NCBI GenBank assembly: GCA_905339405.1
Contig: CAJPGC010000001.1
Coordinates: 1-64,000 of the forward strand
DNA from: an uncultured bacterium
Lineage (GTDB): Bacteria > Desulfobacterota > GWC2-55-46
Length of the DNA: 64,000 nucleotides
Direction of reading: 5' to 3'
Part shown: piece after piece, positions 1 through 64,000 of the stretch
How the letters are laid out: each line of letters opens with the position of its first letter
Numbering within the stretch: position 1 is the first letter of the stretch
The notes under the pieces: model-generated
Databases searched by the model: none
The model's input: the letters and a program-made list of their open reading frames with translations, nothing else
Told to the model about the DNA's origin: nothing
Position numbers and translations under genes: made by a program

Positions 1-13
1 TTCGCATCAAGTG

Positions 14-42
14 TTGACAAAGGGTTTTCCAGTTGCTACTAT
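14..42 (+). promoter_or_regulatory. sigma-70 promoter of initiator tRNA
   Basis: A perfect -35 TTGACA (14-19) and a -10 TACTAT (37-42) are separated by 17 bases, ending 22 bases before the tRNA gene. A second possible -10 (TATAGT, 40-45) would give a 20-base spacer. Confidence 0.7.
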
Positions 43-63
43 AGTCGGATTGAGACGATACTA

Positions 64-141
<78 letters not shown>

Positions 142-143
142 AA

Positions 144-186
144 TTGAAAAAGGAGAACGGCGAAAGCTGTTCTCCTTTTTTCAATT
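144..186 (+). terminator. intrinsic terminator after tRNA-fMet
   Basis: The arms AAAGGAGAAC and GTTCTCCTTT close a short GC loop and are followed by a T run. The symmetry continues into the flanking TTGAAA/TTTCAA, so it could work in both directions. Confidence 0.8.
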
Positions 187-194
187 TCAGTTGT

Positions 195-331
195 CAGGAT
201 TTGAAAAGCAGTCGAACGCCGAGCAAGTGCGAGGAAGAGAACTTTCGAGAGAAAGTCCGGCAGTGAGACTGCCCGGCCAGAGCGAGGGAGCGGGAGCGAA
301 CGAGCGCGGTCAAATCCTGTCCCCGCAACAG
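195..331 (+). repeat. tRNA-tail element, fMet copy
   Basis: The element starts with an 11-base inverted copy of the tRNA T-arm (195-205, complement of 119-129). It continues through a GC-rich core and ends in a second direct copy of the tRNA 3' end (309-331, against 117-141, with one base missing and a few changes). The core shares long stretches with a second element behind tRNA-Pro at 58814-58950, for example CGCCGAGCA, GCGAGGA and GAACGAG. No tRNA body (D-arm or anticodon arm) is present, so this is not a decayed whole tRNA gene. Confidence 0.75.
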
Positions 332-339
332 ATTTAATT

Positions 340-369
340 AAGGGGTTACAGCGCAAGCTGTAACCCCTT
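340..369 (+). terminator. hairpin after the copied tRNA 3' end
   Basis: The stem AAGGGGTTACAG / CTGTAACCCCTT encloses CGCAAG, with a short T-rich tail. It sits after the copied tRNA end as the 144-186 terminator sits after the true end, so the tail unit looks like 'tRNA end plus terminator' repeated. Confidence 0.6.
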
Positions 370-424
370 GTTGCGTTTTGGGGGTGGATTTTGTATATTG
401 CTTCAACAATATCCGGTCATTAGT

Positions 425-450
425 AGGGTAGGCACCGCCCATCCTACGAG
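425..450. repeat. REP-like palindrome, left of TIR gene
   Basis: This imperfect palindrome has arms resembling GTAGGGTAGGC and GCCCATCCTAC around a small ACC-type loop. The right part (437-453) recurs in inverted orientation at 1482-1498, on the other side of the TIR gene. It looks like a REP/BIME-type element. Confidence 0.65.
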
Positions 451-583
451 ACTGTGAAAGCAAGCGATTTGATTCCAGAAGATAGAAAATAATTTCTTGT
501 GCGGAGATTTGATTGTTGGGATGAATGGATAAAGCAAAAGAGGGGGCGGCAAGGTTTTATCAATACAGGTGATTTCGAGAAAT

Positions 584-1423
584 ATGGATAAGAGAATCAT
601 TACGGAACGAGACGTATTCATTTCATATGCATCAGAAGATAGGGCGACTGTTGCCAAACCAATTGCTGAGCTGCTCACCGGCTTGGGAATAAGGGTATGG
701 TTCGATCAGTATGAATTGAAAGTCGGTGATAGTCTGATTCAGAAATTAGACGAAGGTTTGTCCAAATGTAAATACGGCATCGTCATTTTATCGCATTCAT
801 TCTTCGAGAAATACTTTACTAAGCATGAACTTGCCGGATTAATACAGAGGGAGGTAAACTGTGGAAAAGTCATCCTGCCCGTTTGGGTTGGCATAAATGA
901 GACTCAGATAAGGCAGTACTCCCCTTCACTTGCAGATAGAATTGCAGCACGTTGGGACGAGGGTATAGAAACAGTCGTAGTGAAACTCATTGAAGTTATA
1001 AAGCCTGAAGCAATAGATGCGTTATTTAAAAGACATATAGTTGCCCTGCAGGAATTGACGACAGGTAATGAAGTACTTGAGGTGGTAGTTGGATGCCATT
1101 TTTCATACAGATGCAATGACGATCCAAGAGATGAAACTGAAATAAATCTCATCGGTGGTTTTCTCCAAGAATTAAGTGACTTTAATGACGTCTGGGATGA
1201 TGTTAGTATCACAAGCCGGATGCAGGCGGCTGTGTATGTATCAGAATTGCTTGCAGAATTAAAAAAGGCAGGATGGAACGTATATGGAACCAAAATGAAT
1301 GGAAAAAAGAAAGTAGCAGGTGTTGAAAGTGAATGGGTTTGGTGTGCTATTGCAGTCCTACGTGATACCACTAGAAAACCAATCTTTATGGACGATAAAT
1401 TTTATTTACTGAAAGTGGATTAA
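584..1423 (+). CDS. orphan TIR-domain protein
   Basis: The 279-residue protein has an N-terminal TIR domain (about residues 10-135). The pattern VFISYASED opens it, and WFDQYELKVGDSL contains Glu44 at the position of the catalytic glutamate of NAD-cleaving bacterial TIR domains. The C-terminal 140 residues match no domain I recognise. TIR proteins of this size are often NADase effectors of anti-phage systems, but no sensor or partner (Thoeris ThsA, Argonaute, STING) lies alongside. Base composition is clearly lower in GC than its neighbours, and REP-like palindromes flank it on both sides, so transfer is likely. I chose ATG 584; an in-frame GTG at 569 is possible. No strong ribosome site is visible. 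Confidence 0.85.
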   Translation: MDKRIITERDVFISYASEDRATVAKPIAELLTGLGIRVWFDQYELKVGDSLIQKLDEGLSKCKYGIVILSHSFFEKYFTKHELAGLIQREVNCGKVILPVWVGINETQIRQYSPSLADRIAARWDEGIETVVVKLIEVIKPEAIDALFKRHIVALQELTTGNEVLEVVVGCHFSYRCNDDPRDETEINLIGGFLQELSDFNDVWDDVSITSRMQAAVYVSELLAELKKAGWNVYGTKMNGKKKVAGVESEWVWCAIAVLRDTTRKPIFMDDKFYLLKVD

Positions 1424-1481
1424 AAAGATTGCTGAGAGGCTGTTCTCATCGAAAAAAAACACCGGATCCTCGTCGTGACAG

Positions 1482-1510
1482 AGTCTCGTAGGATGGGCAC
1501 CGCCCACCAT
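1482..1510. repeat. REP-like palindrome, right of TIR gene
   Basis: The arms GTAGGATGGGC and GCCCACC surround ACC. Bases 1482-1498 are an exact 17-base inverted match to 437-453, so the two palindromes bracket the TIR gene head to head. Confidence 0.65.
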
Positions 1511-1540
1511 TTTAACGCTATCCAAGACGCTTCTAACCGG

Positions 1541-2563
1541 TCAGTTCATCTTCAGTTTTTTGTATTTCGACACGGCTTTTTTGAGGAATGAATACGGGGC
1601 CTGATTGAACTGAGTCAGATATTTATGTAGGATGGCGGCTTTTTTAGGGGCAGGGTTTGAGGCGCACCACGAAGCGCACCACATGTAATCGTTTTTTTCG
1701 ACCTTGCGCAGGAACTCCTGACGCAAGGGGCTTTCAAGTATCTCCGTGATGGAGGACTTGTAAGTATTGCCGACCACTTTCCATGTATTGGCGCATACAA
1801 GGACGTCGCCGTTGTAATCAACCAGTATGTTCTTGAAAGGCACTTTGCAGGGGGCCTTTTCAATGTTCCCGCCGCCGCTCTCAAGCTCTACGCCGAAGTT
1901 TTTGGCGAAACCGCTTATGCCGACTATCTTCAGGCCACGGGCCTCTTTAAGCTCTTTTATCTTCTCCATCTCGCGCTGCATTGCGGTTCGCTCCGGGAGC
2001 TTGTTGAAGCTCAGCAGCGGGTCGATGAGGAACTCGACGAAGTCGACCCCGACATCGCTCCAGAACTCCACGAAATGCGAAAGCTCTCCCGCGTTGCCCG
2101 GCAGTATTACAGATGAGACGGAGACCGTCGGCCCGTCTTTTCCCCTTCTTGCAAGCAGCGCAGCCGTGTTTTTTACTACCCTGTCGAAGTTGCCGTATTT
2201 CACAAGACCATCATAGGTCGAGGCCCTGGACGCGTTTACGGAGAAGTTGATGCGTTTACCCTGTCTGGAAAAGACCTCCATCCAGAATTCGCTAACATTC
2301 ACGCCGTTTGTCGCGATAATGAGCTTGATGTTTTCAAAGGGGCGGATGAGTTTAGCGAAATCCGCGCAGTTGGACATTATGGTGGGCTCCCCGCCCTGTA
2401 TCTTGACCTGCTGGAGGTGCGGATACAGCTCGGAAAGGTGCTGTTTGTAGATAACCTGAGGCATGTCGGATTTCTTGCTGAAATCCGTCTGATAACACAT
2501 GGCGCATCTCGTGTTGCACTGGAGACCCATATACAGATGCAGACTTGTGATGTCGTATCCCAT
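1541..2563 (-). CDS. radical SAM protein with SPASM-like C-terminus
   Basis: The 340-residue protein has the radical SAM cysteine motif CNTRCAMC (Cys16, Cys20, Cys23) and the SAM-binding GGEPT motif near residue 58. It should bind a 4Fe-4S cluster that cleaves S-adenosylmethionine. Downstream cysteines around residues 239, 257, 296 and 300 (CKVPF, LVCAN, WCASWC) resemble a SPASM/twitch auxiliary cluster domain, as in peptide- and sugar-modifying members. No precursor peptide gene is seen beside it, so the substrate is unknown. It is transcribed toward the TIR gene and has normal composition for this genome. Confidence 0.85.
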   Translation of the reverse strand: MGYDITSLHLYMGLQCNTRCAMCYQTDFSKKSDMPQVIYKQHLSELYPHLQQVKIQGGEPTIMSNCADFAKLIRPFENIKLIIATNGVNVSEFWMEVFSRQGKRINFSVNASRASTYDGLVKYGNFDRVVKNTAALLARRGKDGPTVSVSSVILPGNAGELSHFVEFWSDVGVDFVEFLIDPLLSFNKLPERTAMQREMEKIKELKEARGLKIVGISGFAKNFGVELESGGGNIEKAPCKVPFKNILVDYNGDVLVCANTWKVVGNTYKSSITEILESPLRQEFLRKVEKNDYMWCASWCASNPAPKKAAILHKYLTQFNQAPYSFLKKAVSKYKKLKMN

Positions 2564-2739
2564 GTGAGCCGCCTCTTAAGTCGAGGCTCATTATAAAATT
2601 ATCATGCATTTTTGTCAATGGAACATTAAAAGCAGGCGTAATATTTAAAGTATTTCCTGCTTATTTTCGTAAAAACAGGAAAAACACGTGAGATTCGATA
2701 AATCATATGTAAAGCATTGACAGTGAAAGGAGGATTGAG

Positions 2740-2817
2740 ATGACAACCGGGAAACCGGACCGAAAAAAGCACGCCTACGTACAGTCGCTCGGCGCGCCGC
2801 CGGAAAAGGTATTCTGA
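2740..2817 (+). pseudogene. possible N-terminal remnant of an SRPBCC-family gene
   Basis: A 25-codon frame starts at an ATG behind a strong AAAGGAGG ribosome site. It encodes MTTGKPDRKKHAYVQSLGAP followed by PEKVF and a stop. The pattern 'xxYVQxLxAPPEKVF' resembles the first strand of SRPBCC (START-like) proteins, which normally continue for about 150 residues. The gene appears cut off right after this strand, or it is a very short peptide gene. The rest of the 2564-2907 gap holds nothing recognisable. Confidence 0.4.
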
Positions 2818-2907
2818 TCGAGAAGTCCGGTAGTGTTGCGTTTCCGGGCCGGAATATTGTATATTGCCTGAAAATATACCGTTCAATATCGTCTGGCGCA
2901 GCCCATC

Positions 2908-4848
2908 ATGAAAAAATACGCGTTCCTGATAACCGTCATAGCGTTCTTGTCATTGGCAGCGGCGCTCTATCTCTGGAAGTTGTCAAACGACCCTTCTTCC
3001 GCGCTGATACTGCCGGAGCATGGAGCTCAGTGGATCCGCGTTAACGAGCCCACAATCCCGAACGTCAGGAAGATAGATCCGATATGGGCCTTCAGGACGG
3101 CCGTTCACGTTGACGAGACCCCTGAGCGCGCGCTTCTGACATTCAAGGCGATGAAGGACGCCGAAGTCCTTGTCGACGGCGTGCTCGTCCGCTCCGTAGA
3201 CGGCAACCTCGACGACTGGAGAGGGCCCGTCGAGGTCGATCTCGCGCCGTACCTTACGCCAGGCCAGCATACCATACGCTTGACGGTCGTGAACAGGAAC
3301 GGCCCGGCGTTGCTGCTGGCCTACAGCGATGCTCTTGGCATCCGTACGGGCCCGGAATGGGAGACGAGCAAGGACGGAGTCGAATGGAAAAGCGCGTTTG
3401 CCGCAACCCAGCCCATGAGCCTCCCTTCATCGAGGGACTATCCGGCCTTCCGGTCTTTTGTCTCGTCGTTGCCGGTGCTGCTGCCGGTCTTCCTGATAAC
3501 CTTTTTCTGGACCCTCGCGTATTACAGGCCCGGCAACGGACGGGCCGGTTGGATAGCGCGCCTCACGCCAGAGGCGGGCACGCTGCGCTGGATTATCATG
3601 GCGGCATTGGCAATCCTCGGCGTGAACGCTTACTTCAATGTGCCTTACACTACCGGCTTTGATACGGACGGCCACATACAGTACATACGCTTTGTGGCAG
3701 AAAGGCTCAGCCTGCCGTACGCTGGTGACGGATGGCAGATGTTCCAGTCCCCGCTTTATTACATCTGGTCGGGGCTTTTTTACAAGGCGCTCAAGCCTTT
3801 TTTTACGATTGACGACACAATACAGCTCATCAAGCTGTTCACGTTCGCTTTCGGCATGGTCCAGGTGGAGATAATCTACAGGATGCTGAAGAAAACCTTC
3901 CCCGGCAGGAATGACCTGGTTTCCCTCGGCGTCGTAATAGGCGGCCTTCTTCCGGCTACCCTCTACAGCGCGCTGGCCCTGGGCAATGAACCTATGTGCG
4001 GTGCGTTTTCTGCGGCCGCGCTCGCCGTCGCGTTCTGGATACTCGTGGACCAGTCTTCTCCGTCCCGCGGAAGGCTCTTCCTGCTCGGCGGTTTCCTCGG
4101 GCTCGCGCTGCTTTCGAAAGTCACAGCCGTGCTTCTTTTGCCTCCGATAGGGCTTATGCTCTTGTACAAGGCGAGGAAAAACGGCCGCGGGGGGCTTCTC
4201 CTGTTCACTCCGGCATTTATCGCCTTCGGGACGGCCTTTGCAATCTCCTCTTGGTACTACATAAGGAACTGGCTCGAGCTCGGCAAGTTCTTCATCGGCG
4301 GATGGGACTCTTCGAGGGGAATAGTGTGGTGGCAATCCCCCGGATACAGGACCCTCAGGGATTTATACAGTTTTGGCGAATCGCTCTCCTATCCGGTTTT
4401 CGCCAACTTCAACGGCTTTTGGGATTCGTTTTACTCCACGCTGTGGCTGGACGGCATGATGAGCGGGGCGACGAAAGCCGTCGGCTTCCCGCCGTGGAAC
4501 ATTGATTTTCTGGTCTCCGGCGCGTGGCTGGCTGTGCTTCCAACTATCGCGATCCTTATAGCAGTCGCGGCCGCTCTCCTCAAGCCCGGCGAGTCTTTCA
4601 GGAAGGGGCCCCTGTTCGCGGTCATGTGCATGGTCATTTACCTGGCGGCCCTTGGCTTCATGTACCTTGATGTGCCCATACACTCGACCGTGAAGGCCAC
4701 CTACACCACTGGCCTTACGCCGGTCTATGCCCTGCTCGCGGCGGCGGGGCTGGGAACTCTCATGAAGACGGTTACTGCGCGCGCCGTCGTCTACGCGTGG
4801 GTGGCATGCTGGGCCGTGTCTTCGTATTTATCTTATTTCGCCGTGTGA
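2908..4848 (+). CDS. GT-C family glycosyltransferase-like membrane protein
   Basis: The 646-residue protein starts with one membrane helix (residues 4-24). A beta-rich exported segment follows (about 40-150, with 'EVLVDGVLV' and 'PGQHTIRLTVVNR' like a carbohydrate-binding sandwich), then about ten membrane helices from residue 180 on. The first loop after the helices restart carries FDTDGH, matching the acidic motif of GT-C transferases. WQMFQSPLYY resembles the HQPPL-type loop of PMT/ArnT relatives. It probably moves a sugar from a polyprenyl carrier to a substrate outside the inner membrane. The N-terminal sandwich ahead of the GT-C core is not the usual order. No strong ribosome site is visible. 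Confidence 0.65.
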   Translation: MKKYAFLITVIAFLSLAAALYLWKLSNDPSSALILPEHGAQWIRVNEPTIPNVRKIDPIWAFRTAVHVDETPERALLTFKAMKDAEVLVDGVLVRSVDGNLDDWRGPVEVDLAPYLTPGQHTIRLTVVNRNGPALLLAYSDALGIRTGPEWETSKDGVEWKSAFAATQPMSLPSSRDYPAFRSFVSSLPVLLPVFLITFFWTLAYYRPGNGRAGWIARLTPEAGTLRWIIMAALAILGVNAYFNVPYTTGFDTDGHIQYIRFVAERLSLPYAGDGWQMFQSPLYYIWSGLFYKALKPFFTIDDTIQLIKLFTFAFGMVQVEIIYRMLKKTFPGRNDLVSLGVVIGGLLPATLYSALALGNEPMCGAFSAAALAVAFWILVDQSSPSRGRLFLLGGFLGLALLSKVTAVLLLPPIGLMLLYKARKNGRGGLLLFTPAFIAFGTAFAISSWYYIRNWLELGKFFIGGWDSSRGIVWWQSPGYRTLRDLYSFGESLSYPVFANFNGFWDSFYSTLWLDGMMSGATKAVGFPPWNIDFLVSGAWLAVLPTIAILIAVAAALLKPGESFRKGPLFAVMCMVIYLAALGFMYLDVPIHSTVKATYTTGLTPVYALLAAAGLGTLMKTVTARAVVYAWVACWAVSSYLSYFAV

Positions 4849-4890
4849 CTATGGACAAGGTGTGCTGCTGAAGCTTTGTCGCTGACAAAA

Positions 4891-4923
4891 AAAGAGGGCG
4901 GTTTTTCAACCGCCCTCTTTTTT
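4891..4923. terminator. bidirectional terminator
   Basis: The stem GAGGGCGGTT / AACCGCCCTC has a TTTC loop, with an A run before and a T run after. It serves the convergent genes ending at 4848 and 4939. Confidence 0.9.
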
Positions 4924-4938
4924 AATTTCAGGCAGACG

Positions 4939-5223
4939 CTACATGGGTATTGGTTCCGGCGGCGCGGGAGGAGTGGGCGGCGCTGGCGCGGCAAACGTGG
5001 TAGGCGTAGCCGGTTTGGAGGGTTTTACGGGGGCCGTCGGTTTTTCGCCCTTTGTAGCTGGGCCTACCGTTATGCCGGTGGGCGTAGTTATAACCGTTGT
5101 GCGCGAGGAGCTCAGCAGCTTTGCCCTTTCGTTCGCATGGGAATTGGCGGCAGCGCTGGCGGCGCCCGCCCCTAACGATAACAAAAGAGATAATCCGGCG
5201 GTAATGGTGAGCAGTTTTCTCAT
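4939..5223 (-). CDS. proline-rich exported protein
   Basis: The 94-residue protein has a signal peptide (MRKLLTITAGLSLLLSLGAG, likely cleaved after ASA). Its mature part is low in complexity and rich in proline, threonine and alanine, ending in PAPPTPPAPPEPIP. I recognise no family. The start at 5223 has a good AGAGGAGAA ribosome site six bases upstream; a longer frame to 5313 lacks one. Confidence 0.6.
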   Translation of the reverse strand: MRKLLTITAGLSLLLSLGAGAASAAANSHANERAKLLSSSRTTVITTPTGITVGPATKGEKPTAPVKPSKPATPTTFAAPAPPTPPAPPEPIPM

Positions 5224-5388
5224 GGCCTTCTCCTCTTTGTTTTTTCTGGACACGAACACAGTATGTTTATCCCAGTTATTGAAAAAATAGACAGTGATGA
5301 AAGCCACAAACAAGCTAATGGTTTGATTTTAAAAAGAATAATCGAGGCCTGCGTTGATGGTTATCCGGCCGGTGAAGGCTGGCTGAGT

Positions 5389-5417
5389 TTGACAACAGGG
5401 CGTTCTTCTGTTATCTT
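5389..5417 (+). promoter_or_regulatory. sigma-70 promoter of the Mn riboswitch transcript
   Basis: A perfect TTGACA (5389-5394) lies 17 bases before TATCTT (5412-5417). Transcription should begin near 5424, right at the start of the aptamer. Confidence 0.75.
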
Positions 5418-5423
5418 TAAGGC

Positions 5424-5524
5424 CGTAAAGGGGAGTAGCTCAGGCGATGGTTGCCGTCAATACGGCCTCAAGGCCCGGTGCCATCGGTTAAACCTGCAAC
5501 AGGTTGACAAGCGAGACCTTTACC
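5424..5524 (+). ncRNA. yybP-ykoY manganese riboswitch aptamer
   Basis: The segment contains the diagnostic AAAGGGGAGTAGCT box (from 5427), the CGATGGT / GCCATCGG helix and the closing strand GCGAGACCTTTACC, which are the conserved parts of the yybP-ykoY class. This class senses Mn2+. The P1 helix pairs 5425-5431 (GTAAAGG) with 5517-5523 (CCTTTAC). The gene behind it is a TerC/Alx protein, the standard target of this riboswitch. Confidence 0.93.
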
Positions 5525-5557
5525 GTGGCGTTTTTGCGCTCCGGTAAAGGTCTTTTT
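5514..5557 (+). terminator. riboswitch-controlled terminator
   Basis: The stem AGACCTTTACCG / CGGTAAAGGTCT (5514-5525 with 5541-5552) is followed by TTTTTT. Its left arm contains the 3' strand of aptamer helix P1 (5517-5523), so ligand-bound P1 and the terminator are mutually exclusive. This predicts transcription ON with manganese. Confidence 0.9.
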
Positions 5558-5597
5558 TATTTTAAAAAAACGCCGTATCTCAAGGGGGGTATTTCAG

Positions 5598-6524
5598 ATG
5601 ACAGCGCAGTTGTTGCCGTGGGTGCTTTTCACGCTTTTCATAGCGGTCATGCTGGCTATTGACCTCGGGGTCTTCAACAGGAAAGCGCACGAGGTGAGCG
5701 TGAAAGAGGCGCTTGCCTGGAGCGGCGTATGGGTCGCTCTCGCGCTCGCCTTCAACGTGGGCGTGTATTTCTGGAAGGGGCCGGAGGTGGCCGTCCAGTT
5801 CTTTACCGGCTACATCGTGGAAAAATCCCTGAGCGTCGACAATATCTTCGTCTTCCTCCAGGTCTTCGCGTTCTTCGGCGTCCCGGCCATATACCAGCAC
5901 AAGATACTCTTCTGGGGCGTCCTGGGCGCGATCGTGATGAGGGCTGTCTTCATCCTGGTCGGCGTGACGCTCATAACGAAGTTCCACTGGATAATATACG
6001 TCTTCGGCGCGTTCCTTCTCATCACGGGCGCGAAGATGGCCTTCAGCAAGCAAAAGGAGATACACCCGGAGAAAAACCCGGTGATAAAACTCCTCAAGCG
6101 GTTCATCCCGCTCTCAAACGACTACGAGGACGGCCGTTTCTTCGTGAAAAGAAATGGCATGATACTGGCGACCCCGCTTGCCCTCGTGCTCATCGTCATC
6201 GAGACGACCGACGTCATATTCGCCGTGGACTCCATCCCCGCGATACTGGCCATAACGACAGACCCGTTCATCGTCTACAGCTCGAACCTTTTCGCCATAA
6301 TGGGGCTCAGGGCGCTTTTCTTTGCGGTAGCGGGAGTCATAAAGAAGTTCCACTACATACATTACGGGCTTGCCGCGGTCCTGGCCTTTGTCGGTATCAA
6401 GATGATCATCTCTGATTTCTACAAGGTACCCTCCTTGGCGGCCCTCGCGGTCATAGCCATCATACTGGCGGTCTCGATGGCAGCTTCCTCGTTAAGGAGG
6501 TCCAACGGCAACGCCGTATCATGA
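5598..6524 (+). CDS. alx: TerC/Alx family membrane protein, probable Mn exporter
   Basis: The 308-residue protein is an integral membrane protein with about nine helices. It carries TerC hallmarks: DLGVFNRKAHEVSVKEAL near the N-terminus, EKSLSVDNIFVF and ETTDVIFAVDSIPAILA with conserved acidic residues inside the membrane. Family members controlled by the yybP-ykoY element export or balance Mn2+. The gene lies 41 bases after the riboswitch terminator and has a GGGGGG ribosome site. The sequence supports manganese control well; a role in tellurite resistance, as the old family name suggests, is not supported by any ter neighbours. Confidence 0.9.
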   Translation: MTAQLLPWVLFTLFIAVMLAIDLGVFNRKAHEVSVKEALAWSGVWVALALAFNVGVYFWKGPEVAVQFFTGYIVEKSLSVDNIFVFLQVFAFFGVPAIYQHKILFWGVLGAIVMRAVFILVGVTLITKFHWIIYVFGAFLLITGAKMAFSKQKEIHPEKNPVIKLLKRFIPLSNDYEDGRFFVKRNGMILATPLALVLIVIETTDVIFAVDSIPAILAITTDPFIVYSSNLFAIMGLRALFFAVAGVIKKFHYIHYGLAAVLAFVGIKMIISDFYKVPSLAALAVIAIILAVSMAASSLRRSNGNAVS

Positions 6525-6650
6525 GACGGCTTCCCCATAAGCGATATACTTGCTTGACAGGGAACACAAATACCGTTTAAAACGTTATATATATGTAATT
6601 GGCGCGTCCTCTTTTCAGCCGCGCTGCTCAATCATGAGGAGGGAAAAACG

Positions 6651-7394
6651 ATGGGGCGAACCGCCAGGGCGGACCTCAAGGAGTACGCTGTCTGGGACCG
6701 CACCACCCGCTGGTTCCATTGGATAAACTTCGTTGCCGTCTTGGGGCTCGCTTCACTCGGCACAGTGATACTCTACGCGGGCCCTCTCGGCGTAGGTGAC
6801 GGCGGCAAGACCGCGCTCAAAACGGCCCATGTCCTCACGGGCTACGTCTTCCTCGTTAACCTCCTCTGGAGAATCATCTGGGGCTTTGCCGGAAACCGTT
6901 ACGCCCGCTGGAAAGCGGTGCTGCCTTTCGGCAGGGGCTTCATACGCGAGACAAGGGAGTATATATCCGGCTTCATGGGCGGGAATGCCCCCGGCTGGCT
7001 TGGCCACAACCCGCTGGGCAGGCTCATGGTCGGCGCGCTCCTGGCCGCCCTGCTTACGATGGGAGGGACCGGGCTCATCCTCGCCGGTACGGACATCTAT
7101 TATCCGCCTTTCGGCGGCTCGATCAAGGCCTGGGTGGCGGAAGACCACTCCAAGCTCGAGGAGATAAAGCCGTATTCAAAGGTGAACGTAAACGAGGCCT
7201 CTTATAAGGAGATGCGCGATTTCAGGAAGCCTTTCGTGCAGGTCCACGGTACATTGTTTTACATATTGCTCGCCTTCATCTTCGCCCATGTCGCGGCGGC
7301 GATAATAACCGACGTGAAAGAGAAGAACGGGATAATATCCGCCATGTTCACAGGGTGGAAGGTCTTCGACAGGAAGCCTGTAGACCACGAGTAG
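6651..7394 (+). CDS. cytochrome b561-type membrane protein
   Basis: The 247-residue protein has four main membrane helices. Histidines typical of the b561/HupC (hydrogenase-type cytochrome b) family are visible: RWFHWIN (helix 1), TAHVLTGY (helix 2), QVHGTLFY and FAHVAAA near the end. Such proteins bind two b hemes and pass electrons between quinones and periplasmic partners. A second family member lies at 24030-24725. GAGGAGGG precedes the ATG. No partner is encoded alongside; the NO reductase genes follow but are separated by a terminator and their own promoter. Confidence 0.85.
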   Translation: MGRTARADLKEYAVWDRTTRWFHWINFVAVLGLASLGTVILYAGPLGVGDGGKTALKTAHVLTGYVFLVNLLWRIIWGFAGNRYARWKAVLPFGRGFIRETREYISGFMGGNAPGWLGHNPLGRLMVGALLAALLTMGGTGLILAGTDIYYPPFGGSIKAWVAEDHSKLEEIKPYSKVNVNEASYKEMRDFRKPFVQVHGTLFYILLAFIFAHVAAAIITDVKEKNGIISAMFTGWKVFDRKPVDHE

Positions 7395-7432
7395 ATAAAG
7401 CCGTACAGGCTTTAAAAGAGATCTGATTGAAT

Positions 7433-7462
7433 AGGGGCTGCGCACAGAAGCAGCCCCTTTTT
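7433..7462 (+). terminator. intrinsic terminator
   Basis: The stem AGGGGCTG / CAGCCCCT is followed by TTTTT. It ends the cytochrome b561 transcript. Confidence 0.85.
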
Positions 7463-7573
7463 CTTGCCTTTGAGCTTTTCCTTTGAGCGCGTTTGAAAAA
7501 ATACGCGCGCGAGTCTTCGTCTTTTCGCGGGGTCTTTTCCAAGTAAAAAACCTTCCCTGTTTTTCTTTCTTCC

Positions 7574-7613
7574 TGACATAAGTCATTTTGTTTCTTCGGC
7601 AGCCTGTTAAAAT
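7574..7613 (+). promoter_or_regulatory. CRP/FNR-family operator and promoter of the nor cluster
   Basis: The palindrome TGAC-ATAA-GTCA (7574-7585) has half-sites close to those of HcpR/NnrR-type CRP/FNR regulators (TTGAC-N4-GTCAA). A -10-like TAAAAT lies at 7608-7613, which puts the operator centre about 41 bases before the expected start. That is the class II activator position of this family. No good -35 is present, as expected for an activated promoter. Confidence 0.6.
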
Positions 7614-7655
7614 GTGCTCCATAATCGTTTGTCTTTTTTTGCGATTGGGAGAGCC

Positions 7656-8036
7656 TTGAAAAAGAACCTCGTAACCATATTCCTTCTCTTTGGCGCGGTA
7701 GCGCTGAACCTGGGCATGCTCGTTCAATCCAGCTCTGCCGGGAATCACGACGTCCTTGAGCTCAACGCGGCCGTTATCGCTGCCGGGCTCGATGCCACCT
7801 ACGCGGCGCTTACCTCGGGCCAGGAGTTAGCGGCCACAGGCGAAAGCCTCCCGTACGCAGTCAGTGACAGGTGCGCCTCGGACGGAGCCGTCATCCATCA
7901 TGACCTCGGCTTCAAGGTCGCGGCCTCCGGGCCCGTGCCTCACGGGCGGCCGCTTCATCTTGCGGCGCAGTCAGCCCCTGTCTTTTCAAGCCCCCCGCCG
8001 GTCCCTCGGGACCGGCCTCCGATGTTTTCCGTCTGA
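7656..8036 (+). CDS. unknown exported protein at head of nor cluster
   Basis: The frame encodes about 126 residues. It starts with a signal-like helix (LKKNLVTIFLLFGAVALNLG followed by MLVQSSSA) and ends in a proline-rich tail. I recognise no family. I prefer TTG 7656, which has GGGA five bases upstream; GTG 7614 would add 14 residues. It is the first frame after the nor operator and may be co-transcribed with norC, 174 bases further on. Confidence 0.45.
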   Translation: MKKNLVTIFLLFGAVALNLGMLVQSSSAGNHDVLELNAAVIAAGLDATYAALTSGQELAATGESLPYAVSDRCASDGAVIHHDLGFKVAASGPVPHGRPLHLAAQSAPVFSSPPPVPRDRPPMFSV

Positions 8037-8072
8037 GAAAAAAACGCACATGAAATAAGAACGTTTTACCGG

Positions 8073-8095
8073 CGCGCGAAACTGTTTTTCGCGCG
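8073..8095 (+). other. intercistronic hairpin before norC
   Basis: A perfect 9-base stem, CGCGCGAAA / TTTCGCGCG, encloses a 5-base loop. No T run follows the hairpin, so RNA processing or stabilisation is more likely than termination. Confidence 0.5.
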
Positions 8096-8210
8096 GCCAC
8101 AGGCGAAGTGCGCCTTAACAGGGGCCGTGTTCAAAGGTTTTCGGGCCCGCGGGACGCCGCTGGCACCCCATTGCCTTTGAACGGCTATTAAAATAAAGGA
8201 GACCGTACCA

Positions 8211-8627
8211 ATGACCAAGATGTCAGCAAGGAACATGTTCATCGTGGCGACGCTGGTGGTGACGGTATTGTTCGGCTATCTCACCTACCTGTCATACGAT
8301 GCCTTCTCGGCCAACGCGCATCCTGAGAACATAACGTCTCAGGTGGCGCACGGCAAGGAGGTCTGGGAGAAGCACTCCTGCATAAACTGCCACACCCTTC
8401 TGGGAGAGGGGGCATACTACGCCCCTGAGCTCGGCAACGTCATAGAAAGGCGCGGCGAGCCGTTCGTCCGCTCCGTGCTCGAGACCACCGCCGTTCAGGG
8501 ATGGGGCACCACCAGGAAGATGCCGCAGTTCGATCTTTCGGCAGCGGACATAGACGGGCTCGTCGAGTTCTTCAAGTGGATGAACGGGATCGACACCAAC
8601 AACTGGCCCCCGAACAAGGAAGGTTGA
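8211..8627 (+). CDS. norC: nitric oxide reductase cytochrome c subunit
   Basis: The 138-residue protein has one N-terminal membrane anchor (about residues 9-29) and a single c-type heme site CINCH (57-61). The following TLLGEGAYYAPELGNV is diagnostic of NorC. Met104 in RKMPQF is the likely sixth heme ligand. It carries electrons from periplasmic cytochrome c to NorB for reduction of NO to N2O. Length and layout match the family. AAAGGAG precedes the ATG; norB follows after 114 bases. Confidence 0.96.
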   Translation: MTKMSARNMFIVATLVVTVLFGYLTYLSYDAFSANAHPENITSQVAHGKEVWEKHSCINCHTLLGEGAYYAPELGNVIERRGEPFVRSVLETTAVQGWGTTRKMPQFDLSAADIDGLVEFFKWMNGIDTNNWPPNKEG

Positions 8628-8726
8628 ACGCACATCGCGAGCGCAATACCCGCAGCTTGCCGCGGGGAAGCTTCAAAGGGCATTCTTCGTGAAGCCGCGC
8701 ACGAGCGGGCGGCAAGACAACCATAA

Positions 8727-10073
<1,347 letters not shown>

Positions 10074-10097
10074 TAGCCCTGACGGAGGGAAAACCCG

Positions 10098-10919
10098 ATG
10101 AACGACCGACACACCATGGAGGCGCCGGCAGAAACCGGCGCCTCCGCTAAAGAGCCGTACTACAAGCCTGCGGGGCGCGAGATTGAGATATTCGAAGCGG
10201 CCTACAGGTCGAAGATGGCCGTCCTTTTGAAGGGCCCAACCGGGTGCGGGAAGACGAGGTTCGTCGCCCACATGGCATGGCGGCTCGGCCTGCCGGTGCA
10301 TACGGTCGCCTGCCACGACGACCTTACGAGCTCTGACCTCGTTGGCCGCTACCTCATAAAGGGGCGCGAGACGGTCTGGGTCGACGGGCCGCTTACGGCA
10401 GCCGTGCGCCGGGGCGGCATCTGCTATCTCGACGAGGTAGTGGAGGCCCGCAAGGACACGACCGTCATACTTCATCCGCTTTCGGACGACAGGCGTCTTC
10501 TTTCAATCGAGAAGACGGGCGAGGAGATAAACGCGCCCGGCGACTTCATGCTGGTCATATCCTACAACCCCGGGTACCAGCACATACTGAAAGACCTGAA
10601 GCCATCGACCCGCCAGAGGTTCATCTCTCTTGACTTCGACTACCCGCCGGAGGAGATGGAGGCGGAGATAGTCGCCATGGAGAGCGGGCTTGACGCCGAC
10701 GCTTCGGTCAGGCTCGTGCGGGCGGGGCGGCGCATGAGAAAGCTCGTGGACTCCGGCCTCGAATCCCCTCCGGGCACGCGCCTTCTCGTGCATGCGGCGG
10801 CCCTCATGAAAGAAGGGCTCGACCTGAAGGAAGCCTGCGAAGCTGCCATCGTTAGGCCTATAACCGACGACGCTGAACTGCATAAGGCTATGGTCGACAT
10901 ACTCGAAGCCTCTTTTTAA
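10098..10919 (+). CDS. norQ: NorQ, AAA+ activator of NO reductase
   Basis: The 273-residue MoxR-type AAA+ ATPase has Walker A GPTGCGKT (residues 46-53), Walker B ICYLDEV (about 111-117) and sensor-like SYNPGYQ. The CHDDLTSSDLVGRYLI stretch is typical of the NorQ/CbbQ/NirQ group. Together with NorD it is thought to insert the non-heme iron of NorB. GGAGGGA precedes the ATG. A nested-palindrome element begins one base after its stop and separates it from norD. Confidence 0.93.
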   Translation: MNDRHTMEAPAETGASAKEPYYKPAGREIEIFEAAYRSKMAVLLKGPTGCGKTRFVAHMAWRLGLPVHTVACHDDLTSSDLVGRYLIKGRETVWVDGPLTAAVRRGGICYLDEVVEARKDTTVILHPLSDDRRLLSIEKTGEEINAPGDFMLVISYNPGYQHILKDLKPSTRQRFISLDFDYPPEEMEAEIVAMESGLDADASVRLVRAGRRMRKLVDSGLESPPGTRLLVHAAALMKEGLDLKEACEAAIVRPITDDAELHKAMVDILEASF

Positions 10920-11043
10920 CAGGCTGCCTCAAGCCGTCCATCTGCGTTGTTGTCTTTGCCGCTCGTAATTGCGGCGTACAAGAGAGTACGCCTCATTACC
11001 CGCTCCTCGACGCCTGGCATCTGGAACTTTTTTGAGCAGCCTG
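10920..11043 (+). repeat. dispersed nested-palindrome element, copy A
   Basis: This 124-base element has outer inverted ends (AGGCTGCCTCAAG... with ...CTTTTTTGAGCAGCCTG). It also has an inner palindrome GGCGTAC / GTACGCC around 10974-11002. It is related to copies at 22982-23097 and 29481-29604 and to a partial copy at 13107-13160. It sits exactly between norQ and norD. Confidence 0.85.
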
Positions 11044-11062
11044 ATTTACCCGGAGTTTTTAA

Positions 11063-13105
11063 ATGGAACATCTCCTTGCCAAAGGCGTAGATAAGGCTAT
11101 CCAGTTCGTCCACGGAAAGCGCATGGACGCGTGGAAAGGCGAAGGTGCCCCGTTTGCCATAGACGGCAACCTGCGGAGGTTCTCTGCGCTCGCCTCGATG
11201 GTGGCCGGACGCGAACTGGAGGTATCTGAAATAAGAGGCGACACGCCGCCGAGGCCTTACTGGCCGGTCGTCTACAGGATGGCACACCCGGCCCTCCTTC
11301 CCGAGCACGGCTTCGGCTGGTCTGACGGTGAGACTCTTTTCTTCCCTGTTTCTGTTGTCGAGATGCCTGACGAGGCGTCAAGGGAAGAGCTGACGAAAGC
11401 CCTACTTTTCTTCCTTTCCTTTCAGGCAAGGTGCGGCACGCTCGAGGCGGCACGGAAAAACAGGCCGCTTCTGGAAGCAGACCGCCTTGCTGCAGACCTT
11501 TTCTGGATAATCGAGAACTCGAGGCTGTACCGCGAGATAAAGGCCGAGTACCCGGGTGTAGTGCGCTCCTGGGCCGCCATGGCCGGGTATCTGCTCGAGA
11601 GACGTCCAGCTGAACGCTACCTTACCCAGCCTGAAAAGAAGGTCGAGGAATTTCTGAAAGAGATGGTCTCAGCGTCTTTTTCCTCCGCTGCGCGTACCGT
11701 GTCCGCCAGCCCTGCGGAGAGCCTTCGGCAAGCTGTAGAGCTGAAGGAAAAATGGGTTTCCGGAGGGCTCAAGGCCGCCAAATACAGGGCCATGGTCCCG
11801 TTCTTCCCGTGGGGCAAGCTAATACCGGGAAGGATAAAGGGCGGAGAACTCGTAATCAATGCGGGAAAGGCTGGTAAACAGGCCGATGACACTTCCTCAG
11901 AGAACGAGAGGCCCGGCGGTAAGCCGGGCAAGAGCGCCAAATACGCCGGACGCAGGGAAGAGGTCGACGAGAAGGCCAACGAGAACGGCCTGACGCTCAA
12001 CATCTACGACAAGATACTCTCCTGGGCCGAGTTCGTGAACGTCCGCAGGCCCTTTGACGACGACCCTGACGAAGATGCCGGGAAGAAAGCCGACGAGTGC
12101 GAGGAGCTTTCAGTCTCGGAGCTTGCAAGGCGCACCTCGAACACCTTCAACGCGTCAATCGAGAAGGAGGACGCGTACACCTCAGGAGGCGAGGATGAAG
12201 ATGATCCATCGGAAGAATCTTTTACCTACCCTGAATGGGACTACAAGAGGCGGGTCTACAGGCCTGATTACGCGCGCCTCGTAGAGGCGGTCGTCACAGG
12301 CGAGGACGCCGCGTTCTGCGAGAGAGTCCTAAGGGAGAAGCGCGGGCTCGTAAAGGAAGTGACGCGCAACCTCGAGATGCTTTCCCCGGCTGTAAGGCTG
12401 GCCGGACGTCAGACCGACGGGACTTCCATCGACCTTAACGCCGCTGTCGACGCCATCGCCGACCTCGAGGCCGGTTTTACGCCAGACGACCGGCTCTATA
12501 GTTCTTTTGTGAAGACAGAGCGCGATCTCTCGGCCCTCTTCCTTGTGGACCTCAGCATGTCGACCGACGGGTGGGCGGGGGGCGCGAAGATAATAGAGCA
12601 CGAGAAGGAGTCGCTGGTAGTCCTTTGCGAGGCCTTGAAGAAGCTGCGAGACAGGTACGCCATATACGGCTTTTCCGGGAAGACGCGAAAGGGCTGCCGG
12701 TTCTACCGCGTGAAGGGGTTTGCGGAGAACTACGGAGAGGCCGTCAAAAAAAGAATTGGCGGCCTCATACCTTACTCTTACACGAGGATGGGCCCCGCGA
12801 TAAGGCACGCCGCGGCGATACTCTCGAAAGAAGAGGCGGCCACCAGACTTCTTTTCATCCTTTCCGACGGGAAGCCGAACGACGTCGACGTCTACGAGGG
12901 CAGGTACGGGGTGGAGGACACGCGTGAGGCGATAAAAGAGGCTGAGAAAGAGGGCATAACGCCGTTTTGCCTTACGGTGGACACCGGTGGGGCCGACTAT
13001 TTGCCCAGGCTCTTCGGCCGGGGCAATTACGCCGTCGTCCCCGGCGTGGACATGCTCGCGAAGAAACTTCCGGAGCTGTACGCGAAGATAATCCACAAGC
13101 TCTGA
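11063..13105 (+). CDS. norD: NorD, VWA-domain protein for NO reductase maturation
   Basis: The 680-residue protein ends in a von Willebrand A domain (about residues 485-670) with an intact metal-site motif DLSMST near residue 495 and a later ILSDGKPND. The N-terminal part is typical NorD. An acidic low-complexity linker (about 325-390, DDDPDEDA, GGEDEDDPSEE) precedes the VWA part. VWA and MoxR proteins act as pairs; here NorQ is its partner in activating NorCB. GGAG lies 11 bases upstream of ATG 11063. Confidence 0.92.
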   Translation: MEHLLAKGVDKAIQFVHGKRMDAWKGEGAPFAIDGNLRRFSALASMVAGRELEVSEIRGDTPPRPYWPVVYRMAHPALLPEHGFGWSDGETLFFPVSVVEMPDEASREELTKALLFFLSFQARCGTLEAARKNRPLLEADRLAADLFWIIENSRLYREIKAEYPGVVRSWAAMAGYLLERRPAERYLTQPEKKVEEFLKEMVSASFSSAARTVSASPAESLRQAVELKEKWVSGGLKAAKYRAMVPFFPWGKLIPGRIKGGELVINAGKAGKQADDTSSENERPGGKPGKSAKYAGRREEVDEKANENGLTLNIYDKILSWAEFVNVRRPFDDDPDEDAGKKADECEELSVSELARRTSNTFNASIEKEDAYTSGGEDEDDPSEESFTYPEWDYKRRVYRPDYARLVEAVVTGEDAAFCERVLREKRGLVKEVTRNLEMLSPAVRLAGRQTDGTSIDLNAAVDAIADLEAGFTPDDRLYSSFVKTERDLSALFLVDLSMSTDGWAGGAKIIEHEKESLVVLCEALKKLRDRYAIYGFSGKTRKGCRFYRVKGFAENYGEAVKKRIGGLIPYSYTRMGPAIRHAAAILSKEEAATRLLFILSDGKPNDVDVYEGRYGVEDTREAIKEAEKEGITPFCLTVDTGGADYLPRLFGRGNYAVVPGVDMLAKKLPELYAKIIHKL

Positions 13106-13106
13106 G

Positions 13107-13160
13107 CAGGCTGCCTCAAGCTTCCACTTCTGCTGCGTTGACTTAGCGGCGTCGCTCCAA
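13107..13160 (+). repeat. dispersed element, partial copy D
   Basis: The left half of the element (CAGGCTGCCTCAAGC, TGCTGCGTTG) follows the norD stop directly; the right half is missing. Confidence 0.65.
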
Positions 13161-13182
13161 ATAATAGTTTTCCTGAAATAAA

Positions 13183-13212
13183 AATGGGGAGAGCCTTGAA
13201 GGCTCTCCCCAT
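13183..13212. terminator. bidirectional terminator
   Basis: The stem AATGGGGAGAGCC / GGCTCTCCCCATT has a TTGAA loop, between convergent norD and the PEP-CTERM gene. Confidence 0.8.
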
Positions 13213-13234
13213 TTGTCATTCATCTTTTTTTACG

Positions 13235-13969
13235 TCAGTCTTTTTTCCTCCGCCTCGCGGACCATAAGGCGAAGCCCGTGAGCCCCGAGCAGGCAAGCAG
13301 CAGGGTGGAAGGCTCAGGCACCGGCGTAGTGGAGACGTTAAGGTAGTCGTTGCCGCAGGACATCGTCCAGTGCAAGGTCACGGGCCCGCTCGAGTAGGCT
13401 TCAAGCGCCGAAAGACCGAAGCTGCCCTCAAGCACGTATGAGTTCCCGCCGTTGATATTGTTCGCGAAGACGCCTGAGCCGTAAGCGCCGCTGAAGGCCG
13501 CCGGTATGAGCGTGCCGGTTTTGTACTGGTACGGGTCAGCCACGCTGTGCTGCGAGTACATCGAGTTCTGCCATGCGGACACGCTGTACAGGCTGTACAC
13601 AGGCGCACCCGAGGATATGGCGAAGTCTATGGCGTAATCGTATGCGCCGTCGCTGTTGACGTCAATGGCGAAATCCCCTGGCTTGTACAGCACGCCGCTG
13701 TACACGACGCCGTCCTTGAGGTTGAAGCCGGTCTGCAGGCCGAAGTATACCGTGCCGTTCGTGATCCTGAGCCCAAGGTATTCGACGTCGAACGGCTGCC
13801 CTCCGTAGCCAGGTCCGACATACCCGCCGGAAGCGACCCCGTCCTCACTGGAGTAGTTCCCCGCCCATTCACCGAGCCCGAAGGCTCCGTCGATGGTTAT
13901 GGCGGAGGCGTTCTGGCCGAAACAAAGGACTGCCGCGGTAACTGTGATTGTGAGTATTTTGTTTTTCAT
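13235..13969 (-). CDS. PEP-CTERM exported protein
   Basis: The 244-residue protein has a signal peptide (MKNKILTITVTAAVLCFGQN, cleaved near ASA) and a C-terminal sorting signal. This is PVPEPSTLLL, a hydrophobic helix and the basic end RRRKKD (about residues 216-244). Such proteins are processed by an exosortase (EpsH/XrtA), usually in exopolysaccharide producers. The middle part is glycine- and tyrosine-rich with no known enzyme motif. A second PEP-CTERM protein is at 16673-17419. No exosortase gene is in the window. Confidence 0.88.
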   Translation of the reverse strand: MKNKILTITVTAAVLCFGQNASAITIDGAFGLGEWAGNYSSEDGVASGGYVGPGYGGQPFDVEYLGLRITNGTVYFGLQTGFNLKDGVVYSGVLYKPGDFAIDVNSDGAYDYAIDFAISSGAPVYSLYSVSAWQNSMYSQHSVADPYQYKTGTLIPAAFSGAYGSGVFANNINGGNSYVLEGSFGLSALEAYSSGPVTLHWTMSCGNDYLNVSTTPVPEPSTLLLACSGLTGFALWSARRRKKD

Positions 13970-14156
13970 GACTCATGTACATTGCAAGGCCGGTGCCATG
14001 GTGCGGTGTTCCGGCAAGTTGTTGATTTTCAACGAGTAAATTCTATCGCTTGTGGCCTGTCCTGGAATAGATGTAAAGAAACTCGACAAAATGGCCCCAT
14101 AAGCCATTGAAATTGTTTTTAAAATTTACACTCTGAGATTTTTTGTTTATAAAAAA

Positions 14157-14190
14157 AGAGGGGCTGCCCAAGCCAGCCCCTCTTTTTTTT
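14157..14190. terminator. bidirectional terminator
   Basis: The stem GAGGGGCTG / CCAGCCCCTC has an A run before and a T run after. It serves the leftward chemoreceptor gene. Confidence 0.85.
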
Positions 14191-14210
14191 AAAAAAGCGT
14201 ATAATTTTTT

Positions 14211-16361
14211 TCAGCTCGCGTACCTCATGCGCGGGGCCACGTCGTTTTTGAGGCGCGCCCGCTCCAGGACCAGCTCCTCGTCTACTCCCCTCGAGACCTT
14301 GAAGGTGTCGACGGTCTTCTTGAGGCTGGAGGCCAGAGTAGCTATTTCCCTCGAGGCCCCCGCTATCTGGCCTGCGTCATGGGAGGTCTCTCCGACGACC
14401 ACCGATACTCCTTCCATGTCCGAGCTTATCTGCTCGGTGGCAGAGTGCTGCTGCTGGATGGCGACCATCACCGACTCTATCATCGAGGTGACGACCTCGA
14501 CCCTGCTGACAATTTCGTTGAGCGACGCGCCTGCCTCTTCGGCGAGCCTCGCCCCGGCGTCGACGGCGCTGACTTCGTTCTCCATCGACTCGATTGCCTT
14601 GCCGGTCTCCTCCTGCATGCTCTTTATCATGGCGTCGATCTCCTTCGTCGCCTTCATCGTCTTTTCCGCGAGCCTCCTGACCTCGTCGGCCACGACCGCG
14701 AACCCGCGCCCCTGTTCCCCGGCCCTGGCGGCCTCTATGGCAGCGTTCAGGGCGAGGAGGTTGGTCTGGTCGGCTATCTCGTCTATCACGGTTATTATCG
14801 AGCCTATCTCCCTTGAGCGTCCTCCCAGGACCGAAATGATGCTGCTTGACTCCTTCGCGGTCCTCGAGATGCCGTTCATCGACTCTATCGTGCTGACGAC
14901 TATGCGCCCGCCGTTTTCGGCAACCTCGCTTGCGGCCTTCGCGGCCTCCGAAGCGCAGGAGACGCTCCTGGTTATCTCGGCTATGGTCGAGCTCATCTCC
15001 TGGGAGGCGGTCGATACCTGGGCCGCCCTCGTGCTCTGGGTGTTCGAGCCGTCAGCGATGCGCGTGGCAGCCCTCGAAAGCTCGCCTGAAGAAGAGGCGA
15101 GGTAGTCTACCGAGGCGTGTATCTCGCGTACGACCCCGTGGAACCTGTCCATCATCCTGTTGAAGGTCGCGGCCATCTGCCCGTTCTCGTCGTTCGACTC
15201 GGCGTCTATCTTGACCGTAAGGTCGCCGGAGCTTTCTATCGCGGCCATCTTGTCCTTGAGCGAGTGCATCGGGTTTATGACCTTCCTGTTGATGACCGCG
15301 ATGGAAACTCCCCCGAGCGCGACGACCACCGCCATCACCACGAGCGAGAGCGCCATGTTGCGCTTGGAAGCCTTGAGCTCAGGCTCTATTTTCGATTCGA
15401 CCAGCTTCCCTATCGCCGCTGATACGCCGAGGATGGAGTTTATGGACTCGCTCGACCTGTCTATCCACTGTGTGCCCGTAAGCGGGTACTCGCCGGTGGC
15501 GGCGGCGGCGAAGACCGACTTGCGCGTCTGCTCGAAGCTCCCGAGAAAGGTGCTCTCTAAGGCTGCTATGGCGTTCAAGACCTCCGCCCCCGCGCTCCTG
15601 TCGGCACGGAGCCTTAAGATGGGTTTCATGTTTATATCAACTATGGCCCTGTTCGTTTTGAGCGTCTCCAGCACGCCCGGGTCTATGGGCGTCCTCGACG
15701 CTACGTATTTTGCCACCAGCGCCCGTTCGCGCCCGGCGTACTCGGAGACGAGCCAAGCCGCGTTCTTGAGCTCGGCGTTGAGCCTCATCGCCTCGTGCAT
15801 CGAATCTTCGTTCGCTCCGGCGCTCAAGGAAACCGAGCGTATCTCCGAGTTGGCCTCTATGAAAGAGGTTATGAGGGCAGACCACTCGGAAGGGGCGTAT
15901 GTTTTTCCGTGATGACTCATCATGCTGGAATCGGCTTTTTTCCTGCCCTGGAGAAGCTCAGAGCGCATCGATTCGGCATTGCCAAGGGCTGTTTTTATCG
16001 CGGCGTTCCCGCCGTCGATGTCTGAAAGCTTCCTTGCCATCGCGTATGCCTTTTCGATCGATTCATCCCCTTTTGTCCTCAGCCCAACTATCGCCTGGAC
16101 TGTCGCGGCCTCCGGGACGCCTTCGGAGGAGAGCGCCGTGAAGGTCAACCCGCGCTCTTTTGCCTCGTAGCCCGAGGCCTCGATTATCACGTCCGCCAGG
16201 CCGTTGGCCAGCTCCAGTCGCTCTACTTCTTTTCCCGTGCCCCACGCGGAGAGCACGTTGTTCAGCGAAAGGGCAAGAAGGCCGAGCAGCAGCAGGCTCC
16301 CCGCGCTCATGATGAACGCCTTTATGCTCATCGTATTAAGAAAACTGCGAAACATCCTCAT
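14211..16361 (-). CDS. methyl-accepting chemotaxis protein with nitrate-sensor-like input
   Basis: The protein is about 716 residues. A first membrane helix near residues 12-34 is followed by a 300-residue periplasmic helical domain. Patterns such as [16 protein letters not shown] resemble NIT-type (nitrate/nitrite-sensing) input domains. Then come a second helix (about 340-360), a HAMP domain ([18 protein letters not shown]) and the signalling domain with the conserved hairpin tip [21 protein letters not shown] link to nitrogen oxides would suit the nearby nor genes but is inference. ATG 16361 is chosen because GCCGGGGGA lies six bases before it; ATG 16379 lacks a site. Confidence 0.9.
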
Positions 16362-16672
16362 TAAAAATCCCCCGGCCATCAGTATTTAGAAGTTGTAGTG
16401 CTTTGTATTTACCTATATATCGGCCAAAGGGTTGAGAACTTTACGGCCAAAAGGATGATTGCGTCTAAACCCGGTACGCTGAAAACACATGGCAGCGCAT
16501 TCCAGCGGCTTGCCGGGGAGCTTCAATTGCGGCGGCTTTTATTTGTGTTATCCTTTTTCTGTTACCCTTCATGCCTTCTTACTGTTCCGGAAAACAAGAA
16601 TTTTGCGGCCCTTCGGCCGGGCAGCGATGGATGGGAATGTATTATTTCAACCCTTCAAAGGAGAGGATTTCG
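16362..16672. other. intergenic region between chemoreceptor and PEP-CTERM gene
   Basis: This 311-base gap between divergent genes holds no convincing gene. A modest promoter (TTGCGG 16527-16532, 16 bases, TATCCT 16549-16554) points to the PEP-CTERM gene. A GC hairpin GCGGCCCTTCGGCCG follows in the leader. I found no match to a c-di-GMP riboswitch. Confidence 0.4.
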
Positions 16673-17419
16673 ATGAAAAAGCTCTGGCTTGCGGCCGTAC
16701 TTCTGGCGCCGTGTCTTTATTACGGCAACGCATACGCTCAGGTGAACGCGGGTTTCGAGGAAGGGGACACGTCAGGGTGGACGGAGACTTATCCGAGTTA
16801 CGACGGCAGGATAAGCGTTGTAACGAGCTGGAGCAATCAGGGCGCTCAGTACGCGCCTGTCGAGGGGAATTACTTCGCGGTCGTTGAAACAGGGGTGTAT
16901 GACGGCCAGTTTACCACGCTCTCCCAAAAGATTTCTTTGAAGGGCGGTGACAAGCTCGAAGGCTGGGCAGGTTTCTGCTGCGGCTCAGAGGTAGGCTTTC
17001 CTTATTCAGGAGACAACGGTGATTATAACGATTACGCGCTCATAAACATATTGAACGGGTATGGGAATGTCATCTCGACGCCCTGGTACGCCGACTCTTT
17101 TGATATCGGTTACGGCATAACGACCCCCGACAACCAGTGGACCGGCGAGTATGTCTCCTTCGGGCCGGTACAATGGGAATACTGGAGCTGGACAGCTCCC
17201 GGGCAGGACCTCTATACGCTCCAGTACCAGACGACTCAGGGAGGGGACTCCGAAGGTCTAAGCTACGCCTTCTTCGACGGGGCGCTTAACGTCACGGACG
17301 GGAGGACGAACGCCGCCGTCCCGGAACCGTCATCTTTCGCGATGGCAGGGTTGGCGGCCGGCGCGCTCTTCGCGGCACGCCGCTATTTCCGTACTTACGC
17401 TGGCGGCGATACGGCATGA
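16673..17419 (+). CDS. PEP-CTERM exported protein
   Basis: The 248-residue protein has a signal peptide (MKKLWLAAVLLAPCLYYGNA cleaved after YA). The mature domain is rich in aromatic residues and looks like a beta sandwich. A sorting tail AAVPEPSSFAMAGL with hydrophobic helix and RRYFR follows. The pattern 'VNAGFEEGDTSGW' after the signal is typical of PEP-CTERM proteins with a carbohydrate-binding-like fold. AAAGGAGAGG precedes ATG 16673. Confidence 0.88.
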   Translation: MKKLWLAAVLLAPCLYYGNAYAQVNAGFEEGDTSGWTETYPSYDGRISVVTSWSNQGAQYAPVEGNYFAVVETGVYDGQFTTLSQKISLKGGDKLEGWAGFCCGSEVGFPYSGDNGDYNDYALINILNGYGNVISTPWYADSFDIGYGITTPDNQWTGEYVSFGPVQWEYWSWTAPGQDLYTLQYQTTQGGDSEGLSYAFFDGALNVTDGRTNAAVPEPSSFAMAGLAAGALFAARRYFRTYAGGDTA

Positions 17420-17447
17420 CCCGGTTTGCGGCCAGGCTCCGGAAATT

Positions 17448-17482
17448 AAAAAGCCCCCCGGCCTTTGCCGGGGGGCTTTTTT
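17448..17482. terminator. bidirectional terminator
   Basis: The stem AAGCCCCCCGGC / CCGGGGGGCTT has a short loop and a T run, between convergent genes. Confidence 0.9.
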
Positions 17483-17501
17483 GTCATGGCTCGGATTTCA
17501 G

Positions 17502-17888
17502 TTATGAGTGCTTCTTTTTCTCATACTCTTCGGCTTCAGCCTTGTTCTTGTGGATTGTCCCGTGTGGGTGCTCCGGCGGCGAGTAGATGGAGTAGAGCTT
17601 CAAGGGCTCGGTTTTGGAGCTGTTGACTATGTTGTGCTCCACCCCTGCGGGTATGACTACGGCGGAGCCGTCCGAGAGGCTGTGCTCTGCCCCGTTCAAT
17701 ATGGCCTTGCCGTTTCCGGCCTCAACGCGTATGAACTGGTCGACGTCGCCGTGCGTCTCCATGCCTATGTCCTCGCCGGGCTTCAGGGACATCACGACAA
17801 GCTGGCTGTTTGGCCCGGTAAACAGGACCTCCCGGAAATAAGCGTTGTCCAGGGACTTCTTCTCGATGTTGGTTATGAAGCCTGCCAT
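17502..17888 (-). CDS. cupin-domain protein
   Basis: The 128-residue single cupin has the first motif around GMETHGDVDQFIRVEAGNG, with metal-ligand His and Glu candidates, and the second motif PAGVEHNIVN. A lysine-rich tail EEYEKKKHS follows. Small cupins of this kind bind a metal; the substrate is unknown. AGGAGG precedes the ATG. It lies behind the ferritin-like gene on the same strand, 39 bases apart, so the two probably share a transcript. Confidence 0.85.
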   Translation of the reverse strand: MAGFITNIEKKSLDNAYFREVLFTGPNSQLVVMSLKPGEDIGMETHGDVDQFIRVEAGNGKAILNGAEHSLSDGSAVVIPAGVEHNIVNSSKTEPLKLYSIYSPPEHPHGTIHKNKAEAEEYEKKKHS

Positions 17889-17927
17889 GGTCTGCCTCCT
17901 GTGGCGAAGTTTTTCAACCGTACGGCC

Positions 17928-18428
17928 TTATGCGCGTCCCTTCAACATGAACCCCAGGTCTTCCAGCAGGGCCTGGAGGTCTTCTTCGTGCTCGACTTCG
18001 TCCGTGAGTATCTGCGAGACCAGGTTGTAGGTGACCGGGTCTTTTATGCCGACCTCCTCGATTATCGAATGATAGGTGCTTATGGCGCACTGCTCGCCCG
18101 CGATGTTCTGCTCGAGTATCTTCGATATGAACGGGTCAGTGGGCTCTGCGTAGCCGCAGCTGGCGAGCTCGAACCACTTCTTCGGCGTGGTGATGGGAGT
18201 GCCGCCGAGCTGTATTATGCGGAGCGACAGCATGTCCGCGTGCCTGAGCTCGTCGGCCGCGTGCTGCATGAGCTCGGCTATGGCCGCGTCCTTCATCGGG
18301 CCCGCGACTATCTTCGAGCCTATCCAGTACTGGTAATGGGCGAGCCATTCGTCCGCGAACGCCTTGTTGAGAAGCTCTATGGTGCGCTCAGCGGCCTTGC
18401 CTACAATCTCTCTTCCCCTTGTTCCCAT
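17928..18428 (-). CDS. ferritin-like (bacterioferritin-type) protein
   Basis: The 166-residue four-helix protein has iron-ligand motifs expected in ferritin-like domains: ADEWLAHYQYW, ADELRHADM (ExxH), EQNIAGEQCAIS and TDEVEHEEDL (ExxH). It may store iron or detoxify peroxide. It differs from classical Bfr in lacking an obvious heme-ligand Met; the exact subfamily is uncertain. AGGAGG precedes the ATG. Confidence 0.85.
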   Translation of the reverse strand: MGTRGREIVGKAAERTIELLNKAFADEWLAHYQYWIGSKIVAGPMKDAAIAELMQHAADELRHADMLSLRIIQLGGTPITTPKKWFELASCGYAEPTDPFISKILEQNIAGEQCAISTYHSIIEEVGIKDPVTYNLVSQILTDEVEHEEDLQALLEDLGFMLKGRA

Positions 18429-18548
18429 GCAACGTTCCTCCTGGACTCACTTTATTTTTTTGATTGGTCAAGCCGGACGTCCCAAACCGGGGCCGTATCT
18501 TTTTATTTTACCATATACCGAAATTCCCGTCGGAGGGGCCGGTTTGTG

Positions 18549-19280
18549 TCAGTACCCGCCGTACCGCGCCGCCGGGGCCTCCTGTACCCCAGCGTCCATG
18601 CCGGAGCGCACGATGAACTTTATCCCGTTGTTATTTGCCTCCAGCACGTCTATTACCATCGAGCGGAAGCGGATGGTGCTCGATTCAGAGAGGTCGTACG
18701 TAAGCTCCTGGTTGAAGTACTGGGAAGACAGGCTCCCCCGGAACTCCCTGTAAGAGACCCTTATCGTGTCTCCTGACCTGCCGCCGTAGAGAAGCTCCTT
18801 CCTTGACGAGCCGTCCTTGTAAACCGTCTTCACTTCGAGGAAGTTCTCTGGCCTCGGCTCCCATCTCCTGGTTATGCCCAGGGCGCAGGCAGCGTCCCCG
18901 TAGGCCTCTCCTGCCTGGTCGACGGCGATGCAGTATTCCCAGGCAACAGGGTCCCCGTTCGACGTTTTGGGCTTGAGCCCTTCACCCCTGTACAGAGTGT
19001 CTCCGTTTCCGAGCCGCCCGTAGACGCTGAACTCCATACCGTGTCTTATGGCCGGGTAGGATGAGCCCATCTGCGGGGGTATCTGAAAGTCGGCTTTCGC
19101 CACCGGCGTCTTGTAGTATACGAGCTCTTCTTCCACCACCATAGGCTCGCCGGTGTGCCTAGCCTGCCGTTCGCCGATGGCGTAAGACACGGACCTGTGC
19201 TTCAGGGTCTTCGGCGCGTATGGCGCGACCCCGGCGCAGCCGGATAGAGCGATGAGAGAGACAAGGATGAGCTTTTTCAT
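18549..19280 (-). CDS. exported lipoprotein, unknown function
   Basis: The 243-residue protein has a lipoprotein signal, MKKLILVSLIALSGCAG, with Cys15 as lipidation site. The rest is beta-rich with no catalytic motif that I recognise. GYCIAVD-like and YREFRGSLSSQYFNQEL segments suggest a folded soluble domain anchored in a membrane. Confidence 0.75.
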   Translation of the reverse strand: MKKLILVSLIALSGCAGVAPYAPKTLKHRSVSYAIGERQARHTGEPMVVEEELVYYKTPVAKADFQIPPQMGSSYPAIRHGMEFSVYGRLGNGDTLYRGEGLKPKTSNGDPVAWEYCIAVDQAGEAYGDAACALGITRRWEPRPENFLEVKTVYKDGSSRKELLYGGRSGDTIRVSYREFRGSLSSQYFNQELTYDLSESSTIRFRSMVIDVLEANNNGIKFIVRSGMDAGVQEAPAARYGGY

Positions 19281-19390
19281 GATGTTATACCCGTGCGCTT
19301 CCGTGAAATTGGAATATACGTAATCCTTCGGTAGAATTCAACTTTATTTTACCCGTTTGGCGGCGTGAGGCAGCCAGGGGTGGTTTGCCG

Positions 19391-19419
19391 TTGCGGGCGC
19401 GCATATGTTGTGCTATAGT
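19391..19419 (+). promoter_or_regulatory. sigma-70 promoter of a short terminated leader
   Basis: TTGCGG (19391-19396), a 17-base spacer and TATAGT (19414-19419) form the promoter. The expected start is near 19426. Confidence 0.6.
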
Positions 19420-19425
19420 GCTATT

Positions 19426-19500
19426 GAGGCTGAGGACGGCCTCTAGGATATGGCATGGTTCCCGGGGAGGTCGTTCATGACCTGTTCCGGGTTTTTTTTG
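19426..19500 (+). ncRNA. candidate small RNA or attenuator leader
   Basis: The predicted 75-base transcript has a first hairpin GAGGC...GCCTC (19427-19443). A strong terminator follows (stem CCGGGGAGGTC / GACCTGTTCCGG, 19461-19491, then eight T). The ferritin-REC gene begins 67 bases after it, so the hairpin either makes a free small RNA or attenuates that gene. Confidence 0.5.
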
Positions 19501-19566
19501 TCTCACGGGTCATGGGTTCATGCTCCTGTCAACCGTCTTGCTTTCAACAGTTCAAGAGGTGCGCGG

Positions 19567-20442
19567 ATGAGCAAATTAAAGGAAATAATAGACTGGCTGA
19601 CCTGGGTCGAGGAGGCCGCCAACAGGCTCTACGAAAGGGCGGCCGTGGTATTCCAGGACGACCATGACGTGGCGATGCTCTTAAAGCAGCTCGCGTCCGA
19701 CGAAAAACTGCATCACGAGCTCATGCTCAAGGCAGGCGAGGCCCTCTCCGGCATGGGCGAATTCGCCACGATAGTCTCCCTTGATACCGAGACCAGGCGC
19801 AAGGTGGAAAAGCCGTTTGCAGAGCTTTCAGGCAAGCTCGAGGCAGGCGTACTTTCCAGGGAAGAGCTCCTCAACTATCTCATAACCCTCGAGTTCTCCG
19901 AACTCAACCATATATTCCTTTACATCATGGACTCCCTCAAAGAGGTCTCCTCCAGGCATTTCTCCTCGGCTGCCCTGAACGTCGAGCAGCACAAGGAAAG
20001 GATATGTTCTTTCGTGTCCGGCAGGCCCGGCTCGGAGTCCCTCATAAGCAGGGTAGGCCAGCTCCCGAGCGTGCTGAAGAGGAACATCCTCATCGTCGAC
20101 GACGTGGAGGTCAACCTGAACCTCCTCAAGGCGGTCCTCGAAGGCGAGGGGCTCATTGAAGGCGCCAAGAACGGGGATGAGGCCTTGCGCAAGGTTGAGA
20201 CCCAGCCGTTCTCGGCAATAGTCGCCGACGTTGATATGCCGGTGATGAACGGGATAGAGTTCTATAAAAGGGCCGTTCAGAGGCACCCGCAGCTCAAGGA
20301 CAGGTTCGTCTTCATAACCGGAGACCCCGGCCCGGAGAGGGTACACTTCTTCCAGGACAACAAATTGAGGTTCCTCACAAAGCCGGCCCCCATCAGCGAG
20401 ATACGCCGCACCGTCAGGGAAGTCATGCACGTCTGCCATTGA
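19567..20442 (+). CDS. ferritin-like domain fused to response-regulator receiver
   Basis: The 291-residue protein has an N-terminal helical bundle (residues 1-150) with rubrerythrin-like iron motifs (EEAANRLYERA, DEKLHHELM, EFSELNHIF, EQHKERI). It is joined to a C-terminal CheY-like receiver (about 175-291). That receiver has the acidic pair VDD, phospho-acceptor Asp in VADVDMP, Thr in FITGD and Lys in LTKPA. There is no DNA-binding domain. The combination suggests a signalling protein linked to iron or oxygen state, which is inference. AGAGGTG precedes ATG 19567; upstream in-frame starts fall inside the terminator hairpin. Confidence 0.8.
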   Translation: MSKLKEIIDWLTWVEEAANRLYERAAVVFQDDHDVAMLLKQLASDEKLHHELMLKAGEALSGMGEFATIVSLDTETRRKVEKPFAELSGKLEAGVLSREELLNYLITLEFSELNHIFLYIMDSLKEVSSRHFSSAALNVEQHKERICSFVSGRPGSESLISRVGQLPSVLKRNILIVDDVEVNLNLLKAVLEGEGLIEGAKNGDEALRKVETQPFSAIVADVDMPVMNGIEFYKRAVQRHPQLKDRFVFITGDPGPERVHFFQDNKLRFLTKPAPISEIRRTVREVMHVCH

Positions 20443-20518
20443 CGCGGCCTGCCTTTTGCCGGGCCGGGTCTTCAAAGCCGTAAGCTCCCGGGAATGGTTT
20501 TGCCAACCGTAGCGCCTC

Positions 20519-20546
20519 TTGAAAAAATATCGGAATTGTGTACAAT
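20519..20546 (+). promoter_or_regulatory. sigma-70 promoter with leader hairpin
   Basis: TTGAAA (20519-20524), a 16-base spacer and TACAAT (20541-20546) form the promoter. An 8-base-pair GC hairpin, GGCCTCCC / GGGAGGCC (20558-20575), followed by TGTTTT begins about five bases after the expected start. Confidence 0.6.
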
Positions 20547-20599
20547 AGCTCGTCCAGGGCCTCCCGAGGGAGGCCTGTTTTACAGAAAGGGTTTTTTCC

Positions 20600-21160
20600 A
20601 TGGCTTCGGCGCAAAGACTTGCGGCTACCGGCATCGCCGGTTTTTTCATATTCTTCTGGCTCTTCGCGGCTCCAAACACCAGGCGGGCCTCGGCGGGAGA
20701 AGAAAAGAAAGCGCCTGAATCAAAGCCGTACGTCTTCAAGTCCGCGCTGGCCAACGGGAAAAAGACCGCAGGGATAGTCCTCGGCAAGACTACTTACGAA
20801 GAGGTGCTGAAGATTTTCCCGGCCCCTCCGGTCGAGGACTACGACGGCGCCTTGCGCCCCGCTGAGAGGGCCTTCGAAGGGCTCCCGTCAATCAAGTACG
20901 TCTACAACCCGTGGCAGACGATGAACGCCATCTTTTTCGACGCTGAGAAAAGGGCCGTCATGGTCTCGGAGCTCTACGAGCTCGGGGCCCTTACGGAAAA
21001 AGAGCTTCTGAGGAAGTACCCCGGCATGGTCGAATCCGACAGCGGGCAGGGCTCGATAGAGTATCAGGCCGAGCTCGAGGAGTGCATGTCCGTCATAGCC
21101 AGGGTAGAGACGGCCGGGCGCACCGTCGAGCAGCTCTCGTACGCATACACCTGTGAATAG
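20600..21160 (+). CDS. exported protein, unknown function
   Basis: The 186-residue protein has an N-terminal hydrophobic signal (GIAGFFIFFWLFAAP). Its soluble domain contains GIVLGKTTYEEVLKIFP, a pattern seen in many exported proteins with an SmpA/BamE-like opening. The cysteine pair near the C-terminus (EECMSVIAR, YTCE) could form a disulphide. The function is unknown. AAAGGG precedes the ATG. Confidence 0.65.
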   Translation: MASAQRLAATGIAGFFIFFWLFAAPNTRRASAGEEKKAPESKPYVFKSALANGKKTAGIVLGKTTYEEVLKIFPAPPVEDYDGALRPAERAFEGLPSIKYVYNPWQTMNAIFFDAEKRAVMVSELYELGALTEKELLRKYPGMVESDSGQGSIEYQAELEECMSVIARVETAGRTVEQLSYAYTCE

Positions 21161-21355
21161 CGCCCCTTTTGCCGGGCCGCTCAATTCTCCCCTTTTGCCT
21201 ATTTGAAATCACTCTGAAAAATCTCCGCCGGAACTCAAAAACCGGCTCAACATTCAGCTCCCGCCTGCCGATAGATATATGTACGAACTGAGAAGGCAGC
21301 TCGGGGCTTAGGGCATTGATGCGCCCGCGGGAAATCAGGAATACAGGGAAACCAA

Positions 21356-22429
21356 ATGGAACTGCAGAGACCTGGGACCGTTATAGTCGTCGACGACAAC
21401 AGCTTCGTGCTTGAGAGCACCTCATTGCTCCTTTCGAGCCACGGCTATAGCGTCTACCAGTGCGCGTCTGCCGAAGAGGCGATAAGGAAGTTCGCGGGCT
21501 TTGGGGCTGACGCGGTCCTCACGGACATAAAGATGCCCGGTACTTCAGGCATAGAGCTGCTGGAGAGCCTCAGGGCCATGAACAGGGAAGTGCCCGTCAT
21601 CCTCATGACGGCCTTCGCCGAGCTGGACGTGGCCGTCAACGCCATCAAGAAAGGCGCGTTCGACTTCATCATCAAGCCGTACAAGCCGGAGTACCTCCTC
21701 CATGCCCTTGAGAAGGCCGTGAAGTACAACCGGCTCATAAGGATAGAGAAGAACTACAAGCACCACCTCGAGGAGGAGGTCAAAAAGCGCACGAGAGAGC
21801 TTGCCGACGCCCTGACGCTGGTGAAGCACGTGAGCAGCGAGCTTGTGCACAGGATAACGTCGGTTGCCGAGTACAGGGACAGCGACACGGGAACGCACAT
21901 CAACAGGATAGGGGTCTACTCGGGCGCTCTTGCCAGGGAGCTCGGCCAGAGCCCCGAGTTCATCGAGGCGATAGCGTTCGCGAGCCCCATGCACGACATT
22001 GGGAAAGTAGGCATACCCGACAGCATCCTCTTGAAGCCCGGGCCGCTTACGACGGAAGAGTTCGACGTCATGAAGGGGCATACTCAAATCGGCGGCAAGA
22101 TGCTCGCGGACTCGCCTTACGAGGCGGTCCAGACTGCGGCTTCAATAGCGAGGACGCACCACGAGCGTTGGGACGGCACAGGGTATCCGGAGGGTTTGAG
22201 GGCAGAAGAGACGCCTCTTGAGGGCAGGATTGTAATGCTCGTTGACCATTACGACGCGCTCCGCAGCAAGAGGCCCTACAAAGAAGCGTTGAGCCACGGG
22301 GAGGCCTTGCGCATAATGACGAAGGGCGACGGCAGGACCAGGCCGGAGTACTTCGACCCGACGATACTCGAAGCCTTCCTCGACATAGCCGCTGAGTTCG
22401 ACGAGATATTCACGGCCAGCAGCGATTAA
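21356..22429 (+). CDS. response regulator, receiver plus HD-GYP phosphodiesterase
   Basis: The 357-residue protein has a receiver domain at residues 6-122 (VVDDN, phospho-acceptor in TDIKMP, TAF, KPY), a coiled helix, then an HD-GYP domain (about 165-350). The catalytic [19 protein letters not shown] and [13 protein letters not shown] motifs are intact. It should hydrolyse cyclic di-GMP under control of phosphorylation, as RpfG does. No kinase is adjacent. It balances the diguanylate cyclase at 39725-41149. Confidence 0.94.
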
Positions 22430-22474
22430 GCAGCCTTTTCCGTACAAATGTTTCTCCCGTAGATTCCGGGACTG

Positions 22475-22957
22475 TCACAGTTTGTAACCGATCTTCCTCA
22501 GAAACGCCCTTCTTTCTTCCACGTCCTTTTCGCCTTCGGCCATCAGGGGGCTGAAGCCGTCGACCACGCCGAGTACGCCTTTCCCCTGATCGGTCTTGAC
22601 GACCACCACCTGCAGCGGATTGGCAGTGGCGCAGAATATGCTGGCGACCTCGGGGCAGGCCTTCACCTGGTTCAGCACGTTTATCGGGAAGGCGCCCTTG
22701 AGGATGATGACGAACAGGTGTCCGGCGCCGATGGCAAGGGCGTTTTCGATCGCAGCCTTTTTCAAATCCTCGTCGTTCCCTTCGGTGCGCACAAGGCATG
22801 GCCCCGAGGCCTCGCACAGGGCAACTGCGAACTTCGCTTCCGGGACTGTCGTGCGGACGGCCTCGTAGAGGTCTTCGACCGTTTTTATGAAGTGGGTCTG
22901 CCCGAGGATTATGTTCGCGCCCTCTGGTATGACGGCGTTTACGAGTTTCAGTTCCAT
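22475..22957 (-). CDS. adenosine-specific kinase family protein
   Basis: The 160-residue protein matches the small adenosine-specific kinase family (formerly DUF355). Conserved patterns include [36 protein letters not shown] and [21 protein letters not shown]. The family is known from archaea and thermophilic or deltaproteobacterial lineages and was characterised from a Pyrobaculum structure. Downstream of deoC on the same strand, it suggests nucleoside salvage; the dispersed element copy B lies between them. Confidence 0.8.
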
Positions 22958-22981
22958 TTTTCTTCCTCTTCAATATAAAGA

Positions 22982-23097
22982 TCGCTCAAAAAATCCATCT
23001 GCTTTTCCGTCTTCAAAACTCGTCATTGCGGCGTACAAAAAGTACGCCTCTCTCCTCGTTTCTCGACTTCGCGCATCTGGAGCTTTTTGAGCAATCT
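22982..23097 (+). repeat. dispersed nested-palindrome element, copy B
   Basis: The outer ends GCTCAAAAAATCCATCTGC and GCATCTGGAGCTTTTTGAGC are inverted, and the inner palindrome is GCGTAC / GTACGC. The orientation is the same as copies A and C. Confidence 0.85.
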
Positions 23098-23154
23098 GAG
23101 GCTGAGCAGTCCTTTGAGGCATCTTCTTATAGATTACCAGAGACGTCCCAGCGG

Positions 23155-23820
23155 TCAAACGCTGCCCTTGAGCTCTTCGAGGATTGACGGCCCGGAGCTC
23201 GTGCCGAGCCTGTCGGCCCCGGCCTCAATCATCGAGATGGCGTCCTTGAGGCTTTTTATCCCGCCGGAGGCCTTTATGAGTATCCTGCCGTCTGCTGCCG
23301 TCCTGAGCGTTTCCACGTCGCTGACGAGCGCGCCTCCGGGAGCGAAGCCCGTAGAGGTCTTGACGTAGTCGGCTCCGGCTTCCACCGCCGCCTCGAGCGC
23401 GGCGAGCTTTTCTCCGCCGGTAAGGTAATGTGTCTCGATTATGACCTTTATTACCGCTTCAGGCAGGGCGGCCACGATGGAGCCTATCTCTGAGATGACG
23501 AACGAGTGGTTGCCTGATTTAAATCTGGAGATGTTCATGACGACGTCTATCTCGGATGCGCCGTCGTCGAAGGCGGCCCTGGCCTCCAGGAGCTTTACTC
23601 CGGGCACCTGGAAGCCGAGCGGGAACCCGGCGACGGTCGAAACAAGGGTCTTGGAGGACCCGAGCAGCCGGGAGGCAAGCGCCACGTGGCACGGCGGGAC
23701 GCACAGGGTGGCAAAACCCATGCCCGAGGCCTTTTCGATGAACCCGGTCATCTCCTTTTCGGAGGTTTCGGGCTTCAAGCTGGTATGGTCTATGCGGCTT
23801 GCGAGCTCTTTAATGTCCAT
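23155..23820 (-). CDS. deoC: deoxyribose-phosphate aldolase
   Basis: The 221-residue TIM barrel has DeoC signatures: RIDHTSLKP at the start, CVPPCHV, VAGFPLGF, EIDVVMN, the region VIIETHYLT and the Schiff-base lysine in YVKTSTGFAPGGA. A later lysine sits in IKASGGIK. It splits 2-deoxyribose-5-phosphate into acetaldehyde and glyceraldehyde-3-phosphate in nucleoside breakdown. I chose ATG 23820, which gives the normal family length; the frame stays open another 132 bases upstream but without family similarity. Confidence 0.94.
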   Translation of the reverse strand: MDIKELASRIDHTSLKPETSEKEMTGFIEKASGMGFATLCVPPCHVALASRLLGSSKTLVSTVAGFPLGFQVPGVKLLEARAAFDDGASEIDVVMNISRFKSGNHSFVISEIGSIVAALPEAVIKVIIETHYLTGGEKLAALEAAVEAGADYVKTSTGFAPGGALVSDVETLRTAADGRILIKASGGIKSLKDAISMIEAGADRLGTSSGPSILEELKGSV

Positions 23821-24029
23821 CAACGGAAAATAGCAGATAAAGCGCCCGATGGCAAGGCGGCAGCCTCCTAATCGCCTTTTAATGTTCGAAATTCTATCAT
23901 TGAGAAAATGACGCAAGTCCGCTTCCGGCCTTATTGGGCAGGGGCGGCGCATTTCGACGGCGTATATCCCTCGCGGGTTGACGAAACTTGAAAACCCGTG
24001 ATAATATTGAAAAGTTTAAAGGAGCGGAC

Positions 24030-24725
24030 ATGGAAGACAGGGAGCGCGTCCTTGTTGACGTCTGGGATTGGCCCACGAGGGTGCTGCACTGGGTCAACGC
24101 CCTCCTGGTCATTGCGCTTATCGTCCTCATACTCGGGGCCGAGTGGATGGAAGAGCTCGGCGTAGATAAACAGCTCCGCCGTCCCGTGAAGGAATGGCAC
24201 TCGTGGCTCGGCCATCTGTTCATCGTGACTCTGTCCCTCAGGATAATCTGGGGCTTTGCCGGAAATAAGTACGCAAGATGGTCCGACATACTGCCGATGA
24301 AAGGCTGGCAATGGCAGGCCATCGGGCATAACATCAAGTGGTATTTGACCGGCCTCAGGGGCAGGGCCGCCAGAGTTGCAGGACATGACCCGCTGGCAGC
24401 GGTCTTCTACACGGTCCTTTTCATCGTGCTCATCAGCCAGGCCTTGACCGGAATGGTCCTTTCCGGCGCGGACTTCAAAACCTTCCCCGGCACGCTCTTC
24501 ACGTCAGGGATGGGAGAAGAGGCCCTCGAGGGGCTTGAGGACGCGATGGAAGAGCTGCACGAGGCCGGTTACATCTTCATACTGTTTTTCATCGCAGCCC
24601 ACCTTGCGGGGCTTGCCGCGCATGAACTGAAAGAGAAGACGGGCCTTTTGAGTTCCATGGTGAACGGTAAGAAGTGCCTGCCAAGGGAAGACGCAAAACA
24701 AATCCAGGAGCGAGACGAACGATGA
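24030..24725 (+). CDS. cytochrome b561-type membrane protein
   Basis: The 231-residue protein is a paralogue of 6651-7394. It has the helix-1 motif RVLHWVNALL, KEWHSWLGH, the shared RIIWGFAGNKYARW segment and a final FIAAHLAG helix for heme ligation. AAAGGAG precedes ATG 24030. Its stop overlaps the ATG of the response regulator (ATGA), so a redox protein and a two-component pair form one operon. Confidence 0.85.
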   Translation: MEDRERVLVDVWDWPTRVLHWVNALLVIALIVLILGAEWMEELGVDKQLRRPVKEWHSWLGHLFIVTLSLRIIWGFAGNKYARWSDILPMKGWQWQAIGHNIKWYLTGLRGRAARVAGHDPLAAVFYTVLFIVLISQALTGMVLSGADFKTFPGTLFTSGMGEEALEGLEDAMEELHEAGYIFILFFIAAHLAGLAAHELKEKTGLLSSMVNGKKCLPREDAKQIQERDER

Positions 24726-25393
24726 GGGTACTGATTGTCGAGGACGAAAAAGACCTCGCGGGGATAATCAAGCAGGGGCTCGAGGAGGAAGGCTACGTCG
24801 TGGACGTGGCGCACGACGGGGAGGAGGGCCTTTACATGGCCGAAAGCTACCCCATCGACGTCATGGTCCTGGACGTGATGCTCCCGCAGATGGACGGCCT
24901 CACCGTCTTGAGCAACCTGCGCAAGAAAGGCGTCCAGACGCCGGTCATCCTCCTTACTGCGAGGGACGCTCTCATAGACAAGATAAAGGGGCTCGACACC
25001 GGCGCAGACGACTACCTCACCAAGCCTTTCGTCTTCGAGGAGCTGCTGGCCAGAATCCGCTCTCTCATGCGCCGCAAGACCACGGTCAAGGAGGCGGTCA
25101 TACGGATAGCCGACCTGGAGATAGACACCGCCAGCCACCAGGTAAAGAGGGCTGGCAAATCCATCGCCCTTTCCGCCAAGGAGTACTCTCTTCTGGAGTT
25201 CCTGGCCTACAGGAAGGGCACGGTGGTGAGCAGGACCGACATCATCGAGCACATCTACAACGAGGACGCCGACATGGACTCCAACGTGGTCGACGTGTAC
25301 ATAAATTACCTGCGCAACAAGGTCGACAAGGAGTTCTCCGGCAAGCTCATCCACACGGTGCGCGGAGCCGGTTACATACTCAAGGAAGAATAG
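24722..25393 (+). CDS. OmpR-family response regulator
   Basis: The 223-residue protein has a receiver (VEDEKD, phospho-acceptor in VLDVMLP, TARD, TKPF) and a winged-helix DNA-binding domain (LEIDTASHQVKRAGK to VRGAGYILKEE). The closest look is to CusR/QseB-type regulators. The start ATG overlaps the cytochrome b stop, and the kinase follows after 13 bases. Confidence 0.95.
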   Translation: MRVLIVEDEKDLAGIIKQGLEEEGYVVDVAHDGEEGLYMAESYPIDVMVLDVMLPQMDGLTVLSNLRKKGVQTPVILLTARDALIDKIKGLDTGADDYLTKPFVFEELLARIRSLMRRKTTVKEAVIRIADLEIDTASHQVKRAGKSIALSAKEYSLLEFLAYRKGTVVSRTDIIEHIYNEDADMDSNVVDVYINYLRNKVDKEFSGKLIHTVRGAGYILKEE

Positions 25394-25406
25394 GCCCGGC
25401 CGTCAA

Positions 25407-26801
25407 ATGCTGAATTCCATCAAATTCAAACTCGTCCTCTGGTTCGTCATAGTCTTCTCCTTTTTCTTCGCGGGCATCGAGCTCGTCCTGTACTACAAGC
25501 TCGAGGACCTGACCGTGAAGCTCGCCGACGAGCACGTCAACTCTGAGATACAGACGCTCGCCAACCTGATGGCCATAGAAGAGGTGCAGGGCAAGCTGGA
25601 GAGCGAGCTGCAGGAGCTCGGGGCGGCGGTCACGGGCGTGTACGCCGAGAAGCTCTCCGGCCATTACTACCAGATAGTTTCGAACGACGGACAGATACTG
25701 GTGCGCTCGCCCTCGCTTTCGCTCGCCGACGAGGTGCTCCCGGTATTGAAGCAGTCGCATAAACCCGATTACAGGACAATTGAAGGCCCCGGCGGAGAGC
25801 ACGTGCGCATGCTCTCGCAGTCGTTCGACTTCTCGATAGGCTCGCTTACCTTCCAGGCGGCTGACTCGCTTGACGAGACCTACGAGCTCATGGGCTCGTT
25901 CAGGAAGATAGTGCTCCTGGCCTTTCCGGCCGTCTTCATAATCTGCGGCATAGGCGTCTTCCTCATAACGAGCTGGGCGCTCAACTCCCTCAAAATCTTT
26001 ACCGTGAAGGTCAGCCAGATAACCGAGGAGAACCTGAGCGAGAGGCTCGAGGAGCGGGGCGTGGTGACGGAGCTCAAACCGCTGGCTGCGAGCTTCAACA
26101 CCATGCTTTCGAGGCTCGAAGAGTCGTTCTCCAGGCAAAAACAGTTCCTCTCGGACGCTTCCCACGAGCTCCGGACGCCGACGACCATCATAAAGAGCTT
26201 CTGCGACGTGACGCTTTCCAGGGAGAGGAACGCGGGCGACTACAGGGAATCGATGAAGAAAATCGGTGACACCGTCAACAGGATGTGCGACATCATCAAC
26301 CGCATCCTCGTCATATCCAGGATGGACAACAAGACCATCCAGTTCAAGCCCGTGAGGATAGACCTCATGGACCTCATGAAGGACGTGAAAAAGCTCATAG
26401 AGCCCTCGGCGGTGAACAAGGGCATCAGCATCGAGCTCGAGGGCAAGGGCGTCGTCGTCAAGGGCGACAGGGAAGGGCTCACCGAGGTCTTCACCAACAT
26501 CGTCGAGAACGCCATCAAGTATAACCGCGCCAACGGCACCGTGAGCATAGACGTGAACGAGTACATGGGCAGCGCCGTCGTGAAGGTCGAGGACACCGGC
26601 ATGGGCATACCCGAGGAAGAGACCGAAAAGATTTTCGACAGGTTCTACAGGGTCGACGCCAGCCGCGGCCTCACGGTGGGCAGCGGCCTGGGCCTTTCAA
26701 TAGTGCGCACCATAGTCGAGGCGCACGGCGGCAAGGTCGAGGTCAAGAGCCAGATAGGCAAGGGGAGCGCGTTCATAGTCTCCCTGCCCAAAAATACATA
26801 G
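25407..26801 (+). CDS. sensor histidine kinase
   Basis: The 464-residue protein has two membrane helices (about 10-30 and 168-190) flanking a 135-residue periplasmic sensor region. A HAMP domain, the dimerisation motif SDASHELRTPTTIIK with the phosphorylated His, and an ATPase domain (NIVENAIKY, DTGMGIPEEE, GSGLGLSIV) follow. It is the partner of the regulator just upstream. The input signal is unknown; co-transcription with a cytochrome b suggests a respiratory or metal cue, which is inference. Confidence 0.95.
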   Translation: MLNSIKFKLVLWFVIVFSFFFAGIELVLYYKLEDLTVKLADEHVNSEIQTLANLMAIEEVQGKLESELQELGAAVTGVYAEKLSGHYYQIVSNDGQILVRSPSLSLADEVLPVLKQSHKPDYRTIEGPGGEHVRMLSQSFDFSIGSLTFQAADSLDETYELMGSFRKIVLLAFPAVFIICGIGVFLITSWALNSLKIFTVKVSQITEENLSERLEERGVVTELKPLAASFNTMLSRLEESFSRQKQFLSDASHELRTPTTIIKSFCDVTLSRERNAGDYRESMKKIGDTVNRMCDIINRILVISRMDNKTIQFKPVRIDLMDLMKDVKKLIEPSAVNKGISIELEGKGVVVKGDREGLTEVFTNIVENAIKYNRANGTVSIDVNEYMGSAVVKVEDTGMGIPEEETEKIFDRFYRVDASRGLTVGSGLGLSIVRTIVEAHGGKVEVKSQIGKGSAFIVSLPKNT

Positions 26802-26830
26802 TCCACGCTGCAAATCTTTAAAATCCGTAA

Positions 26831-26862
26831 GGCGTACCCCGCATGGGGGTACGCCTTTTTTT
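26831..26862 (+). terminator. intrinsic terminator
   Basis: The stem GGCGTACCCC / GGGGTACGCC has a short loop and a T run, ending the cytochrome b/two-component operon. Confidence 0.9.
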
Positions 26863-27033
26863 GTCATTAATATTCGTGCCTGCCAACCTTCTGCCCGGTT
26901 TTTGTTGGTTTGTCTAACCTGTTGATTTCCTTAAGTTTTGTTGTTCGAGTCCCGTCTAACCTCTTTTTAATCTGACCGCGAATATAATGGGCCTGTGGCT
27001 TGGATTAAACCATAAGCGTCAGGAGCAAGGCCT

Positions 27034-27399
27034 GTGCACATAATATTCGACCTTTCGGGTACGGTTTTCGGAGCCTTTGACCTGAGCCTCAGGCCCGGCA
27101 TAAGAGATACCATAGAGTCCCTCAGGGCCGCCGGGTACAGGGTCGAGTTCTGGACGAACGGCAGAAAAGAGCAGTACCAGGACCTCTTGAAGGTGGCTGG
27201 CATAGACGGCAGCGTCTTCCCGAAGAGGACGGAGCTGCCCTTCACGCCTGACGTATGCGTGGACGACGAACCGGAGGAATGGATGCCGGGGAACAGGTAT
27301 AAGGTAGATATACACCTCGCCCATGACATGCCGGGAAGCCCGATACTCGTGGCCGAGCTGCTGGGGGTCGCGGCGGCGAGGAACTTTTACTGGGACTAA
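27034..27399 (+). CDS. small HAD-like protein
   Basis: The 121-residue protein looks like a minimal HAD fold: IIFDLSGTV at the N-terminus, WTNGRKEQ as motif II and DVCVDDEPEEW as motif IV. The usual DxDxT motif reads DLSGT, so the second Asp (acid/base) is replaced by Ser and phosphatase activity may be lost. It starts at GTG 27034 behind AGGAG. Confidence 0.65.
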   Translation: MHIIFDLSGTVFGAFDLSLRPGIRDTIESLRAAGYRVEFWTNGRKEQYQDLLKVAGIDGSVFPKRTELPFTPDVCVDDEPEEWMPGNRYKVDIHLAHDMPGSPILVAELLGVAAARNFYWD

Positions 27400-27458
27400 C
27401 CTGTAGTTAAAAAGGCACAGCTGCCATGCCGTCAGTTCTCATCTCAAAGGAGGCGTCC

Positions 27459-27662
27459 ATGTCAAAGGTCATCGTAATAGACCTCGTTGGAGAAAGCGAA
27501 GCAGGATCCGAAAGTAAAGCCGCCCTGGAGAGCGTGAAAAGAGAGAGCCTCGAAGCACCTTCTGAAAGTCTTCAGCTCCAGGAAGCTGTCTTTGACGGGC
27601 CGCCTTCCGGCACGCAGGACGCGTACAGGGCGCTTCTCGTCAGGTACCTGTTCAGAAGATAA
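27459..27662 (+). CDS. small protein, unknown
   Basis: The 67-residue acidic protein starts MSKVIVIDLVGESEAGSESK, has a serine/glutamate-rich middle and ends DAYRALLVRYLFRR. AAAGGAGG precedes the ATG. It is followed 10 bases later by the cysteine-rich peptide gene, also with a strong ribosome site. Confidence 0.6.
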   Translation: MSKVIVIDLVGESEAGSESKAALESVKRESLEAPSESLQLQEAVFDGPPSGTQDAYRALLVRYLFRR

Positions 27663-27672
27663 GGAGGCCCCC

Positions 27673-27771
27673 ATGGAAAACAAGCCAACGCCCGCGTCAG
27701 CCGGGGCTGAAAAAGAATGCAATTGCTCGTGCAAGGTCTGCAAATGCAAACCTGGCGGCGAAAAGGGCTGA
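27673..27771 (+). CDS. cysteine-rich 32-residue peptide
   Basis: The frame starts at ATG 27673 behind a strong AAGGAGG site and encodes MENKPTPASAGAEKE followed by CNCSCKVCKCKPGGEKG. Five cysteines in a CxCxCxxCxC array resemble a metallothionein-type metal site. It is co-oriented with the preceding small gene. It is too short for standard gene callers. Confidence 0.6.
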   Translation: MENKPTPASAGAEKECNCSCKVCKCKPGGEKG

Positions 27772-27776
27772 AGCCT

Positions 27777-28544
27777 TCAATCCCAGAAATCGGCCTTTGA
27801 AAGGTGCTCTTTTACGCATAGCGCGAGGTTGGCTGAAAGGCCCGGGACGCTGTTCGTTATGAATATCTTCCCTTCGGCCGAGAAGGTCTCTCCCTCCACG
27901 CGCCTTATCGCCCTGCCTTCCAGCATCGATTCGAAAAAAGGTATTATCTTGTCCTTCATGCGAAGCCTCGTGTCCTCGAGGAAGATGGCGAGCGAGGGCT
28001 TCAGGGCGTATACCCTGGCAAGAAAGGCAGCCACGTCCTCCTCTTCTATGTTTTTCGGGGGCGAACTCTTGACCTCGACGTACACGAGGCGCCCTTCGAC
28101 CGAGGCGAGAACGTCGTAGTCGCCGCCGGACGATACACCGGAGAGCCGCACGCCCCATAAGGCCCGGGAAGAGAGCTCCCTTTCAAATACCTTCGCCACG
28201 AACCACTCCAGCGTGTCCCCGAAGCTGAACACGGCCTCGCTTTTAAGCCTGTACGCCCCTTCTTCCGTTTTTTCAATGACCCCGAGGCCGAAAAGAAACG
28301 AGAGGTATTTTTCGACCCATTCGAGGGTGGAATACTTGAGGAGGTCTTCGGCTCGGAAGGATTTGCGCCTCTTTATGACCTCGCGGGCGAATATCCTGAA
28401 AGAATACTTCCGGAGCATGAGGTAGAGCTCGTCCTCGAACGCGGCGTCGAGCCCCGGCGGGAACAGGAGGTACTGCGACGGGTTGGAAAGGAGCACCTCG
28501 AAGCCCCTTCTCGTCAGCATCTCCTGGACCGGGTGGTTTCCCAT
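27777..28544 (-). CDS. putative PD-(D/E)XK nuclease-fold protein
   Basis: The 255-residue protein has a helical N-terminal half (about 1-115, possibly a winged-helix type). Its C-terminal half carries GGDYDVLASVEGRLVYVEVKSS, the D...ExK pattern of restriction-endonuclease-like folds, near residues 140-162. I recognise no specific family. No methylase or helicase is beside it. It converges on the small-gene cluster, and its start has GAGGAGACAGAGG upstream. Confidence 0.6.
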   Translation of the reverse strand: MGNHPVQEMLTRRGFEVLLSNPSQYLLFPPGLDAAFEDELYLMLRKYSFRIFAREVIKRRKSFRAEDLLKYSTLEWVEKYLSFLFGLGVIEKTEEGAYRLKSEAVFSFGDTLEWFVAKVFERELSSRALWGVRLSGVSSGGDYDVLASVEGRLVYVEVKSSPPKNIEEEDVAAFLARVYALKPSLAIFLEDTRLRMKDKIIPFFESMLEGRAIRRVEGETFSAEGKIFITNSVPGLSANLALCVKEHLSKADFWD

Positions 28545-28622
28545 TGGGCCTCTGTCTCCTCAAAAGCTGATATTTGCCGTTTACTCGCCTGCATCTTTAT
28601 TATATAAATAAAACTCGTCAAA

Positions 28623-28657
28623 TAGACTCGAAAGGATTTGTTGGTATAATCCCTTTA
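28623..28657 (+). promoter_or_regulatory. promoter giving a leaderless transcript
   Basis: A consensus -10 TATAAT (28645-28650) with a weak -35 TAGACT (28623-28628) lies so close to the gene that transcription should start at or next to the ATG at 28657. Confidence 0.6.
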
Positions 28658-29481
28658 TGGAAAAACCCATACCGAAAAGAAGGCTTGGCAGGACAGGCGT
28701 GGAAGTCAGCATCCTCGGCCTCGGCGGAGAGGGCATCTTGCGTACAGTAGGCCGTGAGCAGGAAGCCGACACCCTCATAAACCTGGCCCTTGACCTGGGG
28801 ATAAACTACATGGAATCCGCCAGGGCCTATTCAGACAGCGAAGTCTACTACGGGCTGGCCCTTAGGGAAAGAAGGCAGCAGGTCTTTCTTGCCAGCAAGT
28901 CCCACGCGAGGGATAAAAAAGGCGCCGCCGCCCATCTCGAGCAGAGCCTCCGGAACATGAAGACCGATTACCTCGACCTGTGGATGATACACGACATGAG
29001 GACCGAGGAGGACATGAGCGCCGTATTCGGCCCCGGGGGAGCGCTCGAAGCCTTTGTGGAGGCCAGGGAAAAGGGACTGGTCAAATACATAGGCGTCACC
29101 GGCCACCACGATCCGGTCATAATAAGGAAATGCCTCGAGGCCTTTGACTTCGATACCGTCCTCGTGCCGGTGAACCCGGCCGAGCCTTTCTACAAGTGCT
29201 TCCTCGACGAGGTCGTGCCGATCGCCAGCGTGAAAGACACTGCCATAATGGGCATGAAGGTCTACATGAAAGGGCAGCTTCAGGCCCCGAAGAGGCTGCT
29301 GTTGAGCTACGCGCTCACCCAGCCGATAGCGACCGCCGTGGTCGGCTGTGACAACGCGGAGCAGATGAACGAGAACGCGGAGGCCGCGAGCACGTTCCAG
29401 CCTTTGAAGTACAAGGAGATACAGAGGTTTGGGCAGATGATTGAGCCGTATGCGAGGCAGCTCCTTTATTATAAGCCTTAG
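28657..29481 (+). CDS. aldo/keto reductase
   Basis: The 274-residue protein starts RRLGRTGVEVSILGLGGEG, the standard AKR opening. It has the catalytic Tyr region ARAYSDSE, Lys in LASKSHAR and the His position in MIHDM. The C-terminal cofactor-binding segment is shorter than in classical AKRs. It should reduce a carbonyl with NAD(P)H; the substrate is unknown. No ribosome site is present, consistent with a leaderless message. Confidence 0.88.
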   Translation: MEKPIPKRRLGRTGVEVSILGLGGEGILRTVGREQEADTLINLALDLGINYMESARAYSDSEVYYGLALRERRQQVFLASKSHARDKKGAAAHLEQSLRNMKTDYLDLWMIHDMRTEEDMSAVFGPGGALEAFVEAREKGLVKYIGVTGHHDPVIIRKCLEAFDFDTVLVPVNPAEPFYKCFLDEVVPIASVKDTAIMGMKVYMKGQLQAPKRLLLSYALTQPIATAVVGCDNAEQMNENAEAASTFQPLKYKEIQRFGQMIEPYARQLLYYKP

Positions 29482-29604
29482 CGGCTGCTGAAAAAGCTCC
29501 ATCTGCTTTGTTGTCAGCGTCACTCGTCATTGCGGCGTACAGACAACGTACGCCTCATGTCTCGTTCCTCGACGCCTCGCATCTGAAGCTTTTTGAGCAG
29601 CCTT
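29481..29604 (+). repeat. dispersed nested-palindrome element, copy C
   Basis: The outer ends GGCTGCTGAAAAAGCTCCATC and GAAGCTTTTTGAGCAGCC are inverted. The inner palindrome is GGCGTAC / GTACGCC (about 29535-29555). It begins at the stop of the aldo/keto reductase gene. Confidence 0.88.
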
Positions 29605-29805
29605 GAAAATTGTCCTTTTTCCCGATCTCTTTGTCAGGGCGGAAGTAAAAATGCTCACATATTGTCATATATGCTCCGCCTTTTACTTCCACCCTTCCTC
29701 GACCTCGGAAAAAAGTCCAAATTTTCAGGCGCACCTTAAAAAATCAAATCACAGATACTGCTAATTACAAACTGACAGACCAGATGGGGAATTTCAGGCA
29801 GCACG
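29605..29805. other. intergenic region with AT-rich hairpin
   Basis: No gene is seen. A long hairpin is possible from GGAAGTAAAA (29640-29649) and TTTTACTTCC (29682-29691), with an internal GCTCACATAT / ATATATGC loop. It may be another dispersed element or a terminator for flanking genes. Confidence 0.4.
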
Positions 29806-30522
29806 TCAGGAAACCCCGACCTCGACGAGTATCAGCTCGGTCTCTTCGGCAGCTGTGATGGCGACCTCTTTTTCGCCCACGGCCTTTGCCGCCCCAAAGC
29901 GTTTCACGAGCCTGCCGTTCACCTTTATCGGCCCGCCTTCGAGCACGTAGACGTACGCGCCCCTTCCGGGCCCGAGCTTATGCTTTACCGTCATGTCTTT
30001 TTCGAGGAATGAGGAGAGGACTTTCGCGTCGGCATGGATGGGAAGCGCGCCGCCGCCCCCGGGAGCGACGACCGGAAGGAGCCTGCCGGTGCGCTCCGCC
30101 CGTTCGACTTCCATCTGCTCGACAGATGGGTGGAGCCCCTTTTCTTCTGGGTAGAACCACATCTGGATGAAGCGCAGAGGCTCATCCGGCCTGTTGTTTA
30201 TCTCTGAGTGCCACATGCCTGAACCGACGGTCGTGTGCTGAACCCAGCCCTTTTTGAGGACCCCTCCCTTGCCGTGCTCGTCGGCGTGGCGGAACTCGCC
30301 CCCGGCGCAATAAGTCACGACTTCTATTTCCCTGTGCGGGTGGAGGGGCCAGGTGGCCCCTGGAGAGAGCGTGTCGTCGTTCAATACGCGCAGCGCCCCG
30401 AAGCTCGTGTTCTCCGGGTCGAAGTAGGGCCCGAAGGAGAAGTGCCACCGGCCGGTGAAAGTGCCGTCCTGGATGGCGCCGTCTGCCTTGTATATCTCCT
30501 CAGGCTCTCGGACGATTAGCAT
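29806..30522 (-). CDS. pirin-family protein (quercetinase-like)
   Basis: The 238-residue bicupin has the pirin metal motif in the N-terminal cupin: HPHREIEVVTY, a later HTT and MWHSEIN giving three His and a Glu. The C-terminal cupin lacks metal ligands, as usual. Bacterial pirins act as quercetin dioxygenases or redox sensors. AAAGGAGG precedes the ATG. It follows tpx on the same strand after 11 bases, so it lies in an oxidative-stress operon with tpx and the nitroreductase. Confidence 0.9.
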   Translation of the reverse strand: MLIVREPEEIYKADGAIQDGTFTGRWHFSFGPYFDPENTSFGALRVLNDDTLSPGATWPLHPHREIEVVTYCAGGEFRHADEHGKGGVLKKGWVQHTTVGSGMWHSEINNRPDEPLRFIQMWFYPEEKGLHPSVEQMEVERAERTGRLLPVVAPGGGGALPIHADAKVLSSFLEKDMTVKHKLGPGRGAYVYVLEGGPIKVNGRLVKRFGAAKAVGEKEVAITAAEETELILVEVGVS

Positions 30523-30533
30523 TTGGCCTCCTT

Positions 30534-31064
30534 TTAAGCGGCCTTCCCCTTCTCGACGAGGTCCTTTACCGCCTTGAGAGCGGCTTCGAAGTCGACGCTG
30601 CCGGTCGCCTCGGCGACAATCTCGGCGTGGGTTATGTTGTTGTACGCGTCTGCGACGAATATCGAGCGGGCCAGCAGGCGCAGCTCTTTTATGAGCACGC
30701 CGTAGTTCTCGCCGAAAGAGGCGTGCCTGTGGTCGGAAAGCGTCGTGACCCTGTCTATCCCGGCTGTCGAGCAGAACCTCTTAATGGCGAAGGGCAGGTC
30801 CATTGTGACGTTTATGACGACGACGTCCTTGCCTAACGAGGCCGCCTGCTCGTTGAACCTGCGGAGCTGGGCGTCGCATACGCTGGTATCTAGCGAGACC
30901 GCCACGCTTATGAGCTTGACCTTGTCCTGGAAGTCCTTGAGCGTGACCTCCTTCAAGTCCTGGTCCACGAGAGAGAAGTTCGGGGCCTTGTTGCCCGCCT
31001 TTATCTCCGGGCCTGTCAGGGTAAACGGTTTGCCCTTCAGGGTTATCCTGTCTTTTCTTTCCAT
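30534..31064 (-). CDS. tpx: thiol peroxidase
   Basis: The 176-residue peroxiredoxin is of the Tpx class. The peroxidatic Cys63 is in SLDTSVCDAQ and the resolving Cys98 is in RFCSTAG, spaced as in E. coli Tpx. It reduces peroxides using thioredoxin. ATG 31064 has GAGGA upstream. It lies between the nitroreductase and pirin genes on one strand. Confidence 0.95.
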   Translation of the reverse strand: MERKDRITLKGKPFTLTGPEIKAGNKAPNFSLVDQDLKEVTLKDFQDKVKLISVAVSLDTSVCDAQLRRFNEQAASLGKDVVVINVTMDLPFAIKRFCSTAGIDRVTTLSDHRHASFGENYGVLIKELRLLARSIFVADAYNNITHAEIVAEATGSVDFEAALKAVKDLVEKGKAA

Positions 31065-31071
31065 AACGTCC

Positions 31072-31710
31072 TCACTTTCTTGAGTAGTTCTCATGACTAA
31101 CGAAATCGTCTAGCTCTCTCCTGAAAGGCCTGGGCAAAAGAACCGTTCCCTCTTTGAGTTTGCCTATGGCCACGAGCATGATTATTATCTTGTTCTCCGG
31201 TATGCCGAACTCTTTTTTAATGCACCCTTCGTCAAAGCCGTCCATCGGGTGCGTCTCGTATCCCATGCCCTTGGCGGCCAGCATGAGGGTCATCGCGTAA
31301 AGGGCCGTGTTCTTCACCGCGAAATACTTCCTCGTGAGGCTGTCCCTCGTCCCATAGAGAGAGTCTATCATCCCGGCTGTCCCTTTTCTGGCCTCCGGCT
31401 TCATGTAGCCGAGGTTCTGCCAGCTCTCCAGCATCCTGTCCTTGTTCTCTTCAACCCCGTCGGGGTCAGCCACCATTATGAGCACGGCCGAGGCCTCTTC
31501 GACCTTCTGCTGGTTCATGGCGCACTCGCGGAGTTTCTTTTTTCTCTCCGGGTCGCGCACGGCGACGACCTTCCAGGGCTGGAGGTCAAAGGACGACGGA
31601 GCGAGGTTGGCAATAGAGAGAAGCTCATTCAGGACGTGGTCGGGGAGGGGCTTTCCTGGCTCGAAGAAGTTTATGGCGCGCCGTTCTTTTATGGCCTGGA
31701 TCGTGTCCAT
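31072..31710 (-). CDS. nitroreductase-family protein
   Basis: The 212-residue flavoprotein starts IKERRAINFFEPGKPLP, followed by NLAPSSFDLQPWKVV, the FMN-binding opening of the family. GMGYETHPMDGFDE and an IGK near the C-terminus match NfsA/NfnB-like enzymes. ATG 31710 has AAGGAGG upstream; a longer frame lacks family similarity. It heads the nitroreductase-tpx-pirin gene group. Confidence 0.92.
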   Translation of the reverse strand: MDTIQAIKERRAINFFEPGKPLPDHVLNELLSIANLAPSSFDLQPWKVVAVRDPERKKKLRECAMNQQKVEEASAVLIMVADPDGVEENKDRMLESWQNLGYMKPEARKGTAGMIDSLYGTRDSLTRKYFAVKNTALYAMTLMLAAKGMGYETHPMDGFDEGCIKKEFGIPENKIIIMLVAIGKLKEGTVLLPRPFRRELDDFVSHENYSRK

Positions 31711-31850
31711 CTGTGGGGCCTCCTTACGGAAAACAGCTTGATTAAAGCGTATCAGAATACGAATTCCTGTCAAATCGGCAAAGGGCCGGGAGGCCCCTCG
31801 TCTGCTATAATCAATTGTCCTGTTTTTGCGCTTCATGAAAGGGGTGGAAG

Positions 31851-32351
31851 GTGGCAAAACTTGCCGTGCCAGCGAGGCTTGTACAGGCCGGAGCGCTCGC
31901 GCTCCTTCTGAGCGGGTGCGCCGCCGCGCCCGTGGCCCTGCTACCGGCGGCGGTCCCCGCCATAATAGCCGGAGCTGGCGGAGGCATTACCTATACTTTC
32001 ACGAACATAGCCTACAGGACCATGACGAGGCCGCCGGAGGAGATAGAAAGGGCTACGCTCAAGGCGATGGAGAAGATGTCGATAAGGGTCGAGCTCTTAC
32101 GCCACAGGGAGTTCGACACCGAGATTTTCGCGAGCACCAGGCAGCTCAAGATACAGATAAACCTCGAGCGCATGACGCCCACCCTTACGAGGATGAAGGT
32201 GAACGCAAAGAAGGGTTTGATATTCAAGGACAAGAACACGGCTTTTGAGATAATATACCAGACTGAGTACTTCCTCGCCGGGGCCGACGAGATGGCAGAA
32301 AGGGCAGGGGGGCTCGGGAAGCCGACGCAGGAAGGCCGGGCGTATAGATGA
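31851..32351 (+). CDS. lipoprotein, DUF3568-like
   Basis: The 166-residue protein has a lipobox LLLSGCAA (Cys23). The domain after it (TYTFTNIAYRTMTRPPEEIERATLKAMEKM) resembles DUF3568 lipoproteins. GTG 31851 is the likely start. It overlaps the rhomboid gene by four bases. Confidence 0.75.
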   Translation: MAKLAVPARLVQAGALALLLSGCAAAPVALLPAAVPAIIAGAGGGITYTFTNIAYRTMTRPPEEIERATLKAMEKMSIRVELLRHREFDTEIFASTRQLKIQINLERMTPTLTRMKVNAKKGLIFKDKNTAFEIIYQTEYFLAGADEMAERAGGLGKPTQEGRAYR

Positions 32352-33025
32352 TACCAATTAAGGACAACATACCGTCGAAGACATACCCGTTTGTCACGGT
32401 GGCGCTCATAATTGTGAACGCCGCCGTTTTTCTCTATCAGCTCACGCTCGGGATGACGGGGCTTGAGGACTTCATCTACAAGACGGCGGCCATCCCGGTC
32501 GAGATAACGAGCCGCTTCGACATAGGGCCAAGCGCGATAGTCCCGCTGCCTTTTACGCTCCTTACGGCCATGTTCGTCCACGGCGGCCTTTTACACGTCG
32601 GCGGCAACATGCTCTTCCTCTGGATTTTCGGCGACAACGTGGAGGACAGGTTCGGGCACGTAACCTTTCTCATTTTCTATCTCCTCGCGGGTGTGGCTGC
32701 GAGCATGGCCCATATAATGCTCGAGCCGCGCTCCGAGATCCCGATGGTAGGCGCGTCAGGCGCGATAGCGGGCGTGCTAGGGGCCTACTTCCTCATCTTC
32801 CCCAGGGCCCAGGTAAATACCCTTGTCATACTCCCTCTTTATATATCCATGGTCAGGCTTCCGGCGCTGATATTTTTGGGCTTTTGGTTCTTTTTCCAGA
32901 TCCTGAACTCCGGGGTTTCAACCTCCGGCGGCGGGGTGGCGTGGTTCGCGCACGTCGGCGGCTTTATCGCCGGGTTGGCTGGCGCGCTCGTCTACAAGGC
33001 CCTGTCGGCCGCCTTCGGCAAGTAA
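32348..33025 (+). CDS. rhomboid-family intramembrane serine protease
   Basis: The 225-residue protein has six membrane helices. The catalytic Ser is in VGASGAIAG and the His is in FAHVGGFIAG. The HGGLLHVGGNMLFLWIFGDNVED loop is typical of the family. It cleaves membrane-embedded substrates. ATG overlaps the lipoprotein stop (ATGA), so the lipoprotein and rhomboid are co-translated, and the NAPRTase gene follows after 10 bases. Confidence 0.95.
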   Translation: MIPIKDNIPSKTYPFVTVALIIVNAAVFLYQLTLGMTGLEDFIYKTAAIPVEITSRFDIGPSAIVPLPFTLLTAMFVHGGLLHVGGNMLFLWIFGDNVEDRFGHVTFLIFYLLAGVAASMAHIMLEPRSEIPMVGASGAIAGVLGAYFLIFPRAQVNTLVILPLYISMVRLPALIFLGFWFFFQILNSGVSTSGGGVAWFAHVGGFIAGLAGALVYKALSAAFGK

Positions 33026-33035
33026 TGGAGAGAAG

Positions 33036-34196
33036 ATGGCCAGGTTCCATATTGCAAGCGAAGACGACATCAGAGGTGGACTTGTAACCGACGTCTACTT
33101 CAAAAGGACGCTCGAGGTCATGAAGGCCAGGGGCATCGACAAGCAGGTGCGCGCGGAGTTCTTCGCCAAAAAACTACCGGTGGATTACGGTTGGGGAGTG
33201 CTCGCCGGTGTAGAGGAGGCGGCCCGCCTCATGGAGGGCAAGGACGTCGACATACGGTGCATGAACGAAGGCGAGGTATTCAATCCCTGGGAGCCGGTCA
33301 TGGAGGTGAGCGGCCCTTACTCCGGGTTCTGCCTCTTCGAGACGGCCCTTCTCGGCCTCATCTGCCAGTCAACAGGGGTTGCGACCAAGTCCGCCCGCAT
33401 GAGGCTTTCAGCGGGCTCCAGGATGGTCGTGAGCTTCGGCGCCAGGAGGATGCACCCGGCGATAGCGCCGATGATAGAGAGGGCCGCCTTCATAGGAGGT
33501 GCCGACGGCGTCTCTGTCCTGGCGAGCGCCGAGCTCCTCGAGGTCGACCCGATGGGGACGATGCCGCACGCCCTGATACTCGTCATGGGAGATACAGTCG
33601 AGGCAGCGAAGGCCTTTGACGAGGCAATGGGCCCTGACGTCAGAAGGGTGGCCCTCATCGATACCTTCAACGACGAGAAGTTCGAAGCTTTGAGGGTGGC
33701 CGAGGCGATGGGAGAGAGGCTCCACGCCGTAAGGCTCGATACGCCTTCGTCGAGGAGAGGTGACTTTTTCAGGATATTCGAGGAGGTCAGGTGGGAGCTC
33801 GACCTCCGGGGTTTCAAGCACGTTAAACTTTTCGCAAGCGGCGGGCTCGACGAGGCGGAGCTCAGAAGGCTTGCCCCGGTTGTCGACGCCTTTGGCGTGG
33901 GCACGTCGATAAGCAACGCGCCTGTCGTGGATTTTTCGATGGACATAGTCGAGATGGACGGCAGGCCGCTTGCCAAGCGCGGGAAGATGTCAGGGGCAAA
34001 GGACGTTTTGAGGTGCGTGAGATGTTCGGGCAGAAGGGTGGCGCCGCTGGGCGCGTCCGAGCGGTGCGCCTGCGGCGGGGAGATGGAAAAGCTCATCACG
34101 CCGCTCATCGAAAAGGGGCGCATCGTGAGGGAGCTGCCTAAGCCTGAGGCGATAAGGGGCTCCGTCCTTGAAAAAATCAGGACGCTCGTACTTTAA
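33036..34196 (+). CDS. nicotinate phosphoribosyltransferase
   Basis: The 386-residue protein is of the short archaeal-type NAPRTase form. Landmarks are LVTDVYFKRTLEVM, the substrate region STGVATKSARMR with FGARRMHPA, and FASGGLDEAEL with FGVGTSISNAP for phosphate binding. It makes nicotinate mononucleotide for NAD salvage. The C-terminal tail has CVRCSGRR and CACGG, a zinc-ribbon-like four-cysteine group. GGAGAG precedes ATG 33036. Confidence 0.9.
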   Translation: MARFHIASEDDIRGGLVTDVYFKRTLEVMKARGIDKQVRAEFFAKKLPVDYGWGVLAGVEEAARLMEGKDVDIRCMNEGEVFNPWEPVMEVSGPYSGFCLFETALLGLICQSTGVATKSARMRLSAGSRMVVSFGARRMHPAIAPMIERAAFIGGADGVSVLASAELLEVDPMGTMPHALILVMGDTVEAAKAFDEAMGPDVRRVALIDTFNDEKFEALRVAEAMGERLHAVRLDTPSSRRGDFFRIFEEVRWELDLRGFKHVKLFASGGLDEAELRRLAPVVDAFGVGTSISNAPVVDFSMDIVEMDGRPLAKRGKMSGAKDVLRCVRCSGRRVAPLGASERCACGGEMEKLITPLIEKGRIVRELPKPEAIRGSVLEKIRTLVL

Positions 34197-34210
34197 GAGT
34201 TTTCCGGCCG

Positions 34211-34375
34211 CTATCTCGTCTGAATGAGTTTTCCGAGCAGGTCCGTTGCCGCTCCCGACACGTCGAAGGCCGTGAAAAGAAAGACGAGCTGGCCGAGGAC
34301 GAGGAGCGTCATCAGAGGCAAAATATACTTCTTCATCTGCATCGAAGCTGCTGTTTCGTGGCTGCATTTGCGCAT
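34211..34375 (-). CDS. small membrane protein, 54 residues
   Basis: The frame starts MRKCSHETAASMQMKKYILP, has one hydrophobic helix (LMTLLVLGQLVFLFTAF) and ends GKLIQTR. A strong GGGAGGG ribosome site lies seven bases before the ATG. It is convergent with the NAPRTase gene, whose stop is 15 bases away. I recognise no family. Confidence 0.55.
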   Translation of the reverse strand: MRKCSHETAASMQMKKYILPLMTLLVLGQLVFLFTAFDVSGAATDLLGKLIQTR

Positions 34376-34555
34376 AATGAGACCCTCCCAATAGTCATAT
34401 CGGCGGCTCTTGCACCGGACTTTAGGGTTTTTGCCCCTCCTTTGCCTGCTTTTCTGAAAATTTATTGAAAAGGTGGTATTCTTAATATAAGATTAGCCTG
34501 AAATCCCGAAGGTTTTTTGGTGAAATCAGGCCGTCAGCTCATCATGGAGGCGGTT

Positions 34556-35017
34556 ATGGCCAGGAAAGAGAACGCCGGGATACAGAAGATACTCTTCCCC
34601 ACGGATTTCAGCGGAGCCTCCATACACGCGGCCGCCTACGCGCTCCTGATGGCCAAGACGTACAAGGCAAAGCTCTATGTCCTGCACGTGGTGGACACGA
34701 GCGAAGAGGCGAGCGGCTTTTACCTGCCGCACCTCTCCTATGAGAAGCTCGACAAGGAACTGATGGAAAGCGCCGCCGGGATGCTCGACAAGTTCTGTTC
34801 GACCCGCTTCAAGGGCTACAAGAACATAGAAAAGCGCGTACTTGCCGGCGAGCCTTACAAGGAAATACTCAAGGTCATAAAGGGCATCGACATAGACCTC
34901 ATAGTCATGGGGACTTTCGGCAAGGCCCGCATAGACAGGTTTTTCTTCGGCAGCACGACGGAAAGGGTCATGAGGAAGGCAAGTTGCCCGATCTTCGTAG
35001 TCCCGCCTCCAAGGTAG
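34556..35017 (+). CDS. universal stress protein
   Basis: The 153-residue UspA-fold protein starts QKILFPTDFSGAS and ends in the ATP-binding pattern GTFGKARIDRFFFGSTTERV with CPIFVVP. ATG 34556 is chosen because GGAGGCGG lies just upstream. It has a close paralogue at 41714-42157. TatA follows after three bases, so they are probably co-transcribed. Confidence 0.92.
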   Translation: MARKENAGIQKILFPTDFSGASIHAAAYALLMAKTYKAKLYVLHVVDTSEEASGFYLPHLSYEKLDKELMESAAGMLDKFCSTRFKGYKNIEKRVLAGEPYKEILKVIKGIDIDLIVMGTFGKARIDRFFFGSTTERVMRKASCPIFVVPPPR

Positions 35018-35020
35018 TCC

Positions 35021-35251
35021 ATGTTCGGCATAGGCCTCTCAGAGTTCATTGTCATAGTAATCGTGGCCCTCATAGCGATAGGGCCGGACAAGCTCCCGCA
35101 GCTCGCGAGGACGCTAGGCAAGGCGTTTTCCGAGTTCAAAAAGGCTGGCGAGGAAGTCAAAAAGAGCTTCAACGAGGCCGCGAGGCCTGAAAAGGAAGGG
35201 GAAGGTCCCGAAGTCGGCGCTGATGAAGGGCCGGAGGGCAAAGGCAGGTAA
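35021..35251 (+). CDS. tatA: TatA-type twin-arginine translocase subunit
   Basis: The 76-residue protein has MFGIGLSEFIVIVIVALIAI as its membrane helix, the GPDKLPQLAR hinge, an amphipathic helix and a charged tail. The last base of its stop overlaps the tatC start. A separate tatB is not seen, as in minimal TatAC systems, so this subunit may serve both roles. Confidence 0.92.
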   Translation: MFGIGLSEFIVIVIVALIAIGPDKLPQLARTLGKAFSEFKKAGEEVKKSFNEAARPEKEGEGPEVGADEGPEGKGR

Positions 35252-35988
35252 TGGGCGGTCAGGAAAAGACGATGGCCTTGACCGAACACCTCGCGGAGCT
35301 CCGGCGCCGGCTCATAATAGCCGTCATCGCGGTCGCCCTGGGCTTTTTCGCCGCCTATTATTACTCTGACAGGCTCTACTGGCTCCTGGCCAGCCCCCTT
35401 ACCGAAGCGCTCCCGCCGGGGCAGGACTTCCTTGTCTTTACCGGCCTTGTCGAGCCCTTCTTTATCTACCTGAAGGTCGGGCTCCTCGGCGGCATAATAC
35501 TGGCGAGCCCTGTCGTAATCTACGAGATATGGGCCTTCGTCGCCCCGGCCCTGTACAGGGAGGAGCGGCGCTGGTTCGTATTCACTGTCCTCTTCTCGAC
35601 GGTCCTCTTCGCAGGCGGCACGCTCTTCGCCTTCGAGGTCGTCTTCCCGTTCGGCTTCAAATATCTCCTCAGCTACTCGGCCCCGGGACTGAAGCCCTTC
35701 CTTTCGATGGGCGAGTACTTCTCGATGGCAACGCGCCTCCTTCTGGCCTTCGGCCTCATCTTCCAGCTGCCGCTCGCGATGCTAGTCCTCGCCAGGCTTG
35801 GGGTCGTAACCGCCCGCCAGATGGCCTCGTGGTGGAGGTACGCGATAGTGGCGATAGTAATCGCCTCGGCCATCCTCACCCCGACGCCCGACGTCTTCAA
35901 CCAGCTCCTAATGGCGGGCCCGCTCATAATCCTCTACGGCATAGGAATAGGCGCGGCGGCCGTCTTCGGAAAGAAAAAGAAAGAATAG
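35251..35988 (+). CDS. tatC: TatC twin-arginine translocase core subunit
   Basis: The 245-residue protein has six membrane helices. The N-terminal motif LTEHLAELRRRLI and VEPFFIYLKVGLLGG are typical of signal-peptide-binding TatC. It forms the Tat export channel with TatA for folded proteins. It is followed directly by a terminator. Confidence 0.95.
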   Translation: MGGQEKTMALTEHLAELRRRLIIAVIAVALGFFAAYYYSDRLYWLLASPLTEALPPGQDFLVFTGLVEPFFIYLKVGLLGGIILASPVVIYEIWAFVAPALYREERRWFVFTVLFSTVLFAGGTLFAFEVVFPFGFKYLLSYSAPGLKPFLSMGEYFSMATRLLLAFGLIFQLPLAMLVLARLGVVTARQMASWWRYAIVAIVIASAILTPTPDVFNQLLMAGPLIILYGIGIGAAAVFGKKKKE

Positions 35989-35992
35989 CAAT

Positions 35993-36027
35993 AAAAAAGC
36001 CCGTCCTTTTCAGGACGGGCTTTTTTT
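35993..36027. terminator. bidirectional terminator
   Basis: The stem AAGCCCGTCC / GGACGGGCTT has A and T runs, between convergent tatC and the NYN gene. Confidence 0.92.
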
Positions 36028-36048
36028 ATTTCGTTTTCTTCTATCCCG

Positions 36049-36867
36049 TTAAAGCTTCGTTATGTTCGCCGCCTGCAGGCCCTTCTCCCCCTGGACGAGG
36101 TCGAACTCGAATATGAACTCCCTGCTCGGCAGCAGGTTTATGTCTACTCCCGCCGCAAAGGCCGACTCGTGGGCAAAGGCGGTGCCGTAGGGCGAATCAG
36201 ACCTCCTTGTGTCGGTTATCCAGAGACCGGGGCCTATCTTCGATAAGAAGCGCATGAAACCGAAGTTCTTGGAGTGGTTGTAGGTGTAGCAGATGCCGCG
36301 CACCTTCGAGCCTACTTCGCCCCAGTTCTTCTTGGGGTCGGCCTCCGGCACGGGCAGCAGGTTCGGTATGAGGTAGCCCGACATGAAAAGGTCGACTTCG
36401 CGGCGGAGGTTCGAGGAGATGTTCTGGAAGGCAACGGCCTCGACCCTGCATCCCTTGTTCTGGAGGGCCCGCACAACCTGTATGAAATCCCCGTCGCCTG
36501 TGGCCATCATGACCTTGTCGAGGTTCTCGGACTGCAGGAGCGCGTCGACGGCCATGTCCAGGTCGGCGTTCGCCTTGCCGAACCTGTTGCCCGCTTCGTC
36601 CGTGTACCAGGTGACTATCTTCTCGATGACCTTGTAGCCGTAATCCCTGAGCGTGGAGTGGAAGTTGAAGGTCCGCTCCCTGTAGTCGTGGTCCGTCCTG
36701 GCGCGCTCCTCGTCATAGGCGACATATGCGTTGAGCCTTATGGGCTCGCCGTGGTCTCTGCAGGCAAAGTCGCGCAGGACGTCGAAGCGCATGCCGTAGC
36801 CGCCGTTGCGCGTGATGTTGGCGACGTCTATGTACAGTCCTGTCCTCTGGGCTTTCTTGCCGTTCAT
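36049..36867 (-). CDS. NYN nuclease domain fused to cold-shock domain
   Basis: The 272-residue protein has an N-terminal NYN (PIN-like) domain, about residues 1-170. Acidic site candidates are visible in GLYIDVANI, NADLDMAVDAL and MMATGDGDFIQVV, as in LabA/DUF88 proteins. The C-terminal part (about 190-272) reads as an OB-type cold-shock domain: GICYTYNHSKNFGFMRF, AFAHESAF and FEFDLVQGEKGLQAANI. The fusion suggests an RNA-binding ribonuclease. It lies 21 bases downstream of gyrB on the same strand, with AAAGGGGA before the ATG. Confidence 0.82.
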   Translation of the reverse strand: MNGKKAQRTGLYIDVANITRNGGYGMRFDVLRDFACRDHGEPIRLNAYVAYDEERARTDHDYRERTFNFHSTLRDYGYKVIEKIVTWYTDEAGNRFGKANADLDMAVDALLQSENLDKVMMATGDGDFIQVVRALQNKGCRVEAVAFQNISSNLRREVDLFMSGYLIPNLLPVPEADPKKNWGEVGSKVRGICYTYNHSKNFGFMRFLSKIGPGLWITDTRRSDSPYGTAFAHESAFAAGVDINLLPSREFIFEFDLVQGEKGLQAANITKL

Positions 36868-36888
36868 GGGTCCCCTTTGCCTTGCCGT

Positions 36889-39399
<2,511 letters not shown>

Positions 39400-39553
39400 C
39401 TAACATGGAAAAGGTCTTTTTTTCCATAAAAAACCTGGAAACGCCCGCGCTGGGAACTGCCGGATTTTAATGGGTTTCCGGCGGAACCTGGAAAAAAACC
39501 GGGGAAGCGCGGGGCAACAAGACCTGCAATTGCTTTTCCTCCGGGTGCGCGAA

Positions 39554-39582
39554 GTGACAAGGTAAGCCGAAGAAGATATAAT
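39554..39582 (+). promoter_or_regulatory. strong sigma-70 promoter of the diguanylate cyclase gene
   Basis: GTGACA (39554-39559), a 17-base spacer and a consensus TATAAT (39577-39582) form the promoter. The leader would be about 136 bases. The rest of the 39331-39724 gap shows no gene. Confidence 0.75.
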
Positions 39583-39724
39583 GCGTCTAGTAAAGCAAGG
39601 CGGCCATCCAGACAGGCTCATCCATTCAATTCCCGCCAACACGTTTTTTCTTCTGCGTAAATCCAGGGGCCATCATCGATAAACCCATCACGGCTTCCCC
39701 ATTCCTTATGATGACAGGGAGCTT

Positions 39725-41149
39725 ATGGCTTCGACCAAACAAAAACGGCAGCGCAAGGACACTTCAGGCGAGGGCTTCAGGGAGGTGCTCGATGCATCGA
39801 GCGACGCCGTCATCACGGCCGGAGAGGACGGGGCAGTCCAGTTCTGGAACCGCGCCGCGGCGAAGATGTTCGGGTATACCGCCGAGGAGGCGCTGTCCTT
39901 GAAGGTCGTCGACCTCGTGCCAGAGGAATATCGCGAACGGCACAAGGAAGGCTTCGGCAGGTTCATCAAGACCGGCAAGGGCCGGATAATGGGCAGGGCA
40001 GCAATAGTCAAGGCCAGGCGCAGGGACGGGACGGTCTTTCCGGTCGAGCTGAGCCTTGCCGGATACAAAACCGGCGGCGGATGGGTTCTGGCGGCCATAA
40101 TCAGGGATACTACGGTCCGCAGGAATTTCGAGCACAAGCTCGCACACCAGAGCAGGCTCCTTTCTAAGGCCAACAAGGAACTCGCCATGCTCGCGAAGGT
40201 GTCGACCCTCCTCAGCCAGTCGATGGAATCCTCGGAGCTGCTCAGCAACATCCTTGACACGATAACTCGCATCGAATTATTCAAGCTCGAGCGCTGCGGC
40301 GGCATCCTCATCCTGCGGGACGGAAGCCTCACTCTCGCGGCGCACCTGGGGCACAACGGCGATTTCCTGGAAAAGCACAAGTCGATAAGGTTCGGGGAAT
40401 GCCTGTGCGGGCTTGCCGCAGAGACGGGGGAGGTCATAACTTCGGGCGATTCGTCGGAGGACGCCAGGCATACGATAGTCTACAAGGATATGCGCCCTCA
40501 CGGTCATATAATAGTCCCGCTCAAGGCCAAGAACAGCGTCGTGGGGGTCCTTTACCTGTACCTGCAAAAAGGCAGCCCGGTGGTGGACAGCACCCGCAAA
40601 TCGTTCCTTGAATCGATAGGCGGAATGCTCGGGGTTGCCGTGAGCAATTCCCTTCTTTACGAGGAGACAAGGCGGCTCTCGCTGCACGACCCTCTGACGG
40701 GGCTTGCCAACAAGAGGCTTCTGGATATGGAGCTCGAAAGGAACTTCATGCTGGCGAAAAGGTACGGCAGGCCGTTCGCGTGCCTCATGCTCGACATGGA
40801 CCACTTCAAGGAATTCAACGACAGCAAGGGGCACCTGGCCGGAGACAAGATGCTCCAGGCGGTCTCGAAAACAATGACGGCCGCCCTGAGGGAGACAGAC
40901 TTCGCTGCCAGGTACGGCGGCGAGGAGTTCTTCGTCTTATTGCCGGAGACAGCCGCCGGGAACGCTGCCCTCGTGGCAGCTAAAATACTTGAGGCGATAA
41001 GAAAGACAGGCGTGACGGCCAGCATCGGGGTGGCGGCTTTCGACAAGCGCATGAGCGGGCCGGCAAGCCTGGTCGAAGCGGCCGACAGGGCCCTTTACTC
41101 CGCCAAGAAAAACGGCAGGGACAGGGTCGAGGTAAGCTCTGCCACCTGA
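39725..41149 (+). CDS. PAS-GAF-GGDEF diguanylate cyclase
   Basis: The 474-residue soluble protein has a PAS domain (about 15-135, VLDASSDAVITAGEDGAVQFWN), a GAF domain (about 150-310) and a GGDEF domain (about 315-470). The active site is YGGEEFFVLLPE, and the inhibitory site RETD lies five residues before it, so feedback by cyclic di-GMP is likely. It should make cyclic di-GMP from GTP. AGGGAG precedes ATG 39725. Confidence 0.95.
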   Translation: MASTKQKRQRKDTSGEGFREVLDASSDAVITAGEDGAVQFWNRAAAKMFGYTAEEALSLKVVDLVPEEYRERHKEGFGRFIKTGKGRIMGRAAIVKARRRDGTVFPVELSLAGYKTGGGWVLAAIIRDTTVRRNFEHKLAHQSRLLSKANKELAMLAKVSTLLSQSMESSELLSNILDTITRIELFKLERCGGILILRDGSLTLAAHLGHNGDFLEKHKSIRFGECLCGLAAETGEVITSGDSSEDARHTIVYKDMRPHGHIIVPLKAKNSVVGVLYLYLQKGSPVVDSTRKSFLESIGGMLGVAVSNSLLYEETRRLSLHDPLTGLANKRLLDMELERNFMLAKRYGRPFACLMLDMDHFKEFNDSKGHLAGDKMLQAVSKTMTAALRETDFAARYGGEEFFVLLPETAAGNAALVAAKILEAIRKTGVTASIGVAAFDKRMSGPASLVEAADRALYSAKKNGRDRVEVSSAT

Positions 41150-41212
41150 AGTGCCGCCCGGTTGAAACACGCATGGATAGCTCATGCCCCGTGCCATTCC
41201 TGAGAATATTGG

Positions 41213-41249
41213 TTCAATAACGCGCCCGGATGCTGTATAATTATCCGGG
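41213..41249 (+). promoter_or_regulatory. promoter inside a palindrome, before rnk
   Basis: A consensus -10 TATAAT (41236-41241) lies inside the loop of the inverted repeat CCCGGAT / ATCCGGG (41225-41231 with 41243-41249). The -35 is weak (TTCAAT 41213-41218). The palindrome could be an operator; with TTTT after it, it could also terminate the upstream gene. Confidence 0.5.
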
Positions 41250-41286
41250 TTTTCATTTTCATCACAGAGGAACGGGGGCAGGAGAA

Positions 41287-41700
41287 ATGGAAAACAGGAC
41301 CATATACATAACCGAATTGGACATGCAGAGGCTCCAGAAGCTGCTTGAGGATATGGAAGGTTCTTTACGCAACAAGGCGCACTTGAGGGAGCTGGAAAAT
41401 GAGCTGCTCCGCGGCCACGTGGTCCCCTCAGGCGAAGTGCCGCCGGACGTCATAACGATGAACTCGAGCGTGAGATTGAAGGACATGGATTCCGGCGAAG
41501 AGTTGACGTATACGCTCGTATATCCGGGCGGCGCGAACGCCAGTTTGAACAGGATATCCATTCTCGCGCCCATAGGGACGGCTTTGATAGGCTACAGAGT
41601 GGGGGACGTCATCGAATGGGCGGTTCCTTCAGGCGTGAGAAGGCTCAAGGTGGTTGAGATAGTCTATCAGCCCGAGGCATCCGGAGATTTCGACCTTTAA
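41287..41700 (+). CDS. rnk: Rnk/GreA-like nucleoside diphosphate kinase regulator
   Basis: The 137-residue protein has a short N-terminal coiled coil (MQRLQKLLEDM to ELENELLRG) and a GreA/GreB C-terminal domain (SSVRLKDMDSGEELTYTLVYP, SILAPIGTALIGYRVGDVIEW). This is the Rnk layout. Rnk binds RNA polymerase near the secondary channel. AGGAGAA precedes the ATG. The UspA gene follows after 13 bases. Confidence 0.9.
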   Translation: MENRTIYITELDMQRLQKLLEDMEGSLRNKAHLRELENELLRGHVVPSGEVPPDVITMNSSVRLKDMDSGEELTYTLVYPGGANASLNRISILAPIGTALIGYRVGDVIEWAVPSGVRRLKVVEIVYQPEASGDFDL

Positions 41701-41713
41701 TGAGGAGGGGATA

Positions 41714-42157
41714 ATGGCGGCCAAGTTCAACGGCAAATTCTCAAGGATTCTGCTCCCTACAGACTTCAGCGCTCCATCGGAAAACGCGGCAGCTTACGCG
41801 CTTGAGCTCGCGAAGAGAGATAAGGCCGTTCTGCAGATCGTCCATGTCGTTAACATCAATAAGGACATAGCGGCTCTTTTCGTCACGAGCGGGACCGAGT
41901 ATCTTGTCGAAGAAGCCCAAAAGAGCCTCAAGAAGTTCGTGTCCAGGCTGAAGGGGTATAAAAATATCACAACCGAAGTCCTGACCGGGGTCCCCCACCA
42001 GCAGCTACTGTCATTCGCGAAGAAAAACAAAAGCGATCTGGTGGTAATCGGCTCGCATGGTAAAGGCCGGATCGACAGGTTCCTCTTAGGCAGCAACACG
42101 GAAAGAGTCCTGAGGAAAGCTGGTTGTCCCGTTCTCGTTGTGCCGCCCGGAAAATAG
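41714..42157 (+). CDS. universal stress protein
   Basis: The 147-residue UspA-fold protein has FSRILLPTDFSAPSENA at the start and GSHGKGRIDRFLLGSNTERVL as nucleotide-binding loop. It is a close paralogue of 34556-35017. It sits in an operon with rnk; GAGGAGGG precedes the ATG. Confidence 0.93.
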   Translation: MAAKFNGKFSRILLPTDFSAPSENAAAYALELAKRDKAVLQIVHVVNINKDIAALFVTSGTEYLVEEAQKSLKKFVSRLKGYKNITTEVLTGVPHQQLLSFAKKNKSDLVVIGSHGKGRIDRFLLGSNTERVLRKAGCPVLVVPPGK

Positions 42158-42162
42158 CAAGC

Positions 42163-42202
42163 CTTCCGGCACGAAATAGCTACGGGCTATTCTTGTCGGA
42201 AA
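42163..42202. other. imperfect hairpin downstream of uspA
   Basis: The arms CTTCCGGCACGAAATAGC and GGCTATTCTTGTCGGAAAG fold around TACG without a T run. It may stabilise the rnk-uspA message. Confidence 0.4.
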
Positions 42203-42297
42203 GAGCTGTCCTCGATAGCAGGCTCTGCCATTGTTAGCGTTTGTCTTTACCAGAGATGGCCATGGCGTAATACGAAAAGTGAATACAGAACATCCAG

Positions 42298-42336
42298 GTG
42301 GGGGGCACGGCTGAAACCGTGCCCCCCACTTTATTT
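42298..42336 (+). terminator. intrinsic terminator
   Basis: The long GC stem GTGGGGGGCACGG / CCGTGCCCCCCAC has a TTTATTTT tail. Confidence 0.9.
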
Positions 42337-42490
42337 TATTAAGCGAAATATAAGTGATCCTGTTTGGCCGCACGAGTCTGTCTTCTGCCTGTACTCACGT
42401 AAGGCTCTGGCTCTAATAGTTGAAGACGCTCAGCGAGGCGGGAAAACGGAGGTTAAGAGAGTTGCTTAAGTGAATTTGTGAAGGGAAAAA

Positions 42491-42567
42491 TGGGGTGGAC
42501 GAGGGGATTCGAACCCCCAACCCCCGGAGTCACAGTCCAGTGCTCTAACCGTTGAGCCACGTCCACC
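42491..42567 (-). tRNA. tRNA-His (GTG)
   Basis: The cloverleaf has the loop CTGTGAC (anticodon GTG). It has the extra 5' G that marks tRNA-His and an encoded CCA. A promoter lies just upstream at 42602-42630 on the same strand. Confidence 0.95.
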
Positions 42568-42601
42568 GTCGGGATGCTTAACTGCGGGAAAATATCAAAC
42601 T

Positions 42602-42630
42602 TTTTTAACATAAGCAGGCCTTGCTGTCAA
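42602..42630 (-). promoter_or_regulatory. promoter of tRNA-His
   Basis: Read on the minus strand, TTGACA (42630-42625), a 17-base spacer and TAAAAA (42607-42602) lead into the tRNA gene. Confidence 0.6.
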
Positions 42631-42667
42631 TACAAATGACGCCGGGCGGGCCGCCTTCGATTCGGGT

Positions 42668-42702
42668 TTGAATTTTCTTTTCAGAGTAGTAAACTGTTTC
42701 AA
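42668..42702 (+). promoter_or_regulatory. promoter of the addB-like gene, probably leaderless
   Basis: TTGAAT (42668-42673), a 16-base spacer and TAAACT (42690-42695) place the start of transcription at about the ATG (42702). No ribosome site precedes that ATG. Confidence 0.5.
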
Positions 42703-45344
42703 TGCACACGAAAGCCTTTGAAAAACTCTCCGTCGCCATCTCGAAGGGGGCGCTCGTCCTTACCGTCAACGCCAGGCTTACGCGGCAACTCGCCTCCGAG
42801 TACGACCAGGCACAGAGGCATTCCGGTAAGTCGGCCTGGCCGACGGCACAGGTAATGCCGTTTCATACATGGGTCGCCGGGTTGTGGGAAGAGCATGGGA
42901 GGGCCCCGGCGCTCACGGGGCTGCGCGCCCGGGTACTGTGGGAGAAGGCCGTCGCGGCCGACCCGGGCTCTGGCGGCTGGCCTTCAGGGGTCGCAAGGGC
43001 CTCATATGATGGCTTGAGGCTCATGAGCGAGTACGGTCTCGAGCTTCCCCGTGATGAGATATACCTGACCGAAGAAGCGAAGGCGTTGAAGAGGTGGTCT
43101 GCCGTCTATAGCGCCGAGCTCAAAAGGCTCGGCTATATAGGCGAGACGGAGGTCCCCTCAGAGGTTAAAAGGCTCATCGAAAGGGGCGTTGCCGTGCCGG
43201 TCGAAGTGATATTCGCGGGCTTCGACGAGGTCTCCCCGGCCGTATCTTCCATCGCGGCAGCGCTTGAAAAAAGGGGCGTGGCGGCCTCTTTCTGGCCGTG
43301 CGCGGAAGACCTGCCGGAAGCCGGTGAAGCCGTAATCATCCGTTGCAGGGACGAAGATGACGAGGTTCTAAGGGCAGCCAGGTGGGTGAGGACCGTTTAC
43401 AAGCCGGGCAAAAAGATAGGCGTCATCGTCCCTGACCTCGAAGGGTACAGGAAAGCGATAATACGCGAGTTCACGGCGGAGCTCTCCCCTGCGGCGGTAC
43501 TGCCGGAGGCTTCGGGAAAGCCGGTCTTCAACATATCTCTCGGGGCTCCGCTTTCAGAGGAGCCGCTCGTGGGGTCGGCTCTCGACATACTCTCCATAGG
43601 GGAAGGCAGGGAGAAATCCGGCGTCATCGCCGCCGCGCTCCGCTCCCCGTTTTTCGCCGGAGACGAGGCCTCTTCTTTCGCGAAGCTCGACTACAGGCTA
43701 AGGTACGAGAACAGGACCGAGACCGGGCTTTTCGAGTGCAGGTCCCTTTCAGAGGGCGAAGCCGCCTCAAAGAGGCTAGGCGATTGGCTCGCCTGGCTTA
43801 AGAGCGCGCAGAAAAAACAGGCCGCGAGCGCGTGGGCAAAGGCCTTCACGGAACTTCTTGGGCGCGTCGGCTGGCTCAAGGGGATAAAGCTTTCAAGCGG
43901 CGAGTTCCAGGCGCTTTCCGCGTGGAACAAGGCGTTGGAAGGCTTCGCCTGCCTAGACGACGTGCTCGGAAAAATATCGAGGGGGGAGGCCGTCTCAAGG
44001 CTTTCCGCAACCGTGCGGGAGACGGTCCACCAGGTCGAAACGCCGGATGCCGACATACAGGTGTTGGGGCTCCTGGAGGCAACGGGACTCTGGTTCGACG
44101 AGGTGAGGGTCCTGGGTTGCCATGAATACGCCCTTCCTTCGGAACCTTCGCCAAATCCGTTCATACCGTTGAACATCCAGGCCGCAAGGGGCGTACCCCA
44201 CTCCACCAGTGAAAGGGAGCTAGAGTTCGCCAGGGCCGTCACGAAAAGGCTCCGTTCCTCTGCCCCGTCCATCACCGTCAGCTGGCCTGAGGTCTCGGAC
44301 GACAGGGAGCTGAGGGTGAGCCCGTTTTTCAGGGAGTGCGCCGCAATCGACGAAGGCGCTCTGCCCTCGTCAAGGCTCGTTGACATGGCCGCAGCCGCCC
44401 TCGATGAGGCCACGTTGGATGCCCCTCTTCCTGTGGGCGAAGGGGAGCGCGCCCTTATACGCGGCGGCACGTCTATATTGAAAAATCAGTCAATATGCCC
44501 TTTCAGGGCCTTCGCCATTCACAGGCTAAACGCCGTGCCTCTTCCGGCGGTTGAGCTAGACCTCAAGCCCGAGACCAGGGGCAGCATACTCCACGAGGCC
44601 ATGAGGCTTTTCTGGGAGGACGTCCGAGACTCCGTCAGGCTCAAGGAGATGAAGAGCTCCGGCGCTCTCGCCGCATACGTCGAGTCGATAGCCGCCAAAG
44701 CCCTGGAGGCGGCGGATGTGCCGCCGCCCCTTTCAAGGCGCTTCATCGAGCTCGAGCGCAAAAGGCTCTCTTCGCTCCTCATGGACTGGGCGGAGCTCGA
44801 ATCACAGCGCGGCGTGGGCTTCAGGGTAAAGACCGTCGAGCTTGAAAAGGAACTCCAGGTAGGAGGGCTCGTAATAAAGGGCAGGGTCGACAGAGTGGAC
44901 GAGCTCGAAGGCGGCGGCGAGCTTATTATCGACTACAAGACCGGGGCCGCGAAGACAAAAGACTGGCTTACGAAGCGCCCAATGGAGCCTCAGCTCCTCG
45001 TGTACAGCCTGGGCTCGGGTTTCGACGCTCTTTCATTCGCGAGGGTGGTCCCTGGCGAGTGCAGGTTCCTGGGGATAACGAGGGAAGGGGAGACCCTTCC
45101 CGGCATAAAGCCCTACGAGAGCGACAAGTTCAGGTCGGACGCGGGCGGGCTCGACTGGGAAGGTCTCATGGACTTCTGGAAGGAGTCCCTCGAGGGGCTC
45201 GCTGAGGGCTTTCTTGCGGGCGTGTGCGAAGTCGACCCGAACAACCTGCCGGGTGACGACAGGGCGTGCAGGTACTGCGAGCTCAAGGCGCTTTGCAGGA
45301 TATCAGACGGCGGCGTAGAAGAGGACGATGAAGACGCTTATTGA
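42702..45344 (+). CDS. AddB-like helicase-nuclease subunit
   Basis: The 880-residue protein has a UvrD-like but inactive N-terminal fold (no Walker A lysine motif is visible). Its C-terminal PD-(D/E)XK nuclease has GGELIIDYKTG near residue 745. Cysteines at ICPFRAFA (about 598) and CRYCELKALC (about 857-866) match the Fe-S staple of AddB-type nucleases. It should process double-strand breaks with the AddA-like protein encoded next, overlapping by 17 bases. The N-terminal part resembles the 'probable DNA repair protein' branch rather than Bacillus AddB itself. Confidence 0.85.
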   Translation: MHTKAFEKLSVAISKGALVLTVNARLTRQLASEYDQAQRHSGKSAWPTAQVMPFHTWVAGLWEEHGRAPALTGLRARVLWEKAVAADPGSGGWPSGVARASYDGLRLMSEYGLELPRDEIYLTEEAKALKRWSAVYSAELKRLGYIGETEVPSEVKRLIERGVAVPVEVIFAGFDEVSPAVSSIAAALEKRGVAASFWPCAEDLPEAGEAVIIRCRDEDDEVLRAARWVRTVYKPGKKIGVIVPDLEGYRKAIIREFTAELSPAAVLPEASGKPVFNISLGAPLSEEPLVGSALDILSIGEGREKSGVIAAALRSPFFAGDEASSFAKLDYRLRYENRTETGLFECRSLSEGEAASKRLGDWLAWLKSAQKKQAASAWAKAFTELLGRVGWLKGIKLSSGEFQALSAWNKALEGFACLDDVLGKISRGEAVSRLSATVRETVHQVETPDADIQVLGLLEATGLWFDEVRVLGCHEYALPSEPSPNPFIPLNIQAARGVPHSTSERELEFARAVTKRLRSSAPSITVSWPEVSDDRELRVSPFFRECAAIDEGALPSSRLVDMAAAALDEATLDAPLPVGEGERALIRGGTSILKNQSICPFRAFAIHRLNAVPLPAVELDLKPETRGSILHEAMRLFWEDVRDSVRLKEMKSSGALAAYVESIAAKALEAADVPPPLSRRFIELERKRLSSLLMDWAELESQRGVGFRVKTVELEKELQVGGLVIKGRVDRVDELEGGGELIIDYKTGAAKTKDWLTKRPMEPQLLVYSLGSGFDALSFARVVPGECRFLGITREGETLPGIKPYESDKFRSDAGGLDWEGLMDFWKESLEGLAEGFLAGVCEVDPNNLPGDDRACRYCELKALCRISDGGVEEDDEDAY

Positions 45345-48300
45345 CATGACCGACGATATCGCCCGCGAAAGGGCGCTCGACCCTTCGGCCTCTTTCGTTG
45401 TCCAGGCCCCGGCTGGTTCCGGAAAGACCGAGCTCCTGATGCAGAGGTACCTGAAGCTCCTCGCTTTGGTTGAAAGGCCCGAGCAGATACTCGCCCTGAC
45501 CTTTACGAGAAAGGCCGCAGGAGAGATGCGCTCGCGCATACTGGCTGCGATGTCCAGGGCGAAGGAGGGCCGGGCACCCTCGGCGGCGCACGAGGCTAAG
45601 ACGTTCGCCCTTGCGGCCAGAGTGTTGGAACGAGACGCTGCGATGGGCTGGTCGCTCCTTGAAAACCCGGGCCGCCTGAAGGTGCAGACCATCGACTCGT
45701 TTTCCGCCTCGGTCGTGCGCCAGACGCCGGTCCTCTCCGGCCTCAGCAGGTACACGGTGACGGACGAGCCTGAAGAGTTCTACAGGGAGGCCGCGGCAAG
45801 GACAGTTGCCCTCGTCGAGGAGGACGGGCCTGCCGGAGAGGCCCTCCGCAAGGCCTTGGGCCATCTCGGCAATTCGGTCAAGGGGCTCATGGACAGGCTC
45901 GTCGTCATGCTCGAACGGCGCGACCAGTGGCTTAGGCACTTGAGGCACGAAGCCTCGGGCCCTGAGCTCCGCTTCATTCTTGAAGGTTCGCTCCAGAGGC
46001 TCATAGGGCACGAGCTTGAGACAATCGCCAGGGCCTTCCCGCCTGGCATACCAGGGGTGATAGCGCCGTACGCGAGGTACGCCGCGTCGAATATCGAAGA
46101 CCAGGATAATCCCATAAAACGTCTTTCAGAATGCGCGGGACTTCCTTCGTGCGATTCGTCGGCTCTTCCGGAGTGGCATTGTCTGAGAAAGCTCCTGCTG
46201 ACCGATAAGAACACTCTCCGGAAGAAAGTGGATGTGAGGGATGGCTTCCCGGCCGGAAAGGGGGATGCGGCCGACAGGAAACGGGAGTTCACCGACCTGC
46301 TCTCCTCTTTTGAAAAGTTCGACTGTATGGTCGAATCGCTCGGCCGGGTCTCAAGGCTTCCTGCCCCGAATTTCACGGACGAAGAATGGGAGGCGCTAGA
46401 GGCCATAATAAGCCTCCTGCCGATAGCCGAGACCAACCTCGCCGAAGCTTTCGCGGAAAAAGGCTCCGTGGATTTCCAGGGCGTGAGCCTCGCGGCGTTG
46501 AAGGCCCTGGGGACGGAGGACGATCCCACAGACCTCATGCTCTCGCTCGACTTGAGGGTCCAGCACATACTGGTAGACGAGTTCCAGGACACCTCGGGCA
46601 CGCAGATGTCGCTCCTGGAGACCCTTACTAAGGGCTGGACCGAGGGAGACGGAAGGACGCTCTTTGTTGTGGGCGACCCGATGCAGTCGATTTACCTTTT
46701 CAGGGAGGCCGAGGTCGGCCTGTTCCTCGATGCGAGAATGGGCAGGATAGGCACCGTGAGGATGGAGCCCCTGACCTTGAGCCGGAACTTCAGGTCGCTT
46801 GAAGGGGTCGTCTCGTGGGTGAACAAGACCATGGAGAGCGCCTTCGCGCAAAGTGAGGACGCCTTCACCGGCGCGGTCGTTTACTCGCCTTCGGTTTCCG
46901 TGAAGGGGCACGTCGAAGGCAGCGGAGTCGATATGACCCTGTTCAGCGCCAGAGACGACGGCGCTGAGGCCCAGAAGGCGCTATCCATTTTGAAGGGCAT
47001 ACCTGAAGGAGAGACGACGGCCATCCTCTGCCGCTCCAGGGGGCACCTCCATTCGATAGTCGAAGCGCTCAAAAAAGAAGGGATGCAGTTCGGCGCGCAG
47101 GCGATAGACCCGCTTGCCGAAAGGACGGCAGTGCGCGACCTGATGGCGCTTCTTCGCGCCCTCAGCCACCCTCTTGACAGGGTTGCATGGCTCGCGTGCC
47201 TGAGGGCCCCGTGGACTGCATTGTCCCTGTCCGACCTGCACGCGTTGTGTCTCGGAGACAGGCAGGGGCCTGTCCGGGCGCTTCTGGGCGACGGGGAGAG
47301 GCTTGCGCGCCTTTCAGCGGACGGCCGGGCCAGGGCCGCGCGCTTTGCGAAAGAGTTTGGCAAGGCTCTTGAAATATGGGGCAGGCGTCAGCCTTCGGAG
47401 GCGTTGAGGGGGCTGTGGATAAGCCTCGGCGGGCCTGCCTGCTGCGATGAGGAAGGAAGGGAAGACGCCGCCCGTTTTCTATCTCTAATAGAAGAGGTCG
47501 AGTCCTCAGGAGCGGTTTCCGTCCGTGAGATCGACTGTCGCATGAAGGGTCTTTACGCCGACCACGCCTCCGCCGGAAAGAAACTCGACATCATGACCAT
47601 ACACAAGGCAAAGGGGCTCGAGTTCGACAACGTCATAATCCCGGGCATGGGCAAAAGGGCGAGGAGCGACGATAAAAGGCTCCTCGTCTGGATGGAAAGG
47701 GGCGAAGAAGACCTTCTGCTGGCCCCCATCGAGAGCAAGGGCTCTGTTGAAGGGAGCCGCATCTACTCCTATCTTTCAGCCATTAAAAAGGAGAAGACCG
47801 CCAACGAGGAGATAAGGCTCCTTTACGTCGCTGCGACGAGGGCGAAGAAAAACCTTTTCCTTTTAGGCCACGTTGGCATGGACGAAGACGGCGGGATAAA
47901 GGCCGCACCGAGATCTTTCCTTTCGCGCATCCCGCACGCGTTGAGTGAAGACATGGTCACTGGCGCGGAAGCGCCTGAGGAGGCCCGGGAAAAACCCGTC
48001 TTGAGGCTCAAGCGGCTGCCAATTACGTGGGAGCTCCCGAAAGCAATGGATGCGCTGCCTTCAGCGGGTTCGTTCGTCCAGCCCTCTTCTGACGATGGGC
48101 CCAGGTTTTACTGGGCCGGAGAGGCTGTAAAGCACCTCGGCACCGCGGTGCACAGGTACTTTTGCAGGATAGCCAAAGAGGGCGTCGATAAATGGGACCT
48201 GGAAAGGCTGAAGGGAGAAGAGCCGAGGATGCGCTCGATGCTCAAGGCGCTTGGATTGAGCGGAGCGGAAGCGGCCAGGGCGTCTGCCGAAGGCGTGTCC

Positions 48301-48645
48301 ATACTGAAAAAAGCGCTTGATGATGAAAAGGGGCGCTGGGCGCTGTCGGCCCATTGCGAGGCGTCAAGCGAGCTGCCTTTGACTGCGGTCGTCAGGGGCG
48401 AGATCATACGGGTCGTCATTGACAGGACGTTCGTCGATCCAGAGGGTGTAAGGTGGGTCATAGACTTCAAGACGGGAACGCATGCCGGGGGCTCTCTCGA
48501 GGAGTTCCTTGAAAGCGAGCGGGGAAGGTACAGGGGCCAGCTGCAGAGGTACGAGGAGGCCTTGAGGGCTTACGGCGAGACGCGGCCAATAAGGAAGGGG
48601 CTTTATTATCCGGCGCACAGGGCGTGGGTGGAGGTGGAAGGGTAG
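45328..48645 (+). CDS. AddA/RecB-like UvrD helicase-nuclease
   Basis: The 1105-residue protein is a UvrD/Rep superfamily I helicase. Walker A is in APAGSGKTELL (about residue 28-38), followed by LTFTRKAAGEM (Ia), VDEFQDTSG (II), VGDPMQSIYLFREA (III), TIHKAKGLEFDNVI (V) and LLYVAATRAK (VI). A C-terminal PD-(D/E)XK nuclease (WVIDFKTG, with YRGQLQRYEEAL) completes the AddA layout. ATG 45346 is an alternative start. With the previous gene it forms the break-resection pair that loads RecA. Confidence 0.92.
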   Translation: MKTLIDMTDDIARERALDPSASFVVQAPAGSGKTELLMQRYLKLLALVERPEQILALTFTRKAAGEMRSRILAAMSRAKEGRAPSAAHEAKTFALAARVLERDAAMGWSLLENPGRLKVQTIDSFSASVVRQTPVLSGLSRYTVTDEPEEFYREAAARTVALVEEDGPAGEALRKALGHLGNSVKGLMDRLVVMLERRDQWLRHLRHEASGPELRFILEGSLQRLIGHELETIARAFPPGIPGVIAPYARYAASNIEDQDNPIKRLSECAGLPSCDSSALPEWHCLRKLLLTDKNTLRKKVDVRDGFPAGKGDAADRKREFTDLLSSFEKFDCMVESLGRVSRLPAPNFTDEEWEALEAIISLLPIAETNLAEAFAEKGSVDFQGVSLAALKALGTEDDPTDLMLSLDLRVQHILVDEFQDTSGTQMSLLETLTKGWTEGDGRTLFVVGDPMQSIYLFREAEVGLFLDARMGRIGTVRMEPLTLSRNFRSLEGVVSWVNKTMESAFAQSEDAFTGAVVYSPSVSVKGHVEGSGVDMTLFSARDDGAEAQKALSILKGIPEGETTAILCRSRGHLHSIVEALKKEGMQFGAQAIDPLAERTAVRDLMALLRALSHPLDRVAWLACLRAPWTALSLSDLHALCLGDRQGPVRALLGDGERLARLSADGRARAARFAKEFGKALEIWGRRQPSEALRGLWISLGGPACCDEEGREDAARFLSLIEEVESSGAVSVREIDCRMKGLYADHASAGKKLDIMTIHKAKGLEFDNVIIPGMGKRARSDDKRLLVWMERGEEDLLLAPIESKGSVEGSRIYSYLSAIKKEKTANEEIRLLYVAATRAKKNLFLLGHVGMDEDGGIKAAPRSFLSRIPHALSEDMVTGAEAPEEAREKPVLRLKRLPITWELPKAMDALPSAGSFVQPSSDDGPRFYWAGEAVKHLGTAVHRYFCRIAKEGVDKWDLERLKGEEPRMRSMLKALGLSGAEAARASAEGVSILKKALDDEKGRWALSAHCEASSELPLTAVVRGEIIRVVIDRTFVDPEGVRWVIDFKTGTHAGGSLEEFLESERGRYRGQLQRYEEALRAYGETRPIRKGLYYPAHRAWVEVEG

Positions 48646-48743
48646 TCAGGTTAGGTGGATTGAGAAACGTATTCCATACCCGAGAAGAATAATTCTGCCA
48701 TTGCGACTGAAGCGAATTTTTGAGTTTTTGTTAGAGAGGCTTT

Positions 48744-48775
48744 TTGCGCGCTGCCGCGCAAGGATGTTTTTTTTT
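48744..48775 (+). terminator. intrinsic terminator after addA-like gene
   Basis: The perfect stem TTGCGCG / CGCGCAA has a CTGC loop, and nine T follow a few bases later. The rest of the 48646-49028 gap holds a C-rich stretch and an imperfect inverted pair around 48780 and 48935, with no gene. Confidence 0.6.
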
Positions 48776-48972
48776 AAAATACCGTGTAACGCGGCTGCCG
48801 CCGCTCTCTGTAACAGGGCTCTACGCGCTTTCTTCCCCCCCTACCCGCGAACCTCGCCCCTGAGGTCGCTTCGCTCCCCGCAACCCCGGCTCGGTTCGCC
48901 CTTCCTCCCTTAGGCGCGCTCCGCCCTGTTACGGTGTATGTGTTAAAGACAATACAAAATGAGTTTCTATTA

Positions 48973-49011
48973 AAAAAAGCCGCGCCCTTATCGGGCGCGG
49001 CCTTGTATTTT
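48973..49011. terminator. terminator of the hemerythrin gene
   Basis: The stem GCCGCGCCC / GGGCGCGGC has an A run on one side and a T-rich side on the other; it works leftward for the hemerythrin gene. Confidence 0.85.
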
Positions 49012-49028
49012 ATTGGCGTCAAACCGGG

Positions 49029-49460
49029 TCAGCAGTTTACGACAACGGCTTCGTGCTTGGATTCCTCGGCGCGCAGGAACGCACCGAGCGATTTGTCCAT
49101 GTTGCCTATGTGCGAGACGAACCAGTCTACGAGCTGCCTCTGCACCTTTATGAGGAGGGCGAGGGTGGCCGCTTCGTCGAACTCGCTCCTCAAGGCTGCG
49201 AGTTCGGTCACGAACCTCCTGTGCTCGGCGGTGTGGGCGCGCCTTCCGGAGTATCCGGTCCTTTCCATAGAGGCCTCTTCCGCGGAGAAGTGCCTTATCG
49301 TGTAGCTTTCGAGATATTCGAAAAGAGAGGAGATGTCCTCCCTTATGCGGCTGTGCTCCATCGCGTCAAGAAGCATTCCGAGCCTGTCGAAAAGCTCCCT
49401 GTGCTGCTTGTCCTGCCACCAGACCCCGGTCGAGTACTGTTCCTTCCACTTAAGCGCCAT
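49029..49460 (-). CDS. bacteriohemerythrin
   Basis: The 143-residue four-helix protein has the complete diiron motif set: His in WWQDKQHRELF, HFSAEEASM with Glu, RRAHTAEHRRF with two His, and HIGNMD with His and Asp. It binds O2 and could store, deliver or sense it. AAGGAGG lies at good spacing before ATG 49460; the frame is open much further upstream, but only this start gives a clean hemerythrin. It is divergent from the kinase gene. Confidence 0.95.
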   Translation of the reverse strand: MALKWKEQYSTGVWWQDKQHRELFDRLGMLLDAMEHSRIREDISSLFEYLESYTIRHFSAEEASMERTGYSGRRAHTAEHRRFVTELAALRSEFDEAATLALLIKVQRQLVDWFVSHIGNMDKSLGAFLRAEESKHEAVVVNC

Positions 49461-49683
49461 GACGTCCTCCTTGTGTTTGGCCCGGTAAAAAAGGCCCGTA
49501 CTTTTTATCGGAGGCTTTCGCCGGGACTTTAGGGAAAAAAACGGCCTCCGTCTAGTTGGGTTGCAAGTCTTTGAATAATAAGGATTTTCTGTTCCTCTCC
49601 GGCCTCTGCCAGGGCTGGCCTTTCCCTTGACAACCGCAGAGTTTACATAGTACGCTTTAAATCGTGAGTGAAGACGAATCAAC

Positions 49684-52200
49684 TTGAGCCGGTCCCGAAT
49701 GTTCTTTAACAGATGGATACCCGCTGGCGCCCTTTTGGCCACGCTCCTAATGAGCGTCGTCATCTGGCAGGCCCTCGTCCGCTCGGAGCGCGAAGCCCTC
49801 GGCAACCACTCGGCTTCAACCGCCTCCGTTGCCAGGGAGTTCCTGAGGGATGAGCTGGAGACCCACGCCGAGTCGCTCGCTGACCTCGGCAGGCGGCAGT
49901 TGAACGACGCGCGTTTCCATGAATGGCGTGCCGAGGCCGCGCTCCTGCTGGAAAACAAGCCTGAATTCGCGGCGATAGTATGGGCCGGAAGCTCCCGCGA
50001 GGTGCTTGCCTCTCTGCCCTCCAAAGCCGCCATTCCCGTCGATTTCGCGCTCGATAAGAGCGTTGCCGCGCTTTTCTCCAGCGCGGGCCAGGCATGGACT
50101 CCGGTCGTCTCGCAGCCCGTAAGGCTCGCGGGCGGCCGCGCCGGTTTCATAATAGCCGCGCCCCTGTGGAAAGAAGGCGAGTTCAGGGGCGTCATCGCCG
50201 GGGTCTACGACAGCCGCGAGTTCATATCGAAGGTATTTGACGACGCCAGCCACGAGCTGGAGGGATATTCGTTCTCGGTGACTTCTGGCCCTTCCGAGCT
50301 ATACAGGAGCGCGCCCTCTTCTTCCGAAGCCCTCGTGATGGAGCTGCCGGTGGACGCCGCGGGCGTCGACTGGAAGATGTCCGTCTGGCCCGGCAAGGAG
50401 GTCTCGGAAACCTACCTTACGCCGCTGCCTGGCGTGGTCTTCGCGCTCGGCTCCGTAAGTTCTGTCCTTTTCGCGTCGCTGATATTTTTCGCCCAGGTAA
50501 ACAGGCGCAAGAACGCCGACCTCGTAGAGGCCAACGAGATGCTCAAGGCCGAGGTCGCCGAAAGGGCCAGGACCGGGGAGGAGCTGAGAAAAAGCGACGA
50601 GAAGTTCCGCAGCCTCGTCGAGACCATGACCGACCTCATATGGGAGGCGGGCGTGGACGCCGAATACACGTACGTAAGCCCGAGGTCCACCGCCCTGTTC
50701 GGCTACGGGCCTGAAGAGGTGCTGGGAAGGCGCATCTGGGATTTCATGGCTCCCGGGGAGGCTGAGGCCTTCAAAAAGGAGTTCACGAACGCGTCCGCCT
50801 CGAGGGAACCTTTGAACCTCATCGAGAGCGTGAGCGTACGCAGGGACGGCACGAGGGTCGTGCTCGAGACGATAGCCGTCCCGGTCTTCGACAAGGAGGG
50901 CGCGTTCTCCGGGTACAGGGGAGTGCACAGGGACGTCACGCAAAAGAAAGAGGCGAAGGACGCACTGAGGAAAAGCAACGAGAGGCTCGAGAACGCCCAG
51001 AGGATAGCCAGGATGGGCGGCTGGGACTGGGACATAGAAAAAGACGAGCTCCATTGGTCGGACGAGATATACAGGATATTCGGCGTTGAGCCGGGGGAGT
51101 TCGGGGCGACCTACGAGGCATTCCTGGGGTTCGTCCACCCCGAGGACAGGATGTCCGTGCACAGGAACGTCACTGAGGCCTTGACGCTCCGCAAGCCCTA
51201 CTCGATAGAGCACAGGATAGTGCTCTCTGACGGCACGCAGAAGATGGTGCAAGAGCAGGCCGAGGTAAGGTTCAACCAGGCCGGGAGCCCCGTCGCCATG
51301 AGCGGCACGGTGCAGGACATAACCGAAAGGAAGCAGATAGACGAGCAGCTCAGGCTCTACAGGGACCACTTGAGGGAGCTCGTCGAGGAGAGGACGGCCG
51401 ACCTGCACGAGGTGAACGAGAAGCTCAAGTTCGAGGTCGAGATAAGAAAGAAGGCCGAAGAGGCCGTCATAAGCATGAACGAGGCGCTGGAGAAAAGGGC
51501 CGTGGAGCTGGAGCGCGTCAACAAGGAACTCGAGGCGTTCACCTATTCGGCGTCCCACGACCTGCAGGAGCCTTTGAGGGTCATCTCCGGGTACGTCCAG
51601 CTCCTCGGCAGGAGGTACAAGGGTAGGCTCGACAAGGAAGCGGACGAGTTCATCTCCTTCGCGGTCGACGGCGTGGCGAGGATGCAGAGGCTCATCGCCG
51701 ACCTGCTTTCCTATTCGCGCGTAGGCAGACTGAGCACTCTTCAACCAGTGGACTTCGAAGAGGCACTGTGGCGCGCGAAGGCCAACCTTAGGGTCGCCAT
51801 CGAGGAGAGCGGGGCCGTCCTGAGGCACGGTGCCCTGCCGACGGTGCTCGCGGACGCCTCCCAGATAGACCAGCTCCTCATGAACCTCTTGAACAACGCC
51901 ATCAAGTACAGGGGCAAGCAGGCCCCTCTGGTGACGGTGAACGCCGTTTACGAAGGCGGCGAGTGGCTGTTTTCCGTGAGCGACAACGGCATAGGGATAG
52001 ACCCGAAGTACTCGGAGAAGGTGTTCGACATATTCCAGAGGCTCCACGGCAGCGGCGAGTACCCGGGCACCGGCATCGGCCTTTCCATCTGCAAAAAGGT
52101 CGTGGAGAACCACGGGGGCAGGATTTGGGTAGAGTCGCTCCCCGGGGCAGGCTCGACATTTTATTTCACGCTGCCGGGAAAGGAGGCCGCAAATGCCTGA
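49684..52200 (+). CDS. sensor histidine kinase with periplasmic sensor and two PAS domains
   Basis: The 838-residue protein has membrane helices at about 12-30 and 255-275 enclosing a 225-residue periplasmic sensor. Then come PAS 1 (about 305-425), PAS 2 with PAC (about 435-560), a coiled coil, a dimerisation domain with the phospho-His in [11 protein letters not shown], and an ATPase domain ([29 protein letters not shown]). This kinase class usually pairs with Rcp1-like receivers, and such a receiver overlaps its 3' end. TTG 49684 is a tentative start; ATG 49699 is possible. A perfect -35 TTGACA sits at 49627. Confidence 0.92.
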
Positions 52201-52633
52201 AGCAGGAAGGCCGATAGACATACTCATGGTGGAGGACAACCCGCATGACGTCAGGCTCACGATGGAGGCCTTCAAGGACGCCAAGGTCTCAAACAACCTG
52301 AGCGTCGTATACGACGGTGAAGAGGCGCTCATGTTCCTCAGGCGCGAGGGAGAGTACGCCGGGTCGCCCAGGCCTGACCTCATCCTCCTGGACCTGAACC
52401 TGCCGAAAAAATGCGGCCGCGAAGTCCTTGAAGAGATAAAGCGCGACCCCGACCTGAAGCGTATCCCGGTGGTGGTGCTGACCACTTCCGAAAACGAAAA
52501 GGACATCATGCGCGCCTACGAGCTCCACGTAAACGCGTACATAACCAAGCCGGTCGACCTCGACCAGTTCATAAAGATAGTGGAGGCAGTGGAAGACTTC
52601 TGGCTCACCGTCGTGAAGCTTCCGCCTAAATAG
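52193..52633 (+). CDS. Rcp1-like single-domain response regulator
   Basis: The 146-residue CheY-like protein is of the Rcp1 group. The acidic pocket is VEDN, the phospho-acceptor is in LLDLNLP, and TTSENEKD and TKPVDLDQF follow. There is no output domain. It overlaps the kinase stop by eight bases and is followed by the sigma-54 activator after one base, so it probably acts in a relay. Confidence 0.95.
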
Positions 52634-52634
52634 C

Positions 52635-54047
52635 ATGGAGATAATGCCCTTTCTGAAGATACTCCTCGTGGAGGACAGCCCGGCCGACTCGCGCCTCCTG
52701 TGGGAGATGCTGCGGGACTCGGGTATAAAAGGCAGGTTCGCCCTGGACCCGGCCGTGACCCTGAAGGAGGCAATAAGCCAGCTATCCTCGAAGAAGTTCG
52801 ACCTCGTGCTCCTGGACCTCATGCTGCCGGACTCAGCGGGCCTCGATACCTTCAGGGCGGTGCACAAGGCCTGCCCCGACGTCCCTGTAGTCCTTCTGAC
52901 TGGCCTTTCCGACGAGAACCTCGCCGCCAGGGCAGTGAGGGAGGGCGCGCAGGACTACCTCGTAAAAGGGCAGGTCGACCCGGCAACTCTCGTGCGCTCG
53001 ATGAGGTACGCGGTCGAAAGGCACGTGGCCGAAAGGAGCTTCAGGCCTTCCCCGAAGCTTTCCGAGGAAGGCAAAAAGCTCTGCCCGGACATGGTAGGCT
53101 CTTCGGACGAGCTGAAGGAAGTAAGGAGCCTCATAGAGACGGTCGCAAGGACCTCGAACACCTCCGTCCTCATAATGGGAGAGACTGGGACCGGCAAGGA
53201 GCTGGTCGCCAACTCGATACATTTCCTCAGCAGCCGCAGGTACGGCCCGTTCATCAAGCTCAACTGCAGCGCGATACCGGACACGCTCATGGAAGCCGAG
53301 ATGTTCGGCTATGAGAAAGGGGCCTTCACCGACGCGAAGCAATCGAAGAAAGGGCTTTTCGAGCTTGCCGACGGCGGCACGATATTCCTCGACGAGATAG
53401 GGGACATGGACATAAGGCTCCAGCCCAAGCTCCTTCAGATACTGGAGAACAGGACGCTAAGGAAGCTCGGCGGCGTCTCCGACGTTAAGATAGACGTCAG
53501 GGTTATCGCGGCAACCAACGTGGAGCTGGCCGAGATGGTCAGGGAGAAGCGTTTCCGGGAAGACCTGTACTACAGGCTCAACGTAATGGTCATAGGCCTG
53601 CCGCCGCTGCGCGAGAGAAAAGAAGACATAGTCCTGCTGGCCGAGCACTTCATGGACGAGAACGCCCCGCTCGAAGGGCAGGAGGGGCAGATAAGGAAGC
53701 TCACGCCTGAAACGGCGGCGGTTTTGTCGGAGTACAACTGGCCCGGCAACATAAGAGAGCTCAAGAACGTCATAGAGCGGGCGATGATACTGGCCGGGCC
53801 GGATGAGATAAGGCCCGAGCACCTCCATATAACCGGCGGCCAGGAGCCGGCCCCGGCCGCCCGGCCGGGCGCTCCGCAGTATTCAATGGATATGTCGCTT
53901 GAGGAGCTTGAAAAAGCCCACATAAAGAATGTCCTTGAAAAGACCGGCGGCAACATAACACACGCATCAAAGGTCCTCGGCATCTCCCGTTATACCTTGA
54001 GGGAGAAGCTCAAGAAGTACGGTCTCAGGGAAGCGGAAAACGCCTAA
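52635..54047 (+). CDS. NtrC-type sigma-54 activator
   Basis: The 470-residue protein has a receiver domain at about 7-125 (VEDSP, LLDLMLP, KGQ). Its AAA+ domain is at about 152-390 with Walker A GETGTGKE, Walker B GGTIFLDEIGD and the arginine-finger region FREDLYYRLNV. A Fis-type helix-turn-helix (GNITHASKVLGISRYTLREKLKK) is at the end. The sigma-54 contact loop reads GAFTDA instead of GAFTGA. It is translated with the kinase and receiver upstream. A perfect sigma-54 promoter lies 160 bases after its stop. Confidence 0.95.
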   Translation: MEIMPFLKILLVEDSPADSRLLWEMLRDSGIKGRFALDPAVTLKEAISQLSSKKFDLVLLDLMLPDSAGLDTFRAVHKACPDVPVVLLTGLSDENLAARAVREGAQDYLVKGQVDPATLVRSMRYAVERHVAERSFRPSPKLSEEGKKLCPDMVGSSDELKEVRSLIETVARTSNTSVLIMGETGTGKELVANSIHFLSSRRYGPFIKLNCSAIPDTLMEAEMFGYEKGAFTDAKQSKKGLFELADGGTIFLDEIGDMDIRLQPKLLQILENRTLRKLGGVSDVKIDVRVIAATNVELAEMVREKRFREDLYYRLNVMVIGLPPLRERKEDIVLLAEHFMDENAPLEGQEGQIRKLTPETAAVLSEYNWPGNIRELKNVIERAMILAGPDEIRPEHLHITGGQEPAPAARPGAPQYSMDMSLEELEKAHIKNVLEKTGGNITHASKVLGISRYTLREKLKKYGLREAENA

Positions 54048-54104
54048 CCCACCTCTTTCAGCCAAGCCGCAATAAATCCTCTCACTGATAAGTTTTTTAC
54101 CATA

Positions 54105-54145
54105 CCGATAAGAAACTTACCGCCTAATGGTAAGTTTCTTATCGG
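54105..54145 (+). promoter_or_regulatory. long perfect palindrome, candidate enhancer site
   Basis: The 17-base arms CCGATAAGAAACTTACC and GGTAAGTTTCTTATCGG surround a 7-base spacer. It lies about 108 bases before the expected start of the sigma-54 promoter, the usual place for activator binding. A related half-site, CTGATAAGTTTTTTACC, lies at 54085-54101. The stem is AT-rich and followed by only four T, so a terminator is possible but less likely. Confidence 0.55.
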
Positions 54146-54205
54146 TTTTGCGTTCCCTTGTCCGTTGAATAATTCCAACTATTTGAAAATATTAAGTTTT
54201 TTATA

Positions 54206-54222
54206 TTGGCATGGCCGTTGCA
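54206..54222 (+). promoter_or_regulatory. sigma-54 (-24/-12) promoter
   Basis: TTGGCATGGCCGTTGCA matches the consensus TTGGCACG-N4-TTGCA with one change, and the GG and GC are 10 bases apart as required. It points to the REC-PilZ and RpoS-like genes. Confidence 0.88.
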
Positions 54223-54288
54223 ATGTATTTGCTTGTCCAGGTTGCCGTAAGAAAATCAGGGAACGTACGGAGTTGAGAGGAGCGGGAA

Positions 54289-54960
54289 ATGGCTGATGGA
54301 TTCTTTAAGATACTTGTGGTCGACGACGACGAAACGATGCGCGAGGTCTGCTCTGAGGTGCTCGCGGCTGAAGGATATGACGTATCGATAGCAGCGGACG
54401 GATGGGAGGCCCTGGGCGTCATGGGCCTCAGATGGGACCTTATCATCACCGATTTCAATATGCCCGGCCTGGACGGGGTAGGCCTGTACAGGGCTACCGT
54501 GAGCCGCATCCCCGAGATGAGCGGAAAGTTCATCTTCATGACGGGGGACAGCGCTTCGGCAAAGGTCATAGAGGGGATGGGGCGCACTCTGGTAAGGAAG
54601 CCCTTCAAAGTCAGGGACCTCCTTGACAAGGTTTCCGCAGCCCTCAAGGAGTCGGATGCCAGCAGGAGGGACAGGAGGGTGAGGCTCAGCGGGTGCGGGC
54701 TCCACATACGCATGGCAGGCTCTGAGCTTGCTGCGGTGGCCGAAGACCTTTCGATTCACGGAATGAAAATAAGGTACGCGGGAAGCCCTTTCGAGGCAGG
54801 CCCGGGCCTCAGGATATCAATAGACGACCTTAACATAAGCAGGAACGCGAGGGTGGTCTGGTCTGTCGCCTCCGCGGGGAGCGAGTCCTGCTCCGGAGTC
54901 ATCTTTGAGAAGCCGGTCCCGGCTTCGGTATTGGCGGAACTGGTACCAAGCAGATTGTAA
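54289..54960 (+). CDS. receiver-PilZ protein
   Basis: The 223-residue protein has a receiver at about 8-122 (VVDDDE, phospho-acceptor in ITDFNMP, MTGDSA, RKPF). A PilZ-like domain is at about 138-222. The RRDRR and EDLSIHGMKI motifs match the RxxxR and D/NxSxxG cyclic di-GMP contacts. It could join phosphorylation and cyclic di-GMP signals. GAGAGGAG precedes the ATG. It is the first gene after the sigma-54 promoter; the sigma factor gene follows after 24 bases. Confidence 0.88.
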   Translation: MADGFFKILVVDDDETMREVCSEVLAAEGYDVSIAADGWEALGVMGLRWDLIITDFNMPGLDGVGLYRATVSRIPEMSGKFIFMTGDSASAKVIEGMGRTLVRKPFKVRDLLDKVSAALKESDASRRDRRVRLSGCGLHIRMAGSELAAVAEDLSIHGMKIRYAGSPFEAGPGLRISIDDLNISRNARVVWSVASAGSESCSGVIFEKPVPASVLAELVPSRL

Positions 54961-54984
54961 GCTGAAAAGAGGAGGAGTAAAAAA

Positions 54985-56004
54985 ATGCTGAGGAATACGG
55001 TAGTTCACACGGAGAGGAAGCTCGCGCGGCCTGTAAGGGCCAGGAGGACGAAGCACGTGGCGGGGGAGGCTGCGCAGGGATGGCCGCTGCCTTACTGGGA
55101 TGGCCCGGAGACCGCGAAAAAGCCTGTCCATAACGCCAGGGAAGAAGAGGCGCGCGAGGCCCAGTCAGCCCCTCAGTCGCTCGATTCCATAAACATTTAC
55201 TTCAGGGAAATCAAAAAATACAAGCTCCTCAAGGCTGAAGAGGAGATAGAGCTGGCCAAAAAGGTAGCCAAGGGCGACATGAACGCCAGGAATAGGATGA
55301 TAGAGGCGAATTTGCGCCTTGTGGTGAACATCGCCAAGAAGTACATGAACAGGGGGCTCCCGTTCCAGGACCTCATCGACGAGGGCAACATAGGGTTAAT
55401 CAAGGCTGTGGAGAGGTTCAAGGCGACGATGGGCTGCCGCTTCTCGACTTACGCTACTTACTGGATAAGGCAGACCGTCGAGCGCGCTCTTGCCAACAAG
55501 GGCAGCATGATAAGGCTCCCCATCCATATAGTGACAGATATGTCGAAGATGGAGAGGGCGGCAAGGGAGTTCAGGGTGCTCTCCAACAGGGAGCCTTCCC
55601 ACGCGGAGCTCTCCGAGAAGACCGGCCTTTCCGGCAGGTACGTTAAAAAGCTCGAAGTCATAAGCAAGCGGACGATGTCCCTTGAGTCGGCCGTCCACGA
55701 GAGCTCGGACCAGAGCCTCCTTGAGAGCATAGAGGACGAGCGCACGCCTGCCCCGATGGACCTCATGCAGGAGGCGGCCGTGGCAGGAAAGGTAACGAGC
55801 TGGCTCGACCTTCTCGACGAGAACGAAAGGAAGGTCTTAACGCTGAGGTTCGGCATAGGCGACTATACGCCAAAGACGCTCGAAGTCATCGGGCGCAAGT
55901 TCGGGGTCACGAGGGAACGGGTCCGCCAGATAGAGGAAAAAGCCCTTCTGAAGCTCCGCGACATCGCCGGAAAAAGCGCAAGCACGGCAGCCGACCTTCT
56001 TTAG
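54985..56004 (+). CDS. rpoS: RpoS-like sigma factor
   Basis: The 339-residue sigma-70-family protein has an unusual basic N-terminal 60 residues. Regions 1.2 (DSINIYFREIKKYKLLKAEEE), 2 (RLVVNIAKKYMNRGLPFQDLIDEGN, FSTYATYWIRQTVERAL), 3 and 4 (DENERKVLTLRFGI, TRERVRQIEEKAL) follow. Length and the short region 1 fit the RpoS group rather than RpoD (too short) or RpoH (no Q-R-K box). GAGGAGGAG precedes the ATG. It is second in the sigma-54-driven operon, pointing to stationary-phase or stress control by the upstream kinase system. Confidence 0.85.
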   Translation: MLRNTVVHTERKLARPVRARRTKHVAGEAAQGWPLPYWDGPETAKKPVHNAREEEAREAQSAPQSLDSINIYFREIKKYKLLKAEEEIELAKKVAKGDMNARNRMIEANLRLVVNIAKKYMNRGLPFQDLIDEGNIGLIKAVERFKATMGCRFSTYATYWIRQTVERALANKGSMIRLPIHIVTDMSKMERAAREFRVLSNREPSHAELSEKTGLSGRYVKKLEVISKRTMSLESAVHESSDQSLLESIEDERTPAPMDLMQEAAVAGKVTSWLDLLDENERKVLTLRFGIGDYTPKTLEVIGRKFGVTRERVRQIEEKALLKLRDIAGKSASTAADLL

Positions 56005-56067
56005 AAAAGCGGCAATCATGCCGCAGGAAAGACGGCGGGCAGCGCCCGCCGGTACAAAAGGGGCTTT

Positions 56068-56499
56068 ATGATCAGGGTAATGGTCGCGATGCAGGGAAGG
56101 CTTTATTCGGAAGGGCTCAGAAGCCTCATCGAAAGCGCGACCGGCGGCATGGAAGTGGCGGGGGTGGCAGGTGAGGACGAGCACCCGTACTCGCTTGCCG
56201 AAAGGCTGAGGCCAGGGATAATCCTCACCGATACGAAAACCATTTCGGCCTCGTTCCCCGGCGGGGCGCCGAAAGGCTCACGGCTCCTGGTCATAGGCTC
56301 GGAAGGAGAAGAGCTCGCTGACCTTATATTAAACGGTATTGTGTGCGGCGCGCTCCATGACAGCTCCGGGGTACTGACGCTCGAGACAGCCGTAAGGGCG
56401 GTGTCTATGGGCGTAGTATGGATGGAAGGCGCGTGGCCTAAAAGGCGAAAGGAAGGCTCCCTGCCGGAGGCCGACCCGCCAGGGCCTGTGCCGGCCTGA
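56068..56499 (+). CDS. receiver-like protein without output domain
   Basis: The 143-residue protein reads like the receiver of a NarL-type regulator (MIRVMVAMQGRLYSEGLRSLIES, ILTDTK, and a final LETAVRAVSMGVVWMEG). The N-terminal acidic pair is missing (VAMQG) and there is no helix-turn-helix after it. It may be a degenerate or truncated regulator. It follows the sigma factor gene after 63 bases that contain a GC hairpin, and may be in the same operon. Confidence 0.65.
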   Translation: MIRVMVAMQGRLYSEGLRSLIESATGGMEVAGVAGEDEHPYSLAERLRPGIILTDTKTISASFPGGAPKGSRLLVIGSEGEELADLILNGIVCGALHDSSGVLTLETAVRAVSMGVVWMEGAWPKRRKEGSLPEADPPGPVPA

Positions 56500-56719
56500 A
56501 GAAGCTATTCTCTCTTTATTCTTTCTTAGGGTCTAATGCCCAGCGGTTTGCCGCGTTTTTCTCCCTCCCCCTGGATGGGGGAGGGCAGGGGAGAGGGTGA
56601 AAAGATCTCGCCCTCCCATCAAGAAAAGGGTTGTTTAGGTATCCCGCTGCTTGAGGCGAGCTCATTGAACGAGCTGAATTATCAAGAAGCCATGCCCATC
56701 GAAAATAGGGCGTGAAAAG

Positions 56720-56920
56720 ATTTTGCAGACCTGAGGCCCGCGAACTGCCTGCCCCGCTCCCTTCACTCTGTCTCAAGCGATTACCGATTTTTTCAACAAC
56801 CCCCAGTTGGACAGCCAACCTTCAAAGGGCTAGCGGGCCTCAGGGGCAGTACCCGGAAAGACCGGGTTTGCCCGTGGAATGGTCCTGTGTGGATTGCGGC
56901 TTGCTAGCGGATAAATGAAG
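56720..56920 (+). ncRNA. candidate structured RNA
   Basis: A 12-base perfect inverted pair (CCTGAGGCCCGC 56730-56741 with GCGGGCCTCAGG 56833-56844) encloses 91 bases with a small hairpin GTTGG/CCAAC. It is followed by a second strong hairpin (ACCCGG / CCGGGT with an outer GGGCA / TGCCC, 56844-56873) and then a terminator at 56921-56948. No open frame fits. It matches no RNA family I can name; 6S, RNase P, tmRNA and SRP signatures are absent. The upstream part of the gap (56500-56700) holds a low-complexity CCCTCCCC/GGGGGAGGG stretch only. Confidence 0.45.
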
Positions 56921-56948
56921 AGGGGAGTGGAAACGCTCCCCCCTTTTT
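56921..56948 (+). terminator. intrinsic terminator
   Basis: The stem GGGGAGTG / CGCTCCCC has a GAAA tetraloop, then CC and five T. Confidence 0.88.
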
Positions 56949-56960
56949 AAAGACTTTTGA

Positions 56961-56990
56961 TTGAAAAAGATTAACCTTTGTTGATATACT
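56961..56990 (+). promoter_or_regulatory. sigma-70 promoter of the AT-rich island
   Basis: TTGAAA (56961-56966), an 18-base spacer and TATACT (56985-56990) lie 50 bases before the first small gene. Confidence 0.65.
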
Positions 56991-57043
56991 TTGAAACACT
57001 ATGAAGACTTTACAAGTGTATGAGGGTTAAGCAGGGGGTAAGG

Positions 57044-57637
57044 ATGAAAAAAAGCGTCATCACATTGTTTATCCTTTTGTTTTCGGTATCTGTGTTTGCG
57101 GAGGATAAAAGCATTTCTGATTACGATGGCCACAATTGGAACACATGGGATTATGCTTATAAATATGGATTCGTGACCGGCTTCATAAATAGCGCGAATT
57201 ATTTTAAGGAAGATATATCGGTTATTTTCCCTGCAATATATAATCAGACAAATAAAGAGAAGGTCAATAAAGTCTACGGGAAATATCCGCGCAACGGAAA
57301 ATCTGTGCGCTTTACGCAGGAAGAGCTTACAGTTATTGAGATGAGCAATAAATCGGACTGTTATTTAAATAGGAATAATCGCGCAGAAGAACTTGCAGTA
57401 TATAATATAAGCAACGCGCAAATAGTGGACGGGTTAAACCAGCTTTATCAAGATTTTAAAAATCAAAACATCCCCCTGAATGATGCCATTTATGTTGTAA
57501 AAAGACAAATAAGCGGTTATTCGCAGGAAGAAATTGAAAGAGTGTTACTGTATTTAAGAAGCGGAAAAAACAATTTAGATGCACTTGAGATTAGAGATGA
57601 AAAGGGCACTTTCTTAAAATATATCCAATTCCCCTAA
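57044..57637 (+). CDS. exported protein, unknown, AT-rich
   Basis: The 197-residue protein has a signal peptide (MKKSVITLFILLFSVSVFAE, cut after FA). The mature domain has WNTWDYAYKYGFVTGFINSANYF near its start and a single Cys in SDCYLN. Its composition is much lower in GC than the chromosome. I recognise no family; the 'YGFVTGFINS' part recalls Rap1a/Tai-type exported proteins, only weakly. It heads a set of four small co-oriented genes. Confidence 0.6.
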   Translation: MKKSVITLFILLFSVSVFAEDKSISDYDGHNWNTWDYAYKYGFVTGFINSANYFKEDISVIFPAIYNQTNKEKVNKVYGKYPRNGKSVRFTQEELTVIEMSNKSDCYLNRNNRAEELAVYNISNAQIVDGLNQLYQDFKNQNIPLNDAIYVVKRQISGYSQEEIERVLLYLRSGKNNLDALEIRDEKGTFLKYIQFP

Positions 57638-57650
57638 CGAAGGTTTTTTT

Positions 57651-57890
57651 ATGCGCCTTTTCATTCTCATCCTTTTCGCCTTGCTCATACTTGCCGCCCC
57701 CGTTGACGCGGCCCGAAAGAGCAGTTATAGTACGCCTAAGCTCCAGAAGGGCTATGCGAAGAAAAGCGGGGGATATGTTGCCCCGCATTACAAGACCACC
57801 CCGAACAGAACCCAGCGCGATAATTACAGCACAAAGGGCAATACAAACCCCTACACCGGGAAGAAAGGCACGAAGCCCCTCGAAAGGTAA
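57651..57890 (+). CDS. small exported protein with Y-x-TKGN-x-NPYTGKxGT motif
   Basis: The 79-residue protein has a signal peptide (MRLFILILFALLILAAPVDA). Its basic mature part is KKSGGYVAPHYKTTPN followed by NYSTKGNTNPYTGKKGT. The latter motif recurs in many small exported proteins, often of plasmid or phage-associated origin; its function is unknown. It lies 13 bases after the preceding gene. Confidence 0.7.
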   Translation: MRLFILILFALLILAAPVDAARKSSYSTPKLQKGYAKKSGGYVAPHYKTTPNRTQRDNYSTKGNTNPYTGKKGTKPLER

Positions 57891-57893
57891 GGC

Positions 57894-58085
57894 ATGGATG
57901 ATTTTCTAAAGTGCCTCATATTCGTCGTTATCAGTATGTTCCTGCGCCATGTATTCAGGCCGGGCAATCATGCTGCGCCCGAACCGGTACAGACTATCTC
58001 AGTATCAGCCCATACCTTATTAGGCAACGAACAGGCGATCGTCACACAGGTAGAGTATTTAAAGTTTGCTGTGAGGAGATTATGA
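57894..58085 (+). CDS. small membrane protein
   Basis: The 63-residue protein has one N-terminal helix (LKCLIFVVISMFLRHVF) and a soluble tail. AAAGGTAAGG precedes the ATG. Its stop overlaps the next ATG (ATGA), supporting real translation. Confidence 0.55.
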   Translation: MDDFLKCLIFVVISMFLRHVFRPGNHAAPEPVQTISVSAHTLLGNEQAIVTQVEYLKFAVRRL

Positions 58086-58513
58086 AAAAAAGAATTGCTC
58101 TGTTCTTCATACTTATTAGCTCAACTGCTTACGCGGGTGGCGTTGATTATGGATTAATTCAAAATCTGCCGAATGCCTACAGTCAAGGACAGGAACAAGC
58201 TGAGCGCATAAAGCAAATGCAGTTACAAAATCAGATGATGCAGATGAATTTGGAGAGGCAAAATAGAGGGCGACAAGAATCTGACAAGGCCGATAAAGCA
58301 TTTCAGGATGGATATGATGCAGGTTATAAACAAGGCTTTGATACGGCTATGGTCTTTAACCAAATGACCATTGAAGAGCTTAGAGTTATGAGAGAAAATA
58401 TTACAGAAAAATACTCGCCACAATCCGCGAAATATCAGGAGCTGATACCCTTAATCGATTGGCGAATCGGGCAAATTGAGAAAATCAAGAATACTTCTGT
58501 AAGCCCAAAATAG
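58082..58513 (+). CDS. exported protein with Gln/Met-rich helix
   Basis: The 143-residue protein has a signal peptide (MKKRIALFFILISSTAYAGG). A Q/M-rich predicted coiled coil follows (about 45-72, QMQLQNQMMQMNLERQNRGR), then a DGYDAGYKQGFDTAM segment. AGGAG lies upstream. It is the last gene of the AT-rich set; the set has no known partner genes. Confidence 0.65.
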   Translation: MKKRIALFFILISSTAYAGGVDYGLIQNLPNAYSQGQEQAERIKQMQLQNQMMQMNLERQNRGRQESDKADKAFQDGYDAGYKQGFDTAMVFNQMTIEELRVMRENITEKYSPQSAKYQELIPLIDWRIGQIEKIKNTSVSPK

Positions 58514-58573
58514 AGCCACGGACAGTACAAAGAGGCCAAAAAAACTGGCACAACAATAAATTTGTGAGCATAT

Positions 58574-58607
58574 AGCCGCTTACCCGAAAGGGAGGCGGCT
58601 TTTTTAT
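58574..58607 (+). terminator. intrinsic terminator of the AT-rich set
   Basis: The stem AGCCGC(T)TACCC / GGGAGGCGGCT has a GAAA loop and a T run. Confidence 0.8.
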
Positions 58608-58673
58608 TGCCTCTGCCAGGTCTTCTAAAAGCAGCTTTATTGTTAAACTGGATACCAATTATCTTTTTACAAT

Positions 58674-58704
58674 AAAAAGGGCTACGGAAATCCCGTAACC
58701 CCTT
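58674..58704 (-). terminator. terminator of the tRNA-Pro/tRNA-Arg transcript
   Basis: On the minus strand the stem GGGGTTACGGG / CCGTAGCCC is followed by TTTTTATTG. It lies nine bases after the tRNA-Arg 3' end. Confidence 0.8.
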
Positions 58705-58712
58705 GTTTTTCT

Positions 58713-58789
58713 TGGTGCGCCTGACTGGATTCGAACCAGTGGCCTACTGCTTAGAAGGCAGTTGCTCTATCCAGCTGAGCTACAGGCGC
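58713..58789 (-). tRNA. tRNA-Arg (TCT)
   Basis: The 77-base cloverleaf has the loop CTTCTAA (anticodon TCT) and encoded CCA. It lies downstream of tRNA-Pro on the same strand, separated by a tail element. Confidence 0.95.
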
Positions 58790-58813
58790 GTATTTAAAAA
58801 AAGAAAAAATTAT

Positions 58814-58950
58814 TGGCCGGGGCGAGAGGATTCGGCCTCGTTCGTCGGTTCCCGCCTTCTCTCTCCGGCCGGACCGCCTTGCTTCCGGCCTGCCTCCCGG
58901 CAGGCCTTCTCCTCGCGCTGCTCGGCGCTCGGCGGTTTTCGAATCCTGTC
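58814..58950 (-). repeat. tRNA-tail element, Pro copy
   Basis: Read on the minus strand, the element begins with GACAGGATTCGAAAA, an inverted copy of the tRNA-Pro T-arm. It carries the shared core (CGCCGAGCA, GCGAGGA, GACGAACGAG) and ends with a second copy of the tRNA-Pro 3' end (58834-58814, against 58987-58967, one mismatch in the overlap). It has the same order of parts as the fMet element at 195-331. Confidence 0.75.
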
Positions 58951-58966
58951 GATTCCGATGTAAAAC

Positions 58967-59043
58967 TGGTCGGGGCGAGAGGATTCGAACCTCCGGCCCT
59001 CTGCTCCCAAAGCAGATGCGCTACCAGGCTGCGCTACGCCCCG
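58967..59043 (-). tRNA. tRNA-Pro (TGG)
   Basis: The cloverleaf has the loop TTTGGGA (anticodon TGG), acceptor CGGGGCG / CGCCCCG and encoded CCA. Confidence 0.95.
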
Positions 59044-59129
59044 ATACGGGTGCCCTGAGATGAAGTTTTTGGAGGCATCCGGAAAAAGATTAAATCATAT
59101 CGTCTTTCTGTTTTCAAGAGCTTCACAAA

Positions 59130-59160
59130 TAAAAAAGGCCGGGGCTTGTGCCCGCGGCCT
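59130..59160 (-). terminator. terminator of the cytochrome c gene
   Basis: On the minus strand a GC stem (GGCCGCGGGC / GCCCCGGCC, imperfect) is followed by TTTTTTATTTG. Confidence 0.7.
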
Positions 59161-59184
59161 CATAAGCTGTTTCTGTTTGCCGTT

Positions 59185-59514
59185 CTACTTCGCCCAGGTC
59201 TTGAGCTGGGTGACTACGGCCTTTATCTCGTCGTCGTTGAGGGTCTGCTTGGGCATGCCGATGGCGAACTGCTTGTACTTCTTCTCGGCCCCGTTGCGCC
59301 CGTTCTTTATGACCTGTGCGATGTCGGTCTCCGAGCTGCTCTGGATGAACGAGTTGCCTTTGAAGGCCGGGGCCATGGCGGAGCCTGCGCCGTCCTGTCC
59401 GTGACACGAAGAGCACTTCGTCTTGAAGATGGCAGCCCCGTCAGCCGCGAGGGCGGGCGCGCTAAAGGCGAGCGCCGCCGCAAAAGCCAGTCCCATTACT
59501 ATGAATCTTTTCAT
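59185..59514 (-). CDS. small class I cytochrome c
   Basis: The 109-residue protein has a signal peptide ([20 protein letters not shown], cut after ALA). A single heme site CSSCH is at about residues 34-38, and Met in AIGMPKQTL is the likely sixth ligand. It is a periplasmic electron carrier of the c5/c551 type and could be the donor to the NorCB reductase; that link is inference. Ribosome site AGGAGG. Confidence 0.93.
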
Positions 59515-59723
59515 TTTGCATCCTCCTGTAGTGTTGTTTTTGCGGGCCGCGCCCGCTTGCAGGCGGCATAAGCCGCTGGCTTCATACGAGCTTTTAAAAG
59601 GGTCGAATGATGGCTTTCAGATAACAAGTATATACCCTTTTTGGGATTCTGCAGGGCCATGCGCATTTTTTTGTCCGTCTTTTCGCCCCTTTTCCAGTAC
59701 CCGTAGCGCGTGCCAGAATTCCC

Positions 59724-59759
59724 TTGACACTAATCCGGTTTTTGTATACTGTATACAAA
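59724..59759 (+). promoter_or_regulatory. mdh promoter with a GntR-type palindrome
   Basis: TTGACA (59724-59729) is followed by a -10-like TATACT (59745-59750) or TACTGT (59747-59752). A perfect 19-base palindrome, TTTGTATACTGTATACAAA (59741-59759), covers the -10. Its TTGTATAC/GTATACAA half-sites resemble FadR-type GntR operators, so it suggests repression. The remainder of the 459-base gap (59515-59973) holds no gene. Confidence 0.6.
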
Positions 59760-59973
59760 GAAAAGGGCGCGCGCGTAAAAGCCGGGCTTTTTATAATCAA
59801 CCCCTTAAAGCCCTTATATTTTTCCCGGCTTGCGGCCCCTTCGTTCCAGCCCGTATTCTTTCGGTTTTTTTGATTGCTGTTGAAAATGAGAGCGTCTTTC
59901 TGGTACCCTGCTTGAAAAAAAGGGGAGCCGGAAAGGCCGTTTTCTGTCGATTCCCCCTGTTAAGGAGGTCAAG

Positions 59974-60909
59974 TTGGCCCGGAAGAAGATAACAGTAGTC
60001 GGTGCCGGCAACGTGGGCGCTCATACCGCGCTCTGGGTGGCTACCAAAGAGCTCGGAGACGTCGTACTCCTCGATATCGTCGAGGGCGTACCTCAGGGGA
60101 AGGCCCTGGATCTCATGGAAGCTTCCCCGGTGGAGTGTTTCGACTCCAGCGTGAGGGGCACTAACGATTATAAAGACACCGCTGGCTCGGACGTGGTAAT
60201 CGTGACCGCGGGCATCCCCAGGAAGCCGGGCATGTCCAGGAGCGACCTCATCAACACGAACGTCGGCATCCTTAAGGCGGTCGTCGAGAACGTGGCGAAG
60301 CACTCGCCGGACGCACACCTCCTCATCGTAACAAACCCCCTTGACGTAATGGTATACGCCGCGTGGAAGTTCAGCGGTTTCGCTCCCAATAAGGTGATGG
60401 GCCTTTCCGGCGCCCTCGACGGCTCCAGGATGCGCTCTTTCATCGCGATGGAGCTTGGCGTGTCCATGCAGGACGTCCACGCGATGGTCATAGGCGGACA
60501 CGCCGACGAGATGGTGCCCCTCACGAGGTACGCGACCGTCTCCGGCATACCAGTCACCCAGCTCATAGAAAAGGACAGGCTCTCCGCGATAATGGAGAGG
60601 ACCAAGAAGGCTGGCGGAGAGATAGTTGCGCTCCTCAAGACCGGCAGCGCGTACTACGCCCCTTCGGCGGCCGTCGCCGAGATGTGCGAGGCGATAATAA
60701 AGGACAAGAAGAGGGTCATGCCCTGCGCGGCCTACTGCAACGGCCAGTACGGAGTTGACGGCATGTTCATCGGCGTGCCCGTGGTCGTCGGCGGCAACGG
60801 CGCCGAGAAGATAATAGAGATAGAGCTGGACGCCTCCGAGAAGGGCGCGTTTATGAACTCGGTCGGGGCCGTCAAGGGCCTCATAGCCGAGCTTGATCTT
60901 GGCAAGTAA
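59974..60909 (+). CDS. mdh: malate dehydrogenase
   Basis: The 311-residue protein is of the LDH-like MDH group: nucleotide motif VVGAGNVGAHTA, TAGIPRKPGMSRSDLI with the substrate arginine, TNPLDVMVYAAW, and catalytic GGHADEMVPL. It interconverts malate and oxaloacetate with NAD. The start is TTG 59974 behind a strong AAGGAGG site. It heads an operon with fumarase and Hdr genes. Confidence 0.96.
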   Translation: MARKKITVVGAGNVGAHTALWVATKELGDVVLLDIVEGVPQGKALDLMEASPVECFDSSVRGTNDYKDTAGSDVVIVTAGIPRKPGMSRSDLINTNVGILKAVVENVAKHSPDAHLLIVTNPLDVMVYAAWKFSGFAPNKVMGLSGALDGSRMRSFIAMELGVSMQDVHAMVIGGHADEMVPLTRYATVSGIPVTQLIEKDRLSAIMERTKKAGGEIVALLKTGSAYYAPSAAVAEMCEAIIKDKKRVMPCAAYCNGQYGVDGMFIGVPVVVGGNGAEKIIEIELDASEKGAFMNSVGAVKGLIAELDLGK

Positions 60910-60927
60910 CTGTAGAGGGGTTCTGCT

Positions 60928-61764
60928 TTGAGGCAGGTTTCAGTAAAAGACATAACGAAAAAGGTCAGGGACCTTTGCATATCGGCGGCCTGCGACCTCG
61001 AGCCGGACGTCGCTTCGGCCATAAGGTCGGCCCTCGATAAGGAAGAGTCGGCCCTCGGCAAGGAAGTCCTCGGCCAGATAGTCGAGAACTTCGAGATCGC
61101 CGGGCGCGAGCACCTTCCCATGTGCCAGGACACCGGCATATCGGTCTTTTTCGTCGAGATAGGCAGGGAAGTGGCCCTCGACGGTTCGCTCGAAGAGGCT
61201 GTGAACGAGGGCGTGCGCCAGGGATATAAAGAAGGCTACCTGAGAAAATCGGTCTGCCATCCCTTGAAGAGGATAAACACCGGCGATAACACCCCGGCCA
61301 TCATACACACCGCCATCGTCGAGGGCGGCAAAGTAAAGATAAAGATAGCCCCCAAGGGCGCTGGAAGCGAGAACATGAGCCGTCTTAAGATGCTCAAGCC
61401 CGCAGAAGGCGTCGAGGGCATTAAGGCGTTCGTCATCGAGACCGTGAAGGAAGCCGGTGGAAACCCGTGCCCTCCCATAGTGCTCGGCGTGGGCATCGGC
61501 GGCAGCTTCGAGAAGTGCGCCATACTCGCGAAAAAAGCGCTCCTTCGCCCGCTCGGCACGCAGAACCCGGACAACGAGTTGAATGCGCTCGAGCAGGAGC
61601 TTTTAGGAAAGATAAACGACCTGGGCATAGGCCCGATGGGCTTCGGCGGGCGCATCACCGCCCTGGCCGTTCACGTCGAGGCGAGCCCGTGCCATATCGC
61701 AAGCCTCCCGGTGGCCGTTAACATCCAGTGCCACGCTGACAGGCACAAGGAAGTCGAGATCTGA
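60928..61764 (+). CDS. class I fumarate hydratase, alpha subunit
   Basis: The 278-residue Fe-S hydro-lyase alpha part has the cluster cysteine in MCQDTGISVFF, CHPLKRINTGDNTPA and GSFEKCAILAKKALLR. It hydrates fumarate to malate with the beta subunit encoded next. The start is TTG 60928. The two-gene form replaces the single-chain fumarase of E. coli. Confidence 0.94.
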   Translation: MRQVSVKDITKKVRDLCISAACDLEPDVASAIRSALDKEESALGKEVLGQIVENFEIAGREHLPMCQDTGISVFFVEIGREVALDGSLEEAVNEGVRQGYKEGYLRKSVCHPLKRINTGDNTPAIIHTAIVEGGKVKIKIAPKGAGSENMSRLKMLKPAEGVEGIKAFVIETVKEAGGNPCPPIVLGVGIGGSFEKCAILAKKALLRPLGTQNPDNELNALEQELLGKINDLGIGPMGFGGRITALAVHVEASPCHIASLPVAVNIQCHADRHKEVEI

Positions 61765-61765
61765 G

Positions 61766-62326
61766 ATGAGTGAACCGGTAAGGATAAGCGCGCCGTTGAC
61801 GGACGCGGTCGTAGAAAAGCTCAAGGCCGGGGACAAGGTACTCATAACCGGCGTCATGTACACGGCGAGGGACGCCGCCCACAAGAGGTTAATAGAGCTC
61901 CTCAACGCCGGTAAAGAGTTGCCTTTGGACCTGAAGGGGCAGATAATCTACTACGTCGGCCCCACGCCCGAGAAGCCCGGGGAGGTAATAGGCTCGGCCG
62001 GGCCCACGACCAGCGGCAGGATGGACGCCTACACCCCGAGGCTCATCGAGTTGGGCCTGAAGGGCATGGTCGGCAAGGGCGCCAGGAGCAAGGAAGTCCG
62101 CGATTCGATAATAGCCCACAAGGCCGTTTACATGGCCGCCGTGGGAGGCGCTGCCGCGCTCATAAGGCGCTCCATAAAGAAGGCCGAGATAATAGCTTAT
62201 GAAGATTTGGGCCCTGAGGCCATAAGAAGGCTCGAAGTGGTGGACTTCCCTGCCATCGTGGTCAATGACGTCCACGGCGGCGACTTGTTCCTCCAGGGAG
62301 TGGAGAAGTTCAGGAGGGTGTCTTGA
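61766..62326 (+). CDS. class I fumarate hydratase, beta subunit
   Basis: The 186-residue beta part starts with VRISAPLTDAVVEKLKAGDKV and TGVMYTARDAAHKR. It has YYVGPTPEKPGEVIGSAGPTTSGRMD, the substrate loop, and ends EKFRRVS. Its stop overlaps the TTG start of hdrC, so translation is coupled. Confidence 0.95.
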   Translation: MSEPVRISAPLTDAVVEKLKAGDKVLITGVMYTARDAAHKRLIELLNAGKELPLDLKGQIIYYVGPTPEKPGEVIGSAGPTTSGRMDAYTPRLIELGLKGMVGKGARSKEVRDSIIAHKAVYMAAVGGAAALIRRSIKKAEIIAYEDLGPEAIRRLEVVDFPAIVVNDVHGGDLFLQGVEKFRRVS

Positions 62327-62730
62327 AGATAAGGCTTGGCAACGAGGACATACAGAGCGCTTCGGTCAGGAGGCTCGAGCGCATAACGGGCGAGGACGTC
62401 AAGAGGTGCTACCAGTGCGGCAATTGCTCCGGCGGCTGCCCGGTCTCCTACGCGATGGAGATACCTCCCACGAAAGTGATGAGGTTTTTGCAGCTCGGCA
62501 ACATTGAAGAGGTCCAGAACGCCAACTCGATGTGGCTCTGCGTGGGCTGCCTCCAGTGCTATTCGAGGTGTCCGCAGGGAGTAAGCGTGGCGGCCATACT
62601 CGAGGGCATGAGGCAGGAGACGTTGAGGAAGGGCGAGAGCAGGACAGAGGTAAAGGAAGTGCCCTTCCCGTTCCTCAAGAAGGCGCCGCAGCAGGCCATA
62701 GTCTGCGGGTTCCGCAAATTCGTCGGTTAA
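62323..62730 (+). CDS. hdrC: HdrC-like 4Fe-4S protein
   Basis: The 135-residue protein has two ferredoxin motifs, CYQCGNCSGGCP and CVGCLQCYSRCP, as in heterodisulfide reductase subunit C. It passes electrons between HdrA and HdrB. The start TTG 62323 overlaps the fumarase stop. The hdrB gene follows after 29 bases. Confidence 0.92.
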   Translation: MKIRLGNEDIQSASVRRLERITGEDVKRCYQCGNCSGGCPVSYAMEIPPTKVMRFLQLGNIEEVQNANSMWLCVGCLQCYSRCPQGVSVAAILEGMRQETLRKGESRTEVKEVPFPFLKKAPQQAIVCGFRKFVG

Positions 62731-62759
62731 TGCGTTCAACTAACTAAGATGGTCTTATA

Positions 62760-63629
62760 ATGAAAATACCCTATTATCCCGGTTGTACCTTAAATACGGT
62801 CGCCAAGCAGTTCGACACTTCCGCGAGGGAGTCGGCCTCATCCGTCGGCTTCGAGATGAAAGAGCTCGCCCAGTGGAACTGCTGCGGCGCTACCTTCCCC
62901 CTTACGCCGGACAACGTCATCGGCCTTACGGCCCCGGCGAAGGTCCTCTCGAATGCGTCCAAAGAGGGAGACACGCTTACCACCCTGTGCGCGGTCTGCT
63001 ACAACGTGTTGAAGAGGACCAACAAGGTCATAAGGGACAACAGGGAAAAAAGGAACGTCATCAACGGCTTCATCGAGGAGGAGTACGACGGCTCCGTCAA
63101 CATACTCCATTACCTCGAAGTGCTCCGCGACAAGGTCGGCTTCGATAAGGTCAAGGCTTCGGTCAAAAGGCCTTTGAAAGGCATAAAGGCCGCGACCTAC
63201 TACGGCTGCATGCTGCTGCGCCCCTTCGAGGACATCGGCATAGACAAGGCCGAGAGGCCGACGATATTCGAAGACCTTCTGGCCGCGCTCGGGGCTGAGC
63301 CCGTCGAGTTCGCCAACAAGATAGAGTGCTGCGGGGCGCACCTCGCCATGAACAACGAAGAGGTCGTCACGACCCTTTCCGGAAAAGTAATGACGTCTGC
63401 GGTGGGAGCGGGCGCGGAGCTTATCGTCACCACCTGCCCCCTCTGCCAGTTCAACCTCGAGAAGAGCCAGCCGAAGGTGGCCGAGGCCGGATCGGGCTAC
63501 AGCCCCGTGCCGGTCATCTACTTCACCCAGGCCCTCGGCCTGGCCCTCGGCCAGGACATTGCAACGCTCGGCTTCGAGAAAAACAGCTCGGATATAATGC
63601 CGCTCCTCAAGAAAAAGGGTATCGCGTAA
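62760..63629 (+). CDS. hdrB: HdrB-like subunit with two CCG domains
   Basis: The 289-residue protein has two complete cysteine-rich CCG units, NCCGATF with LCAVCYN and CCGAHLAMN with CPLCQFN. These bind the non-cubane 4Fe-4S clusters that reduce disulfides in HdrB. In methanogens the substrate is CoM-S-S-CoB; in this bacterium it is unknown. It lies between hdrC and hdrA. Confidence 0.93.
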   Translation: MKIPYYPGCTLNTVAKQFDTSARESASSVGFEMKELAQWNCCGATFPLTPDNVIGLTAPAKVLSNASKEGDTLTTLCAVCYNVLKRTNKVIRDNREKRNVINGFIEEEYDGSVNILHYLEVLRDKVGFDKVKASVKRPLKGIKAATYYGCMLLRPFEDIGIDKAERPTIFEDLLAALGAEPVEFANKIECCGAHLAMNNEEVVTTLSGKVMTSAVGAGAELIVTTCPLCQFNLEKSQPKVAEAGSGYSPVPVIYFTQALGLALGQDIATLGFEKNSSDIMPLLKKKGIA

Positions 63630-63641
63630 AAGAGGTCCAAC

Positions 63642-64000
63642 ATGCCAAGAATCGGCGTATTTGTCTGCCAGTGCGGAAATAACATAGCGGCCACAGTCGA
63701 CACCAAGAAGGTCGCCGAGGAGATGGGCAAGCTCCCCGGCGTCGTCTACACCTGCGACTACAAGTTCATGTGCTCCTCCCCCGGCCAGGAGATGCTCAAG
63801 CAGGCCATCAAGGAGAACAAGCTCGACGGACTCATCGTGTCGGCCTGTTCCCCGCATATGCACGAGAAGACCTTCAGGAAGGCCGCCGAGGCCGCTGGCC
63901 TCAACCCCTACCAGTGCGAGATAACGAACATCCGCGAGCAGTGCTCGTGGGTGCATCACGACAAGACCAAGGCCGCCGGAACCGTGAAGTCCATCGACCT
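63642..64000 (+). CDS. hdrA: HdrA-like flavoprotein, N-terminal part
   Basis: The first 119 residues are present and the gene runs off the window. RIGVFVCQCGNNIAATVD, YTCDYKFMCSSPGQEM, SACSPHMHEKTFR and NIREQCSWVHHD are the typical HdrA N-terminal domain. HdrA bears FAD and may bifurcate electrons. ATG 63642 has AGAGG upstream. Confidence 0.93.
   Translation, partial: MPRIGVFVCQCGNNIAATVDTKKVAEEMGKLPGVVYTCDYKFMCSSPGQEMLKQAIKENKLDGLIVSACSPHMHEKTFRKAAEAAGLNPYQCEITNIREQCSWVHHDKTKAAGTVKSID

Follow-up and report, generated by a model that had tools for sequence, protein, structure and literature searches.

What a ferritin-like bundle is doing at the head of a two-component receiver is the question that this locus raises. 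The window, by which we mean the whole stretch of 64,000 nucleotides that was analysed, carries an open frame on its plus strand that begins with an ATG at 19567 and ends with a stop codon at 20440-20442; AAGAGGTG, rated a good ribosome-binding site, precedes the ATG. The product is a ferritin-like domain fused to a receiver (FLD-REC; Table 1). A sequence-only reading had seen here a rubrerythrin-type bundle with ExxH iron motifs joined to a complete receiver, and had proposed that the protein might report iron or oxygen status through a kinase relay or let phosphorylation control an oxidase-like activity. The fusion itself is borne out by Pfam, by AlphaFold2 and by the full-length relatives; a chance overlap of two genes was rejected, the two-domain layout recurring in 62 distinct full-length sequences.

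Table 1. Features of the FLD-REC gene and its surroundings, in positions of the window.
Feature	Position	Strand	Evidence
Promoter-like site followed, ahead of the start codon, by a terminator-like hairpin with eight T	19386-19500 (leader 19410..19500)	+	Sequence; relatives
Ferritin-like domain-receiver fusion (FLD-REC), 291 aa	19567..20442	+	Translation, Pfam, 62 full-length sequences, AlphaFold2
Ferritin-like bundle, residues about 3-166	19573..20064	+	AlphaFold2 of bundle alone; 1vjx Z 13.9
E15, putative helix A ligand of the E-x6-Y motif (Y22)	19609..19611	+	59/62 sequences
E46xxH49, helix B ExxH	19702..19713	+	E46 62/62, H49 61/62
E109xxE112, helix C pair, then N114	19891..19902	+	62/62 each; N114 60/62
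H142, helix D, without the Glu of the canonical helix-D ExxH	19990..19992	+	H 62/62
Receiver, residues 174-283, with D178/D179, phospho-acceptor D221, T251, K272	20086..20415	+	Pfam; 62-sequence alignment
Exported-looking protein, 186 aa, no known family, conserved next gene of the ortholog clade	20600..21160	+	Synteny in 6 other loci
REC-HD-GYP response regulator, putative c-di-GMP phosphodiesterase, syntenic partner	21356..22429	+	Pfam Response_reg and HD_5; synteny

Pfam Response_reg matches residues 174-283 above its cut-off (E 1.5e-16), and the residue set of a two-component receiver is complete in the window protein (D178, D179, D221, T251 and K272). Such a set (acid pair, Asp, Thr and Lys) is common to CheY-like and C-terminal-receiver response regulators; FLD-REC stands apart in having its receiver C-terminal, behind the putative metal bundle, and no DNA-binding or known enzyme output domain, Pfam finding no output domain beyond the bundle in the fusion protein. 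For the bundle, the Pfam Rubrerythrin profile (PF02915) matches residues 4-55, helices A and B only, with E 5e-5 and 24.1 bits for the whole protein or 25.0 for the bundle, just above the cut-off of 22.8, and it matches 14 of 35 family members at E 0.01. AlphaFold2 gave a confident bundle and receiver for the full protein (pLDDT 85, pTM 0.78), a two-domain model built from only 8 sequences. With that full model, Foldseek against the PDB returned only receivers among the matches listed, so the bundle was predicted and searched separately. Predicted alone (pLDDT 86.9, pTM 0.84), it has helices at residues 3-28, 33-60, 74-93, 98-125, 135-151 and 157-164, that at 98-125 being broken near 110-112 in the models. 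Its closest solved structure is that of TM1526, a diiron protein of the ferritin-like kind (1vjx; Z 13.9, rmsd 2.7, 144 residues, VIA-align), followed by YciF, ferritins and bacterioferritins, so that ferritin-like proteins dominate; Foldseek with the bundle alone gave weak matches only, nigerythrin first. Helical bundles can reach a Z near 13 unspecifically, so the assignment draws as well on the ligand motifs, on a profile alignment of the bundle with TM1526 (E 7e-4) and on the Pfam match. The model and its structural matches agree on the four-helix bundle of the ferritin-like superfamily.

Published ferritin-like motifs include a helix A E-x6-Y and a helix B ExxH (PMC3401498), and both are present here, as E15-x6-Y22, with Y22 kept in 61/62 full-length sequences, and as E46xxH49. 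Of the plural ExxH motifs of the sequence-only reading, then, E46xxH49 is real, but E112-L-N-H115 was rejected as an ExxH ligand pair: H115 occurs in 4/62 sequences, and the conserved motif at that place is E109xxE112xN114. Nor is there a helix-D ExxH in the 62 sequences, where H142 alone is conserved, position 139 is hydrophobic in 61/62 (I, M, V or L in 60/62) and never Glu, and position 145 is mixed. As to the register of helix D, the profile and MAFFT alignments put H142 at the Glu of the TM1526 ExxH; the hydrophobic pattern suits the His position. On helix C, E112-x6-Y119 is a candidate E-x6-Y with Tyr in 46/62, but the profile alignment pairs E109 with the TM1526 Glu.

The bacterioferritin site consists of four Glu and two His, and in rubrerythrin a helix-D Glu bridges two metals. 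Judged from the alignment, the candidate ligand set of FLD-REC is apart from both, with no helix-D Glu and with an ExxE followed by Asn on helix C; its count (four Glu, two His) equals that of bacterioferritin, and one Glu appears to have moved from helix D to helix C. With rubrerythrin's metal-bridging Glu missing, a di-metal site is not assured, and since the set is unlike that of textbook rubrerythrin, neither iron nor an oxidase activity should simply be assumed. Rubrerythrin-like TM1526 and FLD-REC have in common the fold, the helix A E-x6-Y, the helix B ExxH and a helix C Glu; FLD-REC differs in its helix D without the Glu of ExxH, in its helix C ExxExN, in having no rubredoxin domain and in the fused receiver. 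A canonical rubrerythrin identity was rejected; the C-terminus holds the receiver in place of a rubredoxin-like Cys4 iron domain, and there are no CxxC pairs. A hemerythrin identity was likewise rejected, the conserved set being E / ExxH / ExxE / H and not the hemerythrin motif H...HxxxxE...HxxxH...HxxxxD (PMC10101095).

By the criterion of the sequence-only reading, a bundle lacking metal ligands in a structural model would have spoken against it. What was found is that E15, E46, H49, E109, E112 and H142, all nearly invariant, each lie in or at the end of a predicted bundle helix, and that all six positions are among the 10 least variable of the 161 bundle positions in 75 members, the 62 distinct full-length relatives having later been extended to that number by diverged members. 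Bundle identity to the window protein is about 19-57%, the closest ortholog left out, and near-invariance of six ligand-type residues at such identity argues for a working metal site.

The architecture is unusual, as first supposed, and rare elsewhere in the phylum, but it is not unique to this locus: it belongs to a conserved family with a second full-length copy in the window's own genome (G000:C42). Matches were found in 44 of the 59 related genomes searched, about 37 of which hold full-length copies, one to three each as judged from match ranges. The window protein falls in a well-supported tree clade with eight orthologs, other paralog clades being spread over the family and order. Beyond the order, the distribution is sparse, with about 20 strong matches in 395 genomes of the phylum, mostly relatives, 7 in 295 genomes of the phylum of L004, labelled Nitrospirae, and 1 in 77 of the phylum of L006, labelled Nitrospinota; a receiver was present in all of the strong matches inspected in more distant genomes. 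The signature E-x6-Y, ExxH, ExxExN, H is not confined to receiver fusions: stand-alone proteins about 180-230 aa long carry it (L189, L193 and L238, and in varied form L190 and L196), and several genomes from the class that includes L004 have it joined to a cold-shock-like domain (L213, L218, L219, L220 and L225, the domain in L213 lying below the Pfam cut-off). The bundle is thus a portable module, and its occurrence alone or with a cold-shock-like domain is as expected of a sensory module.

Neighbouring genes point to partners within certain clades. In the ortholog clade, L134 and L227 have, on one strand, FLD-REC, the exported-looking protein (no Pfam or NCBIfam match), a membrane hybrid kinase with dCache, HAMP, PAS, HisKA, HATPase and REC domains, and the REC-HD-GYP protein; L136 shows the start of the membrane hybrid kinase at a contig edge, and the window, L228, L229 and L230 have FLD-REC, the exported-looking protein and REC-HD-GYP without a kinase between. 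The rest of the window's genome yielded no close copy of the syntenic kinase, at best 41% over the sensor half, and with that kinase absent from the window locus the phosphate donor must be another kinase. A separate clade, L120 and L148 (support 100/97), has the one-strand order REC-HD-GYP, hybrid kinase with GGDEF, then FLD-REC, at a spacing upstream of FLD-REC of 72 nt in L148 and within about 90 nt in L120, where use of the first start codon would make the open frames overlap by 13 nt. These kinases (L120:1514-4825 and L148:5989-9306) comprise DapB_N-like, GAF, PAS, HisKA, HATPase, REC and GGDEF domains; the DapB_N-like Rossmann start and GGDEF end suggest nucleotide-cofactor-linked c-di-GMP control. 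In a third clade (L111, L112 and L115) there is a convergent PilZ gene. Synteny with hybrid kinases and REC-HD-GYP genes is seen in two clades. Most loci outside the named clades adjoin neither a kinase nor a c-di-GMP gene, and no neighbour is conserved family-wide, the links holding only within clades. Near the fusion, the window's minus strand carries a ferritin/Dps-like protein (17928-18428) and a cupin (17502-17888), both kept in same-genus L134, and at 18549-19280 lies a divergent putative lipoprotein of no known family that is conserved in several orthologous loci. A plasmid search found nothing.

The reading that we favour, at slightly under even chances, is that FLD-REC serves in the cytoplasm as a metal-based checkpoint for redox state, oxygen or metal, within a two-component relay that feeds c-di-GMP control. 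The N-terminal bundle would bind a metal centre through its six conserved residues, probably di-metal and of Fe or Mn, and the metal or oxidation state of this centre, reflecting oxygen, peroxide or metal supply, would alter the bundle. The altered bundle would in turn change how readily the receiver takes phosphate from, or returns phosphate to, a hybrid histidine kinase, and the receiver may act as a gated acceptor or sink beside the REC-HD-GYP protein, with a net effect on the c-di-GMP level. The idea of status reporting through a kinase relay gains support from the conserved hybrid-kinase/REC-HD-GYP neighbourhoods and from reuse of the bundle. Further points for the checkpoint are the six near-invariant ligand-type positions, the state of the receiver, which is complete in 56/75 members (in the full-length alignment D221 is kept in 60/62, K272 in 59/62 and T or S at 251 in 59/62), and MsrA, which repairs oxidised methionine and lies as a divergent neighbour in two clades. 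Against it, 12/75 members have six of six ligands but an incomplete receiver, so not every copy depends on phosphorylation, and the neighbourhood links are few independent events: with only about 8-13 HD-GYP genes per genome, two independent adjacencies are unlikely by chance, yet the events are few and many neighbourhoods were inspected.

Response regulators usually use the receiver to control an effector, and with no other output domain at hand the bundle may itself be the output. It would then be a metal-dependent oxidase, peroxidase or ferroxidase, and receiver phosphorylation would switch its activity or assembly. We consider this unlikely, although several observations lend it weight. 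Mapped on the tree, the full receiver requires 9 changes and the full ligand set 6, or 1 when a single missing ligand is allowed. The bundle is more strongly held than the receiver, and a metal site kept even with a degenerate receiver would suit an enzyme. Rubrerythrins are peroxide scavengers (PMC10101095), and the MsrA neighbours suggest oxidative stress. Yet the multiple paralogs per genome, the orphan placement and the cold-shock-like fusion resemble signalling more than bulk catalysis, and FLD-REC lacks both a rubredoxin-type electron-donor domain and the helix-D Glu of known enzymes.

Orphan receivers that act like adaptors are common, and the bundle could be mainly a structural or docking module in which metal only stabilises, with the receiver a CheY-like adaptor or phosphate sink and no metal sensing at all. 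Diverged copies are consistent with this: the second gene of a tandem, L107:5917-6789, has lost five of the six ligands and kept its receiver residues, and a paralog clade (L202, L203, L204 and L205) has lost metal ligands and receiver acids together, L202 being G000:C40, a degenerate copy in the window's own genome. We nevertheless regard it as rather improbable, given six ligand-type residues that are near-invariant despite low identity. The copy next to L107:5917-6789 has its ligands intact and its receiver damaged, and a divided pair is possible. A sensor of metal supply, in which the bundle would signal whether it is apo or loaded with Fe or Mn, and not oxygen or redox state, is very unlikely: the ferritin-family neighbour and cupin of the window and L134 would fit, as would a four-Glu/two-His set that could bind labile metal, but that neighbour is seen only within the same genus and no iron-regulator genes were seen nearby.

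The checkpoint reading has precedents of a kind. The metal-bundle sensors on record for c-di-GMP signalling are the hemerythrin and CZB domains, and in Vibrio cholerae Bhr-DGC and Ferrovum Bhr-HD-GYP di-iron hemerythrin bundles control c-di-GMP enzymes, Bhr-HD-GYP being active only in the reduced state (PMC8846402). The likeness lies in a metal four-helix bundle (di-metal in the Bhr proteins) as the putative sensory part of c-di-GMP control; the Bhr proteins have a hemerythrin bundle with His-rich ligands in a one-chain fusion, whereas FLD-REC has a ferritin-like bundle on a receiver, the HD-GYP being a separate syntenic protein. More broadly, and tentatively, with chances somewhat short of even, a ferritin-like module with its ligands relocated (E / ExxH / ExxExN / H) may gate a C-terminal receiver and so couple oxygen, redox or metal status to c-di-GMP in trans, making FLD-REC an undescribed class of metal-bundle signal protein, the module occurring also alone or cold-shock-fused in other lineages. 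The parts are known separately; a description of the architecture, the ligand signature or its reuse was not found in the searched literature, most subscription journals lying outside the search. If the proposal is right, the two-component toolbox gains a new sensory module, ferritin-like with its own ligand signature, joined to several partners and found beside kinases and c-di-GMP enzymes.

A final observation concerns the leader of the fusion gene. It has no credible Rfam match. It is conserved in the nearest relative, L134 (E 5e-8), with a similar leader in L135; elsewhere in the genomes searched no copy reaches a significant E-value. The leader's hairpin is a possible transcription attenuator.
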